From contig NZ_CP116615.1 of the NCBI RefSeq assembly GCF_024832785.1, forward strand, positions 1,612,001-1,676,000: DNA of 64,000 nucleotides, written 5' to 3'. This stretch comes from Fontisphaera persica. GTDB taxonomy: Bacteria > Verrucomicrobiota > Verrucomicrobiia > Limisphaerales > Fontisphaeraceae. Shown here piece after piece: positions 1 to 64,000 of the stretch. The translations under genes and the position numbers were made by a program. Below the pieces are notes generated by a model. The model saw only the letters and a program-made list of their open reading frames with translations, did not search any database and was not told the DNA's origin. How positions within the stretch are numbered: the stretch's first letter is position 1; each line of letters opens with the position of its first letter.

Positions 1-1
1 C

Positions 2-169
2 ACCACGCCCGACGGCAAACTCATCGAGTTGATTGAAATTCCCGATCATCCCTTCTTCATCGCCAGCCAGTTCCATCCAGAATTCCAAAGCAAACCGCAC
101 CGCCCACACCCGCTCTTTCGCGGATTCATCGCCGCGGCCCACCTGGCGATGCACCAAAAACCTTTATAA
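2..169 (+). CDS. pyrG: CTP synthase, C-terminal fragment
   Basis: This is the last 55 codons of a gene that enters from the left edge. The translation contains the stretch [15 protein letters not shown], followed by [10 protein letters not shown]. This is the end of the class I glutamine amidotransferase domain of CTP synthase, and the catalytic His-Pro-Glu triad residues lie in QFHPEF. CTP synthase aminates UTP to CTP using glutamine in the cytoplasm. The stop TAA is at 167-169, 13 bases before the probable folC start, which suggests co-transcription. The family assignment is firm although only the C-terminus is visible. Confidence 0.9.
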
Positions 170-182
170 CTCTTCGGGCGCC

Positions 183-1493
183 TTGACCTATTTGCAAGCC
201 ATCGCCTGGCTGGAAAGTCTCCAGATGTTTGGCGCCAAACCGGGCCTGGAGCGCATGCAAAGGCTGGTGGACGCCGCCGGACATCCGGAGCGCCATCTGC
301 GTTTCATCCATGTCGCAGGGACCAATGGCAAAGGCTCCACCTGCGCCATGCTGGAAAGCATTTACCGGCGCACGGGCTTGAAAGTTGGGCTGTTTACCTC
401 CCCGCACCTGGTGGCTTTCGCCGAGCGCATCCAAATCAACCGCCAGTTGATTGCCGCCGATGACGTGGCGCGCTTGACCGCCCAGTTGCGCCCGCTGGTG
501 GCAGACCTTAGCGCCACGGACCCCCCTACTTTTTTCGAGGTCGTTACCCTCATGGCCCTCGTGTACTTCGCCGAGCGCCGATGCGATTTGGTTATTTGGG
601 AAACCGGCCTGGGCGGACGACTGGACGCCACCAATATCGTCACCCCACTGGCCAGCGTCATTACCAACATCCACTACGACCATGAAAAATGGCTGGGCCA
701 TACCCTGCCGCAAATTGCCGCCGAGAAGGCGGGCATCATCAAACCCGGCATTCCGGTGATTGTGGCTCCCAATCCCCCGGAAGTGCTGGATGTCTTCCGA
801 CAGCGTGCGGCTGCATTAAAAGCGCCGCTAATGGTGGTGTCCCCCGGAGACCCGCATGACGTGCTGGCCCATCAAATCCAGCTCCCGCTGTTAGGCGAGC
901 ATCAGCGAGCCAACGCAGCCACCGCCATTGCCACCGTCCACACCTTGATGCCCGTCCTGCCCGTTTACCGGCAGCATCTCGTTACGGGACTTGAAACCGT
1001 ACACTGGCCGGGACGCATGCAGCGGGTGCGTCAAGGCCCCCAGGAATTCATTCTGGATGGCGCTCACAATCCCGGAGGCGTGGAGGCCCTTTGCGCCACC
1101 CTGCAGAGGCTTTATCCCAGTTTGAAACCGGCCTTTATCGTGGGTGTTTTGCGGGATAAAAACTGGCAGCAAATGCTGGCCACCCTGCGCCAGCACGCCT
1201 GCCGGATGCTGCTGGTCACTGTGGGCAGCGAGCGCGCAGCCACCGCTGAAGAATTACGCGCCGGTTGTGGGCCGGATGACCCCGCCTGCCCTGTTTCCTG
1301 CCATCCCAGTCTTGCCTTGGCCTTGCAAGCAGCCCGCGGTGAACCACAGGTGGTGATTTGCGGCTCACTGTATTTGGTGGGGGAAGCCATGGAATTGCTG
1401 CATCTGGAATCCACCCCTAAAAACGGCCAGGAGCGGTCACTCAACGAATGGGGAGGAAACCCACCGCCGCCTGCCTTTCCCACCCCAACATAA
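183..1493 (+). CDS. folC: Bifunctional folylpolyglutamate synthase / dihydrofolate synthase
   Basis: FolC adds glutamates to folates and joins dihydropteroate to glutamate, using ATP in the cytoplasm. The P-loop HVAGTNGKGST lies about 44 residues in, followed by TSPHL and a GLGGRLDATN motif near residue 145, all diagnostic of the Mur-ligase-like FolC family. The C-terminal domain has the ILDGAHNPGG motif near residue 290. The open frame extends left to base 33, but that part overlaps pyrG in another frame. I therefore place the start at TTG 183 (LTYLQAIAWLESL), which matches the usual FolC N-terminus and gives 436 residues, the normal size. No strong ribosome-binding site is visible, so the start is moderately certain. 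Confidence 0.9.
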   Translation: MTYLQAIAWLESLQMFGAKPGLERMQRLVDAAGHPERHLRFIHVAGTNGKGSTCAMLESIYRRTGLKVGLFTSPHLVAFAERIQINRQLIAADDVARLTAQLRPLVADLSATDPPTFFEVVTLMALVYFAERRCDLVIWETGLGGRLDATNIVTPLASVITNIHYDHEKWLGHTLPQIAAEKAGIIKPGIPVIVAPNPPEVLDVFRQRAAALKAPLMVVSPGDPHDVLAHQIQLPLLGEHQRANAATAIATVHTLMPVLPVYRQHLVTGLETVHWPGRMQRVRQGPQEFILDGAHNPGGVEALCATLQRLYPSLKPAFIVGVLRDKNWQQMLATLRQHACRMLLVTVGSERAATAEELRAGCGPDDPACPVSCHPSLALALQAARGEPQVVICGSLYLVGEAMELLHLESTPKNGQERSLNEWGGNPPPPAFPTPT

Positions 1494-1566
1494 ACCAATG
1501 GCAGTTTATGTTTTTTCTGAATTTTTGTTTCACAAAGGCGGCGTCCGGTGATACCCAAAGCTGCGC

Positions 1567-2610
1567 ATGACCCGCATGGAACAACTGCAAGGCCGCCTGC
1601 GCGCGGAACCCCGCCGCTGGCTGGTCACGGGGGCAGCCGGTTTTATCGGCTCGCATTTGGTCGAAACCCTTTTGAGATGGGACCAACCGGTCCGCGGGCT
1701 GGATAATTTTGCCACCGGCAAACGCGCCAACCTTAACCAGGTGCAACAGGCGGTGGCTTCAGATCAATGGGCGCGATTCGAGTTCATCGAAGGGGATATA
1801 CGTGACCCACAGGTTTGCCAGCGCGCCTGTCACGACGTGGAAATCGTGCTGCATCAGGCCGCCCTGGGTTCCGTGCCCCGCTCCCTCGCCGACCCTCTGC
1901 TGAGCCACGAGGTCAACGTCAATGGCACCCTCAATATCTTCCACGCCGCCCGTATCGCCAGGGTAGCCCGGGTCATTTATGCCAGCAGCAGCGCTGTCTA
2001 TGGCGATCACCCTGAACTCCCCAAAGTGGAAGGCAATATCGGCCAGCCACTGAGTCCCTACGCCGCCACCAAACGCATCAATGAAATATACGCAGGCATC
2101 ATGCAACGCTGCTACGGACTGCAAACCATCGGTTTGCGTTATTTTAACGTCTTTGGCCCGCGCCAGGACCCCGAAGGCCCCTATGCAGCCGTCATTCCGC
2201 GTTGGATTGCACGATTGGCCCGCGGGCAGTCCGTGGAAATCTACGGCGATGGCCTCACCAGCCGCGATTTCAGCCCGGTTGTTAACGTCGTCTGGGCCAA
2301 CCTGCTGGCCGCCACGGCGGCAACAGTCGCCGCCGCCCCTGCGGTTTACAACATCGCCGTCGGCCAGCGGACCACCTTGAATGAATTACATGACTTGCTG
2401 ATTGCCTGCCTGCGCCGCTCCCGGCCTGGCTTAACCCTGCCGCCGCCAATCTATAAGGATTTTCGCGAAGGTGATATTCGCCATTCCCTGGCTGACATTT
2501 CGGCGGCCCGCCGCGACTTGGGCTATGAACCCCTGGAAACCGTGGCCGAGGGACTGTCGCGCTCCATGGCATGGTATCTAAGTCATCTGGATTTGCCTGC
2601 TGAAATTTGA
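1567..2610 (+). CDS. NAD-dependent UDP-sugar 4-epimerase (WbpP/TviC-like)
   Basis: A short-chain-dehydrogenase-fold epimerase of 347 residues. The NAD-binding GAAGFIGS motif is at about residues 23-30, the YAASS-like strand reads VIYASSSAVYGD near 140, and the catalytic YAATK lies near 164. RYFNVFGPRQDP is typical of UDP-GlcNAc/UDP-Glc 4-epimerases of polysaccharide pathways. The usual RDFxYVxDVV segment is RDFSPVVNVV here, a small departure. It probably makes a UDP-hexose precursor for surface glycans; the exact sugar cannot be read from sequence. It sits 73 bases after folC and 13 bases before a secreted GH43 enzyme. An alternative ATG lies two codons downstream. Confidence 0.85.
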   Translation: MTRMEQLQGRLRAEPRRWLVTGAAGFIGSHLVETLLRWDQPVRGLDNFATGKRANLNQVQQAVASDQWARFEFIEGDIRDPQVCQRACHDVEIVLHQAALGSVPRSLADPLLSHEVNVNGTLNIFHAARIARVARVIYASSSAVYGDHPELPKVEGNIGQPLSPYAATKRINEIYAGIMQRCYGLQTIGLRYFNVFGPRQDPEGPYAAVIPRWIARLARGQSVEIYGDGLTSRDFSPVVNVVWANLLAATAATVAAAPAVYNIAVGQRTTLNELHDLLIACLRRSRPGLTLPPPIYKDFREGDIRHSLADISAARRDLGYEPLETVAEGLSRSMAWYLSHLDLPAEI

Positions 2611-2623
2611 AAGTCTCCTGCGT

Positions 2624-3598
2624 ATGCGAAGGACCATCCTATGGCTGTTCATCGCCCTCATGGGAGGAGTCATCGTCCGGGCCGCCGGCTTTCCCAATCC
2701 GGTACTAATTGGAGCGGATCCCCATGTGATAGTTTGGCAAAACACCTTTTGGGTCTATCCCACCTGGAGCGATGGCCGCGGAGAGCGATTTTTCGCATTT
2801 TCCTCGACCAACCTGGTGGATTGGCAATGTCATGGGCCGCTGTTGGATTTGCAGGACGTGAATTGGATCAAGGACGACGGCCAGCCGCGCCATCATGCCT
2901 GGGCGCCGTCAGTTCTGCCATCCGGGGGCAAATTTTATTTCTACTACTCCGTTGGCCCCCAAAATCCCACGCCTTCACGCATCGGCGTCGCAGTGGGCAA
3001 CTCCCCTGCCGGACCGTTCAAGGATTCCGGCAAACCTTTGCTGACAGGCGGGCAGGGATTTGAGGCCATAGACCCCATGGTTTTCACCGATCCCAAGTCA
3101 GGCAAAACTTACTTCTATGCCGGCGGCAGTGCGGGAGCCAAACTGCGTGTCTTTGAACTCAATCCAGATTTAATCAGTTTCGCCCGCGAGGTTCCCGTGG
3201 AAACTCCGCCGAATTTCACCGAAGGCGCGTTCATGCATTATTATCAGGGCCAATATTACCTCTCCTATAGTCACGGAAGCTATCGGCATGCCTCGTATTC
3301 GGTACACTACGCAACCGCCCCCACTCCTACCGGGCCATGGACCTACCGCGGGGCCATTCTTACCAGTGACGAAACCCGAAAGGGACCGGGACACCACTCT
3401 TTTATCCGCCATCCTCTGAGCGGCGAGTGGCTCATCTTTTATCATCGCTGGGAAAACCAATCTGGGGAGGGCCCTTATCGGGGTTTTCGGCAAATTTGTA
3501 TCGAACGAACGGAATATGACACACAAGGATTGCTCCGCCCCATCCGCATGACCAGCGGTCTTAACACCGCTCCCAGTCCAGCTTCGCGCCGTCCGTGA
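2624..3598 (+). CDS. Secreted glycoside hydrolase family 43 protein
   Basis: A 324-residue protein with a Sec signal peptide (about residues 1-20, MRRTILWLFIALMGG then cleavage near RAAG), so it is exported. The mature part is a single five-bladed GH43 domain. The three expected acidic residues are visible: the base Asp in IGADPHV, the pKa-modulating Asp in AIDPMVF and the catalytic Glu in FTEGAFMH. GH43 enzymes cleave arabinan or xylan side chains by inversion; substrate is not predictable here. No carbohydrate-binding module follows. It lies 13 bases after the epimerase and may be co-transcribed. Confidence 0.85.
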   Translation: MRRTILWLFIALMGGVIVRAAGFPNPVLIGADPHVIVWQNTFWVYPTWSDGRGERFFAFSSTNLVDWQCHGPLLDLQDVNWIKDDGQPRHHAWAPSVLPSGGKFYFYYSVGPQNPTPSRIGVAVGNSPAGPFKDSGKPLLTGGQGFEAIDPMVFTDPKSGKTYFYAGGSAGAKLRVFELNPDLISFAREVPVETPPNFTEGAFMHYYQGQYYLSYSHGSYRHASYSVHYATAPTPTGPWTYRGAILTSDETRKGPGHHSFIRHPLSGEWLIFYHRWENQSGEGPYRGFRQICIERTEYDTQGLLRPIRMTSGLNTAPSPASRRP

Positions 3599-3692
3599 AG
3601 ATGTCCCCCCAATCTTTTGGCGGCTAAAACATAACCGCGCAGTTGGCCTTCCCCGCGCATGGCCATCAGCCCGGTAGCCTGCTGCTTGTGCT

Positions 3693-4460
3693 CTAAGCCT
3701 GCTTTTTGCGGGCGACGACGAATGCGTTAAACATATAGAAACGCCAAGGACCAGCGTTGAGCAAGAAATCCAGCAACTTGGATACATATCGGTCCGTGCA
3801 TTCCACACGTTCAATCTCGCACCCGTTGCGCACCAGAAAAAACGCCATCTCCCGCCCATTCGTCGCCACGATGGCATCATCATCCGGCGTAAACGGCTCC
3901 TTGATAATTGGCGTCATGCGGTCGAACCTGACTGAATCCGGCTGCTCATGCATCTGACGCAACTTTTCCTGCTGGCGCCGCCAATTATTCCATTTTTGGC
4001 AAATCCCGCGCATTTTGGGGTGGTAATCCCGGAAACCCAGGGCGCGGAAAAAATTGGGACTGGAAAGCACCACCTTGCCCCCCGGCTTGACCACTCGCAC
4101 CATTTCCGCAATGAATGCTTCCGGCTCTTCCACGTGTTCCAGCACATTCAAGGCCCCCACAGAATCAAAGTAATTATCGGGATAGGGCAGTTGCCGGCCA
4201 TTGTAAAGACGGCAATTTTCGGTGACTTTGCGGGCGCGTTGCACATTAGGCTCGGAGACCTCCACCCCGTGCGCCTCAAAACCCTCACTCAACAAACGGG
4301 CCACCACTTGTCCCACACCGCAGCCGACGTCCAACACCCTTCCACCTGGCCGATCCGGGCGCAAGGTATCGGCGTACTTGGCGTAAAACGCGGCGTCCCA
4401 ACCCGCTAAAAACTCGGCGTACGCCTCGTTATGGCGATAATAGCTATCCTGATGCCCCAT
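3693..4460 (-). CDS. Class I SAM-dependent methyltransferase
   Basis: A 255-residue methyltransferase. Motif I reads VLDVGCGVGQVVARLL at about residues 42-57, the acidic end of strand 2 is HGVEVSEPN, and the post-I segment LNVLEHVEEPEAFI plus RVVKPGGKVVLSSPN marks the Methyltransf_11/23 group. Members methylate small molecules, quinones or glycan components; nothing here identifies the substrate. The C-terminal ~100 residues carry an extra region with DRMTPIIKEPF and a short hydrophobic segment. It lies downstream of the giant LTD/CotH gene on the same strand with a 62-base gap. Confidence 0.8.
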   Translation of the reverse strand: MGHQDSYYRHNEAYAEFLAGWDAAFYAKYADTLRPDRPGGRVLDVGCGVGQVVARLLSEGFEAHGVEVSEPNVQRARKVTENCRLYNGRQLPYPDNYFDSVGALNVLEHVEEPEAFIAEMVRVVKPGGKVVLSSPNFFRALGFRDYHPKMRGICQKWNNWRRQQEKLRQMHEQPDSVRFDRMTPIIKEPFTPDDDAIVATNGREMAFFLVRNGCEIERVECTDRYVSKLLDFLLNAGPWRFYMFNAFVVARKKQA

Positions 4461-4522
4461 GCGCAGAGATTAACCGCAGACCCCAGCGATACGCGATGCC
4501 AAATCGCCCCTACCCCACCGAA

Positions 4523-7500
4523 TCACGGCAACTGAGGGGTGGCAATACGGTAGAACCTTGACGGTCCGGCTTGATTGGTGATGCCCACCTGGCGATTCGT
4601 AGGCGCGGGAGCCACATCCAGGAATCGCTGCCACTGCGTTGCGCCAATATTTTCAAGGTATTGAATGGTATAGCTCTTGTTGGAAATGGCCTGAAATTGC
4701 AATCCAGCCGCCCCGCTGCCGACCGGCTGAATAGCCAGTCTCAGCACACTGTTGGGGTCCCTTGGATTGGTGCCCGCAATAAATTCCTGCAAGTTGGATA
4801 AACCATCCCTATCACTATCTTCCACGGCATCATTGGGATTGTTGCTTTGGAAACCGTTCTGGGCTTCCCATTCATCAGGAATACCGTCATTGTCCGAATC
4901 CATGCTGCCAAAGCTCAATGTCACCGTGGGAGAAAAGGCCGAGCCAACCAAATTGGTCACGCGCAGGTAGTATTGGCCTGCATGTTGCGACTGCGCATTG
5001 ACAATCTGGAGCGTCGGGCCGGTGCCACCGGGGAAGGGAGTGTTGTTAAAGAACCACTGATAAGACAAGGGCTCGGAGCCAGTGGCGGCCGCCACAAAGG
5101 TCACGGTCTGCCCGGCGGTGGCGTTGATGTTGGAAGGCGTTTGAGTGAATGTTGGCGGATTTAATACCCACACCTGCACCACGCCGCTGGTGGTCACCCC
5201 CACGACATTACTGGCCACCACGTAATAACCGCCAGACACCTCTGGTTGCGCATCCTCAAAGGACAGTTGCACGGAGTTGGCTCCCGGAATCGTCTCTCCA
5301 CTGCTCTTGTACCATTGATAGGTGAAGGGGCCTGTGCCGGTGACCGTGGGAGTAAGGGCGAAACTCGTGCCCCGCCGGATATAACGATTGGTTTGGGCAA
5401 AAACCAGACCAGGCAGTTCCGCCACCGTCAGGACAGCCGTGGCGCTGGTCGCCATGCCATAGGCATTGCTGACCACCAGTTGATAGGGCCCACTTTGCGC
5501 CAATACTAAATTGGTCAATGTAAGGATGGGCGTCGTGGCATTCGTAAGCCAGTTGGTGCCGTTGTGATACCAGTAAATACCCAGCGGCTCAGTGCCCGTT
5601 ACTGAGGCGACAAACAATGTATAGCCGTTGGTGATGACCGTCCGATTGGTGGGTGATTCCGTAACCACTGGCGCCACTCCTTCGCTCTGGACCGTCACCT
5701 GAACCGGATACAAGTTGGAGGCCGTGCCACTGCGTACCACCAAAACGTATTCGCCCGCCTGCTCCGGCTGCACGTTCTGCAAAGCCAGGCTGGCCGTGGT
5801 GGCCCCGGCAATATTCGTGCCGCTGCGCATCCACTGGAAAGTTTGAGATTGGCCGCCAAAGCGCGCCGCAAGAGTTACATTGGACCCTTGTAGCACCTGT
5901 ACGGAGCGCGGCGGCTCCACGACGGTCACAAAGGCCAGACCGCTGCTCAGGCCGTTGGTGCGCAATTCATTGGTAATGGTGGCACGATAAACCCCGCCCA
6001 GACCAATGTGCACATCCCTCAATTCCATCACCGGACTATTCCGGTCAAAGTCAAATCCTGGCACCGCTGTGTTGGGATTTTGCCACCGCACGGCGTAGGG
6101 CTGTGAGGCATTGAATTCTATGGACAATACGAGGTTGGAGCCAGCGGTGACCACCTGATTGGCGGCCGGTTGCCGCGTAATCACCGGCGACAGGAGCCAT
6201 TTCACAAACGCATCCCGGCTGCGATCCGCGCCATAGATGTTGGTCACGAGCACGGAATAATACCCCTCCTGCGCCAGCGAGAAGTTGGTAAGCACCAGGC
6301 TGTTGGTGTTCGCGCCGCTAATCGGGACACCGTTGAAGAACCACTGGTAGCTCAGCGTGCCATGACCGGTGGCCACAACATTCAATGTGGCCGTCGTGGC
6401 ATTCGTCACCCGCAAATCCGCCGGTTGCGTCCATATTTTGGCCGGAAGATTGATGGTCAACGTGGCATTGGCGCTCAATACCGAGCCGGCCGTGTTATAG
6501 ACTCGCACACTGTAATTTCCAGCCTGCGAGCCCTGCACATTGGTCAGCACCAATGTCTGGTTGGTGGCGCCCGGAATGTCTCCTCCGTCAAAACGCCACT
6601 GATACCAAAACGGTGGAGTGCCCTGCGGAGTGACGCTAAAGCTCACGGTGGTATAGCCCAACACCGTCTGGCTGCGAGGATGCTGGGCAATGCTCGGCGG
6701 GGTTTGCACATACAAGGTGGCCGGCAAACTCGCCACTGTGCCCGCCGCATTGGAGACCATCACCGAGTACAGGCCGCTGTTGGCCAACTGAGCATTGGCC
6801 ACGGTGTAGTAGGAGTTGGTGGCATTGGCAATATTGGTGCCATTGAATTGCCATTGATAATAGAAGGGCGGCAGGCCGCAAACACCCACATTAAAGGTGG
6901 CATTGGCCCCCACCGGAATGGCTTGAGTCAGCGGATGATTCACGATGGTGGCCAGCCCGGCCGGTTTGGGGACTGTCGCAGCGCCTGGCGTAGGCACGTC
7001 AGCCACCCAGTTGGCGGGTTCGTTCCCAAAAGCCCCGGCTTGCAAACGTTGCAGCGAATTGCCCGTCCCCGCAGTGCCGCACGGCCAAGGGGTGGTATTG
7101 CCGTACGCCACCTTGTCCACCAAGATTTCAGGCACTGCATAGAGCCCCGTGCCCGCCAGCAACGCTGGCACCCCCGGCTGAATGAGCTCCACCGAATCCC
7201 CATCATTGTTCAGCCGTCCCTGCCACGGCCCATAAATAGGAATGGTTTCCGGCACTTGATACCGGGCGCGGAAGGCCGCCAGGGTAGCAGGCTCAGCCAC
7301 AGGATCAAACGGCACGACAAGCAGAAAACTGCGTGGCGGCATCACTACATTCATCGGGAAAACATACGTCACCGCGTCGCGCAGGAACCACGTATTAGTG
7401 GGCACGTTGAGATCATATAAGGCCACCGGAGAGGTGGAATGGTTGTAAAGTTCAATAAACTCATCTTGGTAATTGCTAAAGACATTGGTGCCCTCAATGA

Positions 7501-10500
7501 GGTCCGGCGGGTGATACATAATCTCGCTAATGACCACCGGGCTGATAGCCGGGCCGGCGTTGTTGGTGCCCAAGGTGGGAGCCTCCTGCAGTACAAACTT
7601 GTCATCCCCTACGCTATCAACCAACCGTCCCAGCGTCACCCCTTGCGGGGCCGCACCAAAATCAAACCCATGATAATAACCAGTAAGCCGGCCTTGGGCA
7701 TCGCCGGAAAAGAGGTAAACATCGTCCCCACGAGCGCCCAAACCAAAGCCGTTGGGGGCGCCGGGCGCGTTGAAATGATCCTCAGTAAAGACCCAATAGC
7801 CGTAGGCGGGGATGATGGTGCCTGCAGGAATCCGGTATTTCTTGGGTGTGCCGAAATCATCGCTCAAATACCAATGGCTGACGTCCACGGCAAAGCTGTT
7901 GGGGTTGTACAATTCAATCGCGTCTTTTTCCCCGGGCAACGGGAAGGCCAGGACTTCGTTGATGAACACCGGCGGGATGCCTGGCGGAGCTGGGTCTTGC
8001 GCCCCCGGCGAGCCCCCTTCCACAGCGCTCAGCCGCCATGTTGCCCGGTTGGTGTAAGAGGCGAAAGCAGCATACTCATTCACCAGTACCAGCGAAAAAT
8101 CATTGCCATCGCTCATGCGGTACCATGCATTGTTGTATTCAAAGTCCGCGATAAGCTCACCCAGGCTGCCCTCCAAGGCGAGGCGCTCGCCGGCGTTGTT
8201 CAGAAAACCATAGTAGCCCCCTACCACATTGGTGACGCCGGGATACTTGGCAGCAAAAGCCACCGGGTTCTTGGCCACTACGATATAGCCATTCGGAGCC
8301 AGCACCGGCGCATTGGAGGGAAAGATATAATCAATCCCATTGGTAAACCGATAGCCAGCCAGGGCGATGGGGGTGGTGCCGATATTCTTCAATTCCAGCC
8401 ATTCAAATTGCTCGGCATCATTGGTATTGCCAGGCGGCCTTAACCCGTTGTACATGATTTCCGTGATGGCCAGTTGCGGAGTTGCCACCACATACGTTGC
8501 GGTGAGTGGGCCAGACCACTTGCTGATTAGCGGCGGATTCCCAGCGCCGGTTAAGTGTGTGTGGTTGACATTATAGGTGCGCGCTACCAGCCTGACATTG
8601 TTGGTGATGGTAATTGGCCCGGTGTAGGTCAGCGCGTACGACGCCACGTTGCCGCCAGGCGCACGCGGGTCACGTCCATCGAGGGTGTAATAAACCGTGC
8701 CCACTCCAGGTCCGGTCAACGTCACCGTGGTGCCAGGGGTCACCTGCCCGCCTGCCCGGTTGCTCGTGGGCTGTCGGACAAACTGTCCGTCAATGAAGTC
8801 AAAACGGTTGGAATACCAGAATTTCATCCAGTTCAGCTCCCCTTGCAGCGTGCCGGGCGACGGGAAAGTGTAGCTGTAACCCGAGCCACTCTGAGTGCCA
8901 GCCCGGGGGGCATATTCCGGCCATCGGGCCATGTCGCGCGGATGGGCATTGCGAATCATGTTGCCGTAGTAATCAATCAGCGCATGAATGTTGGTGAGGG
9001 AAAGCACGCTCTGGCGCCACATCTGGTAGCGGTCCACCCATAACTGCCAGAAGTCAATGTCCTGGAACAGCCGGCTGTACCACGGGTTGGCAAAGATGCT
9101 CGCACTGTTGAACATGTCTGTCCCCAGGTCGCCTGCCGTGCTGCGCCATAGCCGCGGGTTGAAATCACGGCCATCCGCCGAGCCTTGCGTGCGATCATAG
9201 TCCCACTGCGGCCCCCACTTGATTTTTCCGCTGCCGCGGACTTCCGGATCCCACCGCTCCTTGTGCAGGTAACCACTGAGACGCAGGCCATCAACGTTGA
9301 AGGTGACCACGTTCTGGATGTGATAATCCACCCAGGCCACCGAATCTATGTACGCTGCATAACCCACCACCGGGTCCCGCCAGTTGGCGCCGGTCAAAGC
9401 GGTATAAAAGCTGTTAAAATAGTTAATCAGGTAATTGCGCTGTGGCGTGTAAGCGGTGCTCACCATCTCTGCGTAATCCGGGTCCAAATAGTTCATCGTC
9501 TGGTTGCCGGCAGTGAATTGGGACTCGCCGGTATTGGCTCGGTCCACACTCACCAGGTACCCCCCCGTAATGTTCACGGTGTTGGTCTCCTCGGGCCGCA
9601 CTTTGCCAATATCGAGGCGGTTCTCGCCAATTTTGATTTTTTCCAGGACCACATAAACACCGTGGTAATCGGCCTGTTTCACCGGCCCCACGGTGCCGGC
9701 GTCATCTTGGAGGTATAATTCCACCATCCGATTGCGTGAGCTGTAGTAACCCATCTGACGATAGATGTCATGGGCCACGGGATTGTGGATTTGCACCCGG
9801 TCAAAGTTGTTGGGCGCATAAAGGACCCAGTCGCTTTCTTCGGGCAGCCCACAGAATGGAACATCCAAGTCATTGCCAAATTCATCCTGCGCCTCCACCA
9901 GCAAGTTGGCTTTGGCCTGCCCCACCGTGCTGGAACCGCGCCGGTGGAAAATGCCCTGGAAGGACAAATCAGGGGTATTCGTCAAGGATGTCACGCCATT
10001 TTTGGGCATGAAAACCTGGCAAATCACAAACCAATCGGGCTTGGAGGTGGGCGGGTCGCCCTGGCCATAGTCATGCAGAATGATCATCGGCAAATCACTC
10101 TTGTTTGTCAGCACGGTGTTATCCAGGCGAATAAAAGCCTCACTCCGGCGCGGCCCCGGCAGCAGCCCCGGCACATACGCCCGGGCGCGCACCAACAACG
10201 TATTGGTAATCAGCAAGGGGCCGGTGTAGATGGGCGAGGTCTCGGTCACTTGCGCATTGCCGGTGACATAGCGAATCACCGCATTCGAGTGGGAAGTGGA
10301 CAGCTCCAGGTAGAAATTGCTCCAGAAGGTCCCCGCCGCCCGCGAAAATTTGACCTCCGGCGCAAAACCCGCCCCGGCCGCGGTGTTGGCGTTGCCGGGC
10401 GTCGGCACGACAAAAAAGCCAAAGGTGTTGGTCGTACCCTGCACCAAACCATAGGACACCCCGGTAGTCTGTGGCGGGAAGGTGGGGGCAAATTGCATGG

Positions 10501-12073
10501 CCACCTCACCTCGCGGATTCACCAACGCCAGATATTCCCCATCCCGCTCCAGGTTGAAGTTGGTGTGCAGTCGGCCATTGGGACTGCGGCGATCTTTGCC
10601 CGAGGCAAATACCACTAAATATCGGTTGCCAGCCAGGGACACCGAAGGAAAACGCCATTTGGTCAGGTTGGCCGGATCATCCGTTAAATACCACCCTTCC
10701 AAATTGGCCGCCTCGGCGCCGGCGTTGTAGATTTCAATCCAGTCGGAATAATCTCCATCCTCGTCACGAATGACATTGGTGAATCCGCTGCGATTAACCG
10801 CCAGAAATTCGCTGATGAAAAGCGGCGGCAACGCCATGTTGGGATCCAACAAGTATTGCCAACTGCCTCCAGCAAAAGGATTGGCCGCCAACGACAGGTC
10901 CGTAATCCCATGATTCGGGGCCCAGGCAACGGTCACCAAGCCGGTCGGGGGCTGGGAAAACTCAAATATGTAGGAAGTAGGCGGCTGCCAAATCACGTTG
11001 GTGGCCGGGACCCCATTAATCAGCAAATCGCTGGCATTGACATTGGTTACCGGCTCGTCAAACAGCACTTCCACGGTGAACAGCTTGGATACAGTCAGTC
11101 CCGGCGAGGGGATGATGCGGCTGGCAACCGGCCCGTTGGTATCCCGCACGCGCGAGCTGATGCTCGCAAACAACTCCACCCCCATGACGATGTCACTGCT
11201 GCTGGTGCCCGATTGCTTGACCTCCACTGCGAGCGTATTTTCTCCCCGTACCAAATAAGTGCCGGGCACGGTTAAATTCTCCCAAATCACCCCTTCGGGA
11301 TCTTTTGTGGTATCAGCACCGGTGCTGTAGGAATGACTGGGTGCTGACCCCACCCGCAGATTTCCCACATAGGTGCCGTTCAGGTAAAACACCGCCCCAT
11401 CATCAATGAGGTTGCTGAACACCAGCGAGGTCATGGCGGGGTCACCGTTGAAGTTGAATTTGGTTCGGAAATATACCGTGACCTGGCCACCATTGGCTTG
11501 CGAGGTTAAAGGTGTCCGAAAGGTGAATGGCGCATATACCTCGGGCGTGGTTTCAAAACCCAACAGCCCCAATCCCGTGGGCCACGCGCTGTCATCGTAA
11601 GCAGGCTCCTTCCATGCCGTGCCCAGGTCACCACCGTTCTGGTTGTACCTCCAGACGGTGTTGGCAATGGTAACTAAATTAGTGCTCACTGAAGGCCCCG
11701 GCACCCCCGGATCCACCCGCAACACCGCCACCGCGCTGGTGGCCCTCGCCAGCGCGTTGGTCACCACCACAAAGAACTGGGCCATGTCATCCGCCAACTG
11801 CGCAGAGGGTAGCGTGTAAGTGGCGGAATTGGCTCCGGAAATGGGATTTCCGTTTCGGTACCATTGATAAGCCAGCGGGGCGGTGCCGTCCGCGCCGATG
11901 GTGAATACCGCCGGCGTGCCTTGCAGCACGATCACCGTGGCGGGCAGATTGTTGGTGATGACGGCCGGGCCATCCGCCGCCCGGGCGGAAGGAATCATAG
12001 TCATGCCCACAGCGGACACCAAAGCAATCCAGAGGTTGCCCATGAGTGAGAAACAACGCGAATGTGCCTGCAT
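4523..12073 (-). CDS. Giant secreted lamin-tail / CotH-kinase / Ig-repeat protein
   Basis: A 2516-residue exported protein with a signal peptide ending about residue 32 (ARAADGP). In order I see: an Ig-like domain (about 38-118), a galactose-binding-like jelly roll (about 125-310), a Big-type domain with FDEPVTNVNASDLL, a lamin-tail domain (DWIEIYN near 444), a chitobiase C-terminal-like domain, a CotH kinase-like domain (about 690-1080, with GPQWDYDRTQG near 956), another chitobiase-type domain and three further lamin-tail domains (about 1215-1650). About eight Ig-like repeats follow (about 1740-2380), then a thrombospondin-3/EF-hand-like calcium segment (DSDNDGIPDEW near 2394) and a final beta domain. 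CotH proteins phosphorylate secreted proteins. A role at the cell surface in adhesion or matrix assembly is inference. Confidence 0.88.
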   Translation of the reverse strand: MQAHSRCFSLMGNLWIALVSAVGMTMIPSARAADGPAVITNNLPATVIVLQGTPAVFTIGADGTAPLAYQWYRNGNPISGANSATYTLPSAQLADDMAQFFVVVTNALARATSAVAVLRVDPGVPGPSVSTNLVTIANTVWRYNQNGGDLGTAWKEPAYDDSAWPTGLGLLGFETTPEVYAPFTFRTPLTSQANGGQVTVYFRTKFNFNGDPAMTSLVFSNLIDDGAVFYLNGTYVGNLRVGSAPSHSYSTGADTTKDPEGVIWENLTVPGTYLVRGENTLAVEVKQSGTSSSDIVMGVELFASISSRVRDTNGPVASRIIPSPGLTVSKLFTVEVLFDEPVTNVNASDLLINGVPATNVIWQPPTSYIFEFSQPPTGLVTVAWAPNHGITDLSLAANPFAGGSWQYLLDPNMALPPLFISEFLAVNRSGFTNVIRDEDGDYSDWIEIYNAGAEAANLEGWYLTDDPANLTKWRFPSVSLAGNRYLVVFASGKDRRSPNGRLHTNFNLERDGEYLALVNPRGEVAMQFAPTFPPQTTGVSYGLVQGTTNTFGFFVVPTPGNANTAAGAGFAPEVKFSRAAGTFWSNFYLELSTSHSNAVIRYVTGNAQVTETSPIYTGPLLITNTLLVRARAYVPGLLPGPRRSEAFIRLDNTVLTNKSDLPMIILHDYGQGDPPTSKPDWFVICQVFMPKNGVTSLTNTPDLSFQGIFHRRGSSTVGQAKANLLVEAQDEFGNDLDVPFCGLPEESDWVLYAPNNFDRVQIHNPVAHDIYRQMGYYSSRNRMVELYLQDDAGTVGPVKQADYHGVYVVLEKIKIGENRLDIGKVRPEETNTVNITGGYLVSVDRANTGESQFTAGNQTMNYLDPDYAEMVSTAYTPQRNYLINYFNSFYTALTGANWRDPVVGYAAYIDSVAWVDYHIQNVVTFNVDGLRLSGYLHKERWDPEVRGSGKIKWGPQWDYDRTQGSADGRDFNPRLWRSTAGDLGTDMFNSASIFANPWYSRLFQDIDFWQLWVDRYQMWRQSVLSLTNIHALIDYYGNMIRNAHPRDMARWPEYAPRAGTQSGSGYSYTFPSPGTLQGELNWMKFWYSNRFDFIDGQFVRQPTSNRAGGQVTPGTTVTLTGPGVGTVYYTLDGRDPRAPGGNVASYALTYTGPITITNNVRLVARTYNVNHTHLTGAGNPPLISKWSGPLTATYVVATPQLAITEIMYNGLRPPGNTNDAEQFEWLELKNIGTTPIALAGYRFTNGIDYIFPSNAPVLAPNGYIVVAKNPVAFAAKYPGVTNVVGGYYGFLNNAGERLALEGSLGELIADFEYNNAWYRMSDGNDFSLVLVNEYAAFASYTNRATWRLSAVEGGSPGAQDPAPPGIPPVFINEVLAFPLPGEKDAIELYNPNSFAVDVSHWYLSDDFGTPKKYRIPAGTIIPAYGYWVFTEDHFNAPGAPNGFGLGARGDDVYLFSGDAQGRLTGYYHGFDFGAAPQGVTLGRLVDSVGDDKFVLQEAPTLGTNNAGPAISPVVISEIMYHPPDLIEGTNVFSNYQDEFIELYNHSTSPVALYDLNVPTNTWFLRDAVTYVFPMNVVMPPRSFLLVVPFDPVAEPATLAAFRARYQVPETIPIYGPWQGRLNNDGDSVELIQPGVPALLAGTGLYAVPEILVDKVAYGNTTPWPCGTAGTGNSLQRLQAGAFGNEPANWVADVPTPGAATVPKPAGLATIVNHPLTQAIPVGANATFNVGVCGLPPFYYQWQFNGTNIANATNSYYTVANAQLANSGLYSVMVSNAAGTVASLPATLYVQTPPSIAQHPRSQTVLGYTTVSFSVTPQGTPPFWYQWRFDGGDIPGATNQTLVLTNVQGSQAGNYSVRVYNTAGSVLSANATLTINLPAKIWTQPADLRVTNATTATLNVVATGHGTLSYQWFFNGVPISGANTNSLVLTNFSLAQEGYYSVLVTNIYGADRSRDAFVKWLLSPVITRQPAANQVVTAGSNLVLSIEFNASQPYAVRWQNPNTAVPGFDFDRNSPVMELRDVHIGLGGVYRATITNELRTNGLSSGLAFVTVVEPPRSVQVLQGSNVTLAARFGGQSQTFQWMRSGTNIAGATTASLALQNVQPEQAGEYVLVVRSGTASNLYPVQVTVQSEGVAPVVTESPTNRTVITNGYTLFVASVTGTEPLGIYWYHNGTNWLTNATTPILTLTNLVLAQSGPYQLVVSNAYGMATSATAVLTVAELPGLVFAQTNRYIRRGTSFALTPTVTGTGPFTYQWYKSSGETIPGANSVQLSFEDAQPEVSGGYYVVASNVVGVTTSGVVQVWVLNPPTFTQTPSNINATAGQTVTFVAAATGSEPLSYQWFFNNTPFPGGTGPTLQIVNAQSQHAGQYYLRVTNLVGSAFSPTVTLSFGSMDSDNDGIPDEWEAQNGFQSNNPNDAVEDSDRDGLSNLQEFIAGTNPRDPNSVLRLAIQPVGSGAAGLQFQAISNKSYTIQYLENIGATQWQRFLDVAPAPTNRQVGITNQAGPSRFYRIATPQLP

Positions 12074-12539
12074 ACCACTAACTTATTCTAAGGTTTTCGG
12101 ACCCCGTGCAGAATTGCACCGGGTCTGGCCCGCGTGTCGGGAATAAAGGTAACCGTTCACGTTTAAGGCTTGTTTGGACGCGCCAAAACAAAGCACGAAA
12201 AATCACTGATGTCCAGCAATCTGTTACAAAAAAGTGACGATTTTTGGGGACACGGCCTGCTGCAAACCAATAGTGGCAAGTCGGTCTGAAAACACTGCGC
12301 CCCTGCCGAGCCTTGCGGCCCGACAGGGGCGGAAGTGGGGGGTGGGAGTTCGCCACGCTCTCTTTCCCGTGCCGACATTAGGCGCCACTTGGGCTGTCGG
12401 CTTCCCGACGCTATTCTCCACGGCAAGCGGAGTTTCCGGCCTCATAGCAGGGCCGTCCTGAACCTTGCGGTCACAGGATTATTGAGTGAGGCCTCTCAGC
12501 TCGCTTGGGCTGGTGGTTGCGCCACCGGCTTGCGAACCA

Positions 12540-12579
12540 GGTCAAGACACGTCTGCGACTCCACGTCCGCGTCTTGACC
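12540..12579. repeat. Inverted repeat, 12-bp arms
   Basis: The arms GGTCAAGACACG and CGCGTCTTGACC pair with a single mismatch around a 16-base loop. It is the longest stem in the gene-free tract at 12.1-13.4 kb. No T-run follows on either strand, so it is not an ordinary intrinsic terminator. Confidence 0.6.
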
Positions 12580-13327
12580 CCTTGCGCCGGGACGGCCCCC
12601 GCTTTTGGCGGGGCGTTGGCCCGGTGCCACGGGTCTGACCTCTTACCTCTCAGGTTGCCTTTAGCTCACAGGCCAGCGGTGCGTTGTTCTTGCATCGCCG
12701 GCGTCTCGGAGGGTTTTCACGGGCTTTGCCGCAGCCCCGTGTCCCTCCCGGCATCACGGCCCTTTTTGTCCCACCTTTCGGTGTCTTTCTTGTGGCGGAT
12801 TTAATTTTTACCGCCGGAGCCTTTGACGCCGTGCTGGACGCAGTAGCAACCTCGTACCCTCTGGGTAACTGCGATTCACCGCGGCCCGAAACCAGCCTGC
12901 GGTTACTTGACTCAACTCGGGGCGGCTTCTCATCGCCCCTCGCTGCGCAGCTCCTCATTCGCGGGTTTGGCAGCGCGCGACCGCTGCCAGAGGAGCTGGT
13001 GAATTATGCCTCTTTCCACGGTCTTTTATCACCGCTTCATGAGGAACCGGACCAACCAGCCTGGCCCGATTTTTCCCCAGTCACCTGGGATTATCCTTGG
13101 CCTTCCGACACCCTCCTTGCGGGGGGCCTCTTTCGGCCGTGTTCTTTCAAGGAACTGGTTACACATTACCACGAAATCCGGTACGGACAACAAAATGATA
13201 TCCACAACTTGTCCACCGGCGGCCCTCCCACCATGGCCCCTAAAAAACGCCAAATCCTGCGTAAATTCGTGTTTTTTAATCATGGTCGCAAATTATTCAC
13301 CGCATCCGTGACTTGACGAAACAGCGT

Positions 13328-13336
13328 TGTGGATAA
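13328..13336 (-). promoter_or_regulatory. DnaA-box consensus match
   Basis: The sequence TGTGGATAA is the exact complement of the bacterial DnaA box TTATCCACA. A one-mismatch box (ATATCCACA) lies on the other strand at 13198-13206, with A/T-rich runs between. Two boxes without a DnaA gene or an obvious unwinding element are weak evidence for an origin, so this is only a site-level call. Confidence 0.35.
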
Positions 13337-13412
13337 CTTGCCGCGCAAATTCCCTGAAAACAGGGTCATGGGAGAATTTTCCCGACGAACGAACGCGCAT
13401 GAAAAACCGGAT

Positions 13413-14162
13413 TTACTCTGGTTTCCCGCCCTCAGGAGGCAAGGCAGGACACCTTGCTGTTGGCACCGTTTGCCGCAACCGCCACAAGCCCCGCAAATCT
13501 TCCCATGCTGTGCGCAGCAGCTTCACCCGGCTGTCGCGATTCTCAGTCCAATGCACTGGCAATTCCCGCACTCGGTAACCGCGCCGCATCGCCAGCACCA
13601 GCAGTTCAGTGTCGAAAAACCAGCCGCTATCCTGCACCAGCGGCAACAAGGCGCGCGCCGCCGGCCGGCTGATGGCCTTGAAGCCGCATTGCGCGTCGGA
13701 TATTTCCACCCGGCACAGGTGGCGCAAGAGGCCCACGTAGGCGCGTGAAATCACCTCCCGCCGCCAGCTCCGCTCCGTGCGCGAGCCATCCAGCAGCCGG
13801 GAGCCGATGGCCAAATCATAAGCCCCACAGGCAATCGCCTCAATCAGTTCCGGGAACGCCTCCAAGTCCGTGGACAAATCCACATCCATGTAGCTCAGAA
13901 TGTCGGACGCGCTCGCCAGCCAGGCTGTTTTCACCGCTCCGCCACGGCCTTTTTCCGGAATTCGGGTAACACGGACTCGCCGATGCTCCCGCACCATGGA
14001 CTCCGCGATGGATGACGTGCGATCAGTGGATCCATTGTCCGCTATCACCACTTCCCACGCCCACTCACACCGCCGCTCCAAAAAATCCACAAGTTTGGGA
14101 ATGCAGCCGGGCAACCGGCGTTCCTCGTTATAAACAGGAATAACGACGCTGACGGTGTTCAT
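13413..14162 (-). CDS. Family 2 glycosyltransferase (dolichyl-phosphate mannosyltransferase-like)
   Basis: A 249-residue GT-A fold enzyme starting MNTVSVVIPVYNEERRLPG. The nucleotide-sugar motifs IADNGSTDRT and SYMDVDLSTDL (the metal-binding DXD-like site) and the acceptor-side DAQCGFKA segment are typical of DPM1-like enzymes, which load a sugar on a polyprenyl-phosphate carrier at the cytoplasmic membrane face. The frame stays open further upstream (to 15002), but that part is antisense-like shadow of the next gene. The ATG at 14162 overlaps the upstream stop by four bases (ATGA). Downstream of two polytopic GT-C-like proteins, it probably supplies their lipid-linked sugar donor. Confidence 0.88.
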   Translation of the reverse strand: MNTVSVVIPVYNEERRLPGCIPKLVDFLERRCEWAWEVVIADNGSTDRTSSIAESMVREHRRVRVTRIPEKGRGGAVKTAWLASASDILSYMDVDLSTDLEAFPELIEAIACGAYDLAIGSRLLDGSRTERSWRREVISRAYVGLLRHLCRVEISDAQCGFKAISRPAARALLPLVQDSGWFFDTELLVLAMRRGYRVRELPVHWTENRDSRVKLLRTAWEDLRGLWRLRQTVPTARCPALPPEGGKPE

Positions 14163-15325
14163 AAGCCGTGTCGGACCGGGGCAAACACCGGGTGCGCCAC
14201 CGCTAAAACCAAATCTCTGGCAACTACTCCCAAAGCCGCCGCCATAACCGCCGACAGCATGGAGCGGGGCACCGGCTCCACCCCGAATAAAAAGGGCAGA
14301 TAACTCAAGGCCGACGCGGTAACCACCCACATCGCCAAAAACCACCGCCGCGGCACAAAAAAAGCATAAACCAGCGCGAACAAATCCGCCGGAAAAAAAT
14401 ATCGTTCGTGCATCCCGGGCATGAAGAAAGGCAGCAGGAGCACGCTCAAAAGCGCGGCGGCGGCCAGCCTTTGATCGCGGTCCTCGGTTTCCCAATTCCG
14501 CTTCAACACCACTATCAGCCCCCCGGAGGCGATGGCCGCCAATCCAATCCCCAGCCATGCCAGCGGCGTGCGCGGCTCGGCCGGCAGCCATTGGTACACA
14601 TTGACCGCTCCGGCGGTCAGGTGCGGCAGGTTCTCCTGCCACAGCCAATGACCCAACACGGCTAAGACGGATTTGCCTGCCAGGATGGCGGGCAGTCCAC
14701 AGGCCGCATAAACAGCCAGCGGCACCCAAAGGAGCCGCCAAGGCAAAAGCCCGCATAAGAACAGCCCGGCCAAAAAGGGCAGAAAAAACACTGCTTGTGG
14801 CTTGAAAGACACGGCCAGGCCAAATGCCGCAAGCGCCATCCAAGGACGCCGCTGCAATACGCTCAAAAACACCACCAACAGCGCCGAAGTGTATATGATA
14901 TCGCACTGGCCCCAAAGGGCGCTGTTCATCAAGACAGTGGGCCAAAACAATACCGCCGTAAAACCAGCAAGCGACAAGAATTGGTTTTGATAACGATGCC
15001 ACACCAGCCGCCCCACCAGCCAGGCCGCTACGTAGTCAAACAAGATGGAAATCAGTTTAATGGCATATAGTTTAGGCAGCGGCAGCAGTGTGGAAAACGA
15101 CAGCAACACCAAGTACGGTACGTAATAATTTGAAAAATCATCCCCCAGTGACTTCCACCGTCCATGCTCCACAAAATAATCATACCATGGACTCAGATAC
15201 CCTCGGTAGTCTCCGCTTTCGAAGTCCAATAACCAACACCGGGGTGCCAACGCCAAAATGGCCATCGCACCGTAGGCCAGCCGCCTGCCGCCCGCCGTGC
15301 CAGCCATCGTAGCCGCACATTTCAT
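14159..15325 (-). CDS. Polytopic GT-C-like membrane glycosyltransferase
   Basis: A 388-residue integral membrane protein with about nine to ten hydrophobic segments. An early acidic loop (FESGDYRGYLSPWYDYF, near residues 35-50) resembles the first periplasmic loop of GT-C enzymes, where acidic residues bind the lipid-linked donor. FWPTVLMNSALWGQCDIIYT is typical of GT87/PIG-M-like proteins. Such enzymes transfer sugars from polyprenyl-phosphate carriers to acceptors outside the membrane. It overlaps both neighbours by four bases, so the three genes are translationally coupled. The acceptor is unknown. Confidence 0.75.
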   Translation of the reverse strand: MKCAATMAGTAGGRRLAYGAMAILALAPRCWLLDFESGDYRGYLSPWYDYFVEHGRWKSLGDDFSNYYVPYLVLLSFSTLLPLPKLYAIKLISILFDYVAAWLVGRLVWHRYQNQFLSLAGFTAVLFWPTVLMNSALWGQCDIIYTSALLVVFLSVLQRRPWMALAAFGLAVSFKPQAVFFLPFLAGLFLCGLLPWRLLWVPLAVYAACGLPAILAGKSVLAVLGHWLWQENLPHLTAGAVNVYQWLPAEPRTPLAWLGIGLAAIASGGLIVVLKRNWETEDRDQRLAAAALLSVLLLPFFMPGMHERYFFPADLFALVYAFFVPRRWFLAMWVVTASALSYLPFLFGVEPVPRSMLSAVMAAALGVVARDLVLAVAHPVFAPVRHGL

Positions 15326-16770
15326 TCCTTGACCCCCTCAGCATGAGGGGACGCCTCCCCCTCCCGCCCCAACCGCCGCCACAGCCACCACAAGCCGCCT
15401 GCCAGAAAGGCGGCGTACACCGCAAACGATACATACGGCGGCAATCCCAGTACATGCTCGCCAATGCTGTAAGAAAACTGGCCCTTGAGAAAGAGCGGAA
15501 TATGCAGATGGGTCAAGGGATTGTTTATTTTATTTGCCGGACAGGCGTCCGTGGCCGTCGCCAGAACGGTTAGAGCAATGGAATAAACCACCAGCACCGT
15601 TCCCAACTTGGGAAATCGCAGCAACCCATAAGCGCAGGGCAAGGCCAACAGCGGCAGCATCGGCGCCAAATACCGCGGCCCCAACGTTGGCCCCGCTGGC
15701 CAGTCCCACACCCGCCCCGAAATAACCACCACCTGCAGCACCGGCAGAAAATAATACAGCAGCATCTCCCGCAGATCTTGCCGGAACAGGCGAAAACACC
15801 CCACCAGCGATAGCAGCAAAAATGGTGACCAGAAGAACAAGCCGCGCGCCGCGCTGAACAGAAGGTTGAAGCCCGTTTCCGCATCTGGCCATTTGATGGC
15901 ATACAGCCCCTCTTTCATAACAGGAAAGGAGGCCTGATAACTGTAGGGCAGCGCAAACGGCGTTCCCAGACAGGCCCAACTATAGGCAGGGATCAATAAA
16001 AGCGGCGGCAATGCGCCCAACCCCACCGGCCACAACCGCCACCACTGCCCCCAAAGCAGTACCGCAATCATCCCCACAACGATAAGCCCGGCAGTGTATT
16101 CGCTCGCCAAAGCCCAACCCAGCACAAATCCCCCCAACAACTCGTAACGATGGTGCCTCACCCAGCCCTTTATTTTGGCAAGACCCACCCCTGCCCCCTC
16201 GCACCGCCCGGTTTGCCTATCCAACGCCCACAAAGCTATGGCAATGCAACCAACGGCTAATGAATGGGAAAACATCATCGTCGCATAAGGCAGCGGCGCC
16301 GCCCCCAAGAAAAACCCGGCCGTAATCAATAGGGCCGTTTGTGGTGGCACCCGTTTTTTCAGCCAGGCAAACATCGCCACCGCTCCCAAAGCCGTAACGA
16401 TAGCCAATGAACCGGCACAGGCCACCCAACTGCTGATCAGCCATCCAAAATCGGAATCGAGCGGAATATCCACTGCCTTAAGCATCAGCGATCCGAAATA
16501 AAAGGCTGGCAATGCCAAGGCGACTGTTCCAGGAGCTTTGTCACTGTAATAATGGCCTCCGTGATACGCTTTATCTCCAGTGTTATGATGATATGAATCA
16601 ATATTAATTCGGCGCTCGCTTACTATGGCATGCATCAAATCCAATCGGGATATGGCGGTAGGGCTCCTTTCCACCCCTTGATTGAGGTAGGAAAACGCAA
16701 TGACCATATAAACAAACAAGCAGATATAAAAAGAAACCTTTGCGAAACGTGTTTTGAATGAGTTTATCAC
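15322..16770 (-). CDS. Polytopic membrane protein, putative glycosyltransferase
   Basis: A 482-residue protein with roughly ten to eleven transmembrane segments, the first at about residues 13-28. A long hydrophilic loop follows with SRLDLMHAIVSERRINIDSYHHNTGDKAYHGGHYYSDKAPG broken across about residues 41-82. This loop, with its Asp residues and the DKAPG motif, is seen in uncharacterised GT39/GT83-like membrane proteins. It is the first gene of the three-gene operon with the GT-C-like and GT2 proteins. The function as a glycosyltransferase is inferred from topology and neighbourhood; specificity is unknown. Confidence 0.65.
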   Translation of the reverse strand: MINSFKTRFAKVSFYICLFVYMVIAFSYLNQGVERSPTAISRLDLMHAIVSERRINIDSYHHNTGDKAYHGGHYYSDKAPGTVALALPAFYFGSLMLKAVDIPLDSDFGWLISSWVACAGSLAIVTALGAVAMFAWLKKRVPPQTALLITAGFFLGAAPLPYATMMFSHSLAVGCIAIALWALDRQTGRCEGAGVGLAKIKGWVRHHRYELLGGFVLGWALASEYTAGLIVVGMIAVLLWGQWWRLWPVGLGALPPLLLIPAYSWACLGTPFALPYSYQASFPVMKEGLYAIKWPDAETGFNLLFSAARGLFFWSPFLLLSLVGCFRLFRQDLREMLLYYFLPVLQVVVISGRVWDWPAGPTLGPRYLAPMLPLLALPCAYGLLRFPKLGTVLVVYSIALTVLATATDACPANKINNPLTHLHIPLFLKGQFSYSIGEHVLGLPPYVSFAVYAAFLAGGLWWLWRRLGREGEASPHAEGVKE

Positions 16771-17466
16771 TTTCTAGACTGTTATTAGATTTTCCATTGA
16801 GGCCTCAAACTCCCCTTTTTCAGGCCGTACAGCCCCGAGCAAGCAACTGGAAAAGGCATGTTTTTCAAAATATTAACCTCTAAATCATTGGAAGGGTACG
16901 CATGCTTTTTGCACAAATAAGACTTTTCAACAGCCCAGTAACTGGCGGCCGGCGACCTCCGGAAGGTCTTTTTCTCTACTGGGGCACACTGCTTCACCCA
17001 GCCACCACTTTCACGAGCCGTTTCGATCTCCAACTGATGCACTTGAACTACATCTCAAGCCGTTTGGTTTCACGGCCTGCGCACCGTACCAGCCCATACA
17101 CGACCCGCGCCTCTCACCACTCAAAAACCGTTCCGTCCCGTTATCACGTCACATTCAGCCAACAGGTGGAAGCAGAGGCGCTGCATGTTCCAAGGGGGCG
17201 TCCCCCAGCGTGCATGTCTTTTCAATACCCCTCGAGCGTCGCCTTGTTAGTTGGTGAGGTGCAGCAACGCCTCGTACAGGCCGCACACCTGAATACCTTG
17301 GCTGAAACGCACCGTGACCGTGGCGTCCGGCACCAGACCTTGCAGCGCAAGTCATACCGTTTGTTCGACGTGTTTCGCTACGATTTCATCATTCTACCCT
17401 ATATTGTTTTGAAGTGGACGCTCAAATATCTCCAAAACCGCATGTTACATTAAACATTTATGATTA
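16771..17466. other. Intergenic tract without a confident gene
   Basis: About 0.7 kb between two minus-strand operons. On the minus strand at about 17251-17350 one frame reads LALQGLVPDATVTVRFSQG and on to CGLYEALLHLTN before a stop. It looks protein-like, but it has an in-frame stop just upstream and no start. I read it as a possible coding remnant of unknown origin. No terminal repeats or RNA gene were seen. Confidence 0.4.
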
Positions 17467-17835
17467 TTACTGCCTGGGGCAAACAACTAGCGTCGCAATT
17501 CTAGTGGCGGTTGGCATATTACACGCTATAGTAGCTGTCCCTGCAAATACACTGCAAGCTGGAGGACCATATAGTTGCACTGTTGCTGTGCAGCTAACAT
17601 TAGTTTCGGTGCAATAAAGGAATGCACCATTGCCTGAGTGGTTGCGCACACAACGTTCGTTATATAGGCAGTCACCGATAGCGCAATTGCCCGGAGGCAG
17701 AATCATAGTCCAGCTCCCACAGGGACCATAACTACGAACATCCCATGGACAGAACGAAACCCCTGCCGCCGTTACAAGTACCCCTATTAGTACAAGCAGT
17801 GATGTTTTGATTATGAGGTGTATTGTTCTTTTCAT
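17467..17835 (-). CDS. Small exported cysteine-rich protein
   Basis: A 122-residue protein starting MKRTIHLIIKTSLLVLIG, a clear signal sequence of about 28 residues. The exported part has ten cysteines in about 95 residues (for example FCPW, GPCGSW, GNCAIGDC, NERCVRN, LYCTE, VSCTA). It is probably stabilised by disulfides. The frame is open further upstream, but the ATG at 17835 overlaps the stop of the MauE-like gene (ATGA), so this start is preferred. I do not recognise the family. Its job is probably linked to the thiol-redox-type membrane protein encoded just before it. Confidence 0.7.
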   Translation of the reverse strand: MKRTIHLIIKTSLLVLIGVLVTAAGVSFCPWDVRSYGPCGSWTMILPPGNCAIGDCLYNERCVRNHSGNGAFLYCTETNVSCTATVQLYGPPACSVFAGTATIACNMPTATRIATLVVCPRQ

Positions 17836-19463
17836 ATTTGTCCTTTTGTTTTTCGTTTTTTTGCCCATGCTCGCGCCAATACAAACATGGGAAAAGCAAT
17901 GACCGCTACCAACAGTACTCTTGCTGCGTTGATTCTTACATTTTTCCAAGGCGAAACGGGCGCGAATCCCAATTGCGTGAGCACCCTTGTCTCCAACGTT
18001 TGTTTGGGAAATGCTCTCGCTAACAATTCAAGCCTTTTTTCGTTAGCCTCTGGGAATGCATTGGTTGTCATATAAGTAAGAGCAGCGACACCTTTAGATT
18101 GGAACCTGTAATCAATCACATAAGCCACTTCACCATTCTCAAGTATTCGAGGTCCCTCCTTTGGCTCATCGGTGGTGATGCTATTCACTTTGACTTTCGC
18201 AAGGTAACAGGTCGCTAGCTGATTGGCGGATGTAGCATTCGCTACTGGCGCAAAGAATCTTATATCAGCCGAGGTGGGAATAATTATTCCACTAATGTTT
18301 GTTTCCTCATACCAGGTGACGGCAGCCAGCTCATATCCATTCGTATAAGGTGCAGGGAGTGTAATATGACTTAACGCAGCTTTTTTATGCACGTCACGTC
18401 CAAATATGATTCCTTTCTCCCTGAACACAAGTTTTCTCAGCCAGTCTTCGCCTTTGTTCTCCATATATTGATACTCGCAAAGAGCATTCGTGTTGTAAAA
18501 CATACTCGCATCCGATATTTTTGGCGCGTATCCCAATCCGAAAGCATTCGTCCATAAACGTTGAGCGATCATGGTAATCCATATATTATAGATGTTGACC
18601 TCAAATGGAGGAGGAACAACTCCAGGATAGATTGCAGCTTCTTTTATGTTATGCTCCGCCGACTTTAAATGAGAGCCAGGGTTCTTTTCTTTAACGATGA
18701 TGACGCCCTTTTCGTTGCATGTGGCATATTCTTTGCGAAAAAAGGCGTATTTGTTGGTCGGTGCGGATTGACTGTCGTAGAAGATGCTCCATTGAGGCCA
18801 TTTTATCCATATCCGGAAACTGCCATGGCTTCCATACTCTATTCTGTTATGTTTCGGTAATATGTAGTTTTCATATAAATACAATCCTTCAATACTCAGG
18901 GTGGTAGCGGAGGCCGCAGCTTTTGCCGGTGCCGCCCACAACCCCACAGTTAACATCGCAACAATTGGCAATCCTGAACCTACGGATGACGATGTGGTTT
19001 GTTTTATGGAAGGGAGTAATTCTTTTGTGAAAAATAGGAAAATAGCCGATGGTATTAAGAAATAAGCTAATACGATCACGCTGGCCGTATTGACCCAACT
19101 ATCATTTAGACCTAATACCCCAACCCACCCCCCCAAGCATTTGCACGATCCATGATAATCAATGGCAATCAATCCCAGCCTGTACACGACAAATAATAAA
19201 GCACACCAAAGAATCACCAAAAGCTGCCGAATTACACTCTCTGCAAAGGCGTAACGAATCAATATGAAGCAAACCATCTCCACCCATGCCGCTGCTGCCA
19301 TGACCATCCCGTTGTTGAGGAACGGCAGCAAGGGATCACTCGCCCCCAGGAACGCGCCGCTGGCAACAAATATTCCAACCAATTTTAATAAGCTTGTCAC
19401 CAGCATCAACCAGGCAACCGAGCAGATGTATATCTCCGTTAAAAAGCTCCAACGCATAATCAT
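17832..19463 (-). CDS. MauE/DoxX-like membrane protein with large external domain
   Basis: A 543-residue protein. The first ~150 residues form four transmembrane helices like MauE/DoxX proteins, with a Cys pair in HGSCKCLGG between helices three and four. MauE-type proteins assist disulfide formation in exported Cys-rich partners. The rest (about 190-510) is a hydrophilic, probably periplasmic region I do not recognise, followed by a C-terminal transmembrane helix (LLVAVIAFPMFVLAR) and a basic tail. The gene is visibly AT-richer than its neighbours. It lies 24 bases after the pseudopilin gene and overlaps the Cys-rich peptide gene, giving a three-gene operon. Confidence 0.65.
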   Translation of the reverse strand: MIMRWSFLTEIYICSVAWLMLVTSLLKLVGIFVASGAFLGASDPLLPFLNNGMVMAAAAWVEMVCFILIRYAFAESVIRQLLVILWCALLFVVYRLGLIAIDYHGSCKCLGGWVGVLGLNDSWVNTASVIVLAYFLIPSAIFLFFTKELLPSIKQTTSSSVGSGLPIVAMLTVGLWAAPAKAAASATTLSIEGLYLYENYILPKHNRIEYGSHGSFRIWIKWPQWSIFYDSQSAPTNKYAFFRKEYATCNEKGVIIVKEKNPGSHLKSAEHNIKEAAIYPGVVPPPFEVNIYNIWITMIAQRLWTNAFGLGYAPKISDASMFYNTNALCEYQYMENKGEDWLRKLVFREKGIIFGRDVHKKAALSHITLPAPYTNGYELAAVTWYEETNISGIIIPTSADIRFFAPVANATSANQLATCYLAKVKVNSITTDEPKEGPRILENGEVAYVIDYRFQSKGVAALTYMTTNAFPEANEKRLELLARAFPKQTLETRVLTQLGFAPVSPWKNVRINAARVLLVAVIAFPMFVLARAWAKKRKTKGQI

Positions 19464-19487
19464 GGGAATTTTGGGTTGCTGGCTATT

Positions 19488-20294
19488 TCATCTGTCATAG
19501 GAATATGGAACATGGGAAAGGGTGTTTGCCTGCAATTTCCGCAAATCCTCCAAATCCGCCAGATTGGAGGCCTTCTTCCAATAACTGGTTTTGGGGGCAA
19601 ACGTCTTCGGCGCCTGCCACCGCCAATGCTCCGCATGGCCGTCGGCAAAGCTCAAATTGCACCCACGACTGTGCCGGTCCGCCGGCAAATTCACCCACCG
19701 CTCATCCGGCGCCGACCACACCAGAAAATGCCCGTCGTCTATGCTCTCGGCATGTTCATCAATCAATACAAACAACCGGCTGGGATTCCGTATCTGATAC
19801 AGTCGGTTCACCGTCGCCTGCGCCTCATTGGTCCGCCCCCCAACATTCCCGTTCATCCCATAACTGCGCGTGCGGGGCAAACCAAGGTCTTGCCCCCGCA
19901 GGTCCCGCACCGTGGACTGGTCGGCCGGACACCGAAACAGTTGCACATTGGCCGCATAACCCAGCCGACACAAGGCGCCCCCGGCTATGTTTTGCCCAGT
20001 GGCATCGTGCGGCGCGCTGCTCAGCCCCGTCCACGAATCGGGCGCGCTCCGCCACGCGCCATTGGTGTGCAGCGCCAGGTTCGAAACCAACGCCCCCAAG
20101 TGGTCTTGCGCGTACATGTGCCACCCCAGTTGCAACTGCCGCAGGCAATTCAGGCAGGCTACCCGCGCCGCCCGCTCGCGCACCCTACCCACCGCAGGCA
20201 ACAGCAAAGCCGCCAGCACGGCAAGAATCCCCACCGTCACCAGCATCTCCAACAACGTAATTCCCCTCACTTCCTTGACCCCTGCGGCTTTCAT
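19488..20294 (-). CDS. Type II secretion-like pseudopilin (prepilin with N-terminal methylation site)
   Basis: A 268-residue prepilin-like protein. The leader MKAAGVKEVRG is followed by ITLLEMLVTVGILAVLAALLLPA, which carries the cleavage Gly, the Glu+5 and the hydrophobic helix of pseudopilins. The next part (CLNCLRQLQLGWHMYAQDHLG) and a C-terminal LSFADGHAEHWRW segment are characteristic of the DUF1559/H-X9-DG pseudopilins abundant in Verrucomicrobiota and Planctomycetota. The frame could start at 20354. The ATG at 20294 has an AGGAG eight bases upstream and gives a normal leader, so I chose it. It heads the operon with the MauE-like and Cys-rich proteins. Confidence 0.85.
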   Translation of the reverse strand: MKAAGVKEVRGITLLEMLVTVGILAVLAALLLPAVGRVRERAARVACLNCLRQLQLGWHMYAQDHLGALVSNLALHTNGAWRSAPDSWTGLSSAPHDATGQNIAGGALCRLGYAANVQLFRCPADQSTVRDLRGQDLGLPRTRSYGMNGNVGGRTNEAQATVNRLYQIRNPSRLFVLIDEHAESIDDGHFLVWSAPDERWVNLPADRHSRGCNLSFADGHAEHWRWQAPKTFAPKTSYWKKASNLADLEDLRKLQANTLSHVPYSYDR

Positions 20295-20381
20295 GTCTCG
20301 CTCCTGCCTCTCCGCATGAAATGACCCCGGCTCAAACTCCGCCGGGTTAGCCACACTATGAATCTGGGTTATTCGGGTGTC

Positions 20382-20434
20382 AAAAAAAAAAAAAAAAAAA
20401 AACGCATCTCATCAAACAGATGGCACACTGTTTG
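20382..20434 (-). terminator. Stem-loop followed by a T21 run
   Basis: Read on the minus strand, CAAACAG and CTGTTTG form a 7-bp stem (20413-20434). It is followed after about 10 bases by an uninterrupted run of 21 T (A21 on the plus strand at 20382-20402). It lies after the retropepsin-like gene, so it may end that transcript. The spacer between stem and T-run is longer than usual. Confidence 0.4.
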
Positions 20435-20470
20435 CTAAGATTTTCTCTCAACCACCGCGCAGAAAAAAAT

Positions 20471-21517
20471 TCAACGCCTGCGGCCTTGTTCCACCCACAT
20501 CTGACGGCGGCGCAAATCCAATGTCACGCAGTAGCGGTAAAAAAAACCGCTGCCCAGCACCACCCCAAATTCCTCCGGCCCGCTGACCGCAGGCACCCGC
20601 TGAAAGACGGCCTCCCCCAAACGCATCTCCGGCACGCTAAAGCGGCGCAACACGCGCTCGCCCCCCAAGCCCACATACACCTCGCGCCGACCCTTGGCCG
20701 CCAACCCAGCCCACCCCAAGGCCTGCACCACATTGGAGCTGAGCATTAACACGGCGTCGTTGCCGGTATCCACCAGCGCGCTGTACTCCCGCCCACCCAA
20801 ACGCACCGGCGCCCGCAATTGGGCATTGGTCCAGATCAATGGCACCGTGGCCACCGCCTCCATCGGAGGCGTAAAGTATTCACGATGGGAAAACCGCACC
20901 ACCCCGCCCCGATAATCAACCTGCACATAAGCAAACTGGCTCAAGGTGGACATCCCCAACGCATCCCCCCTCCATCGCTCCACCGGCAACCATCCCCCCA
21001 GCCGCCGTTCGTAACGTTCCCCGCGAATCGCCGTAAATACATTCCTCAACGCCAGCTCCGGGCCTACGGTCATCTGCCGAATCACCCCAAACCACGCTTG
21101 CTCCGCTCCCGCCAATCCCTGAAACGCATGCCGCAACTGATTCGGATCCACCGTCTGCACAAAATGTTCCGCCGCCGTGTCCGCCTCCAGCAAATTCACC
21201 GGCGCTCCAGTATCCACCACCATCGGAATTGCCCGCCCCCCATTTAACCGCACCCGTATGACCGGTTGATAGGTCCCCTCGCCCACACGCACCAACGGCG
21301 TCTCCACCGGATGTTCCGGCCGCACCATCTCACGCCACCGCACCACCGTGGCCCCCTGCCGATGCGTGATCGTCAAACCCGCCTCCGCAGGAGACACCAA
21401 GTTCCCCCTCAAACGCTGTTGCACCTCGGGAGAAATGCCCAATTGCCGGCTGGAGACACACCCACCCGTCAGCGCCACCCCCACCCCCGCAGCCCATATC
21501 CACCCCCGGATTTTCAC
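20471..21517 (-). CDS. Retropepsin-like aspartic protease lipoprotein
   Basis: From the GTG at 21517 the protein is 348 residues long and begins with a lipoprotein signal (basic KIR, hydrophobic core, LTGGC lipobox with the acylated Cys at residue 20). Two Asp-Thr-Gly motifs are visible, VVDTGAPVNLL and ALVDTGNDAVL. This is the arrangement of a single-chain double-domain retropepsin/gag-asp-like protease, with each D-T-G at an active-site loop. It is probably anchored at a membrane facing the periplasm. The GTG overlaps the stop of the DUF167 gene (GTGA), which favours it over the ATG 24 bases upstream. The substrate is unknown. Confidence 0.75.
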   Translation of the reverse strand: MKIRGWIWAAGVGVALTGGCVSSRQLGISPEVQQRLRGNLVSPAEAGLTITHRQGATVVRWREMVRPEHPVETPLVRVGEGTYQPVIRVRLNGGRAIPMVVDTGAPVNLLEADTAAEHFVQTVDPNQLRHAFQGLAGAEQAWFGVIRQMTVGPELALRNVFTAIRGERYERRLGGWLPVERWRGDALGMSTLSQFAYVQVDYRGGVVRFSHREYFTPPMEAVATVPLIWTNAQLRAPVRLGGREYSALVDTGNDAVLMLSSNVVQALGWAGLAAKGRREVYVGLGGERVLRRFSVPEMRLGEAVFQRVPAVSGPEEFGVVLGSGFFYRYCVTLDLRRRQMWVEQGRRR

Positions 21518-21810
21518 ACGCTTTCTTTCACTCGCGCCCAAACCTCCCTCGCTGTTCGCCCGCGCACCAACACCACTTTGTGGCGTCCCGTCTGACCGCG
21601 CATTATAGCCACTGCCCCCTTAGGACAATCCAGCCACTCAGCCAACAGCTCCACCAACGCCGCATTGGCCGCGCTGTCCACCGGCGGCGCCGTCACCCGC
21701 ACCTTCAACTCCTGCCCCAACACCCCCTCCACCCCGTTCCGCGAGGCGCGAGGTTGAACCTTGAGATGCAACAGCACCCCCTCAGGATGCGGCTGAAGAA
21801 ACGGAGGCAT
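21514..21810 (-). CDS. DUF167 (YggU-like) family protein
   Basis: A 98-residue protein starting MPPFLQPHPEGVLLHLKVQP. The core VQPRASRNGV, VTAPPVDSAANAALVELLAEWL and GQTGRHKVVLVRG is the signature of the DUF167/YggU family, small cytoplasmic proteins of unresolved function. The frame is open to 21909, but a GGAG lies six bases before the ATG at 21810 and the resulting length is the family norm. It is translationally coupled to the retropepsin-like gene that follows. Confidence 0.8.
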   Translation of the reverse strand: MPPFLQPHPEGVLLHLKVQPRASRNGVEGVLGQELKVRVTAPPVDSAANAALVELLAEWLDCPKGAVAIMRGQTGRHKVVLVRGRTAREVWARVKESV

Positions 21811-22292
21811 CTCAGACTCCGGCAGCGGCGTTGATTCTCGCGGGCGCATGCGCGCAAAGTTAGCAACAAACCTTTGAAAATCAAACCCTGCCAACGCGCC
21901 CCTTTTCAAGGTTGCAGCGACAAATCCACCACCCGGGCCATGGGGGCATGATGCTCAATAATCCACCCCGCCAGATTCACCCACCGCCCGCAACGGTCCA
22001 ACACCGCGCTGTCCGCCGTGGCCACCACATTTTCAGTGCGCGCCAACACGTGGTCAGGATTCATCACCAGCTCCACCTCCCATGGCCATCCTTCCCCCGC
22101 CGCCCCCTCACCCCATTCCCCTCCCCCCCGCATCAAAAAACCGCCGCGTCGTAAGGCACTTGACGGACACCAAGGCTGCGGCCGCCAAAACCACCACGCA
22201 CATCAAAAAGCCCGCCCCCACAGACCGCAGGAACCGTCCCGGAAATGCCCACTTTACATTCGACGCCACTCATGCTAACAGGGCATTTCAAG
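21811..22292. other. Intergenic tract left of the defence island
   Basis: The only frame of note is 21906-22136 on the minus strand, 76 codons. Its end (ELVMNPDHVLARTENVV, later GRWVNLAGWIIEHH) reads like real protein. I cannot assign a family, and its first 20 residues are low-complexity Gly/Glu. It may be the last part of a truncated gene cut off by the island. The plus strand near 22150-22230 is Ala/Lys/Pro-rich and not convincing. Confidence 0.35.
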
Positions 22293-25200
22293 ATGCCCTG
22301 CATTTACGATAATATTGAGGTCTTTTTGGTGGAGGCCCTGCAAAACACGTTGAAACAATCCTTCAAGGCTGATTTATGCATAGGTTACTTTAATTTAAGA
22401 GGTTGGGCCCGCTTGGCCCCCTGGATTGAGCATTACCAAGGCACCGATGAATCATGCTGTCGCGTTCTGATTGGCATGCATCGCCCCCCGGAAGATGTCA
22501 TGCGTGAAATGCAGCGCGACCCTACGAAGGAACAGTTGATTGACCGCGTCACGCTGGCGCGCTTGAAAAACCGCACGGTCCAGAGCTTCAAAGAGCAAAT
22601 TGAATTCGGGTTGCCCACTTCTGCCGCCGAGGAGGCCCTGCGAACCTTGGCCAGGCAACTACGCGCCCGCAAAGTGCGCATTAAGTTGTTTCTTGCATAT
22701 CCGTTACACGCCAAACTTTATTTAATCCACCGGCAAGACCGGATCACCCCGTTGGTGGGTTACCTCGGCAGCAGCAATTTGACGCTCGCCGGTCTCTCCC
22801 AGCAAGGCGAGCTCAACGTGGACGTGGTGGATCAGGACGCGGCCAACAAATTGCAATCTTGGTTTAATGATCGCTGGAACAATCTCAAAACCTTTGATTT
22901 GTCTGCGGAACTGGCAAGTCTCATCGAAAATAGTTGGGCCCGGGAAACATTAGTCGCCCCATACCATGTCTATCTCAAGATGGCCTGGCACTTGTCCGAG
23001 GATGCACGCACCGCCGATGTTGATTTCAAAGTGCCCAAAGTCTTCCACGGTGTGCTGTTGGATTTTCAAGTCGCCGCGGTGAAACTCGCCGCCAAACTCC
23101 TGCACCGCCACGGCGGTGTGCTTCTCGCCGACGTCGTTGGTCTGGGCAAGACCCTCATGGCCTGTGCCGTGGCAAAAATATTCCAAGAAGATGAGGACGC
23201 CAATATTTTGGTCATTTGCCCCCCCAAACTGCAAAACATGTGGGAGCGTTACTTGCAACAATATAAACTGCCGGGGCGGGTACTGTCGCTGGGAAAAGTC
23301 ATTAATGGCCTTCCCACACTGACTCGGTATCGTCTGGTGATTATTGATGAAAGCCACAATTTCCGCAATCGGGAGGGGGATCGCTATCGCGCGATTCTCA
23401 ATTATCTCGAGACGATGAACCCCCGGGTTATTCTACTGACCGCCACTCCCTACAACAAGCAATATGCCGACCTGAGCAATCAATTACGCCTTTTCCTCGA
23501 CCCCGATGCCGACCTGCGCGTACGCCCGGAGCGTTTCTTCCAAGATTGGCACAAACAAGGCAAATCCGAGGCGGATTTTATCGCGCGCTATCAAGCTTCA
23601 CCCCGTTCGCTGCGGGCCTTTGAACAAAGCCCGTACCCTGAGGACTGGCAGGACCTCATGCGCCATTACATGGTGCGCCGCACCCGAAACTTCATCATCG
23701 CCAATTATGCGCAGCTCGATTCAAATAAAAAACGCCATTACCTTCTAGTAAACGGCAACCGCAGTTATCTGCCGGTGCGCCAGCCTAAAACCCAGACTTT
23801 TGCTGTTGATGATCAAAATCCCAACGATACCTATGCCCGTCTTTATTGTGACAACGTCGTGACCACCATCGCCTCCCTGGCCCTTCCGCGTTACGGCCTG
23901 GCCAATTACCTGATCCCCAATGCTGACCAACAGGCTAACGACAAGGAGAAGATCATACTGAACAACCTCAACCGTGCTGGCAAACGTCTCCTGGGGTTTT
24001 GCCGCACCAATCTTTTCAAACGCCTGGAGTCCAGCGGTTACAGCTTTCTCCTGTCCATTGAGCGCCATATTCTGCGCAACCTTATTCATGTTCACGCCTT
24101 GGAAAATAACCTTCCGGTTCCCATTGGCACTCAAAACGCTTCCAGCCTCGACCCTCTGTCCAACGATACCGATGAGGAGTACGAGACTGAAGCATATTCA
24201 GAAAGGAACCCCCCATCTTGGACTCCCTTAAGCATGACTTACCGTTTCCACCCGGACTTGAAGGCATATGCCGAGCGCGCTGCGGAAAATTATAAATTCT
24301 ACGAGAAATATTTGTCTCATCGCTTTCACTGGCTGCCCGCCAAGTTCTTCCAGCCACAATTAAAAGACGACCTGTTGCGCGATGTTCAAGCGCTGCTCAA
24401 AATCCTCCAAACCGCCAAGGAATGGGACCCCCAAACCGACGCCAAACTCCAGGTGCTCCAGACGATGCTGACCCACACCCACCCCAAGGACAAAGTCCTG
24501 GTTTTCAGCCAGTTTGCCGACACGGCTCTCTATCTAGGCCGCGAACTCAAGCGCGCCGGGCTCTCGGATATGGAGGTGGTTACCAGTTTTACCCAGAACC
24601 CCGATGAGTTAGCCCGCTGTTTCAGTCCGCGCTCCAATGGCGGGTTGCCCCAACACCGCTCTGAATTGCGCCTCCTCATCACCACCGACCTGCTTTCGGA
24701 AGGCCAAAACCTTCAAGATGCTCACATCATCATCAATTATGACCTGCCTTGGGCCATCATCCGCTTGATTCAACGCGCCGGACGGGTGGACCGCATCGGT
24801 CAGCAACACGATACCATCTTCGTTTATTCCTTTGTGCCGGCCGAGGGTGTCGAAAAGGTCATTGGCCTCCGCAGCCGCCTCAGCCAACGCCTGCGCGACA
24901 ACCAGGAAGTCGTCGGCACGGATGAATCTTTCTTTGGCGAGTCGTCCGCGGAGAAACTTCGCGACCTCTACAGCGAAAAGCGCGTCCTTGATGACGATGC
25001 CGATGAGGACGTTGACTTGGTCAGTTTGGCCCAGCAAGTATGGAATAGCGCCCAGCCGGCAGACCGCCAAATCGTCGAGCAGCTACCCGCCGTGATTTCC
25101 GCCGCGCGCGCCGCCCGTCCTGCCGCGCCGGGACAGGAACCCGAAACCCCAGGCTCGGTGGTTTACCTCCGTTATCCGGATAAATCCGATGCCCTCATCC

Positions 25201-25733
25201 GCGTGAATCAAGACGGCGCCGTCCTTTCCCAATCCTTGAGCGCCATTTTTCGTGCCGCAGCCTGCAAGCCCAATACCCCCGCCTTGCCGGTGCCTCCCGC
25301 TCACTACGACCTTGTGGCAGCCGCCCTCCGCTCCGCCAAGGAGGAGCTGGAAACCCTCGGGGGCCAGTTGGGCAGTATGCGCAGCACCCGCCGCAAACTT
25401 TACGAACGTCTGAAGGCGTATAAACACCAGCTCGAGCTCCGCCGCCCGCCTGCGCCCGAAGAATTACGGCAAAAAATCGATACCCTTCTCAACGTGCTGT
25501 TCCAAAACCCTTTATTGGAAGCGGCCCGGGAATCCCTGGCCCGCCAGATGCGCGCCGGTTGTGCCGATGACGACCTGGTTGAAAACGCCTTCCGCCTCTA
25601 TGAAAATGCCAAACTTTGTCAAATCTCCACTGACAGCGAAACCGTGACCGAACCGCAAATCCTTTGTGCGTTGAATATTCAACCCCTTGAACCCAATGTC
25701 TCCAACACCCCACGACCTGCACCGTCATCTTAA
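22293..25733 (+). CDS. PLD-nuclease / SNF2-type helicase defence protein
   Basis: A 1146-residue protein. An N-terminal phospholipase-D-like domain shows a HAKLYLIH motif near residue 138 with GSSNLTLAG downstream. A superfamily 2 helicase core follows, with Walker A ADVVGLGKT near 277, DESH near 350 and LTATPY near 382. The C-terminal RecA lobe has TTDLLSEGQNLQ and the arginine-finger motif QRAGRVDRIGQ near 826. A coiled, charged C-terminus ends the protein. I start at ATG 22293 (MPCIYDNIE), the usual N-terminus, not the earlier frame opening at 22245. It overlaps the adenine methyltransferase gene, so the pair probably forms a restriction-modification-like or BREX/DISARM-like module. The PLD domain could supply the nuclease. 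Confidence 0.85.
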   Translation: MPCIYDNIEVFLVEALQNTLKQSFKADLCIGYFNLRGWARLAPWIEHYQGTDESCCRVLIGMHRPPEDVMREMQRDPTKEQLIDRVTLARLKNRTVQSFKEQIEFGLPTSAAEEALRTLARQLRARKVRIKLFLAYPLHAKLYLIHRQDRITPLVGYLGSSNLTLAGLSQQGELNVDVVDQDAANKLQSWFNDRWNNLKTFDLSAELASLIENSWARETLVAPYHVYLKMAWHLSEDARTADVDFKVPKVFHGVLLDFQVAAVKLAAKLLHRHGGVLLADVVGLGKTLMACAVAKIFQEDEDANILVICPPKLQNMWERYLQQYKLPGRVLSLGKVINGLPTLTRYRLVIIDESHNFRNREGDRYRAILNYLETMNPRVILLTATPYNKQYADLSNQLRLFLDPDADLRVRPERFFQDWHKQGKSEADFIARYQASPRSLRAFEQSPYPEDWQDLMRHYMVRRTRNFIIANYAQLDSNKKRHYLLVNGNRSYLPVRQPKTQTFAVDDQNPNDTYARLYCDNVVTTIASLALPRYGLANYLIPNADQQANDKEKIILNNLNRAGKRLLGFCRTNLFKRLESSGYSFLLSIERHILRNLIHVHALENNLPVPIGTQNASSLDPLSNDTDEEYETEAYSERNPPSWTPLSMTYRFHPDLKAYAERAAENYKFYEKYLSHRFHWLPAKFFQPQLKDDLLRDVQALLKILQTAKEWDPQTDAKLQVLQTMLTHTHPKDKVLVFSQFADTALYLGRELKRAGLSDMEVVTSFTQNPDELARCFSPRSNGGLPQHRSELRLLITTDLLSEGQNLQDAHIIINYDLPWAIIRLIQRAGRVDRIGQQHDTIFVYSFVPAEGVEKVIGLRSRLSQRLRDNQEVVGTDESFFGESSAEKLRDLYSEKRVLDDDADEDVDLVSLAQQVWNSAQPADRQIVEQLPAVISAARAARPAAPGQEPETPGSVVYLRYPDKSDALIRVNQDGAVLSQSLSAIFRAAACKPNTPALPVPPAHYDLVAAALRSAKEELETLGGQLGSMRSTRRKLYERLKAYKHQLELRRPPAPEELRQKIDTLLNVLFQNPLLEAARESLARQMRAGCADDDLVENAFRLYENAKLCQISTDSETVTEPQILCALNIQPLEPNVSNTPRPAPSS

Positions 25734-28700
25734 GCAAGCGCTCGACTCGTTGCCCCAAGCCAACGACCCCGCCCAAGCCCTCACCACTTTGTTTGTTGAA
25801 CACTTAGGCTGGAGCGCAGTCGCCAACCCACAAAAACGCCAGATCACAGGGGCGCCTCACAAGGGGCAGCTCGAGCTGCAATCCATCGCCCAAATGTCCA
25901 ATTTGCCCGTTTCTTTGGTTCGCTGGCCCCTTACTTCTCTGCCCACACTCACCAGCCGCCGGGACTTGCATCAAGCCCTGGCCTCCACTAACACCGAGCA
26001 CCTGGTGGTGTACATTACTTCGGACCAGCGCCAAATCGCCTTTACCCGGGACCGCCGCCGACAGGACCGCAAGATGGAACTCCGCACCCTGCCCTACGAA
26101 GCCGGCTCGCCCGCCCGCACCACCCTCGAACGACTGGCTTTACTCGCCTTTTCCCTGCAAGAGCTGGAGCAGCTCCCAAACGCCACTCCTCTTCCCACCA
26201 AGGTCATTGAAAAGCTCGACGAGGCCTTTAATGTTCAGGCGGTTACCGACCAGTTCTTTAATGACTACCAGAAGGTTTTCCATGAGCTGCAAGACCGCTT
26301 GCGCAAAACGTCCAACAACCCTGTCTGGGCTCACGATTACGCCCTCCAACTGCTCAACCGCCTCCTGTTTCTCTACTTCATCCAGCGCAAACGCTGGCTC
26401 GGCAACAACCCGAACTTCCTCGCCCAATTCTGGCACGCCTACAATACCTCCGGCCAGCCCAAGAACACCTTCTTCGACCGCTGGCTCTCCGTCCTGTTCT
26501 TCGAGGCGTTCAACAACAAATTCCACGGCGGCCACCGGCTTTTCCCCAAGGAAATCTTCGACGCCCTCATGGCCGCCCCCTACCTCAACGGCGGTTTGTT
26601 CGCCCAAAACAATCTCGACAACGCCCACGACCCCAAACTGCCCGACGACTTCTTCGCCACGCTCTTCGACAGCTTCGACGGCAGCAGCCCCGGCTTTCTC
26701 GAACGCTACAACTTCACCATCGCTGAATCCACCCCGCTGGACATCGAGGTCGCCGTGGACCCCGAAATGATCGGCAAAGTCTATGAATCCCTCGTCAACA
26801 TCGCCTTCGAGGGACTCACCGAAGACGACCAGCGCGGCTCGGCCGGCATCTTCTACACCCCGCGCATCGAAATTGACCTGATGTGCCGACTCAGCCTCAC
26901 CGACACCCTCGCCAACCGGCTCGGCCAGGACAAAAAGGCGCTCCTCTACGACGCCGTCTTCGCCTACGACCCCGCCGACAAAGAAGCCGCCGACCGCGCG
27001 CTGGCCGCCCACGACCTCTGGCCCAAACTCTCCGGCCTCCTCCGCGAAACCACCGTCTGCGACCCCGCCTGCGGCTCCGGCTCGTTCCTTGTCGGCATGT
27101 TGCTGGTGCTCGACGACCTCCAAGCCCGCGCCAACGCCCAACTCGGCCTCGAAGAAACCCCCTACGAACGCCGCCGCCGCATCATCGGCGAACAACTCTA
27201 CGGCGTGGACGTGATGGACTGGGCCGTCCACGTCGCTGAACTCCGTCTCTGGCTGCAACTGGTCGTCGAAACTGACCTCAAACCCGCCGAACTCCGCTTC
27301 CGCCCGCTCCTGCCCAATCTCTCCTTCAAAGTCCGTTGCGGCGACAGCCTCGTGCAGGAAATCGGCGGCATCAACCTCGGCCTCCACCGCGCCCACCTCG
27401 ACATCCCCGCCCCGCTCAAAGGCCGACTCACCCAGCTCAAAGGCAAAAAACTCCGCTTCTACCAGGGCGAAGCCGGCCTGCGCGAAACCGACCTCAAAAA
27501 GGAAGAACTCGACGTCTTCCGCGACATCCTCACCCACAAACGCCTCGCCCTCCAGAAATCCATCACCGCGCTCACCCGGCATATCGAGTCGCCGCCCGAA
27601 CAAATCGAGCTGGCCGGCATCGCCCCCGGCCGGGCCAAACAGGAACGTCTCCGCCTCGAAGACCAATGGCGCGCCGAACGCGCCGAGCGCCAGGCCGAAC
27701 TGGAACGCATCAACCAAGCCCTGCACGCGCTGCGCACCTCCCAACAAGTCCCGTTCGTTTGGGACATCGCCTTTGTCGAAATCTTCGAGGGCGACAAAGC
27801 CGGCTTCGACATCGTCATCGGCAACCCGCCTTATGTCCGGCAGGAGATGATTGCCCCGCCCGCGCTCGACCCCGCCGACTTCGGTGGCGAAACCGCCGAC
27901 CGCTGGAAAGAACAAAAGAAAGCCTACAAGGCCAAACTCCAGGAATCCGTCGCCGCCGCGTTTCCGAAATTCTTCCGCTACAAACCCGGCTCGACCGATT
28001 TCCGCAAGCTCGACGGCAAAAGCGATCTCTACATCTACTTCTACCTGCACGGGCTGGCGTTGCTGGCCGAGCGCGGCAGCTTCTGCTTCATCACCTCCAA
28101 CTCCTGGCTCGATGTCGGCTACGGCGCAGACCTGCAGGAGTTCCTCCTCAAACACAGCCGCGTCAAATTCATCCTCGACAACGAACGGAAACGCTCCTTC
28201 GCCCAGGCCGACGTCAACACCATCATCGCCCTGCTCGCCCCGCCCGACGACCGCCGCGAGACCGGCCTCGACCAGACCGCCCGCTTCGTCATGTTCAAAG
28301 TCCCCTTCGAGGACGTGCTCGACGCCGACACATTCAAGACGCTGGAGGCAGCGACCGAACGCCAGAGCACCGACCGCTGGCGCATCTGCGCCCGACCCCA
28401 GCGCGACCTGTTCGAGGAAGGCCTCGCCCGCGAGGGAGACGACGACGAACCTGCGCCTGCCGGCAAGAAACCGCGCGGCCCGTTCATCAAGACCGCCCGC
28501 TACGAAGCCAACAAATGGGGCGGCAAATACCTCCGCGCCCCGGAAATCTTCTTCACCATTCTGGAAAAAGGCAAAGGCAAGCTCGTGCGCCTCGGCGACA
28601 TCGCCGAAGTGCGCCGCGGCTTCACGACCGGCGCCAATGAGTTTTTCTATCTCGACGACGAAACCATCCGCCAGTGGGGCATCGAACCCGAATTCCTCAA

Positions 28701-29256
28701 GCCGGTCATCAAAAGCCCGCGCGAATGCCGCTCCATCGTCATCAAGCCCGAAGACCTGAAACTCAAAATCTTCATGTGCCACAAAGAGAAAGCCGACCTC
28801 AAAGGCACAAACGCCCTCGAATACATCAAATGGGGCGAATCGCAGGGCTTCCACCTGCGCCCAAGCTGCCGAGGAAGGCAAAGGTGGTGGGAAGCTGGGC
28901 TGGAGATTGGCAACGGAGTGTTTGTGAAAGAAGCTAACGACAGCTCCGCTGTATTTTTCAATCCCGTGAGGCTCCCAGTAGATTGTCGTCTTTATGTTGC
29001 TCAGTTGTCTGTTGAGCAGTTGGCATATCTTAACTCGGCCATAGCATGCTTACTGTTTGAGATTTTCAATCGGGCTGGCTTGGGTGAAGGTGCTCGCAGT
29101 CTAATGGTTTCCGATTACAACAAAGTTCCGTGTCTCTTCACAGAGGGAGAGTTACCAGGTTTCCGGAAGACGTTTAACAGCATTTGCCACAAGCAGCCAA
29201 GGAAACTATTAGACCCAGTCGACCGGGATTGGTGGGAAAGACTGGGTAGATCATGA
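25696..29256 (+). CDS. Eco57I-like DNA adenine methyltransferase, C-terminus cut off by an IS
   Basis: A 1186-residue N6-adenine methyltransferase. The SAM motif CDPACGSGSFLVGM is near residue 455 and the catalytic NPPY (VIGNPPYVRQ) near 708. An N-terminal ~400-residue helical region and a C-terminal target-recognition region (about 930 on) flank them, as in type IIG/PglX-like enzymes. I prefer ATG 25696 over the TTG three codons earlier; it overlaps the helicase gene by 38 bases. The ending WERLGRS is not native. It is read from an IS481-like element inserted after the codons for VDRDW, and the true last ~40 codons lie at 30437-30556. Activity of the truncated product is uncertain. Confidence 0.88.
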   Translation: MSPTPHDLHRHLKQALDSLPQANDPAQALTTLFVEHLGWSAVANPQKRQITGAPHKGQLELQSIAQMSNLPVSLVRWPLTSLPTLTSRRDLHQALASTNTEHLVVYITSDQRQIAFTRDRRRQDRKMELRTLPYEAGSPARTTLERLALLAFSLQELEQLPNATPLPTKVIEKLDEAFNVQAVTDQFFNDYQKVFHELQDRLRKTSNNPVWAHDYALQLLNRLLFLYFIQRKRWLGNNPNFLAQFWHAYNTSGQPKNTFFDRWLSVLFFEAFNNKFHGGHRLFPKEIFDALMAAPYLNGGLFAQNNLDNAHDPKLPDDFFATLFDSFDGSSPGFLERYNFTIAESTPLDIEVAVDPEMIGKVYESLVNIAFEGLTEDDQRGSAGIFYTPRIEIDLMCRLSLTDTLANRLGQDKKALLYDAVFAYDPADKEAADRALAAHDLWPKLSGLLRETTVCDPACGSGSFLVGMLLVLDDLQARANAQLGLEETPYERRRRIIGEQLYGVDVMDWAVHVAELRLWLQLVVETDLKPAELRFRPLLPNLSFKVRCGDSLVQEIGGINLGLHRAHLDIPAPLKGRLTQLKGKKLRFYQGEAGLRETDLKKEELDVFRDILTHKRLALQKSITALTRHIESPPEQIELAGIAPGRAKQERLRLEDQWRAERAERQAELERINQALHALRTSQQVPFVWDIAFVEIFEGDKAGFDIVIGNPPYVRQEMIAPPALDPADFGGETADRWKEQKKAYKAKLQESVAAAFPKFFRYKPGSTDFRKLDGKSDLYIYFYLHGLALLAERGSFCFITSNSWLDVGYGADLQEFLLKHSRVKFILDNERKRSFAQADVNTIIALLAPPDDRRETGLDQTARFVMFKVPFEDVLDADTFKTLEAATERQSTDRWRICARPQRDLFEEGLAREGDDDEPAPAGKKPRGPFIKTARYEANKWGGKYLRAPEIFFTILEKGKGKLVRLGDIAEVRRGFTTGANEFFYLDDETIRQWGIEPEFLKPVIKSPRECRSIVIKPEDLKLKIFMCHKEKADLKGTNALEYIKWGESQGFHLRPSCRGRQRWWEAGLEIGNGVFVKEANDSSAVFFNPVRLPVDCRLYVAQLSVEQLAYLNSAIACLLFEIFNRAGLGEGARSLMVSDYNKVPCLFTEGELPGFRKTFNSICHKQPRKLLDPVDRDWWERLGRS
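29219..29232 (+). repeat. Target-site duplication, left copy
   Basis: TCGACCGGGATTGG here is repeated exactly at 30423-30436, directly bordering the inverted repeats of the IS. Joining the two copies restores one continuous methyltransferase reading frame (VDRDW then HALDDV). Confidence 0.85.
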
Positions 29257-29304
29257 CCCCCCCGTGGTTAAGATCAACGTGTTGAGTGCACGCCGCAAGG
29301 ATGA

Positions 29305-29338
29305 GCTGCTGCACCTCCTCCGGAGGAGGTGCAGCAGC
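29305..29338. repeat. Perfect 34-bp palindrome inside the IS
   Basis: GCTGCTGCACCTCCTCC is followed at once by its exact reverse complement, with no loop. It sits between the left inverted repeat and the transposase start. As RNA it would form a very stable hairpin over the region where transposase translation begins. Confidence 0.85.
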
Positions 29339-29366
29339 GGCGCGCCCCATCTGCTATCCTCCCGGC

Positions 29367-30422
29367 GTGCACACCACCTACTTTGAATTGTACCGTATGC
29401 GCACCCACCGCCATTGGTTGCGACAAAAACTCGTCGCCTTCGCCAAAACCCACGGCATCAAAGCCGCCGTCCGCGAGTTCGGCTGTTCCCGCAACACCGT
29501 CCGTAAATGGCTCCGACGCCACGTGCCCGGCAAGCCCTCCTCCCTCCAAGAACACAGCCGCCGCCCACGACGCTCCCCCCGCCGTATCCCCTCCGGCCTC
29601 GAAGGCCAAATCGTCAAACTCCGCCACCAAACCGGCTTCGGCGCCGAACGCCTCCAGCGCGAATTCGCCCTCCCTGCAACCACAACGCCATCGCCCGCGT
29701 CCTCCGCCAACACCATCTCCTCCGCCCACGCAAAAGAAACCCGCCACCAAAAACTCCTCCGCGCCCTCAAACGGAACTGGCCACTCTTCTCCCAACTCTC
29801 CGCCGATACCAAGTATTTACAGGACATTCCCCATTACTGGCCCCAAATGAACCGCCTCCACCTCCCCGCTTCCAATACACCGTCCGCGAACCAGTCTCCG
29901 GCGCCTGCTTCACCGGCTACGCCGACGAACTCTCCAAATCCTACGCCACCCTCCTGGCCACACAACTCTCCGCCCACCTCGCCGCCCACGGCGTCAACCT
30001 CACCACCCTGGTCTGGCAAACCGACAACGGCAGTGAATTCCAAGTCAACCAACACCACCAAGGCCTCCCCGCCACCGTCCGCGCCCTCGGCTCCGACCAC
30101 CGCTTCATCCCTCCCAAACGCTACACCTGGCAAAGCGACGTCGAAACCGTCCACCGCCTGGTCGAAGACGAATTCTTCGACCGCGAAACCTTCTCCAGCC
30201 CCCAAGACTTTTGGGCCAAAATCACCACCTACTGGCTGTACTTCAACCTCGTCCGCCCCAACCGCGGCAAAGAATGGCAAAGCCCACTCCAAATCCTCAA
30301 CGCCAAGGCCCCAGCCCTCGCCGGGGCCCTAATCCACTGGCTCCCCCTCAACCTCTCCCAACCCCACCATCCCGACTTGCCTCCACCCCTCCACCGGGGT
30401 CATGATCTACCCAGCTTTCCCT
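29367..30422 (+). pseudogene. DDE (rve) transposase of the IS481-like element, frameshifted
   Basis: The N-terminus (from GTG 29367 or ATG 29397) has a helix-turn-helix: GIKAAVREFGCSRNTVRKWL. The integrase core shows DDE-type acids in SADTKYLQD, QTDNGSEF and SDVETVHRLVEDEFF. To read it through, the frame must change at about 29680 (to give CNHNAIARVLRQHHLL), again at about 29730 (KLLRALKRNWPLFSQL) and again at about 29868 (RFQYTVREPVSGACF). Three shifts in one gene mean it is a pseudogene, not a programmed-frameshift product. The last frame runs out of the IS into the methyltransferase tail. Confidence 0.8.
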
Positions 30423-30436
30423 TCGACCGGGATTGG
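30423..30436 (+). repeat. Target-site duplication, right copy
   Basis: Exact second copy of the 14-bp sequence at 29219-29232. It begins immediately after the right inverted repeat of the IS. Confidence 0.85.
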
Positions 30437-30556
30437 CATGCCCTGGACGATGTGGTGTTTGATGTGTTGGGGTTGACGGCCGGGGAGCGGGAGGCGGTGT
30501 ATGAGGCGGTGGTGGGGCTGGTCCGCGCCCGCCTCGAAAAAGCAAACAGCGTGTAA
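30437..30556 (+). pseudogene. Severed C-terminus of the Eco57I-like methyltransferase
   Basis: Reads HALDDVVFDVLGLTAGEREA and continues to VGLVRARLEKANSV before the stop. The phrase LGLTxxERxxVYxAVxxLVxxR is the standard end of PglX/Eco57I-type methyltransferases. It follows in frame from codon VDRDW at 29218-29232 once the IS and one duplication copy are removed. The stop is 18 bases before the next gene, with AAAGGAG between, so the native operon was helicase, methyltransferase, MBL protein, membrane protein. Confidence 0.85.
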
Positions 30557-30574
30557 ACAAAGAAAGGAGCGGGT

Positions 30575-31390
30575 ATGGAAATTCATTTCCTTGATGTCGG
30601 TTGTGGAAACATGACCTTATGGCTGTTCCCGGACGGACCAACATGGATGTGCGATTGCAACATCACCGATGAGAACGAGGACGCCGTAATGCGCTACCTT
30701 GCCAAGACGATGTCCGGACGGCGAAACATCCACGCATTCATCTGTTCGCACCGCGATGCCGACCACATGCGGGGCATCAAGAAACTCCACAAGGCGTATC
30801 CTCTGGGCGGCATTTGGGATAACGGCGTCCAGGGGACAACGACGGATAGCCCCGAATATCGCGAGTACATGGACCTTCGTCGGCAACTAAAGCATGGCGA
30901 AATTCAAGCGGGTTCTTCTGAAACGATTGGGGAAGTCGTGGTTTCGTGGCTGCATTCGAAAGACCAAAATTACTCCGACGCGAACGACCAAAGCATCGTC
31001 GTGAAAATTGATTTTAATGGCAGTTCGGCTCTGCTTGCCAGCGACACCAGCTACGCACCGTGGAAGGGAAAGCTCGTTCGGCAATACGGCGCAAAACTCA
31101 AATCCAACATCCTGCTCGCAGCGCACCATGGCTCAATCACGTTCTTCGACGACCCTTCGGATACGCAGCACTACTATACGGCACATATCCAGACGATTTC
31201 ACCCGCTATGACCTTGATTTCCGTTGGCCCAAACGTCCATGGCCTACCGGACAAAAAAGCCGTCGAGCTTTACGAGAAATACAGTTCGGGTTCGAACCAA
31301 GGCAACAAGGTCTTCACCACAGAGGAGAAGGGCAACATGAAGCTCGTCCTGCAAGGTGACGGTGCATGGACGTTAAATGTCGGTCAATGA
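30575..31390 (+). CDS. ComEC-like metallo-beta-lactamase-fold protein
   Basis: A 271-residue protein beginning MEIHFLDVGCGNMTLWLFPDG. The zinc motif reads SHRDADH at residues 58-64 (the HxDxDH form of ComEC-type domains), with ASDTSY near 155 and AAHHGS near 178 as further metal ligands. ComEC-like MBL domains are usually nucleases or phosphodiesterases. Here the domain stands alone, without the competence channel. An AAAGGAG lies seven bases before the ATG. It directly follows the methyltransferase's native stop and precedes a membrane protein, so it probably serves as an effector or accessory in the defence operon; that role is inference. Confidence 0.8.
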   Translation: MEIHFLDVGCGNMTLWLFPDGPTWMCDCNITDENEDAVMRYLAKTMSGRRNIHAFICSHRDADHMRGIKKLHKAYPLGGIWDNGVQGTTTDSPEYREYMDLRRQLKHGEIQAGSSETIGEVVVSWLHSKDQNYSDANDQSIVVKIDFNGSSALLASDTSYAPWKGKLVRQYGAKLKSNILLAAHHGSITFFDDPSDTQHYYTAHIQTISPAMTLISVGPNVHGLPDKKAVELYEKYSSGSNQGNKVFTTEEKGNMKLVLQGDGAWTLNVGQ

Positions 31391-31399
31391 GGATTTGCC

Positions 31400-32125
31400 A
31401 TGGTTGCGCGTTTTGACCTTTACGATTTCCTTGCCAACCTGATTCCCGGTTTGGTGTTCCTCTGGTGCGTGCAGATGCTGGCCGGGTTGTTTGGCTGGAC
31501 TTTGCCGCTGGATTTCACCGGCGGGCTGGCCGAAACCTCCATCCTCATTGCCATCGGCTACGTCACCGGCCTGCTTCTCCAAGGCTTGAGTCAAGGGCTG
31601 GTCGAAAGGCGCATCCTCAAATCCCGGTGGCGCGGTTTCCCCTCCGAACGCTGGCTGTTGCCCGACGACGACCATTTCTCCGCCGACTACAAGCAGCGGC
31701 TGCTGGAGCAAATCCACGAACGTTTCAAAGTCGCCACCGATCCCGGCCTACCGCCCGATTGCCCGCCCGACTGCGAGCGGGAATTGCGCCTGAAAAAGAA
31801 CCGCGAACTCTTCTACCTTGTTTACCATGCCGTCGGTGAAACCAGTCCGCGCCCGCTGACCTTCAACGCCCACTACGGCCTGTTCCGCGTCCTGCTGACC
31901 ATGTTCTCATTGCTCGCCCTGCTTTCCCTTGCCGGGCTAGGGTGGTCATGGTGTTGCCGGCCCGCTCACCATCTGTCGTTTGCGCTGTGGGCTGTCGTGT
32001 TCGTCGCGGCGACATGGATTGCCTACTTCCGCTGCAAAAAACGCGGTGAAGATTTTGCTCAATCCGTTTACGACCTTTTCATGGCCGGTGCGACCGACAA
32101 ACCACCAGCGGACAAATCAACATGA
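31400..32125 (+). CDS. Polytopic membrane protein of the defence operon
   Basis: A 241-residue protein with a pair of N-terminal hydrophobic segments (about residues 10-32 and 45-65). A charged cytoplasmic-looking stretch of about 90 residues follows (RWLLPDDDHFS to NRELFYLVYHA), then a C-terminal pair (about 160-182 and 192-212). I do not recognise a family. The start ATG has GAGGA seven bases upstream and lies nine bases after the MBL gene, so the two are surely co-translated. A membrane protein at the end of a defence operon is often a membrane-acting effector, but nothing in the sequence shows that. Confidence 0.7.
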   Translation: MVARFDLYDFLANLIPGLVFLWCVQMLAGLFGWTLPLDFTGGLAETSILIAIGYVTGLLLQGLSQGLVERRILKSRWRGFPSERWLLPDDDHFSADYKQRLLEQIHERFKVATDPGLPPDCPPDCERELRLKKNRELFYLVYHAVGETSPRPLTFNAHYGLFRVLLTMFSLLALLSLAGLGWSWCCRPAHHLSFALWAVVFVAATWIAYFRCKKRGEDFAQSVYDLFMAGATDKPPADKST

Positions 32126-35100
32126 AAACCTGCCCCGCAACGGCCGGGGAGCGGGAGGCGGTGTACGAGGCGGTGGTGGCGCTGGCGTGAAGCCGTGGAA
32201 GGCCTTGGCGTGCTCGTGTTTCAGTTTCTCAAGGTCGGTCTCCAACAAGCGCGGGGCGTGACCGTGCTGCGTTTCCCGTTGCCGGTGATTGGCATCAACA
32301 GCAAGGAAACTTCGGCAGGCGCACGGGCGTTCACGTTGATGCACGAACTGACGCACCTGGCGCTGGCGGTCGGGCACGAGGAAGATGTCGCGTTGCGGGA
32401 ACGGCGGCCGGAGGAGGAATGGGAGCGGGTCGAGCGGTTTGCCGAAGAAGCGGCGAGCAGCGCGCTCATTCCAGAAGAAACACTTGCCCAGTTTTTGCAG
32501 CGGCCAGGGGTGCGGCGGGATGCCTGGGATGTGCCGCAGGTGCGAGAGTTGGCGGCGAAGTTCCGCGTGACCCCGCTGGCCATGGCCACGCGATTGCGCG
32601 CTGCGGGGGCGTTGAGTTGGGAGGGTTACCGGCGATGGAAAGAACAATGGGATGCCTACGTGGCGAGCCTGCCGCCGTGGCGAGGCGGGTTCGCATCGCC
32701 GGTGGAAAAGACCATCGGTCGCGCCGGGCGCCCCTTCGCCCAATTGGTGCTCGAAGCGCTCGATGCCAACCGCATTACGGCAGTGGAGGCGTGCCGGCAT
32801 CTGGACCTGCGGTTCGATCACTTCGAGAAGCTGCGGAGCGAATTGCGTGGCGGGCCGGGCAGCGGCCGCGAGCCGTTGGACGCCGGCGGGAGAATTGGCC
32901 ATCCATTCATTCAACACCACCCGGTCCGGCAACGTCCCCGCATTGGTCAACGTCGAAACATTCGATGCCATAATCTCATTTAACCGCACCGGCGCGGGCG
33001 TACCAGCCGCAGCCGTCGTAACCACCCCCGGCGTGCCCCCCAAGCTCGCGCTCCCCCGCCAGTTGGCCGGCTCATCCGGATCCCCATCGCGGCGGACAAA
33101 CTCCAAGGAATAACCGTTGCCATCCGCCTCCCGCGGCCAGCCATTTTCATCGTCATAAGTCACCCAGAAAACATTGCCCTCCGGCACGAAACGCTTGTCC
33201 ACAATCCCCAGACGCTGGCCGCCATTGGATAAATTACCGCTGTAATATCCGTCCACCTTCACCCCCGGATACCGCGCCGCAAACGCATTGCTGCTCAACC
33301 CCGAAGCCACCAAAAATACCTCCCCCGGCGCAAGCACGCGCCCCACCGGAAACGTATAATTCACCCCGGACAGCGCGAAATAACTCAAGTCCACCGGCAC
33401 GCCGCCGGCATTGTAAATTTCGATAAACTCATAGGCATCCCCGCCCGGCGGATTGTACATGATTTCGGTGATTTGCAGCGGCGTTCCCAGTTGCTCCACC
33501 AAAAAGGCGGCCTCATTCAACGCGCTCCAACTCGTTCCCGTCAAATGCCGCGCCTTGACCAACATGGAAGCGGCAAGGGTGATGGGGCCGGTGTACAACC
33601 GGGCCGTTGGCTCCAATGCCCCCGTGCCGTACACGCGCGGGTCCAGGCCGTTGGTGGTGTAATAAACCGCCCCGCCCCCCGCATTATTGCTGATGACCAG
33701 GCTAAACCCCGCCGGCACCCGGCCCCCGTGCTGATTAAACGAAGGCGCTGCGTTGGTGGGATACAACCCCGCACTTCGCAACTGGCTCAAAAAGACGCTG
33801 TGCCGCTGCGGGAAATAACTTTGAATCAGCCGGTTGACCTCCGGCAGCCAGTAATCATCCCGGGTGTACAAATAGTAAGGGCCGTTTTGAAATTGGTGTA
33901 CATCCCGCCGGTAATCCCCCCACCGGGCCGACTCTGCGATGATGGGCAAATGCAATATAGAAGTCCAACGCTGCCACCGGGCAATGTTGGCCTCCATGGT
34001 CAGCGCACCGTTGTTGAACAAGTGTTTGTGTGCCCGGTCGGCAAAGAGGAGGCGGTATTCCGCGTTGAGCACCAGGTTGGTGTGCAAATTGGAAGGCAAA
34101 TCCGTGCTGGTCACCCGGTTGTGATTGACATCCACCACCAACTGCTCCCCGTCCCATGTGATGTACTTGAAACGCCCGTCCGGCGAACGCTTTCGCACCG
34201 CATTCCAGTTGCCATCCCGTCCCCAGTCCTGATTCGCGCCGTAGAAATTGAGCAGCATGTAATCCACAAAATGAACCATGTCCAGGCGCTGGGTCAGGGC
34301 ATTATAGTTGGCCAAATTGGTGATTGCCGGATTGGTGCCCAGGGCCACCATGGCATTGTAGGCCGTGATATCCCCGTCAATCGCCTCGATGGGCTTGGAA
34401 ACAATGGCATCATACTGGTCTGCCGTGCCCCCCAGATAATTCGCGGCAAAATTGGCGTCGATGCGCTCGCCAAAGTCGTAGATGCCCCAATAAATGCCAT
34501 TCAAATACAGGTGAAAATGCCGGGTATGTCCGGAAAGCATGCCCATCTCCCGCGCCGTCTCCTTTACCCACGCATCCCGAATGCGCGTGCCACGCAAACG
34601 CTGATTGGGGTCCCAGTGCACCCATGAATTGTTAAAATCCGCACGCAACACCAGCGTGTCAAACTTCTGCACTGGCGAATCGGGAAACACCGGATACTCC
34701 AGTTCCCCCGCCCCATACTTGCCCTTGAACAACAAGCGGAATGGATGCTTCGGCGTCTTTTGCGGCGTACGCGAGGCATTGCCCTGGATGCGAATGCCGC
34801 AATCAATCTGAAAAGCGGTGGCGCCATTGGTCAGGATGAACTCCACTGAACACGCCCGCTCCCACAAATAACGCTGGTCGGCCGGCGGCTCAGGATGGGT
34901 GTAAATGCCATTCACCGAGCCAAACAAATCGTCCACACTCATGGTGATGGACAATGTCGGCAGCGCCTGCAAGGCATTGGTCATATGCGCCGCGTAGGCC
35001 GGATGATTCACAATCTCCGGGTCCATTTCATAGTCCGACGGATACCCCGTCCACACCGTGCTGCCCACCGGATAACCCGGTGGATTATTGGACTGGCGCA

Positions 35101-36499
35101 ATACCTGCCCCGGAAAAAGATACGTGTGCGATTCCACCCTCGAAGGCAGCATGTTGGGATAGCTGGCCATCACCCGCAGCACGGTCGTATTGGTAATCCG
35201 CAGCGGGCCGGTGTACACCGTGCCATACGTGGGCGTGGGCGCGCTGCCGTCGGTAGTATAACGCAAGGTGGCCCCCGGCAACGGATGGCTCAAAACCAAG
35301 GTGAATGGCTGCTCGAACAACCCCCGCGGCACAGTCACATGCGGCGGCGGCGTCACCCCCGTCAAGGGACTGTCCGGATTCGGCGTCCCGGGCGTGGGCA
35401 CCGCATAATACTTCCATTGGCCACCCGGGCTTAGCCCATAAGAATAATCGTTGCGCTGCTCAGGAAACTGCGGGCGAAACTCGGACACCACCTCCCGAGG
35501 CGACTCGCCATTGTACAGCCCCAGGTAATCCCCATTAAGATTCAGCCGGAAATTCGTGTGCAAACGCAACCCCGTCTTGCGGTCCTTGCCTGAAGCATGT
35601 ACCACCAAATACTGCCCCGGCTGCAAAACCACCGCCGGGAACACCCATCGCCCCGGGTCATTCGCGTTATCCGTGAGCGACATGCCCCCCAAATCCACTG
35701 CCGCGCTTCCATAATTGAACAACTCAATCCAATCTGTTAATTCCCCCTCCTCGTCCTTGTACCCTGCCGCACTCTCATTACCCGCCAGAAACTCATTGAT
35801 GCGCACCGTCGGCAGTCCGGCCTGGGGATTCAACTTTACTGTCCATCCCTCCCCCGCAAAGGGATTGGGCACCACCGCAAAATCCGCAATGCCATGATTG
35901 GCCTGCCACGCCAGATACACCATGCCGGTGCCGGGCTGGCTGAAGGTAAATCGAAACTGGCCCGGAGCCAGAACGCTCAATTCCCCAGCAGGCATACCAT
36001 TCACCAGCAAACTGCTCGCCCGCACCCCCGATACCGGCTCGCTGAATCGCACTTCCACCTGGGTGAGCTTGCGTACCGTGGCCCCTGGCGGCGGGGTCAC
36101 GGAAACCACATACGGCGGCACCACATCCACATACTCGTAACTCCATTGCGCAGCGGGACCATCCCCCACAAAACGATTCGGCGGACTGGCCAAATCATGA
36201 ATGTCATGCCCTGCATCCCAGGTCATTTGCACCGCCCCGTAGTTAAAGCGGTCAAACAAAAACAAGTACCCTCCATTGGTAAAAAGGACCGTGTGCGCAG
36301 GAATGCCATTGGCCAGCAGGTCCTCCGCCAAAACGTTGGTCACCGGCTCATCGAAAGCCACCCAAACCTGTGCCAGATTGGTCGCCACGCCGGGCGGCGG
36401 CTGTATTTCTGACACCCGCGGAGGGGTAATGTCACTTTGCGCCAATAAAGAAAACCCGGCGACGAGACCGGCCGCCAAAGGCACAATTTTCCGTATCAT
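32117..36499 (-). CDS. Second secreted LTD/CotH protein, 3' end replaced
   Basis: The open frame codes for 1460 residues. A signal peptide (about 1-21), two Big-type domains with FDEPVTNVLAEDLL and FSEPVSGVRASSLL, a lamin-tail domain (DWIELFN near 258), a chitobiase-type domain and a CotH-kinase-like domain (about 480-830, WDGEQLV near 783) come first. A second chitobiase domain and further lamin-tail domains follow. The architecture matches the first half of the giant protein at 4.5-12 kb. Native sequence ends near LTNAGTLPD (32924-32926). About ten more codons resemble another lamin-tail start (VVLNEWMANS), and from about 32885 on the frame is only the antisense of the ImmA/IrrE fragment. 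The true C-terminus is therefore lost. Confidence 0.8.
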   Translation of the reverse strand: MIRKIVPLAAGLVAGFSLLAQSDITPPRVSEIQPPPGVATNLAQVWVAFDEPVTNVLAEDLLANGIPAHTVLFTNGGYLFLFDRFNYGAVQMTWDAGHDIHDLASPPNRFVGDGPAAQWSYEYVDVVPPYVVSVTPPPGATVRKLTQVEVRFSEPVSGVRASSLLVNGMPAGELSVLAPGQFRFTFSQPGTGMVYLAWQANHGIADFAVVPNPFAGEGWTVKLNPQAGLPTVRINEFLAGNESAAGYKDEEGELTDWIELFNYGSAAVDLGGMSLTDNANDPGRWVFPAVVLQPGQYLVVHASGKDRKTGLRLHTNFRLNLNGDYLGLYNGESPREVVSEFRPQFPEQRNDYSYGLSPGGQWKYYAVPTPGTPNPDSPLTGVTPPPHVTVPRGLFEQPFTLVLSHPLPGATLRYTTDGSAPTPTYGTVYTGPLRITNTTVLRVMASYPNMLPSRVESHTYLFPGQVLRQSNNPPGYPVGSTVWTGYPSDYEMDPEIVNHPAYAAHMTNALQALPTLSITMSVDDLFGSVNGIYTHPEPPADQRYLWERACSVEFILTNGATAFQIDCGIRIQGNASRTPQKTPKHPFRLLFKGKYGAGELEYPVFPDSPVQKFDTLVLRADFNNSWVHWDPNQRLRGTRIRDAWVKETAREMGMLSGHTRHFHLYLNGIYWGIYDFGERIDANFAANYLGGTADQYDAIVSKPIEAIDGDITAYNAMVALGTNPAITNLANYNALTQRLDMVHFVDYMLLNFYGANQDWGRDGNWNAVRKRSPDGRFKYITWDGEQLVVDVNHNRVTSTDLPSNLHTNLVLNAEYRLLFADRAHKHLFNNGALTMEANIARWQRWTSILHLPIIAESARWGDYRRDVHQFQNGPYYLYTRDDYWLPEVNRLIQSYFPQRHSVFLSQLRSAGLYPTNAAPSFNQHGGRVPAGFSLVISNNAGGGAVYYTTNGLDPRVYGTGALEPTARLYTGPITLAASMLVKARHLTGTSWSALNEAAFLVEQLGTPLQITEIMYNPPGGDAYEFIEIYNAGGVPVDLSYFALSGVNYTFPVGRVLAPGEVFLVASGLSSNAFAARYPGVKVDGYYSGNLSNGGQRLGIVDKRFVPEGNVFWVTYDDENGWPREADGNGYSLEFVRRDGDPDEPANWRGSASLGGTPGVVTTAAAGTPAPVRLNEIMASNVSTLTNAGTLPDRVVLNEWMANSPAGVQRLAAAARPATQFAPQLLEVIEPQVQMPARLHCRNAVGIERFEHQLGEGAPGATDGLFHRRCEPASPRRQARHVGIPLFFPSPVTLPTQRPRSAQSRGHGQRGHAELRRQLSHLRHIPGIPPHPWPLQKLGKCFFWNERAARRFFGKPLDPLPFLLRPPFPQRDIFLVPDRQRQVRQFVHQRERPCACRSFLAVDANHRQRETQHGHAPRLLETDLEKLKHEHAKAFHGFTPAPPPPRTPPPAPRPLRGRFSC
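32140..32185 (+). repeat. 46-bp duplicate of the methyltransferase tail
   Basis: It matches 30476-30521 in 44 of 46 positions and encodes TAGEREAVYEAVVALA followed by a stop. It is a second, isolated scrap of an Eco57I-like methyltransferase C-terminus. The left border is just after the membrane-protein gene and the right border runs straight into the ImmA/IrrE-like fragment, marking a recombination joint. Confidence 0.8.
32195..32983 (+). pseudogene. ImmA/IrrE-like metallopeptidase, truncated at both ends
   Basis: The zinc-peptidase motif HELTHLAL lies near residue 50, preceded by GINSKETSAGARAFTL and followed by ERFAEEAASSALIPEE, as in HTH-ImmA/IrrE proteins of about 380 residues. The N-terminal helix-turn-helix is missing. 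The in-frame upstream codons (RWREAVEGLGVLVFQF) pass into the 46-bp methyltransferase duplicate. After about 32890 the frame runs antisense through the LTD/CotH gene, so its last ~30 codons are not native. Family members cleave repressors or pair with toxins. This copy is probably a remnant. Confidence 0.7.
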
Positions 36500-36678
36500 C
36501 GTAAAACTTATTCAGTGCGTGCAGTAAACGGACATTATCACACCCACCCCCTTTTTTCGAGAGAATTGTAAACAAAGCCCTCATTCTTTACCTCCGGTCC
36601 CGCACACCATGTCAGCTCTCATGTAATACTTTGGGGTCGTAAAAAACCGCCATGGATGGCAGCCCTGCGTTGGAGGAT

Positions 36679-37653
36679 TTACAAGGTCAACAAGGCGCCG
36701 AAGCGAGGGCCGCGGGTGCTGAGGCGCAGTTCCTTGAAATGAAACAACTCCATCACCTCCGCAAAAATGGCAGTACCCATCAAAATCACATCCGCGCGAT
36801 TGGGGGGCAGGCCGGGCACCTGGCGGCGCCGGGCCAGAGGCATCGCCCACAACCGGTCACGCCATTGCCGTAATGCCTCGGCGGGCAACCGCAGGTTTTC
36901 CAGCTTTTCGCGCTCGAAACCGGTCATGCCCAGCTCCATGCGCCCCAAGATGGTGGCCGTGCCGCCAATGCCCACCCACTGAAGGGCGGGAGAAAGGTGC
37001 GGCTGAATCGCCGGCTGAACGGCAGCCGCCATAAAAGTGCGCAACCGATGGCCACAATCCTCCTTCTCCTGCGGCGTGGGAGGGTCGCTCAAATGAGTTT
37101 TCTCAAGCCAGCGCACACAGCCCAGCGGATAGCTGGCTTGAAAACGGGCGTGGCCGGCGGCGCCCACAATGAATTGAGCGCTGCCCCCACCCAAGTCCAG
37201 CAACAGAAAATCCTGTCCCGCAAAGTCAGGATGCGAAAGCACCCCCAGAAAGGCCCATTCCGCCTCCATCTCCGCCGAAATGATTTCCAGCGCCAGTCCG
37301 GTGGCTGCCTTCAAAGCGTCTGACAGTTCATTGCGATTGGCCGCCTCCCGTGCGGCACTCGTGGCGTAAATGCGTAAAGCCTCAGCGCCCAAAGAACGGC
37401 TCTGTTGGACAAAGTCCACCACCGCATCCACCGTGCGAGCAATGGCCTGGGGTTGGAGCAGATGAAGGCGGAATAGTCCCTCGCCCAGGCGGGTTTGATG
37501 GCTGGCCTCAGCCACGGGGAGGGCCATGCCGTTTTGCACATCAGCCACCAATAACTTCACGGAGTTGGTGCCCACGTCTATGACGGCTCGGCGGCTGCCG
37601 GAAACCGGAACCGCAGGATTGGCAGTGGAAAGCTCCACGCAGTGGCAGGTCAA
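36679..37653 (-). CDS. Ppx/GppA family phosphatase (exopolyphosphatase)
   Basis: A 324-residue ASKHA-fold enzyme. AVIDVGTNSVKLLV near residue 24 is the phosphate-1 loop, EMEAEWAFLGVL carries the catalytic Glu region and LLDLGGGSAQF the phosphate-2 loop, all typical of Ppx/GppA enzymes that hydrolyse polyphosphate or pppGpp. The length is that of the short Ppx form with only the two N-terminal domains. The ATG overlaps the stop of the ROK kinase gene by four bases (ATGA), so it is the last gene of the four-gene operon. Confidence 0.9.
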   Translation of the reverse strand: MTCHCVELSTANPAVPVSGSRRAVIDVGTNSVKLLVADVQNGMALPVAEASHQTRLGEGLFRLHLLQPQAIARTVDAVVDFVQQSRSLGAEALRIYATSAAREAANRNELSDALKAATGLALEIISAEMEAEWAFLGVLSHPDFAGQDFLLLDLGGGSAQFIVGAAGHARFQASYPLGCVRWLEKTHLSDPPTPQEKEDCGHRLRTFMAAAVQPAIQPHLSPALQWVGIGGTATILGRMELGMTGFEREKLENLRLPAEALRQWRDRLWAMPLARRRQVPGLPPNRADVILMGTAIFAEVMELFHFKELRLSTRGPRFGALLTL

Positions 37654-38648
37654 TTTTTGGGCTGGGCTTTCAACATGCGCCGCGCCAGAACGGCGCCGCC
37701 GGTAATGCCGGCTTCATCGCCCAGTTTGGAAGCGATGATTTCGATGCCCTTGGCCGTCCCGGGCATGGCATAATCCCGGGCGGTCTCCACGATAATGGCC
37801 ATCATCTCATCTTCCAGAGCGTCCAGCACGCCGCCCCCCAGCACGATGACTTCAGGGTTGATGATATTGATGAGATTGCCCACGGCGATGCCGATATACT
37901 CGGCCGCCTCTTCGATAACTTTTTCAACAAATTTATCCCCGCGGCGAATGGCTTTGCGGAGGTCCCCGCTGCGCAAATCGTCCAGATTCTGCCCCAGCAT
38001 GTCGGTGAGCACGGTCTTCTGTCCGTCCTTGATGGCCGTTTGAATGCGCCGGAAAATGGCGGTGCGGCTGGCCAGTGCTTCAAAGCAACCTTTGTTGCCA
38101 CATCCGCATTTGGGCCCGTTGACTTCCAGCACCATGTGGCCCACTTCCCCGGCGGTCAGGTTGTAACCGCTGAATAATTTGCCATCCAGAATCAGACCGC
38201 CGCCAATCCCCGTGCCCACAAAAATGCCAATCACATGTTTGGGTTTGGCCTCCAGCTCGGCCTCGTACACCCCAAGCGTGCAGACGTTGCAATCGTTTTC
38301 CACAAAAGTGGGCAGCTCCAGCCGCTTCTCCAACTCCTTCTTCAGGGGGATATTTTCCCACCCGGGCATGTTTGGTGAAAAAATGACTTTCCCGGCTTCC
38401 GGGTCAATGGAGCCCGGTGCTCCCACACCTACGGCGCGCACCTGTTTCAAATCCAGGTCACATTCATCCACCGCGTCCTGCACGCACCGGGCAATGCGGT
38501 CAATCACGGCGGACGGGCCACGATTGGCCTTGGTGCTCAACTTGGCAGTGCCCACCAATTTGAGGTTGCTGGTAAAAACGCCGGCCAGGATTTTGGTGCC
38601 GCCCAGGTCCACACCGACCAGATATTCTTGCTTGGCAGGTTCGCTCAT
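37650..38648 (-). CDS. ROK family sugar kinase, probable glucokinase
   Basis: A 332-residue ROK protein. The ATP-binding motif VGVDLGGTKILAGVF is near residue 11. The catalytic Asp lies in FVENDCNVCTLG, the GIFVGTGIGGGLI segment and the sugar-contacting Glu in AGEVGHM follow, and the ROK zinc site is CGCGNKGCFE. The absence of a DNA-binding domain argues for a kinase and against a NagC-type repressor. Glucose is the usual substrate in this branch. It follows the thymidylate-kinase-like genes with a 39-base gap and overlaps ppx. Confidence 0.88.
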   Translation of the reverse strand: MSEPAKQEYLVGVDLGGTKILAGVFTSNLKLVGTAKLSTKANRGPSAVIDRIARCVQDAVDECDLDLKQVRAVGVGAPGSIDPEAGKVIFSPNMPGWENIPLKKELEKRLELPTFVENDCNVCTLGVYEAELEAKPKHVIGIFVGTGIGGGLILDGKLFSGYNLTAGEVGHMVLEVNGPKCGCGNKGCFEALASRTAIFRRIQTAIKDGQKTVLTDMLGQNLDDLRSGDLRKAIRRGDKFVEKVIEEAAEYIGIAVGNLINIINPEVIVLGGGVLDALEDEMMAIIVETARDYAMPGTAKGIEIIASKLGDEAGITGGAVLARRMLKAQPKN

Positions 38649-38687
38649 GAATTAGGAACGGGTTAAGGTGATGGGTGCTGTGATCGC

Positions 38688-39479
38688 TCATTTGGACGCG
38701 GCTTTGCCCGCCAGGACAGCTTCAATGCGGCGGCGCAGTTCACGGTTGATTTCCTCCGGCGGCAGGTTGCCGTCCACGATGGTGAACCCATAGATGCTTT
38801 GCAACCGGTGAAACTGTTCGGAAATCAGGTGTTGGTATTTCAAAAAACTGTCGAACATGTCCCGGCTCAACCCCAAATCCATGCCGCTCTCCCAATAATC
38901 CAGGTGGTAATTCTTGGCAAAATTGCGCTGCACCAGGATTTCCGGCGACACATTCAAATAAAACACGGCGTCAGGGATGGGGGCAATGCCGTATAAATTC
39001 TTGACCCATTCCTCCTCCATGCCACGCACAATGTCCCGGGCCATCAAGGTATAGATATAGCGATCGGCCAGCACGATGAAACCCGCCGTCAGTGCCGGGA
39101 TGATGGTGTTTTCCAGTTGATCCGCAAAATCTGTGGCGTAAAACAAACTGAACGTGCGCCGGCTGAGAATGTTGCCGCGCTGGGCCTGTTCCAATTCCTC
39201 GCGCACCAGTTCCGAGCGTTTCAACCCCACCTGGACGGTGGCATGACCGCTGCTTTCCAGCCATTCGACCAGCATGCGAATTTGCGTGGAACGCCCCGAC
39301 CCATCGGCGCCCTCCACGACAATCAGGCGGCCCTGCAAGTGGGAGGGGTCCACATTCGGCAGCCCATGCCCGTAAAACGAACGCGGGCGCGGCTGCGGCA
39401 CCACAATGTCAGGAACCTCGACGGATTTCCGCGGAGCAGCGGAAGCCGGACGCGCAGCGGATTTGGAACGAGCACGCAT
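38688..39479 (-). CDS. Thymidylate-kinase-like protein with altered P-loop
   Basis: A 263-residue P-loop kinase homologous to dTMP kinase. The first ~45 residues are a basic/Pro-rich extension. The nucleotide loop reads GADGSGRST (residues 57-65): the invariant Lys is Arg63. The DRYIYTLMARD segment (the DRY motif) and a long helical lid are present. Its neighbour, two bases upstream in the operon, is a paralogue with an intact loop, so one copy may be catalytically weak or regulatory. Both share the unusual FSLxxATDFAD segment. Calling the substrate dTMP is inference from family. Confidence 0.75.
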   Translation of the reverse strand: MRARSKSAARPASAAPRKSVEVPDIVVPQPRPRSFYGHGLPNVDPSHLQGRLIVVEGADGSGRSTQIRMLVEWLESSGHATVQVGLKRSELVREELEQAQRGNILSRRTFSLFYATDFADQLENTIIPALTAGFIVLADRYIYTLMARDIVRGMEEEWVKNLYGIAPIPDAVFYLNVSPEILVQRNFAKNYHLDYWESGMDLGLSRDMFDSFLKYQHLISEQFHRLQSIYGFTIVDGNLPPEEINRELRRRIEAVLAGKAASK

Positions 39480-39481
39480 GA

Positions 39482-40180
39482 TTAGACAGCAATGTGCACC
39501 GCCTTTTCGCGGGCGAAGGATTTCAAATCAATCTTGGCGGCCACCAACTGCCGCACCAGGGTTTGCTGGGCTTCAATGGGCTGATTGGCATCAATGATGG
39601 TAAACTTGAACTCCGTGCTCATGGCCAGGTAGCGCTCCAGCAACCGCCCCTGGAAAATCCGGAAACTTTCGTAGGGGTCTGAAGACAACCGCATGTCCAT
39701 GCCCGCCTCAAAGTATTTCAATTGCGGGCGGCCGCTCAATATGCGGTTCAGCGAAACTTCAAGATTGGCCCGGAAAAAGAAGGTGATGTCCGGCAGGTTG
39801 GCAAAGCTGTAGATGCCGCGGACCCAGTCCATGGGGCAGCCGCGCACCGTGTCTCGCGCGAATGCGGTGAAGATATAGCGGTCGCACAGCACGAGGTAAC
39901 CGGCCCGCAACAGCGGCACCAGGTGCCGCTCATAGCGGTCCGCAAAATCCGTGGCATGAATCAAACTGAACGTGGTGGGCGTGAGCAGCTCGCGCTTCTT
40001 GCCTTTGCTGGTGGCGGACTTGACCAGCTCCGACGAATTCCATTCGCTGAAGAAAACCTTCAACCCCTGCACTTCCAGCCATCGTTTCAACAAATAAATC
40101 TGGGTGGATTTACCGGAGCCGTCCAAGCCTTCGACGGCGATTAATCTGCCGGGGAAACCAAGTTCCGCAAATGTCTTCAT
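39482..40180 (-). CDS. tmk: Thymidylate kinase
   Basis: A 232-residue kinase starting MKTFAELGFPGRLIAVEG. The P-loop GLDGSGKST is at residues 18-26 with Lys24, and the DRYIFTAFARD motif carries the acceptor-site Arg. The protein fits dTMP kinase, which makes dTDP in the cytoplasm. The frame is open up to 40324, but that extension is not kinase-like and the ATG at 40180 gives the normal N-terminus. It is the first gene of the operon tmk, tmk-like, ROK kinase, ppx. Confidence 0.82.
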   Translation of the reverse strand: MKTFAELGFPGRLIAVEGLDGSGKSTQIYLLKRWLEVQGLKVFFSEWNSSELVKSATSKGKKRELLTPTTFSLIHATDFADRYERHLVPLLRAGYLVLCDRYIFTAFARDTVRGCPMDWVRGIYSFANLPDITFFFRANLEVSLNRILSGRPQLKYFEAGMDMRLSSDPYESFRIFQGRLLERYLAMSTEFKFTIIDANQPIEAQQTLVRQLVAAKIDLKSFAREKAVHIAV

Positions 40181-40333
40181 CGTGCCAAGAGAAGCGTAAT
40201 TAAAATCTGCCCCCTGACAACTTTTTTCTGGAATACGCAACAGGATTCCCCGCCTCCCCTCACCCCCAGCAAGCGGTCCCTGAAAATGCAACGACGCTTG
40301 ACCATCCGGCGAGCATAAACTCACAATGCCGGG

Positions 40334-43300
40334 GTGAAGCCAGGCTTTTTCACGCGCCCACGCAAAGGCCCAATCCAGGCTGCCTACTGCCTACTGACAT
40401 GGTGCTTCATTTGCACCCTGGCCGCGGCATCCGCAACGGCCCCTCGCCGCCTCAGTTTGAAAGTGGAGGCTTCGTCTGGTGGTCTGGTGGCAAGCCGGGT
40501 GGACTTCACGGACGCCGCCCGCTGGTGCGGCCTGGACGTAATTCCAGCGCGGCTTCGGGCCTGGACCATTCCCGGTTCCAATATGGTACCCATTCAGTTC
40601 ATTCCCGAACCTGACCATACCAGCCGCGGGACTCTGGTGTTACTTTGCCCCTCATCTCCTGCTCCGGCGCATATTATGCTGGATTTTTCCGGCCCACAAA
40701 CCACCCCACCGCCAGCCACTGGCCATATTCAAACACGCTGGTATTCCATAGTCCATGATGCCGCAAAAATGGGCGGGTTGCCTGTCTCCCTGACCTTCAC
40801 CGATTCCGGCTGGCAGGTTCCCGGGTTGCATTGGAATGACCGTCTGCATCATCAACAATTCGGTGGTTTTGCGGTGCGCTACGACCCCCACCCGCAAATC
40901 CAATGTCTCTCCACCGGGCCGGTTTGCACGGTGGTGCGCATCCGGGCGCGCTACACCAGCCCCAACGGACGTTGTCCAGAGTCCAAGCCAGAGGTCGTTT
41001 ATGATTGGTTTTACTTCCACCATGAGCCTTTGGTTTTAGTACAGGGGCGAGGGCGACAAATGTCGCCCCAGCTCTGGCATGAAGTCCACTTTTTGGAAAT
41101 GGCTTTCGCCACCAATGCCTTCACGCATTGGGCGGGTGGCAATCCGCCGCGTGAAGGCACTTTCACTGCTGCCGACCAGTCCCACTCCTTTAGCCGCTGG
41201 GCCGAGGTGCGCTGCGAGCCCCATGCCGTGGGCTTGCTGGCTGCCGGTTCAGTGATGGTCTATGACGGCCGCAGTTATGGGCCTTACGTCCACGCGCATG
41301 CGGATGCCGCCTGGCAGTCATGGTCTTCCAGCTCATGGGAGCGCTCGGCCTGGTTATATTTGTGTAACTCCAACAATTTACAGGAGAGCCGCCAACGTCT
41401 TGCCGAGTCCACTCCAGGACGAGCCGGAGTCCACCTTGGCGTCGAACCCTTGCGCCAACGCATGGCGGAACAATCCGAACGCCTCCAAAAAGCCAGAGGC
41501 GCCCAGCGCGCCCGGGCAGGCTGGCAACTGGCCTGCCTGCGCTTGTTGGAACAACAGGGCCGATATGCGGAGGCCCTGGCCGGCAGCGAGCTGGAATTGC
41601 CCCAAGACTGGATGGTTGTGCCAGCCGGTGATTTGCGTCTGATTTTCCAACGCCACACCAACGGTCTGGCATTGCTGACCCTGGCGGACACCGCCACCGG
41701 CGCTTTGCTTGTCCAACCCAATTCCCTGCCTCTATTTGAAATAACCTTGCGCAAGGGGACCCAGGAAATCCAACTGCGGCCCGATGCCGGTTGGGGGCAA
41801 GTGACTTGGGAAACAGCAAGAACCGGAAACCTTCACCATATCCAATGGCGACAAGCAGGCATTCCGGGTCTGGAAAAATTCGTGGTTCATTTGCGCATTC
41901 GCGCCCAACCCACCCGGCATCGCCTGACCTTGGAATTAGAAGCCGCAGGCCAGGCTGAGCCGTGGAGTCTTTGGACGGTGCGTTTTCCGCAATTAACCGT
42001 AGAGGGAGCCGGGAAAGGGACACAACTGTTGCTGCCGTACGGTGCCGGCGTGCTTAAGGAATTGGCGGACCCTCCCTTTTCTCCCCTTCATGGCGATTAC
42101 CCCGGCGGTTGGGTGTCCATGCAAATGGCTGCCTGTTACGATACCCAAGACGGCGCGGGATTATACATGGGATTTCATGACCCGGTCGGCAGTACAAAAC
42201 GCTTTCATGCCGAACCGAGGGCGGGAAACGCGCAGGCCGCCGCTTTATCTTGGGAAATTCCCGTACCCAATATGGGCCAACCGGCCAATAGGTTTCAGTC
42301 TCCCGGTCCGGTAGTCTGGCAACTATTTCGGGGCGACTGGTTTGATGCCGCTCTCATCTATCGCCAATGGGTCCACCAGGAGGCGCGATGGTTTCCGCCT
42401 ATGGGAGCGGAGGGGCGAACAGACACCCCACTTTGGATGCGCGAATTATGCGCCTGGGGCATGACAGGGGGGCCTCCAGATAAGTGTGTTCCGGAGATGC
42501 TGGCCTTTCGCGCTGCACTCGGCTTGCCGGTAGGGTTTCATTGGTATAACTGGCACCAGATTCCTTTCGACAATGATTATCCCCATTATTTCCCTGCCAA
42601 GGATGGTTTTGTTGCCGGCGTGCGCCAGTTACAGGAAGCCGGTGTGGCGGTCATGCCCTATATCAACGGCCGGCTCTGGGACACCCACGACAAGGGCATT
42701 AATGATTGGCAATTCAGCACTGTCGCCCTCCCCGCTGCCGCGAAAATGCAAAGTGGGGAACCCTATCTCGAAACGTATGGCAGCCGGGAAACCAACGGAC
42801 AGCCCGTGCGCCTGGCAGTCATGTGCCCGACCACCAAACTATGGCAGGAAAAAGTCGGCAACCTTGTGCAGAAACTTTTCGGCGAGTGCGGCGTACAAGC
42901 CGTTTACATTGACCAAGTGGCAGCCGCGGCGCCTGTCCTGTGTTTTGACCCCGCCCACGGCCATCCTCTGGGGGGTGGCGGGTGGTGGAACGAGCTGGGC
43001 TATTGGCCCATGCTCAATCATCTGCACGCGGCCAAGCTGCCCCATCAAATCCTCACCACCGAGTGCAATGCGGAACCATTTTTGCGCTGGTTTGACGGAT
43101 ACCTGACCTGGCATTGGCAGTACGAGGGACAAGTCCCGTTATTTCCCGCAGTCTATGGCGGGGCCATTCAAATGTTTGGCCGGGCTTACCGCGGCGGCCC
43201 CTCCAAAGACCTTGCCCTCCGCATGAAGGCAGCCCAGCAATTGTGCTGGGGCGAACAACTCGGATGGCTGGAACCCACCTTGGCGCGCGAACCCCAAAAC

Positions 43301-43711
43301 TTTGCCTTCTTCACCAATGCCGTCTGGTTGCGCTGGCACCTGCGGCGCTATTTTTACGCCGGGCAAATGGCACGTCCCCCGCAACTTGTGGGAGATATCC
43401 CCACAGTCACCGCCGACTGGCAGTGGAGCGGTGTCTGGCCGGTCAGCACTCCCGCCCTGATGGCTGGGGCATGGCATTTGCCCGCCGAAAATAAGCTCGT
43501 ATTGCTTTTTGCCAATGTTAGCGACTCTCCCGTGCCCGCCACCATTCAATATGATTTGCGTGCGGCGGGTTTGACTGGCCGCCGCCTTTTCCGCCGCCAG
43601 TGGACGGCTCAAGGATGCACTGATTTTGAATCTGCCACGCCAACGGTAAAAGCCACCGAGGTCTTCCCTCCGGGCCAATTATGGGCATGGGAATTTAGCA
43701 TCAATAAATGA
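40334..43711 (+). CDS. Secreted DUF6259-type, glycosidase-like protein
   Basis: A 1125-residue exported protein starting at GTG, with a signal sequence (YCLLTWCFICTLAAAS, about residues 18-33). The N-terminal half is beta-rich. The central part (about 690-960) looks like a TIM barrel, with FHWYNWHQIPFDNDYPHYF, VMPYINGRLWD and YIDQVAAAAP. These loops put Asp/Glu candidates (YIDQ, TTECNAEPF) at the ends of strands, as in DUF6259 proteins related to glycoside hydrolases. A beta-sandwich ends the protein. It likely acts on a polysaccharide outside the cytoplasm; substrate is unknown. Confidence 0.7.
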   Translation: MKPGFFTRPRKGPIQAAYCLLTWCFICTLAAASATAPRRLSLKVEASSGGLVASRVDFTDAARWCGLDVIPARLRAWTIPGSNMVPIQFIPEPDHTSRGTLVLLCPSSPAPAHIMLDFSGPQTTPPPATGHIQTRWYSIVHDAAKMGGLPVSLTFTDSGWQVPGLHWNDRLHHQQFGGFAVRYDPHPQIQCLSTGPVCTVVRIRARYTSPNGRCPESKPEVVYDWFYFHHEPLVLVQGRGRQMSPQLWHEVHFLEMAFATNAFTHWAGGNPPREGTFTAADQSHSFSRWAEVRCEPHAVGLLAAGSVMVYDGRSYGPYVHAHADAAWQSWSSSSWERSAWLYLCNSNNLQESRQRLAESTPGRAGVHLGVEPLRQRMAEQSERLQKARGAQRARAGWQLACLRLLEQQGRYAEALAGSELELPQDWMVVPAGDLRLIFQRHTNGLALLTLADTATGALLVQPNSLPLFEITLRKGTQEIQLRPDAGWGQVTWETARTGNLHHIQWRQAGIPGLEKFVVHLRIRAQPTRHRLTLELEAAGQAEPWSLWTVRFPQLTVEGAGKGTQLLLPYGAGVLKELADPPFSPLHGDYPGGWVSMQMAACYDTQDGAGLYMGFHDPVGSTKRFHAEPRAGNAQAAALSWEIPVPNMGQPANRFQSPGPVVWQLFRGDWFDAALIYRQWVHQEARWFPPMGAEGRTDTPLWMRELCAWGMTGGPPDKCVPEMLAFRAALGLPVGFHWYNWHQIPFDNDYPHYFPAKDGFVAGVRQLQEAGVAVMPYINGRLWDTHDKGINDWQFSTVALPAAAKMQSGEPYLETYGSRETNGQPVRLAVMCPTTKLWQEKVGNLVQKLFGECGVQAVYIDQVAAAAPVLCFDPAHGHPLGGGGWWNELGYWPMLNHLHAAKLPHQILTTECNAEPFLRWFDGYLTWHWQYEGQVPLFPAVYGGAIQMFGRAYRGGPSKDLALRMKAAQQLCWGEQLGWLEPTLAREPQNFAFFTNAVWLRWHLRRYFYAGQMARPPQLVGDIPTVTADWQWSGVWPVSTPALMAGAWHLPAENKLVLLFANVSDSPVPATIQYDLRAAGLTGRRLFRRQWTAQGCTDFESATPTVKATEVFPPGQLWAWEFSINK

Positions 43712-43712
43712 G

Positions 43713-43762
43713 CCTCAACCCCTGCCTTGACCGGAATGGGTTGAAGAGGGACTCGCATTTTT
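43713..43762 (+). terminator. Probable intrinsic terminator
   Basis: CCTC-AACCC pairs with GGGTT-GAA-GAGG (43713-43749, 3-base bulge), and a T5 run follows at about 43758. It sits immediately after the DUF6259 gene stop. Confidence 0.4.
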
Positions 43763-43826
43763 ACGTCCACATTATGGAAATTGAGCTTTGGGCTGACGCC
43801 GCAAAGGGTGGCCCCTCGAAAATGCC

Positions 43827-44207
43827 ATGTATTTTTTACAGCGATATCGTTACGCCTGGTTGTTTTTGGTGATGCTGGTGTTTTGCAGCATCATGGTGAT
43901 TCGCCAATACCACCTCAACGAAGACCGCCGCGTGGAATTGCGCGAGGCTTTCATCCTTCTGCATTCGCGAGGCTATACCAACGAAGCCCAGCGCCTGTTC
44001 AGTCGGTTGATTGATAATGTCACCCGCCTGAGTGACCGCCAGTTGGTGGACGATTTTCAACGCACGATGAACTTGGTGGACCCGTCCATACCCAACGAGA
44101 ACAACCTCATCTGGAAATACCACTGGACCCTGAGCAATGAGATGGAAAAACGCAGCGAAGCCTCATTGCGCCGGGCCTTGAAACTTGCCAACGAACTGGG
44201 CAAGTAA
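43827..44207 (+). CDS. Small single-pass membrane protein of unknown function
   Basis: A 126-residue protein. One transmembrane helix (about residues 10-25, AWLFLVMLVFCSIMVI) is followed by a charged, helical, tetratricopeptide-like region (REAFILLHSRGYTNEAQRLF, later SEASLRRALKLANEL). I do not recognise the family. The helix-loop-helix spacing would fit one or two TPR-type repeats on the outer side of the membrane. It lies about 95 bases before a 40-residue membrane peptide gene on the same strand. Confidence 0.6.
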   Translation: MYFLQRYRYAWLFLVMLVFCSIMVIRQYHLNEDRRVELREAFILLHSRGYTNEAQRLFSRLIDNVTRLSDRQLVDDFQRTMNLVDPSIPNENNLIWKYHWTLSNEMEKRSEASLRRALKLANELGK

Positions 44208-44301
44208 ATCGCCCCAAGGAGCCGTTTTCTTCTTTGGCACGCCGCTTGCTCACCTATCGGCCATGAACGTGACGAACATGCGCCTTATAGGTGAGGATGC
44301 C

Positions 44302-44424
44302 ATGAAAAAGATGATGCGAATTCTAAACTGGTGGCTGGTCACCGCGAGCTTCGTGGTGTTTGCCACCTTGGAAGTGGTGTGCGTTTACTACCTGATGTTA
44401 CATCTCGGGTACTTGCCCAAGTGA
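44302..44424 (+). CDS. Forty-residue single-pass membrane peptide
   Basis: MKKMMRILNWWLVTASFVVF continues to VVCVYYLMLHLGYLPK: a basic N-terminus and one helix of about 25 residues. The frame is open further upstream, but a GGTGAGGA lies just before this ATG and the resulting peptide is a plausible small membrane protein. No family was recognised. Confidence 0.5.
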   Translation: MKKMMRILNWWLVTASFVVFATLEVVCVYYLMLHLGYLPK

Positions 44425-44525
44425 CTGCGCCTTAGACACTTTCTTATGCGGCGCTTGCCTGCTGTGCTGACCACCCAAAGCAGGTGAGCCTCCACCCGGC
44501 TGGTGGAACCGCATAAGTTCCTCCA

Positions 44526-44562
44526 AAATTTGGACAGTTGGCCTGGCTGACTGTCCAAATTT
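44526..44562. terminator. Perfect 13-bp inverted repeat between convergent genes
   Basis: AAATTTGGACAGT and ACTGTCCAAATTT pair perfectly around an 11-base loop. It lies between the ends of convergent genes (44424 + and 44618 -), where a bidirectional terminator is expected. The A/T-rich outer arms would give a short U-run on both strands. Confidence 0.55.
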
Positions 44563-44586
44563 AATTTGAACCTCATGGCGGGAATC

Positions 44587-44603
44587 TGTCCCAAGTTGGG
44601 ACA
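44587..44603. repeat. 17-bp palindrome TGTCCCAA-G-TTGGGACA
   Basis: Eight-base arms with a one-base centre, 24 bases from the previous inverted repeat. The tiny loop fits a protein-binding operator better than an RNA hairpin, but no promoter is apparent at this position. Confidence 0.5.
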
Positions 44604-44617
44604 CCCCTGCCCTTCAT

Positions 44618-45640
44618 TCAACCTTTGCGTCCCATAATGCGGTCCAGGGCATCGCTGGTGTGGTAAATCAGCGCTTCCGGATAATGCTGATAAGGGTGGA
44701 AATACTCAAAGGTCAGGTAACCGGTGTAATTTACTTTTCGGAGGGCTTCCATCACGGCCGGCCAGTTGGTGGTGCCGTCCAGCAACGGACGAAAAGTCTC
44801 CAGCGAATGATCCGTGGACTTCTTGCTGAATTCCTTGAAGTGCGTGTTGCGGATGCGGTGTCCTAAAACGGGAATCCAATGCTCCGGAAATTGATACTGC
44901 ATGATGTTGCCGGTGTCGAAATGCACTCGGACATGCTCGGATTGGAAGGAGTCCACAAACTGATTCATTTCAAAGGGCGACAGGAGATAGCCATTGAAAA
45001 AGATGTTTTCGATGTTGAGATAGACTCCCAATTTCTCAGCGGTTTTGAGCAATTGCCCCACCGCCTGGCGGGCGCGCTGGTCGCAAATATCATTGGGCAC
45101 CGGCTCGTGATCGTTGCGCCACGGAATGTGCACGGCACCCGGCACCACCAGCACATTCTCCACTCCCAAATCGTGCGCCGCCATGGCAATCAACTGCGCC
45201 AGTTCCAAACCACGGGCGCGTTTGGCCGGATCATTGCTGGTCAAGGGATAAGGCCAGAAAAGGAAGCTGCACAGACCGCTGATGGCAATGCCTATCTGCT
45301 CCGCCATTTTACGGATGGCGGCATAATCCTTCGCCGTTGCCTTGGGCGAAAGATCATTGTCGAGATCATAGTTAAGTTCCACGGCATCAAAACCTGCCTC
45401 TTTGGCCAGTTGCAAACATTGGCGCAGATTCATCCGCTCCGGATAAGGAAAAGCCCACAGGTTGATGGACTTTTTCATGTTGTACAGCGTCGGCGAGGCA
45501 CGCAGTGGATTGGCGGCGGGGCCGGGCTGTGCTGGTGCGGCGGTGGCTGCGGCCATGACGGCAGCGGTGGCGGTAAGGGTGGTTTGCAGCGCCGCACGGC
45601 GGCTTAACGGACGGTCTTCAAACTGTGCCGCCATGTGCAT
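44618..45640 (-). CDS. Tat-exported sugar phosphate isomerase/epimerase-like protein
   Basis: A protein of about 340 residues. The N-terminus has a twin-arginine signal (PLSRRAALQTTLTATAAVMA). The mature part is an AP-endonuclease-2-like TIM barrel, with KEAGFDAVELNYD, NVLVVPGAVHIP, LNIENIFFNGY and the metal-ligand region VRVHFDTGNIMQYQ. These match the sugar isomerase/epimerase group often exported in Verrucomicrobiota and Planctomycetota. The open frame reaches 45703. I place the start at 45640 to give a usual-length Tat region, without a clear ribosome-binding site. The substrate is unknown. Confidence 0.75.
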   Translation of the reverse strand: MHMAAQFEDRPLSRRAALQTTLTATAAVMAAATAAPAQPGPAANPLRASPTLYNMKKSINLWAFPYPERMNLRQCLQLAKEAGFDAVELNYDLDNDLSPKATAKDYAAIRKMAEQIGIAISGLCSFLFWPYPLTSNDPAKRARGLELAQLIAMAAHDLGVENVLVVPGAVHIPWRNDHEPVPNDICDQRARQAVGQLLKTAEKLGVYLNIENIFFNGYLLSPFEMNQFVDSFQSEHVRVHFDTGNIMQYQFPEHWIPVLGHRIRNTHFKEFSKKSTDHSLETFRPLLDGTTNWPAVMEALRKVNYTGYLTFEYFHPYQHYPEALIYHTSDALDRIMGRKG

Positions 45641-45883
45641 GGTGGCATCCGGCCAGGAAGGCATCATCTGGGGTTTCATTAGAAGCCAGCATATAGGTGG
45701 CATGGCCGCTTTTCAAGGCACAAGGCATGCCCAGCCACAGGAAGAGCCGCCTTCCTGTTTTTGGGGCACACCCCGTTGCCTGAATCACCATCATGCAAGT
45801 GCTCCCCTGAGTGCCGGCCTGCCCATCCCCCTGCCGTGGAGTGCTGGCTGGTATTATGGGCAAAAGCAGTTTAATCTGCCCTC

Positions 45884-47236
45884 ATGCAACGTAATGCCTG
45901 GTTTGGGCTGACGTGGCTGGCAACCAGCCTGATGCTGATGCCGCTCCACGCAGCAGAAGATGTGCGGCGTGATGCCACGGTCATTGCCATCGAGAAGGTG
46001 ATGCCCGCCGTGGTGAACATTGCCACCGAAACCGTGGTGCCCACACGCCATCCCCTGGAAGACCTGCTGCGGGAGTTTTATGACCCGTACTACCGCCGAA
46101 TGCCCCAACGGCAATACAGCCTTGGCTCCGGCGTGGTGATTGACGAAGAAGGCTATGTTCTCACCAACGACCATGTGGTGCGCCGGGCCAGCCGCATCAT
46201 GGTGCGCTTTGCCGACAACCGTGAATATGAATGCGACCGGGTGGTGACTTCCACCAAAAGCGACGTTGCCTTGCTGAAAATTCGCGCCAAGCCCGGCGAA
46301 CGTTTTGCCGCCGTCCGCTTTGCCGCCGATGACGATTTGTTGCTGGGCGAAACTGTCATTGCCCTGGGCAATCCCTTCGGCCTCGGTGGCTCGGTGAGCC
46401 GGGGCATCCTCAGCTCCAAAAACCGACGTCCGCTCACTGGCAACGAACCCATGGACGTGGCCGACTGGCTGCAAACCGATGCCGCCATCAACCCGGGCAA
46501 TAGTGGCGGTCCGCTTGTCAATCTGCGTGGTGAACTCATCGGCATCAATGTCGCCGTGTACCGTGAAGGCCAGGGCATCGGCTTCGCAATCCCCATCAAA
46601 ATGGTCTCCGAAGCCCTGTCCGAAAGTTTCACCCCCGAAAACTTGAAAGGGCTGTGGTTTGGGGCGCGCGTGAAACCTGGCGCCTATCCCCTGGCCGTGA
46701 CCAACCTGATGGAAGGCAGCCCGGCCGCAAAAGCCGGATTGAAAGAGGGCGATCAGATTCTTGCGGTGGACGGACAGCCCGTGCACAGCTTCATCGAGTT
46801 CAACCGGCTGTTGCTGCGCAGCGGTGAGGAGCGGGAAGTGCCTCTGCGCGTCAAACGGGGGCGCGTGGAGGAGGTCGTGCGCGTGCGTCTGATTCCGGAA
46901 AAAAGTTTCTTCAACGAAAAGCTGATTGAACGCCACCTGGGTGCCACGTTGCAGGAAATGACTCCTGAAATGGCCCAGCGTTGGGGATTGCAATCCGGCA
47001 GCGGTTTGTGGGTGGCGGCGGTGGAAAAAGATGGTCCGGCTGAACGCGCCGGACTGGAACGGGGCATGATTGTCCTCGCAGTTGAAGAAGAAGCCGTTGG
47101 CGACGTGGTGACCACGGCCAAAATCCTCCATTCCCGCAAGGCGGGGGATTCCCTCAGTCTCCAGCTTCTGGTGCCGCGCCGCCGCGGCTCCTTCTTAACC
47201 ATTCAACAAGCCGTAATCAAAGTGCGGCTGCGCTAA
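45884..47236 (+). CDS. HtrA/DegP-like periplasmic serine protease
   Basis: A 450-residue protease with a signal peptide (about 1-23, cleaved near LHAAED). The catalytic triad is complete: His97 in TNDHVV, Asp127 in KSDVALL and Ser207 in GNSGGPL. Two PDZ domains follow (about 270-345, with SPAAKAGLKEGDQILAVDG, and about 365-440, with GPAERAGLERGMIVLAVEE). This is the DegP/DegQ arrangement for degrading misfolded periplasmic proteins. Its stop overlaps that of the small convergent zinc-ribbon gene. Confidence 0.9.
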   Translation: MQRNAWFGLTWLATSLMLMPLHAAEDVRRDATVIAIEKVMPAVVNIATETVVPTRHPLEDLLREFYDPYYRRMPQRQYSLGSGVVIDEEGYVLTNDHVVRRASRIMVRFADNREYECDRVVTSTKSDVALLKIRAKPGERFAAVRFAADDDLLLGETVIALGNPFGLGGSVSRGILSSKNRRPLTGNEPMDVADWLQTDAAINPGNSGGPLVNLRGELIGINVAVYREGQGIGFAIPIKMVSEALSESFTPENLKGLWFGARVKPGAYPLAVTNLMEGSPAAKAGLKEGDQILAVDGQPVHSFIEFNRLLLRSGEEREVPLRVKRGRVEEVVRVRLIPEKSFFNEKLIERHLGATLQEMTPEMAQRWGLQSGSGLWVAAVEKDGPAERAGLERGMIVLAVEEEAVGDVVTTAKILHSRKAGDSLSLQLLVPRRRGSFLTIQQAVIKVRLR

Positions 47237-47448
47237 GAAGCACGGAACTTTCGCGGCGGGGATTCGTAGGCTGGCCTGCCGGTTACCTCAGCATAGGCAC
47301 GGCAAAAGGGACAGGCCCGATGTTCGACCTTCCTCACCAGGTCATAAGCCCATCCCTGCTGTGTCCGCCGGGCGTGCCGGCAAAGCGGGCAGTTCAGGCA
47401 AACTGTGGCCATCCATTGTTTGAGCCTGCCTGGGGCGGACGCAGACAT
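47233..47448 (-). CDS. Small zinc-ribbon-like protein
   Basis: A 71-residue frame beginning MSASAPGRLKQWMATVCLNC, with Cys pairs in CLNCPLC and CPFC about 30 residues apart that could bind one zinc. It starts nine bases after the hisC stop on the same strand, so it would be the last gene of the ilvB operon. No family was recognised. The gene is supported by the paired CxxC motifs and position, not by homology. Confidence 0.45.
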   Translation of the reverse strand: MSASAPGRLKQWMATVCLNCPLCRHARRTQQGWAYDLVRKVEHRACPFCRAYAEVTGRPAYESPPRKFRAS

Positions 47449-47456
47449 AAGCAATG

Positions 47457-48557
47457 TTAGTTGGAACGCATCTCGGCCAGGGCTTCTTTCAGCGCCGCCA
47501 CACAGCGCCGATTCTCCGCAGCCGTCCCTACTGAGATGCGCAACCATTCCGGCAAACGATACCCCCCCATGGGCCGCGTAATAACGCCCCGCCGTTGCAG
47601 CGCCTCAAACATGCGCTGCCCCTCCCCCACTCGCACCAGCACGAAATTGCCGGACGAAGGCACATATTCCAGCCCCATTTTATCAAAAGCCTCGGCGTAA
47701 TAGGCCAGCCCCTGGCGGTTCACCCGCCGCGTGCGCTCGATGTGCCGGGTATCGTCGAAAGCCGCCAACGCCGCCGCCTGGGCTACGCTGTTGATGTTGA
47801 ACGGCTGGCGGATTTTCTCCAGAGCCGCGATGATTTCCGGGTGGCCCAAACCATAACCCAATCGCAGCCCCGCCAAACCGTAGATTTTGGAGAAGGTGCG
47901 CATCAACATCAGATTTTTCTGTTTGCCAGCGCGCAGGAGGGGCAGGAAATCCGCCGGGTCCTCGAGGAATTCAATGTAGGCTTCATCCAACACCACCAGT
48001 ACATGCTCCGGCGCTTCTCGCACCAGTTGTTGCAAGGCTCGATTGGAGGCCCGCGTGCCTGTGGGATTGTTGGGATTGGCAATGAAGATTACACGCGTGC
48101 GCGGCGTCACGGCCCGCAACATGGCCGCCAAATCATGGCCATAATTTTTCGCCGGTACCTCCACCACGGTGCCACCAAACATTTTGGTGATGATGGGGTA
48201 GATGGCGAAACAATACTGGCTGACCACCACCTCCACCCCGGGTTCCACCAGCGCGTGGCCTATGAACTCGATGATCTCATTGGAGCCGTTGCCCAGCAGT
48301 ATATGCCCTGGTGTCAGCCCCAGCCGAGCCGCCATTTTTTGTTTCAGGTAATAGGCATTCCCATCCGGGTAAAGATGGACCTGCCGCACCGCCTTGGCCA
48401 TGGCTCGCAAGGCCCTGGGGGATGGCCCCAGCGGGTTTTCATTGGAGGCCAGCTTGATGATGTCATCCGCCGGCAATCCCAGCTCGCGAGCCACCTCCTC
48501 GATGGGACGGCCGGGTTGATAAACCGGCAAATCCTTCAGGACCGCATTTAATTTCAT
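47457..48557 (-). CDS. hisC: Histidinol-phosphate aminotransferase
   Basis: A 366-residue fold-type I PLP enzyme. KLASNENPLGPSP near the N-terminus, FIANPNNPTGT, VVLDEAYIEF and the PLP-lysine motif RTFSKIYGLAGLRLGYG are the HisC signature. It transfers the amino group to imidazole-acetol phosphate in histidine synthesis, and many members also use aromatic substrates. The frame is open to 48854, but the ATG at 48557 gives the normal start. It follows ilvB by 26 bases, an unusual pairing that puts it under the branched-chain attenuator. Confidence 0.9.
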   Translation of the reverse strand: MKLNAVLKDLPVYQPGRPIEEVARELGLPADDIIKLASNENPLGPSPRALRAMAKAVRQVHLYPDGNAYYLKQKMAARLGLTPGHILLGNGSNEIIEFIGHALVEPGVEVVVSQYCFAIYPIITKMFGGTVVEVPAKNYGHDLAAMLRAVTPRTRVIFIANPNNPTGTRASNRALQQLVREAPEHVLVVLDEAYIEFLEDPADFLPLLRAGKQKNLMLMRTFSKIYGLAGLRLGYGLGHPEIIAALEKIRQPFNINSVAQAAALAAFDDTRHIERTRRVNRQGLAYYAEAFDKMGLEYVPSSGNFVLVRVGEGQRMFEALQRRGVITRPMGGYRLPEWLRISVGTAAENRRCVAALKEALAEMRSN

Positions 48558-48583
48558 GGCGCTTCCCTGAATTGCGGGCTGAC

Positions 48584-50464
48584 TTAGATGATCATGTCCG
48601 CGACGGTGCGGCCGGCAGGAATGAACGGCAGCACATGCTCCGTGTAAGGCACAATCACATCCAAGACATACGGTTCCTTGGAGGCCAGCATCCGCTCCAC
48701 GGCGCCCCGCAAGTCCTTGCGATACATGACCCGTTCGCACGGCACATTGAAGCCCTTGCAAATGGTCACCCAGTCCGGGTAGATCGCTTCGCGTTTTTCC
48801 GGATCCCCCAGGTAAGTATGGCCACGGTTGCCCTGGTAGAAACGATCCTCCCATTGCACCACCATGCCCAGGTGCTGGTTGTTGAGGATGATGGCCTTGG
48901 CCGGAATCTTTTCAATGTGCGCCGTGGCCAGCTCCTGCACATTCATCAGGAAAGAACCATCGCCGTCTATGTCAATCACTTCCTTATTTGGAAACGCCAC
49001 TTTGACGCCGAGGGCCGCAGGATAGCCAAAGCCCATGGCCCCCAACCCGCCGCTGGTGATAAATTGCCGCGGACGGGTGTATTTATACCATTGCCCGGCC
49101 CACATCTGATGCTGGCCCACGCCCGTGGTGATGATGGCGTCGCCACCAGTTAATTCATACAAGACTTCAATGACATGCTGCTGCAGAATCACCTCGTTTT
49201 CGTGACCCTGCAGGTGGTCCCGCATGTGGTCCGAGCGCAGCACCTCCTCGGTGATTTGATAACGGAATGGCGCCTTTTCTTTCCACCGCGCAATCTGCTG
49301 ATGCCAGGCATCAAACCGCTTCCGAATCCCCCGCCGTTTAATCATCGCCACCAACCGTGAAAGGGCCACTTTGATGTCACTTTGGATGGCCAGATGCACT
49401 TTGCGGTTTTTATTGTGCTCACTGGCATCAATATCAATATGCACAATGGTGCCATGCTCGCAGAACTTGTCGAATTTGCCGGTCACCCGGTCATCGAAGC
49501 GCGCCGCCAGCGCCAGTAACAAATCCGCCCCGGGCGCCACCGTCACCACCTGCTCGGTCCCGTCGGGACGTTTTTCTTTGCGTTGTTCCCCGTTCACCGC
49601 CCAGTTGGCAAAGGCCGCACCATGCATCCCCAGCCAGCGCAGGGACAAGGGATGCGTCTCCGGAAAACCACCAATCCCCATCAGCGTGGTGGTCACCGGT
49701 ATTTGCGTCAGCTCGGCAAACTCCAACAATTCTTTATGGGCGTCGGCAGTAATGATGCCGCCCCCGCAATAAATCACAGGCCGTTCGGCCTTTTCAATGA
49801 GGCCAATAATTTCGTTCAAGGCCACCTCGTCCGGCTCCGGCGGCGGCGGATAACCCGGCAGATTCACTTCCGTGGGCCAGACGGGTTGCGTTTTGGCCTG
49901 TTGGATATTCTTGGGGAAGTCAATCACCACCGGCCCCGGCCGCCCGGTCTGGGCAATGTGAAAGGCTTCTTTGACGATGCGTGGAATGTCAGCAATGTCC
50001 GTGATTAGGTAACTATGCTTGACGATGGGCAGGGTCATGCCAAAGACATCCGTTTCCTGAAAAGCACCCCGCCCTATCATGGCTGTAACCACCTGACCCG
50101 TGATGCAAATCAAGGGCACGCTGTCCATGTAGGCATCGGCAATGGCCGTCACCAGGTTGGTGGCCCCCGGCCCGCTGGTGGTCATGCACACGCCCGCCTT
50201 GCCCGTCGCCCGCGCATATCCGCTGGCCGCAAACGAGCCGCCCTGCTCGTGACGGGGCAGAATGGTCCGGATTTGCTTGGACCGGGTAAGCGCCTGGTGC
50301 AGCTCCATGCTCGCCCCACCGGGATAGGCAAAAATCAATTCCACCCCTTCGCGCTCCAGCGCTTCCACGAAAATTTCACTGCCTTGCATTAACCGTCCCA
50401 CCTCCGCGCGGCGGCGCGCCGGAGCCTTCTTCCGCAGGGTTGCTGCTGTCGTTTTGCTGCTCAT
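48584..50464 (-). CDS. ilvB: Acetolactate synthase large subunit
   Basis: A 626-residue thiamine-diphosphate enzyme condensing two pyruvates, or pyruvate and 2-oxobutyrate, for valine, leucine and isoleucine synthesis. The catalytic Glu lies in [26 protein letters not shown] follows, [11 protein letters not shown] is in the FAD domain, and the ThDP/Mg motif [12 protein letters not shown] with NNQHLG lies near the C-terminus. The ~25-residue N-terminal extension is basic. ATG 50464 ([10 protein letters not shown]) is preferred over the longer frame to 50491. The small subunit gene is not adjacent. Expression is probably attenuated by the leader at 50505-50632. Confidence 0.92.
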
Positions 50465-50504
50465 GTTGTGTTTTGGGTTTTGTTGGCCCAAGGTCGCGGG
50501 CTAA

Positions 50505-50536
50505 CAAAAAACCCACGACCGACTGGGCCGTGGGTT
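50505..50536 (-). terminator. Rho-independent attenuator terminator of ilvB
   Basis: On the minus strand, AACCCACG and CGTGGGTT form an 8-bp stem with further C:G pairs inside, followed immediately by TTTTTT. It lies 41 bases before the ilvB ATG and after the leader peptide stop, so transcription would stop here unless the stem is prevented from forming. Confidence 0.8.
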
Positions 50537-50571
50537 CTTGTCGAAAAGCGGTGTTCCCTAGCTTCGACAAG
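50537..50571 (-). promoter_or_regulatory. Leader stem-loop abutting the attenuator
   Basis: CTTGTCGAA and TTCGACAAG pair perfectly (9 bp). The first arm covers the last codons of the leader peptide and the second arm ends at the base next to the terminator stem. A ribosome stalled on, or released from, the leader would change its folding, as in amino-acid biosynthesis attenuators. Confidence 0.65.
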
Positions 50572-50632
50572 CGCACACGGCGCCGCCGATTACGGCGACT
50601 ACCAGCAGATGCACTTGTCCAAGCATACTCAT
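50558..50632 (-). CDS. ilv leader peptide (attenuation)
   Basis: A 24-codon frame starting MSMLGQVHLL and continuing VVAVIGGAV to a TAG. Three Leu, five Val and one Ile codons lie within residues 4-19. It is followed at once by the 50537-50571 stem-loop and the terminator, then ilvB. This is the layout of the enterobacterial ilv leaders: scarcity of charged branched-chain tRNA stalls the ribosome and favours read-through. The peptide is too short for homology; the call rests on codon content and position. A second ATG two codons in is also possible. Confidence 0.65.
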   Translation of the reverse strand: MSMLGQVHLLVVAVIGGAVCACRS

Positions 50633-50657
50633 ACCAACATCCGCAAAATACGGTTAA

Positions 50658-50853
50658 GCCATCCCCGCGTCAAGGGAAAGTTTCAGGATTTTGAAACGAT
50701 GGGCGCCTGCCTGGTCACCCGCAGTAACCTGCTCTCGCCAACAAGGTGGACGACGGCTTCCCAGCAGGCGAAGAATCAGAATGCAGGCATGAGATTTGCC
50801 ATTGCCAACGGCGGCATGCTTTTTTAGCCTTTCACGCGTTACCGGCAGGTAAC
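50658..50853. other. Structured spacer between ilv leader and gcvT
   Basis: Several nested inverted repeats are visible. CCATC pairs with GATGG enclosing GTTTCA/TGAAAC (about 50659-50702), which could make a three-way junction. CGCCTGCCTGG pairs with CCAGCAGGCG enclosing GCAG-TAAC-CTGC (about 50704-50770). GTTACC-GGCA-GGTAAC (50838-50853) lies just before the gcvT start. A T6 run at 50820-50825 could end a plus-strand terminator. I looked for a glycine riboswitch and saw no match. The strand on which it acts is undecided. Confidence 0.4.
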
Positions 50854-50868
50854 AGGGATTTATCATTT

Positions 50869-52020
50869 ATGAACGGTTTGAAACGCACGCCGCTTTATGC
50901 CGCTCACCAGCGGCGCCAGGCCCGCTTGGTGGAGTTTGGCGGGTGGGAGATGCCCGTGCAATACACCAGCATTGTGGAGGAGCATCTTTGCGTGCGGCGA
51001 GCGGCAGGCATTTTCGACATCTCCCACATGGGCGAAGTACGCTGCCACGGCCCTGCGGCAGCCCGCTTTCTTAATGTGTTGTTGACCAATGACCTTGATA
51101 AATTGAGTGTAGGCATGGGGCAATATACCCTCATGTGCAATCCCCAAGGCGGCGTGGTGGACGACCTTTATGTTTTCCGCCGGGCTGAACATGATTATTT
51201 CCTGGTGATTAATGCCTCCCGCATTGAAGCGGACTGGAACTGGATGCAAGCCCAATGGCAGGCGTTTGCCGACCGGGCCGAAGTCATCTTGGAAAACCAA
51301 TCAGACCTTACCGGCGCCGTGGCCGTGCAAGGACCGGCGGTTGTCCACTTCATCAATTTATGCCTTCAAGGCCCCAGCACCGCCGGGACCACCGCCAACC
51401 GCGTCACCGACCTGAAAAAAAATCAAATTGGCCGCTTTTCCTTTGAAGCCATGCCGGTGTGGGTTTCGCGGACGGGATATACCGGTGAAGACGGCTTCGA
51501 GGTTTACACCTGCGCCTCATTGATTGAGTCGTTCTGGGAAGCCTGCCTGGACGCCGGACGCGCCGCTGGTTTGCAACCCGCCGGCCTGGGGGCACGCGAT
51601 ACCTTGCGCACCGAGATGTGTTATCCACTCTACGGCCATGAACTGAACGAGAACACCACCCCCTTGGAGGCGGGGTTGAAACCCTTTGTAGCGCTGGAAA
51701 AGGGGCCTTTCGTGGGGCGCGACCCTCTGCTGGAGCAACAGCGCAAAGGCGTGTCCCGCCGGTGTGTGGCGTTCAAAATGCCTGAAAAACAGCCGCCACC
51801 CCGCCCCGGTTATCCATTATGGGTGCCCAACTCCAGCGGCCCGGTGGGCCAGGTGGTCAGTGGCACGCAAAGCCCTTCCCTGGGTGTGGGTATCGGCATG
51901 GCCTACCTCCCAGCCGCCTATGCCCTTCCCCATACAATCGTCGAAATTGAAATTCGCGGCCGCAGAATTCCGGCCGAAATCGTGCCCAAACCCATTTACC
52001 GGCCGGCCACTGCCGCCTGA
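50869..52020 (+). CDS. gcvT: Glycine cleavage system aminomethyltransferase (T protein)
   Basis: A 383-residue T protein. RTPLYAAH, EFGGWEMPVQYTSIVEEH, ISHMGEVRCHG and TGYTGEDGFEVY are the conserved tetrahydrofolate-enzyme motifs; LGARDTLRTEMCYPLYGHEL is the typical later block. GcvT releases ammonia from the H-protein-bound aminomethyl group and makes 5,10-methylene-THF. The frame is open to 50746, but the ATG at 50869 gives the family N-terminus. gcvH follows after 70 bases. The P protein is not in the window. Confidence 0.92.
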   Translation: MNGLKRTPLYAAHQRRQARLVEFGGWEMPVQYTSIVEEHLCVRRAAGIFDISHMGEVRCHGPAAARFLNVLLTNDLDKLSVGMGQYTLMCNPQGGVVDDLYVFRRAEHDYFLVINASRIEADWNWMQAQWQAFADRAEVILENQSDLTGAVAVQGPAVVHFINLCLQGPSTAGTTANRVTDLKKNQIGRFSFEAMPVWVSRTGYTGEDGFEVYTCASLIESFWEACLDAGRAAGLQPAGLGARDTLRTEMCYPLYGHELNENTTPLEAGLKPFVALEKGPFVGRDPLLEQQRKGVSRRCVAFKMPEKQPPPRPGYPLWVPNSSGPVGQVVSGTQSPSLGVGIGMAYLPAAYALPHTIVEIEIRGRRIPAEIVPKPIYRPATAA

Positions 52021-52090
52021 GAACCATTTGTCCAAATTCCCTCCAACCAAAACTCCCATGATTAACGGGTGTTGAACCTCCAGTACCCCT

Positions 52091-52477
52091 ATGAGCCAAA
52101 ACGTTCCCGACTCGCTGAAATACACCAAATCCCACGAGTGGATTCGCATCGAAAACGGCCTCGCTGTCATGGGCATTACGGACCATGCCCAGCACGAATT
52201 AACCGAGCTGGTGTTTGTGGAGCTGCCGGCCGTGGGCCGAAAAGTGACAGCAGGCGAAGCTTTCGCCGTGGTGGAATCGGTGAAAACCGCCAGCGATGTG
52301 TACGCCCCCATCACCGGCGAAGTGGTCGAGGTCAACCTTGCCGTGACCCAAAACCCCGGCCTCGTCAATGCAGAGCCTTACACAGGCGGCTGGCTGGTCA
52401 AACTCAAGCCCGCGAATCCGGCGGAATTGGACCAGCTCATGAATGCTGCCGATTATCGCGCCTTGATTGGCGTCTAA
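52091..52477 (+). CDS. gcvH: Glycine cleavage system H protein
   Basis: A 128-residue lipoyl carrier. KYTKSHEWIRIENG opens the domain. The lipoylated lysine is Lys65 in VVESVKTASD, and NPGLVNAEPYTGGWLVKLKP closes it. H protein shuttles the aminomethyl intermediate between the P, T and L proteins. It lies between gcvT and an SDR gene that starts 12 bases downstream. Confidence 0.93.
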   Translation: MSQNVPDSLKYTKSHEWIRIENGLAVMGITDHAQHELTELVFVELPAVGRKVTAGEAFAVVESVKTASDVYAPITGEVVEVNLAVTQNPGLVNAEPYTGGWLVKLKPANPAELDQLMNAADYRALIGV

Positions 52478-52489
52478 GCCCGCCCCGCT

Positions 52490-53206
52490 ATGAACTCATG
52501 CAAAAACGCCGTGGTCACCGGCGCCGGCAGCGGTGTGGGACAGGCTGTAGCCCTGGCCCTCGTGCGTGCAGGCTGGCAAGTGGCCATGGTGGGCCGCCGC
52601 CCCGCCGCTTTGGAAGAAACCTTGCGCCTGGCCGGCCCGGAAGCGGCACGCATGGCGGTCTTCCCTTGCGACATCGGCAATGCCGAAGCCGTGGCCGCCA
52701 TGGGCCGCGCCGTGCTGGACCGATGGGGGGCGGTGGAAGTGCTGGTCAATGCCGCCGGCACCAATGTGCCCCGCCGCAGTCTGGAAATCCTCTCACCCGA
52801 GGATTATCACCTGATGATCAACACCAACCTCCACGGCGCTTATTACTGTGTGCAGGCGTTCTTGCCAGACATGCGGCGGCGCGGTTCAGGTACGATTGTC
52901 AATGTAGTTTCTGACGCCGCCCGCCAGGCCAGTCCCAAAGCCGGCCCGGCGTATTCCATGTCCAAATTCGGCCTGCTCGGCCTCACCCAGGCCATCAATG
53001 CCGAAGAACGCGCCCGCGGTATCCGTGCCTGCGCCATCCTGCCCGGCGATATTGACACACCCCTTCTCGACCGCCGTCCCCAACCTCCCGACGCCAGCGC
53101 CCGGGCGCGCATGTTGAAACCTGAAGACGTCGCCGCCTGCGTCCTGCTGGCCATTCAACTGCCGCCCCGCGCCATCCTTGAAGAATTGCTCATTCGCCCG
53201 CGTTGA
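52490..53206 (+). CDS. Short-chain dehydrogenase/reductase
   Basis: A 238-residue classical SDR. The cofactor loop is TGAGSGVG near residue 9, NAAGTN near 90, the catalytic Ser is in NVVSDAA and the Tyr/Lys pair is YSMSK. The Arg-rich MVGRRP after strand 2 favours NADP(H). It is probably co-transcribed with gcvT-gcvH (12-base gap). Substrate cannot be read; 3-oxoacyl or sugar alcohol dehydrogenases share this pattern. Confidence 0.85.
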   Translation: MNSCKNAVVTGAGSGVGQAVALALVRAGWQVAMVGRRPAALEETLRLAGPEAARMAVFPCDIGNAEAVAAMGRAVLDRWGAVEVLVNAAGTNVPRRSLEILSPEDYHLMINTNLHGAYYCVQAFLPDMRRRGSGTIVNVVSDAARQASPKAGPAYSMSKFGLLGLTQAINAEERARGIRACAILPGDIDTPLLDRRPQPPDASARARMLKPEDVAACVLLAIQLPPRAILEELLIRPR

Positions 53207-53258
53207 TGGGCAGAAAAATTAGTCAAAATTAAGAATGGCGCGAAAGTTGCTAATTTAT

Positions 53259-53287
53259 TTGTTGATTGATTGTCTTTGACACATAAT
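53259..53287 (+). promoter_or_regulatory. Sigma-70-like promoter before the response regulator
   Basis: TTGTTG and CATAAT are separated by 17 bases, 110 bases before the receiver gene. A GCTAATT/AATTAGC inverted repeat (53249-53290) spans it. The surroundings are locally AT-rich, unlike the flanking coding DNA. Confidence 0.4.
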
Positions 53288-53398
53288 TAGCACGCACAGC
53301 GGCAGGATGGATGGCCTCGAGCATCGCCCGTACGGCGGGCAGGCTGGAGCAATGCCAGCGGTGGTCAACGCATGGTGCGCCACCATCACCTGCACCCG

Positions 53399-53845
53399 AT
53401 GCAAACAACACAAACCCAAAAAGAACCCTTGAGGCCAGCGCCGGTCACCATCTACGTGGCCGAGGACGATCCTTACTTGAAACAACTGACGGCCATGCTG
53501 CTCGAATCGGCGGGCTGGTCCTTCCTCACCTTTGACTCCGGCGAAGCCGCTTTGCACGCCTTCCGCACCGCGGAAGTCAAGCCGCGGCTGGTCATCAGTG
53601 ATTTCTCCATGGGGGCCAAACTCATCAACGGCGTGCAATTTCTTACCGAGTGCAAGCGGCTCTCCCCCTCCACCAAGGCCTTTCTGGTCAGCGGCACGGT
53701 GGAGGAAAAAGACATCCGCGTGGACGGCCGGCCTGTGGATTGGTTCATGAGCAAACCCTTCAAGCCCCAGGAGTTTCTCAAGGTGGTCAGCCAGCTCGTA
53801 GGACAAACTGGCCCTGCCCCCGAACCCCCTCAACCGCGCCTCTAG
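53399..53845 (+). CDS. Single-domain response regulator (receiver only)
   Basis: A 148-residue protein carrying one receiver domain. The acidic pair is in VAEDDPYLK, the phospho-acceptor Asp in VISDFSM, Ser/Thr in LVSGTV and the conserved Lys in MSKPFKP. There is no output domain, so it acts through a partner protein in a phosphorelay or chemotaxis-like pathway. No kinase gene is adjacent. The ATG at 53372 is an alternative start in the same frame. Confidence 0.82.
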   Translation: MQTTQTQKEPLRPAPVTIYVAEDDPYLKQLTAMLLESAGWSFLTFDSGEAALHAFRTAEVKPRLVISDFSMGAKLINGVQFLTECKRLSPSTKAFLVSGTVEEKDIRVDGRPVDWFMSKPFKPQEFLKVVSQLVGQTGPAPEPPQPRL

Positions 53846-53853
53846 CGAACTCC

Positions 53854-54504
53854 TCAGCGGCGCGCCCGCAACACCACCCGCGCCGGGGCGCCATCGCTGC
53901 CCACAATCTTCAAGGGCAGGCAAATCAGGTCATACCGGCCGGGTTTGATTCCTGATAAATTCAGCCCCTCAATCAACCAAACGCGCGCCCCCAACAGGAT
54001 TTGATGCGTTTGACGGCCATCTTTCTTATAGCCACCCACCGACAGATAATCCACCCCCACCGTACGCACGCCGCAATCCACCAGGTATTGGGCGCTTGCC
54101 GCCGGCAGATGCACAAACGCAGGGTCAAAATCCGGGCGATTCCATGACTTCTCGGAATTGGCCGTCTTGAACAGCACGCGCTCCCCCCGGCGCAACCGGC
54201 AACGCTTCAACTCCTCCACGGGAATGACCTCCGGATTCCGTATGGCAATCACACGACACGGGCCTATCACCGCGTCCAGCGGCAGGGCCTCCATCCCCTC
54301 ACCATCTGCAATGAAATGCAAGGGCGCGTCCATGTGGGTGCCGGTGTGCGCGCCCATGTCCAGATGCGTCAAGTTGCAACTGGAGTCCGGCCCGATGCTT
54401 TTAACGCGCCGGATTTGCACGGCCGGGTCCCCCGGCCAATGCACCATGCCGTGCCGCAACGGCACGGACACATCCAACCAGGGACGGCTCGTTCTCTTGG
54501 TCAT
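53854..54504 (-). CDS. Cyclase family / kynurenine formamidase-like hydrolase
   Basis: A 216-residue protein of the cyclase (PF04199-type) family. The metal-binding motif HTGTHMDAPLHF near residue 53 is diagnostic, and PWLDVSVPLRHGMVHWPGDP opens it. Members hydrolyse amide or lactone bonds, for example N-formylkynurenine. It overlaps the flavin reductase gene by four bases and ends eight bases from the convergent receiver gene, so it is the last gene of a three-gene operon with elbB. Confidence 0.85.
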   Translation of the reverse strand: MTKRTSRPWLDVSVPLRHGMVHWPGDPAVQIRRVKSIGPDSSCNLTHLDMGAHTGTHMDAPLHFIADGEGMEALPLDAVIGPCRVIAIRNPEVIPVEELKRCRLRRGERVLFKTANSEKSWNRPDFDPAFVHLPAASAQYLVDCGVRTVGVDYLSVGGYKKDGRQTHQILLGARVWLIEGLNLSGIKPGRYDLICLPLKIVGSDGAPARVVLRARR

Positions 54505-55070
54505 CTCAAGGATTCTCCTACGGAAAAGGCATCGGCCACAAACATCCCCACGTTGAAATAACTGTGGGTGGCGGGGTCAAATATCAGCGGGTTGACTTTT
54601 TTGATGTCCGGCAGGCCATTGGGATTAAGGACGGCTTCGTCGGCCTTCACATCCAGGATTTCACCAATGAACTGCACGTGCAGCCCAATCTCCACCGTGT
54701 GCCGCAACCGGCACTCCAGCACCAGCGGAAACTCCTTGACGTAAGGCGCCGCCACCAGCGTGCTCTTGACTGGCGTCATTTTGGCCTTGGCCAGTTTGTC
54801 CACGGATTTGCCGGAAATCAGCCCAAAATAATCGGCCACCTTGACCTGGTCATGCGAGGGCAGATTCACGGTAAAGGCCTTTTGCGCGACAATGTTGGCA
54901 TAGGTATGCGTCACGCGCCGCAGCGAAATGGCCACACACGGCGGATCCGAAGAACATATCCCGCCCCACGACACCGCCGCCACATTCGGCTTGCCGTCGG
55001 CGTCATACGTGCCAATGACCAGCACCGGCGTGGGAAACAAAAGGGGCCGACCGCCCAGTGATTTTTTCAT
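54501..55070 (-). CDS. Flavin reductase family (FMN-binding split barrel) protein
   Basis: A 189-residue protein. LLFPTPVLVIGTYDADGKPN, SWGGICSSDPPCVAISLR and AFTVNLPSHDQV match flavin-reductase-like FMN-binding proteins, which reduce free flavin or act as small redox enzymes. It is coupled by ATGA to the cyclase gene and lies 20 bases after elbB. The electron partner is unknown. Confidence 0.85.
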   Translation of the reverse strand: MKKSLGGRPLLFPTPVLVIGTYDADGKPNVAAVSWGGICSSDPPCVAISLRRVTHTYANIVAQKAFTVNLPSHDQVKVADYFGLISGKSVDKLAKAKMTPVKSTLVAAPYVKEFPLVLECRLRHTVEIGLHVQFIGEILDVKADEAVLNPNGLPDIKKVNPLIFDPATHSYFNVGMFVADAFSVGESLR

Positions 55071-55090
55071 AAGCTCGTCAGCGTGGAACT

Positions 55091-55747
55091 TCAGGCCATC
55101 TCCAGCACCGCCTGCACCAGTTTATTGATGCCCGCCTCCGCCTCCGTGATGCGCCCGGCCAGCATGTACGCGGGCGTGGTGACAATCTTGTGCCGCCGGT
55201 CCACCACGGCGTTATAGACCGTGCAGTTGACGTGGCTGGCGCCATGTTTGCTCAAGGCCTGTGCCGTCCCGGCATCGTTGCCAATGGTGAATTCCACCTT
55301 CTCCGGCCCAAACAGCTTCGCCGCAATCGCCGGTGCAATACACACCAGCCCAATCGGCTTGCCCAGTTGGTGGACCTCCCGCAGAAAACTGGCCACTTGG
55401 GGATGCACCTCAAAGTTTTCCCCCGCCAGCGCAAAAGTGCACAGGTTCTTGGCTGCGCCAAAACCGCCGGGCACAATCACCGCATCCACCTCTTTGGGCT
55501 TTAATTGGTTCAAGGCCACAATGTTTCCCCGCGCGATGCGGGCGGACTCCACCAGCACATTGCGCGTTTCCTGGGGGACAGGCTGCCGGGTTAGATGATT
55601 AATCACATGATATTGGGGAATGTCCGGCGCGACGCAAACGGCCTGTGCCCCGGCCCGGTCCAGTGCCAGCAGCGTCAGCACCGACTCGTGAATTTCGGCC
55701 CCGTCAAATACTCCACATCCGGAAAGCAGGACAGCGACTTTTTTCAT
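55091..55747 (-). CDS. elbB: Isoprenoid biosynthesis glyoxalase ElbB
   Basis: A 218-residue DJ-1/PfpI-superfamily protein. VLLSGCGVFDGAEIHESV at the start, PGGFGAAKNL and the nucleophile Cys in LVCIAPA are specific to the ElbB subgroup. E. coli ElbB has glyoxalase activity and affects isoprenoid synthesis. It is the first gene of the operon with the flavin reductase and cyclase, divergent from the GbsR-type regulator, which may control it. Confidence 0.9.
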   Translation of the reverse strand: MKKVAVLLSGCGVFDGAEIHESVLTLLALDRAGAQAVCVAPDIPQYHVINHLTRQPVPQETRNVLVESARIARGNIVALNQLKPKEVDAVIVPGGFGAAKNLCTFALAGENFEVHPQVASFLREVHQLGKPIGLVCIAPAIAAKLFGPEKVEFTIGNDAGTAQALSKHGASHVNCTVYNAVVDRRHKIVTTPAYMLAGRITEAEAGINKLVQAVLEMA

Positions 55748-55902
55748 GACGCCAATCTAAAACGGACGCCGGCCCAAGGCAAGGCGGAATGGCAATGCCC
55801 GGCGCGCGCTTCGCCGGTCAGCGCCCGGCGGATTATTCCCCCAGTTGGTGCACCCCGAGGAGCACCGGCAGGAGGAGGAGGGCTGCAACCAATAAAGATT
55901 GT

Positions 55903-55931
55903 TTGCAAAATAATGGAATATGCAGTAATTT
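55903..55931 (+). promoter_or_regulatory. Predicted promoter of the GbsR-type gene
   Basis: TTGCAA and TAATTT are spaced by 17 bases, 25 bases before the ATG. The -10 hexamer falls inside the palindrome at 55926-55949. Confidence 0.4.
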
Positions 55932-55949
55932 CTGAATAGACAGAAATTA
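55926..55949. promoter_or_regulatory. Operator-like palindrome before gbsR-type gene
   Basis: TAATTTCTG-AATAGA-CAGAAATTA is a perfect 9-bp dyad seven bases before the ATG, the size expected for a dimeric winged-helix repressor. It overlaps the predicted -10, so binding would block transcription. Autoregulation is inferred. Confidence 0.55.
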
Positions 55950-55956
55950 TCGAAAT

Positions 55957-56496
55957 ATGATTACGCTGACGCCAGTTCAGGAAAAATTCATCCTCCACTG
56001 GGGTGAAATGGGCGCCCGCTGGGGCATCAATCGGACCGTGGCCCAGATTCATGCCCTGCTGTTCATTTCCCCCCGCCCCCTGAACGCGGAAGACATCGCC
56101 GCCACACTGAACGTGGCGCGCTCCAACGTCAGCACCAGCCTTAAAGAGCTGCAAAACTGGGGCATTGTCCGTCTGGTCCACGTCATGGGCGACAAACGGG
56201 ACCATTTCGAGTCCATGCGGGACGTTTGGGAAATGTTCCGGGTGGTCCTGGATGAGCGCAAAAAACGCGAGCTGGACCCCACTTTGACCGTCTTGCGTGA
56301 TTGCCTGCTGGAAGCCGCCAAAGACCCCAAGGTGGATGCCTACACCATGAACCGCTTGAGCGAGCTGGCCGACTTCTTTGAAACCATGTCCCAGTGGTAC
56401 ACCCAAATCCGCCACTGGCCCACCCCAGTGCTCGTGAAATTCATTCGGGCAGGCGACAAAGTAAGAAAATTGCTCGGCCTCAAGGCAAAAGATTAA
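55957..56496 (+). CDS. GbsR/MarR-type transcriptional regulator
   Basis: A 179-residue winged-helix protein. MGARWGINRTVAQIHALLFI, NAEDIAATLNVARSNVSTSLKELQNWG and VHVMGDKRDHFES are typical of GbsR-like regulators, which control osmolyte uptake and choline conversion in Bacillus. Here no betaine gene is adjacent; the divergent elbB operon is the nearest candidate target. A C-terminal helix (about 130-179) would give the dimer. Confidence 0.85.
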   Translation: MITLTPVQEKFILHWGEMGARWGINRTVAQIHALLFISPRPLNAEDIAATLNVARSNVSTSLKELQNWGIVRLVHVMGDKRDHFESMRDVWEMFRVVLDERKKRELDPTLTVLRDCLLEAAKDPKVDAYTMNRLSELADFFETMSQWYTQIRHWPTPVLVKFIRAGDKVRKLLGLKAKD

Positions 56497-56510
56497 CTGG
56501 AAAGGCTCTC

Positions 56511-56684
56511 ATGTCCTCTTCTCCTCCCGCCATACAGCCCATGCCCGCCAGTCCCAAAACCCCGGCACGGGAGGGTTGGCGGCGCTGGTGGTCTGCCTTG
56601 CGGGACCTTTGCGGTGGCCGGGACAACGGCTCCCGCCGCCCCAATAAGGCACACCGGACCTTGGTGTTCTTTGAGATGCCCTAG
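56511..56684 (+). CDS. Small hypothetical protein
   Basis: A 57-codon frame with a GGAAAGG ribosome-binding-like site eight bases before the ATG and 14 bases after the GbsR-type stop. The product is Pro-rich then Arg/Trp-rich (REGWRRWWSALRDLCGG). No domain is recognised. The support is the ribosome-binding site and position only. Confidence 0.35.
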   Translation: MSSSPPAIQPMPASPKTPAREGWRRWWSALRDLCGGRDNGSRRPNKAHRTLVFFEMP

Positions 56685-56702
56685 TCTCAGCCCCCTCCCC
56701 TC

Positions 56703-58034
56703 TCAACGGACTTTTTCACGGCGGTAAGCCTCGGCCAATAGGGTAATCGGATGCACCACCCGCAACCGCATGCCCGCGGCGCGGGCGCCATTAATCAACT
56801 GCAACAAACAACCGGGGTTGCCGGTGGCCACCACCTCCACCTGAAGGCGGCGCAGGTGAGCCAGCTTGCGCTCCAACAAGCGCCGGGCCATGTCCGGTTG
56901 AATGACATTGTAGATGCCGGCGCTGCCGCAGCACCAATTGCTTTCCGGCAGCTCCACCAGCTCCAGTCCGGGGATGGAACGCAATAAAGCCCGGGGTTGA
57001 GCCACGATTTTCTGGCCATGCGCCAGATGGCAGCTTTCATGGTAGGCCACCCGCAGGGACGGCTGCGGCCCGGAGGGCGCGCGCCAGCCCACCCGAACCA
57101 GCCATTCGTGGATGTCCTGCGCTTTGCAATCCCATGCGCGAGCTTGTCCGGCCCATTGGGCATCCTCTCCCAACAAACGGCTATAATGCCGTAAATGCGA
57201 GCCGCAGCCACCAGCATTGGAAATGATGGCATCGAAGTTTTCCGGGGGAAATTGCTCCAACTGCCGCCGGGCCAGCTCTCGCGCCCGCCCCAGCTCGCCA
57301 TTGTGCGCGTGCAAGGAGCCGCAACAACTCTGATGCGGGGGGGTGACCACCTCGCACCCGTTGGCCGCGAGCACTTCGGCCGTGTCACGATTGACGTCAC
57401 TGAAAAGAATGTCCTGGGCGCAACCAGTCAAGAGGGCGACACGATAACGGCGCTGGCCCACGGCCGGCAGTACCGGCGGGATGATTTGGGCCGACCACTT
57501 GGGCTGCACCGGCGGCGTCATGGCCTCAAGTTCCTGCCAGCGCCGGGGCAGCAGCCGCAACAGGCCGCTGCGCCGCAACCCTTGCTGGACCCCGCTGATT
57601 TGATACCAGCGCAACAGCCTGCCCAAGGCTTTAAGCCGCCGCACGTCCATGAACAGCCAGCCGATGGTCAGCGAGCGCACCAACCGCCGCAAAGGATTTT
57701 CCAACTTGCCGCTCAACTCCGCCTCCGCGCGCGCCGCTTCAAACATCTCGGCATAATTCACCCCGGCCGGGCAGGCGGTCATGCAGGCAAAACATCCCAG
57801 GCAGTAATACATTTCGCGGGCCAGCGTGGGGGTCATTTCCAGTTGGCCATCGGCAACGGCACGCAGCAGCGCAATGCGCCCGCGCGGACTGTGCCGCTCC
57901 ATTAAAGTGGCGTCGTACGTGGGACAAACCGGCAGGCACAGGCCGCAATGCATGCATTGTTGGAGAATGGAGTAGTCCAGCCCCCGCAATAGCGAAGGCC
58001 CGCCAGCGGGGTGGCCTGGGGGCGTCAGTCCCAT
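56703..58034 (-). CDS. glcF: Glycolate oxidase iron-sulfur subunit
   Basis: A 443-residue protein with two 4Fe-4S motifs near the N-terminus, CMHCGLCLPVCP and CLGCFACMTACP, and two CCG domains later (SCCGSLHAHN and WCCGSAGIYN). This is the GlcF arrangement; it passes electrons from the flavoprotein GlcD to the quinone pool at the membrane. The ATG overlaps the glcD stop by ten bases. No GlcE gene is present beside them. Confidence 0.88.
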   Translation of the reverse strand: MGLTPPGHPAGGPSLLRGLDYSILQQCMHCGLCLPVCPTYDATLMERHSPRGRIALLRAVADGQLEMTPTLAREMYYCLGCFACMTACPAGVNYAEMFEAARAEAELSGKLENPLRRLVRSLTIGWLFMDVRRLKALGRLLRWYQISGVQQGLRRSGLLRLLPRRWQELEAMTPPVQPKWSAQIIPPVLPAVGQRRYRVALLTGCAQDILFSDVNRDTAEVLAANGCEVVTPPHQSCCGSLHAHNGELGRARELARRQLEQFPPENFDAIISNAGGCGSHLRHYSRLLGEDAQWAGQARAWDCKAQDIHEWLVRVGWRAPSGPQPSLRVAYHESCHLAHGQKIVAQPRALLRSIPGLELVELPESNWCCGSAGIYNVIQPDMARRLLERKLAHLRRLQVEVVATGNPGCLLQLINGARAAGMRLRVVHPITLLAEAYRREKVR

Positions 58035-59407
58035 AACTTGCCTGGATTCAAGATGCCGTTGGGGTCCAACACCCGCCGCAATTCCCGCATCACACGCATC
58101 TGCGCGCCGCCGGTTTGTTGTGGAAGAATGTGTTTCTTGGCCAGTCCCACGCCGTGCTCGCCCGTGATGGTGCCCCCCAGCCGGATGGCCTCCGCGAATA
58201 TTTCCTTGAACGCCTCTTCCACACGATGCATTTCCTCGGCGTTTCGCTCATCGGTCAAACAGGTGGGATGCAAATTGCCATCGCCCATGTGCCCAAACGT
58301 GCCGATGCGCAATTGATATTTTTGCGCCACCTGTTGCACAAAACGAATCATCCGTGCCAGCTCGCTCCGTGGCACGGTGGCATCTTCCAGAATGGTGGTG
58401 GGCCCCACCCGCGCCAGTGCGCTGAAAGCCGTGCGCCGCGCCGCTGCCAGGCGGTCAGCCTCGCCAGCGTCCCGCGCCACCCGCACCTCCCGGGCGCCTT
58501 GCTCGCGGCAAATGCGCTCCATCGCGGCCGCTTCCTCCGCCACGGCGGCCGGATGACCGTCCGTTTCAATCAGCAACAACGCCTCACAATCCAGCGGCAA
58601 ACCAATTTGGGCGTAGTCCTCAACACAATGAATGGTGGTACGATCCAGAAACTCCAGCGTACAGGGGATGATCGGCGCCGCAATGATCGCCGAAACCGCC
58701 GCCGCCGCATCCTCCATGCGCGCAAAGCTGGCCAGCATGGTTTTACGCGCCTGCGGTTTGGGCAGCAGTTTCAGCAACACCTGCGTAATCACTCCCAATG
58801 TCCCCTCCGACCCAATGAACAAATCCCGCAAAGAATATCCCGCCACATCCTTGACGCACTTGTTTCCCGTCCACATCACCTCCCCATCCGGCAAGACGAC
58901 TTCCAACCCCATGACATACTGGCGGGTCACGCCATATTTCAAGCCGCGCAAGCCCCCCGAATTTTCCGCCACGTTACCGCCGATGGTGGAGATTTTCATC
59001 GAGCCGGGATCTGGTGGATAAAACAACCCCGCCTGCCCGGCCGCCTCCGCGATCGCCTGGGTGGTGGCGCCGGCCTCCGCCAACAAGGTTAAGTTGGCCG
59101 CGTCCACCTCCAAAACGCGATTCATTTTGGCCAGGCAAAGCACAATGCTGTTGGGCACCGGTACACTGCCACCACTTAACCCCGTCCCGGAACCCCGGGC
59201 AACAATGGGCACACGGTGATGATTGGCCCACCGCAGCAAATCGCTCACTTGCGCGGTGTTTTGCGCAAATACCACCGCCGCAGGAAGTTGTTTGAGCGCG
59301 GCCGTCCCATCAAAGGAGTAGGGAATTAAATCCTCCACCGCTGTCAAAACTTCCCCCGCCCCAAACATCTGCCGGAGCTGATCACATGCCGAAGCTGGCA
59401 GAGGCAT
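58025..59407 (-). CDS. glcD: Glycolate oxidase FAD-binding subunit
   Basis: A 460-residue FAD-binding oxidase of the VAO family. The PCMH-type FAD domain is visible as PIVARGSGTGLSGGSVP and FYPPDPGSMKISTIGGNVAENSG broken across residues about 128-150. IGSEGTLGVITQ, GHMGDGNLHP and the C-terminal TGEHGVGLAK complete the GlcD/D-lactate dehydrogenase signature. It oxidises glycolate or D-2-hydroxy acids. With glcF it forms a two-gene unit; D-lactate is an alternative substrate. Confidence 0.88.
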   Translation of the reverse strand: MPLPASACDQLRQMFGAGEVLTAVEDLIPYSFDGTAALKQLPAAVVFAQNTAQVSDLLRWANHHRVPIVARGSGTGLSGGSVPVPNSIVLCLAKMNRVLEVDAANLTLLAEAGATTQAIAEAAGQAGLFYPPDPGSMKISTIGGNVAENSGGLRGLKYGVTRQYVMGLEVVLPDGEVMWTGNKCVKDVAGYSLRDLFIGSEGTLGVITQVLLKLLPKPQARKTMLASFARMEDAAAAVSAIIAAPIIPCTLEFLDRTTIHCVEDYAQIGLPLDCEALLLIETDGHPAAVAEEAAAMERICREQGAREVRVARDAGEADRLAAARRTAFSALARVGPTTILEDATVPRSELARMIRFVQQVAQKYQLRIGTFGHMGDGNLHPTCLTDERNAEEMHRVEEAFKEIFAEAIRLGGTITGEHGVGLAKKHILPQQTGGAQMRVMRELRRVLDPNGILNPGKLWD

Positions 59408-59413
59408 AGAGGG

Positions 59414-60142
59414 CTACTTGAAAAGTTTCTTCACGCCCTGGGCCGCTTTGTCCACTTGATCCGCTGCTGTCTTGACCGCTTCCTTGCCCAGCTTGCCCAC
59501 CTCTTGAATCATCTTCGCCGCAATCTTGTCCACGTTGCTGACCACCTCCCCCAACACCTGCTTGGTAACCTGCGCCACCGTGGCTCCCTTGTCATCGGTG
59601 CCAATATTGGTCAGATGCAAATCCGGCAGCGGTGCGCTGACCGTGCGGCCCCCCAGGCCGGTGAAACTGAAATTGATTTTTCCTCCGGTAATGGTGAGGT
59701 CCTTGATTTGCATGGTTTTGGAGGTGCCAGTGTCTTCTTTGCCTCCCGCCGCGGCCTCAACGTTATCCATGATGCGTTTCAGATTGCTGCCGCTCAGTGT
59801 TCCCTCGAAGGTGATGACCGGCGCCTGGATGACCACCTTGTCCACCACAATCTTGTCCGACTTCAGCGAGCTGAGATTTACCTGGACCTCCATTTCCCCC
59901 ACTTCAATGGCCGAGGGCGTCTTGAAGCCTTGCGGATTGCCAATGAAAAGTCCCTTGAGCTTGCCATTTCCTGAAAAGGGCGACAGCGAGACCCCGCTTA
60001 GTCGCACCTCTGTTTTGGTGATTTTTGGGCCAACTGTTTCCACACCTTGTTTGACCAAACGGTCCAGGTTGAGAAACACCACCACCAGGGCAACAATGAC
60101 GATGCCAAGCACCACGGCGCCGACAATGACGATTTTTTTCAT
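59414..60142 (-). CDS. AsmA-like membrane-anchored protein
   Basis: A 242-residue protein with one N-terminal transmembrane helix (about residues 3-24). The rest is beta-rich and AsmA/DUF748-like: GVSLSPFSGNGKLKGLFIGNPQG, MEVQVNLSSLKSDKIVVDKV and GTLSGSNLKRIMDNV. An amphipathic Lys/Ala-rich C-terminus follows. AsmA-like proteins act in outer-membrane lipid transport. ATG 60142 has AAAGG eight bases upstream and is preferred over the frame start at 60214. It lies six bases upstream of glcD on the same strand. Confidence 0.7.
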   Translation of the reverse strand: MKKIVIVGAVVLGIVIVALVVVFLNLDRLVKQGVETVGPKITKTEVRLSGVSLSPFSGNGKLKGLFIGNPQGFKTPSAIEVGEMEVQVNLSSLKSDKIVVDKVVIQAPVITFEGTLSGSNLKRIMDNVEAAAGGKEDTGTSKTMQIKDLTITGGKINFSFTGLGGRTVSAPLPDLHLTNIGTDDKGATVAQVTKQVLGEVVSNVDKIAAKMIQEVGKLGKEAVKTAADQVDKAAQGVKKLFK

Positions 60143-60259
60143 AATATGGCCTTTGTATGTCTTTTGTATTGGTATTGGACCGTTGCGTCGAGCCGAAACT
60201 AATACAAAACTCACTGCTCAAGGGTTGCGAGATTCCCGATTTTCCGGCATGGTAACTTC

Positions 60260-63200
60260 ATGAAACGACCGTTCCTGGGCTTGATGCTGGCCCTGCAAAT
60301 CACGAGCCTGGCTTTTCCATCAGCCGCGCAAATCACGGTGAGCGGTATCGCCAACCGCAATTACAACAGCTACGCCAACAGCGCCACCTTCACCGTCACC
60401 TTGCAAGCAGGCCACGCCGGCGCTGCCTGGCTGAATGAGGCGCCCGTGCCCGTCGGCACCGCGGTCACCGTCACACGGGCGGATTACTACGAATTGTTTG
60501 TTCTCGCCACCAACCTGACGACTCAGGCCGTCACCAGCAACCTCACCCAGTTCATCGTGTACCCCGCCGAGCGCGGCAACACCGAGCGCGGCCTCCCACC
60601 CCTCCCCTTGTACCCCCCCATCCCCAGCGCGCCCCAGGAATTTGCCGGCGCTCAACTGAAAATCCTTGCTCCAGACCGATACCCGGCCGATATGGCGCCG
60701 CCGGTGGTAATTTGGGTGTTGGATGCCCAGGGCCGCGCTGTGCGGGTCAATGGCACAGCAACCATCTCCGGGAGCAGCCCCATTCCCATCAAACGCGGCG
60801 TCGGTTCGGGATTTCTGACCCCCTTGGGGCCAGGCCCGGTGCAATACACGTTCAGCCTCGGCGGTTTGCACACCAATAAAACGGTGGAATTTGAAAATCA
60901 GGTGAATTGGACGGGCATCGGCGGCACGTTGAGTGGCACAATCACCTGGCCCGAAAACGCGCGCATTGCCATCACCAATCACGTGAATCTCACGGCGGGC
61001 AGTTCGTTAACCATCGGCGCTGGCGCCGTCGTCCGCATCAGTCCCGTCATCAGCTTTACCAACAATGGTCAAATAACCATCAACGGCACCGTGAACCGCC
61101 CCGTCGTATTTGCGCCCATGGCCACCAACCAGCCGTGGGGCGGTTTTGTGCAACACGCCAACAACACCGACTTCACCGCCACCGGCGCCATTTTTACCGG
61201 TGCCGGCGGCTATACCGGTTACTGGTTCGGCGGCCATGGCCATGACCCCAGTTACTCCGGCATCACCAGTCATCGGGCTGAGCAAGCCTTAATCTCCCTC
61301 TCCGGCGTCAACAACAACCTGACGCTGGTGGACAGTGCCGCCATCTGGCTGCCTGGGCAATTCGGCCATGCCCAGGGCGGCAGCGGCCGCTCCTACCGCA
61401 TCACCCTGACCCGCTTCCTCATGCAGGGCTGCACCACCGGCGGCGAATACACTGGCGCGCAATTCTTCGTCAATGACAGCGCCTTTATCGAGTGCCCGAA
61501 TATTTCCACCAACTTCGTGGATGGCGACAACGACGGGTTGTACATCGTGGATTCACCCCAAGGGCCGCACGGTTTTACCAACACCCTTTTCGGCTGGACC
61601 AAGGATGATGGCGTGGACTCCGGTGGTGACGGCTCAGGTTTCCTGAATTACCAGAACTGTTGGTTTGAAGGCGTCCACCACGAGGCCAATTCCCTGTCCG
61701 ACAGTCAAAGCGGCGGTCCCGACAAAAGCGTCGCGCATTATGACGGCGTTTTCATTAACTGCGGCCAGGCGCTGGAAGCAGGATACGGCGGCCCCACCGG
61801 CCGACTGGAACGGTGCTACGTGGTGGATTCCATGACCGGCGCACGATTCGGTGATAATTATAACTGGGCTTATTCCGGCCGCATGATTGCCACCAACAGC
61901 ATCTTCCTCCATAATCACCGGGATGTGTGGGGCATGAACTTCCAGGATTGGACCTACCGCGTGGCCAACATGGACATCCGCGGTAATTTCCTCACCCGTC
62001 CTGACCCGCGCTGGCCTGAAAACACCGGCTGGAACCCTGAAGCGCACGGACAGCGCTTGGCTGCCTTTGCCGCCACTCCGCCGGAGGCGCCCCCGGGCGT
62101 CGGTTTCGCGGTCTGGACCAACCGTTTTCGTCTCATGGAAATCACCAATGGCGTGCCGGTGCGCTTGAGCGTGTTTCGTCCGCGCAACGTCAGCGTGCGC
62201 TATGCCATTCGCGGCGACGGCACCCCCCTGACCAATGGCGTGATTACCTTTGAAGCGGGCCGCATGGTGCAATTCATCCAGCCCACCGGCATAAATCCCG
62301 TGGATTACGCCACCTTGACCGTCCAGCTCACCGAAGGACTGGATGCCGTGATTACAGGCATCGAAGAAGTCACCTACGAGGTGACTTTGCCTCAAATATC
62401 GCTGGCCGGAGATGCCGGGCCGCGCGCATTATCCTCTTTCCCTGCGGGCATCAGCGTCGCTTTGAACGAGCCAGCCCTCAATGGCACCACGGTGGACTTT
62501 TCCGTGGTGGGCAACCGCACGGGGGCCACCAATGGGACGTTGGCTTTTGTGCCGGGCGCCCTCAGCGCCCTGTTGCAGGCGCCCACCGTGCCCGTGGCCG
62601 ACAATGATTTCGTGTTGGTGACCCTGGCCCGGCCGGTCCAGGCCAGCTTGAGCACGCCGGCGCAGGTGGTGTATGTGCGGATGCCGGAGCGGCCGCCGCT
62701 GACCAACACGCTGTTGATTGCCCGGGGGAGCAACACGGTGTGGCGCTACTATGCGTTGTCGAACGCGCCGCCCACCAACTGGCATGCGCTGACCTTCAAT
62801 GACAGTAGCTGGCCGACGGGGCGGGCGGAGTTGGGGTATGGGGATGGGGATGAGGTGACGGTGGTGCCGAACAACGGGCAGTTGACGACCTATTTTCGGC
62901 GGAGCTTTGTGGTGGCGGAGCCGGGGGCGTACACGAATTTGTTTTTGTGGCTGCTGCGGGATGACGGGGGGGTGGTGTATCTCAATGGGCGGGAGGTGTA
63001 TCGGAGTCCGAATGTGCCGGCGGGGCCGGTGGGGCACACGACGACGACGGTCAGCGGGCAGAATGGGGAGAACACGGTGGATACGAATGTGGTGAGCGCG
63101 GGGGTGTTGGTGGCGGGGACGAATGTGGTGGCGGTTTCGATTCATCAGGCGGGGGCGACGAGTTCGGACATGAGTTTCAATTTTGAGCTGTGGGGGATGG

Positions 63201-63400
63201 CGGCGCCGCGGGTGCCGGAGCCGCTGCCGTTGTATTACGGGGTGGGGGGTGAGGGGCTGGTGTTGGCGTGGGGGGATGGGGAGTTTCGGCTGGTGCAGGC
63301 CACCAATGTGGCGGGGCCGTGGGTGACCAACAGCCTGCCCGGATGGTATCGGGCGGGATTCACCAACCCCGAATCTTACTTCCGGCTAGTGCGGCCATAA
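60260..63400 (+). CDS. Secreted beta-helix-like protein with galactose-binding-like C-terminus
   Basis: A 1046-residue exported protein, signal peptide about 1-23 (cleaved near PSAAQI). Residues about 230-600 look like a right-handed parallel beta helix (short strands with LTAGSSLTIGAGAVVRIS, INGTVNRPVVFAP, NDSAFIECPNIS and a DGDNDG loop). The C-terminal ~200 residues repeat the jelly-roll domain found near the start of the giant LTD/CotH protein (NTVWRYYALSNAPPTNWH, LLRDDGGVVYLNGREV). Bases about 62640-63300 switch to G-rich codons, unlike the C-rich codons before. A role in polysaccharide binding is inference. Confidence 0.7.
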   Translation: MKRPFLGLMLALQITSLAFPSAAQITVSGIANRNYNSYANSATFTVTLQAGHAGAAWLNEAPVPVGTAVTVTRADYYELFVLATNLTTQAVTSNLTQFIVYPAERGNTERGLPPLPLYPPIPSAPQEFAGAQLKILAPDRYPADMAPPVVIWVLDAQGRAVRVNGTATISGSSPIPIKRGVGSGFLTPLGPGPVQYTFSLGGLHTNKTVEFENQVNWTGIGGTLSGTITWPENARIAITNHVNLTAGSSLTIGAGAVVRISPVISFTNNGQITINGTVNRPVVFAPMATNQPWGGFVQHANNTDFTATGAIFTGAGGYTGYWFGGHGHDPSYSGITSHRAEQALISLSGVNNNLTLVDSAAIWLPGQFGHAQGGSGRSYRITLTRFLMQGCTTGGEYTGAQFFVNDSAFIECPNISTNFVDGDNDGLYIVDSPQGPHGFTNTLFGWTKDDGVDSGGDGSGFLNYQNCWFEGVHHEANSLSDSQSGGPDKSVAHYDGVFINCGQALEAGYGGPTGRLERCYVVDSMTGARFGDNYNWAYSGRMIATNSIFLHNHRDVWGMNFQDWTYRVANMDIRGNFLTRPDPRWPENTGWNPEAHGQRLAAFAATPPEAPPGVGFAVWTNRFRLMEITNGVPVRLSVFRPRNVSVRYAIRGDGTPLTNGVITFEAGRMVQFIQPTGINPVDYATLTVQLTEGLDAVITGIEEVTYEVTLPQISLAGDAGPRALSSFPAGISVALNEPALNGTTVDFSVVGNRTGATNGTLAFVPGALSALLQAPTVPVADNDFVLVTLARPVQASLSTPAQVVYVRMPERPPLTNTLLIARGSNTVWRYYALSNAPPTNWHALTFNDSSWPTGRAELGYGDGDEVTVVPNNGQLTTYFRRSFVVAEPGAYTNLFLWLLRDDGGVVYLNGREVYRSPNVPAGPVGHTTTTVSGQNGENTVDTNVVSAGVLVAGTNVVAVSIHQAGATSSDMSFNFELWGMAAPRVPEPLPLYYGVGGEGLVLAWGDGEFRLVQATNVAGPWVTNSLPGWYRAGFTNPESYFRLVRP

Positions 63401-63417
63401 ACATCACCCGCTCGCTC

Positions 63418-63975
63418 ATGAAATTGCTCATCGGAATCACCGGCGCCAGCGGCACCTTGTATGCACAACGGCTTCTGGAAAACCTCGCCGGTTCAGGTCA
63501 TGAACTGCACATCATCCTGAGCAAGTACGCCCAGGCGGTCATCAAGGAAGAGCTGCCCGGCGGACTGCGCCTGCCCCCGGAAGCACAGATGCACAGCTTG
63601 AAAAGCATGCACCTGCCCTTCGCCAGCGGGAGCAACGCAGCCGACGCCATGGTCATCATCCCCTGCAGCATGGGCACGCTGGGGCGCATCGCCCACGGTT
63701 ATAGCGAGGACGCCTTGTTGCGCTCGGCGGATGTGATGCTGAAGGAACGCAAAAAACTGATTTTGGTCCCGCGGGAAACCCCGCTCAATCTGGTGCATGT
63801 GCGCAACTTCGAGTTATTGCTGCTCGCCGGCGCCATCATCCTCCCTGCCAACCCTTCCTTTTACAGCCGTCCTGGCGATGTCACCGCCGTGGTGGACACC
63901 GTCGTGGCACGGGTGCTTGACCACTTGGGAATCCCCCATCAACTGGTGCCCCGCTGGCAGGCCGAACCTGAATAA
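63418..63975 (+). CDS. ubiX: Flavin prenyltransferase UbiX
   Basis: A 185-residue UbiX. KLLIGITGASGTLYAQRLLE is the Rossmann-like FMN loop. PFASGSNAADAMVIIPCSMGTLGRIAHG and LKERKKLILVPRETPLNLVH are the conserved FMN and prenyl-phosphate sites. It makes prenylated FMN for UbiD-type decarboxylases. The frame is open from 63268 inside the preceding gene, but the ATG at 63418 gives the exact family start. It follows the secreted-protein gene by 17 bases. Confidence 0.92.
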   Translation: MKLLIGITGASGTLYAQRLLENLAGSGHELHIILSKYAQAVIKEELPGGLRLPPEAQMHSLKSMHLPFASGSNAADAMVIIPCSMGTLGRIAHGYSEDALLRSADVMLKERKKLILVPRETPLNLVHVRNFELLLLAGAIILPANPSFYSRPGDVTAVVDTVVARVLDHLGIPHQLVPRWQAEPE

Positions 63976-64000
63976 CCCCCTTCCCTGCGCATGGGCATGG

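Follow-up and report, generated by a model that had tools for sequence, protein, structure and literature searches.

The leaders of the enterobacterial ilv genes encode a short peptide rich in valine and leucine and combine a competing protector, an antiterminator and a terminator in front of an acetolactate synthase gene. The product of ilvB catalyses the first step in the synthesis of valine and leucine. Leader-peptide attenuation that senses amino acids has so far been known mainly from Proteobacteria, Actinobacteria and some Firmicutes, and has lately been proposed for Leptospira; Naville and Gautheret (2010) regarded such systems as previously found only in Proteobacteria and Actinobacteria and themselves added the Firmicutes (PMC2965389). 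The ilvB-II motif, or ilvBNC attenuator, of Corynebacterium has an upstream ORF rich in codons for branched-chain amino acids (BCAA), a terminator and an antiterminator (PMC10272879, PMC11857589), and the C. glutamicum ilvBNC mRNA has also been discussed as leaderless (PMC11857589). Two further RNA motifs that precede ilvB, ilvB-OMG (41 members from 'various phyla') and Leptospira ilvB, have upstream ORFs rich in BCAA and threonine codons and were interpreted as attenuators; all examples of the Leptospira motif contain at least three consecutive Val codons (PMC10272879). The attenuator RNA of Sinorhizobium meliloti trpL starts with the ATG of its leader ORF (PMC7298713). We found no description of a leader-peptide attenuator from Verrucomicrobiota in the open-access literature.

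The locus described here lies in a window of 64,000 nucleotides, the whole stretch of DNA that was analysed, from the verrucomicrobial species Fontisphaera persica. The gene for the large subunit of acetolactate synthase, ilvB, occupies positions 48584-50464 on the minus strand, and its product matches TIGR00118 with 670 bits (cut-off 538). Its ATG at 50464 is preferred over an upstream TTG at 50491 because relatives share a start of the ATGAGC type. Directly 3' of ilvB there is a hisC-type aminotransferase gene (47457-48560, minus strand) and not ilvN. This gene probably shares the ilvB transcript, and given its position an aminotransferase of the histidine-pathway type may fall under valine control.

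All parts of the element upstream of ilvB are on the minus strand as well. A predicted promoter (50645-50673; TTGACG at 50673-50668, a 17-nt spacer and TATTTT at 50650-50645) precedes a leader peptide ORF of 24 amino acids, MSMLGQVHLLVVAVIGGAVCACRS (50558-50632; ATG at 50632, stop TAG at 50560-50558), which has homologous counterparts in relatives and whose regulatory codons read Leu-Leu-Val-Val-Ala-Val-Ile. This ORF contains segment 1, GACAAG (50614-50619), the 5' arm of the protector according to fold and covariation; a hairpin, GTCGCCG-TAAT-CGGCGGC (about 50582-50599), which by folding is part of an extended protector; and segment 2, GCCGTGTG-CG-CTTGTCG (50565-50581), the 5' arm of the antiterminator, the last 7 nt of which double as the 3' arm of the protector. 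Behind the ORF lies segment 3, CGACAAG-AA-CCCACGGC (50527-50543), the 3' arm of the antiterminator; both antiterminator arms were assigned from pairing and covariation tests. It overlaps an intrinsic terminator (50506-50534), made of CCCACGGC (50534-50527), a loop, GTCGTGGG (50519-50512) and T6 (50511-50506). Segments 2 and 3 pair as one extended hairpin, the outer half of which uses the 5' arm of the terminator, while GACAAG repeats the core of segment 3 and is its rival for pairing with CTTGTC. This pairing scheme is the 1:2, 2:3, 3:4 logic of classical attenuators.

A first-pass annotation of this DNA had described the 24-codon frame with its BCAA run, a stem-loop overlapping the last codons and an 8-bp stem followed by T6, and we find all three where the coordinates above place them. 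It had read them as a ribosome-mediated attenuator and had failed to see the antiterminator by eye; that pairing has now been found and covaries along with the protector, which supports the reading.

The 181-nt region is more stable than expected from its composition (fold z = -5.4 against 200 dinucleotide shuffles, 0 of 200 being equally stable). When both strands of the 64 kb were scanned for a stable hairpin with a T-run behind a short ORF containing a run of regulatory codons, the ilvB leader and one weak candidate with a His run were returned and nothing else. Right behind the T-run and before ilvB (50510-50484) there is a second possible hairpin, TTGTTAGCCC...GGGCCAACAA. Elsewhere in the window, positions 12345-13096 of the minus strand hold a full-length match (586.9 bits) to MISL RNA (RF03079), a large non-coding RNA. 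The idea that the hairpin before ilvB terminates an upstream gene was rejected, as the upstream neighbour, gcvT, is divergent.

In our opinion, it is very likely that the element controls ilvB in cis as a ribosome-mediated transcription attenuator, sensing charged valyl-tRNA and to some extent leucine and isoleucine. We infer termination, stalling and the valine response of the ilvB leader to work as follows. Transcription would begin a few bases 5' of the leader ATG, and the resulting leaderless 5' end would be loaded with a ribosome. With plentiful Val-tRNA the ribosome would reach the stop codon behind CTTGTCG and cover segment 2, upon which the terminator would form and transcription would end before ilvB. 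With scarce Val-tRNA it would stall in the Val run and mask segment 1. Segment 2, about four codons beyond the stall, would then stay free of both the ribosome and segment 1, and could capture segment 3, including CCCACGGC, before the 3' arm of the terminator is made. With the antiterminator formed, polymerase would continue into ilvB.

Comparison with the sequences of relatives demonstrates a signature of a translated frame, a Val run, three helices, the position of the promoter and the restriction of the element to ilvB. The share of valine among in-frame residues is 26.7%, compared with 7.0% and 0.9% when the frame is shifted, and 27.8% in 99 leaders found without the exact terminator pattern; the frame was chosen partly by Val and Leu content, which favours this enrichment. 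That choice has no bearing on the third-base pattern or on the fixed position of the start. Along the run, variation among the Val codons falls on base 3 while bases 1 and 2 are kept, the most conserved codon having entropies of 0.34, 0.20 and 1.26 at its three positions. Runs of at least four BCAA codons occur in most leaders. Typical peptides are MLNNNRQVVLAVVVVVGSDAVGACRC and MFGAIRQVVLLVVVVGGDAVGSCRS, and one branch, with MSETNNVVPVLVGGPPAADGTCRNA as an example, has shorter Val runs. The antiterminator arm encodes a conserved leader end, A-V-G-x-C-R; segment 2 opens with a GCC about four codons past the last strongly conserved Val codon, and the stop is reached one or two codons after CTTGTCG. 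Judged from these sequences, the sensed residue is chiefly valine and not Leu, Val and Ile equally. This refines the first-pass annotation, which had named Leu/Val/Ile codons together.

The helices were examined in two sets of leaders. Among 73 leaders, the antiterminator is paired in 86.5% of cells (at most 59.5% when it is slid by 1-3 columns) and shows 17 both-side changes, against 5.0 in shuffles. Since many of these leaders had been chosen by the exact terminator pattern, invariance of the terminator in this set is circular, and a second structure test used 89 non-redundant leaders that blastn or a covariance model had found. There, the inner antiterminator is 88% paired, with 18 both-side changes against 7.2 in shuffles (0 of 1000 as high, the shuffles ignoring shared descent), and the protector is 85.4% paired, with 12 against 3.5 (again 0 of 1000, under shuffles that ignore shared descent); the terminator stem is paired in 99.7% of cells. 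On a smaller leader set biased by the pattern, the covariation score of protector and terminator did not rise above shuffles. The in-leader hairpin keeps at least 5 of its 6 pairs in 51 of 73 leaders.

Only the outer half of the antiterminator is mutually exclusive with the terminator. In the 89 leaders this outer helix is paired in 83.7% of cells. It is nearly invariant there, shows no covariation and is thus uninformative; of its eight pairs, one is broken in 46% of leaders and another in 66%. The terminator 5' arm is identical in 87 of 89 leaders, though the antiterminator often leaves two bases of the arm unpaired; this invariance is beyond what antiterminator pairing alone explains.

The first-pass annotation had proposed to look for conserved leader codons and covarying stems in relatives. 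Both are there: the in-frame Val runs vary synonymously at the third base, ilvB being the gene that follows in 94 of 94 loci, and the inner antiterminator and the protector both exceed 1000 of 1000 shuffles.

Folding adds less. The minimum-energy fold of leaders with a complete terminator contains the terminator in nearly all cases and in all three ribosome states, so that the switch would have to work kinetically. Folding of the intermediate transcript gives the antiterminator in 84 of 94 leaders with a stalled ribosome, and also in 67 of 94 without one, while 54% of shuffled upstream sequences pair comparably. Thus the ribosome states are poorly separated, and energy calculations alone are no proof of a switch. 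The lack of a clean separation between ribosome-free and stalled intermediates would also fit a leader that acts on translation or by reinitiation, or that only sets a fixed level of read-through, with no sensing of amino acids; similar ilvB leaders of Streptomyces were reported to be unresponsive to codon changes (PMC1262725). However, relatives keep an intrinsic terminator with its T-run between leader and gene, antiterminator and protector both covary, and the Val runs are selected in frame, and we therefore regard this explanation as improbable.

An even smaller chance is given here to a ligand-binding riboswitch or a T-box, in which a metabolite or an uncharged tRNA would switch the terminator and the short ORF would be incidental. 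The location before a biosynthetic gene, the terminator with its alternative helix and the conserved sequence would all suit such an element. Yet RNA structure alone is insufficient to account for Val codons fixed at their first two bases and variable at the third, the element is only about 130 nt long and mostly ORF, and a search of Rfam, with a permissive threshold included, matched it to no family, be it T-box, ppGpp riboswitch or other. Hence we retain attenuation by a ribosome that senses valyl-tRNA.

In 99 of 100 relatives a TTGAC-type promoter is predicted immediately 5' of the leader start, so that transcription most likely starts upstream of 50505, as the attenuator of the first-pass annotation needs. 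In most of 99 leaders, with start codons picked without regard to the promoter, TTGAC precedes the leader start by 35-40 nt, and the TAnnnT -10 box ends about 6-10 nt before that start, 7-9 being commonest; in the window, the gap between promoter and leader start is 12 nt. Transcription would thus be predicted to start at the leader ATG or a few bases before. A motif resembling a Shine-Dalgarno site was seen before the leader start in only 2 of the 99 leaders. Given this, and the short distance to a conserved -10 box, the leader is probably translated from leaderless mRNA.

Using the leader as a query, blastn gave matches in the genomes of 17 of 20 relatives, most of them members of different families in the same order. 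A covariance model built on these 17 finds the element in 250 of 293 genomes from the order, and in 148 of the 154 near-complete ones. Downstream of the element lies ilvB in 94 of 94 fetched loci with readable downstream sequence. Six genomes negative for the element were inspected: in four the assembly has no ilvB, and the other two have the gene but no attenuator. One ilvB locus that has no attenuator keeps an upstream promoter-like site, TTGACC, a possible natural loss. The exact terminator pattern occurs at 85 loci in GTDB contigs, most of them labelled Verrucomicrobia, subdivision 3, Pedosphaera, Limisphaera or Limisphaerales; a few carry the labels Akkermansia muciniphila, Omnitrophota, Acidobacteria or Proteobacteria, and these odd labels we take to be misnaming by submitters. 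On the strength of the labels, we take the order to be Limisphaerales. The element is single-copy in every genome where the exact pattern is present. A mobile or phage element was considered and rejected on the grounds of this single copy and of the absence of the pattern from viral contigs.

When a sample of the phylum was searched with the covariance model, matches were obtained only in the genome itself and in one distant genome, so the sequence of the element belongs to the order. In the class of the distant match, about a dozen further BCAA-rich leaders were seen in ilvB upstream regions. They are apparently leaderless, with mostly 35-40 nt from promoter to start, and their terminators are mostly of the ACCCACCG type; in several of them the leader DNA (GCGGTGG, ACGGTGGG) is complementary to a terminator arm. 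By these sequence features, this second class of Verrucomicrobiota probably has analogous ilvB leader attenuators. A crude scan of the sampled other orders of the class to which Fontisphaera belongs found no such element before ilvB, so that it is not universal. One may speculate, and we consider it unlikely, that at least two classes of Verrucomicrobiota inherited a leaderless ilvB attenuator from a common ancestor, that an Ala/Thr-Val-Gly motif near the leader end encodes an antiterminator arm in both, and that a second role in trans of the released leader RNA or peptide keeps CCCACGGC almost invariant, whereas pairing by itself would allow drift.

An attenuator kept across an order that comprises dozens of families, and probably present in a second class, always before ilvB, indicates coupled transcription and translation and the sensing of ribosome position in Verrucomicrobiota. 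It also makes many natural variants available for testing leaderless initiation in attenuation.

It remains to compare the element with the known systems. The layout of the enterobacterial ilv leaders had been recognised in it from the start, and the order of parts is indeed that of the Escherichia coli and Salmonella leaders of ilvBN (ivbL) and ilvGMEDA; the likeness is one of layout, no sequence relation is claimed, and valine clearly dominates here. What does not carry over is the Shine-Dalgarno site, which in the enterobacterial leaders lies in a longer 5' UTR, whereas here the start is at the predicted 5' end of the transcript. With the ilvB-II motif and ilvBNC attenuator of Corynebacterium, the element shares a BCAA-rich ORF before ilvB, a terminator and an antiterminator; Corynebacterium is of another phylum, however, its leader, MTIIRLVVVTARRLP, shows no obvious resemblance, and the two are not joined by any Rfam model. 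The ilvB-OMG and Leptospira ilvB motifs likewise precede ilvB and have BCAA-rich upstream ORFs; the element here has no match in Rfam, and an overlap with ilvB-OMG is possible. The trpL RNA of S. meliloti starts at its leader ATG, as is predicted here, but it senses Trp and belongs to another operon, and, once released, its leader RNA and peptide work in trans. Hence, the kind of switch is known, while the lineage appears new, and the leader is probably leaderless.
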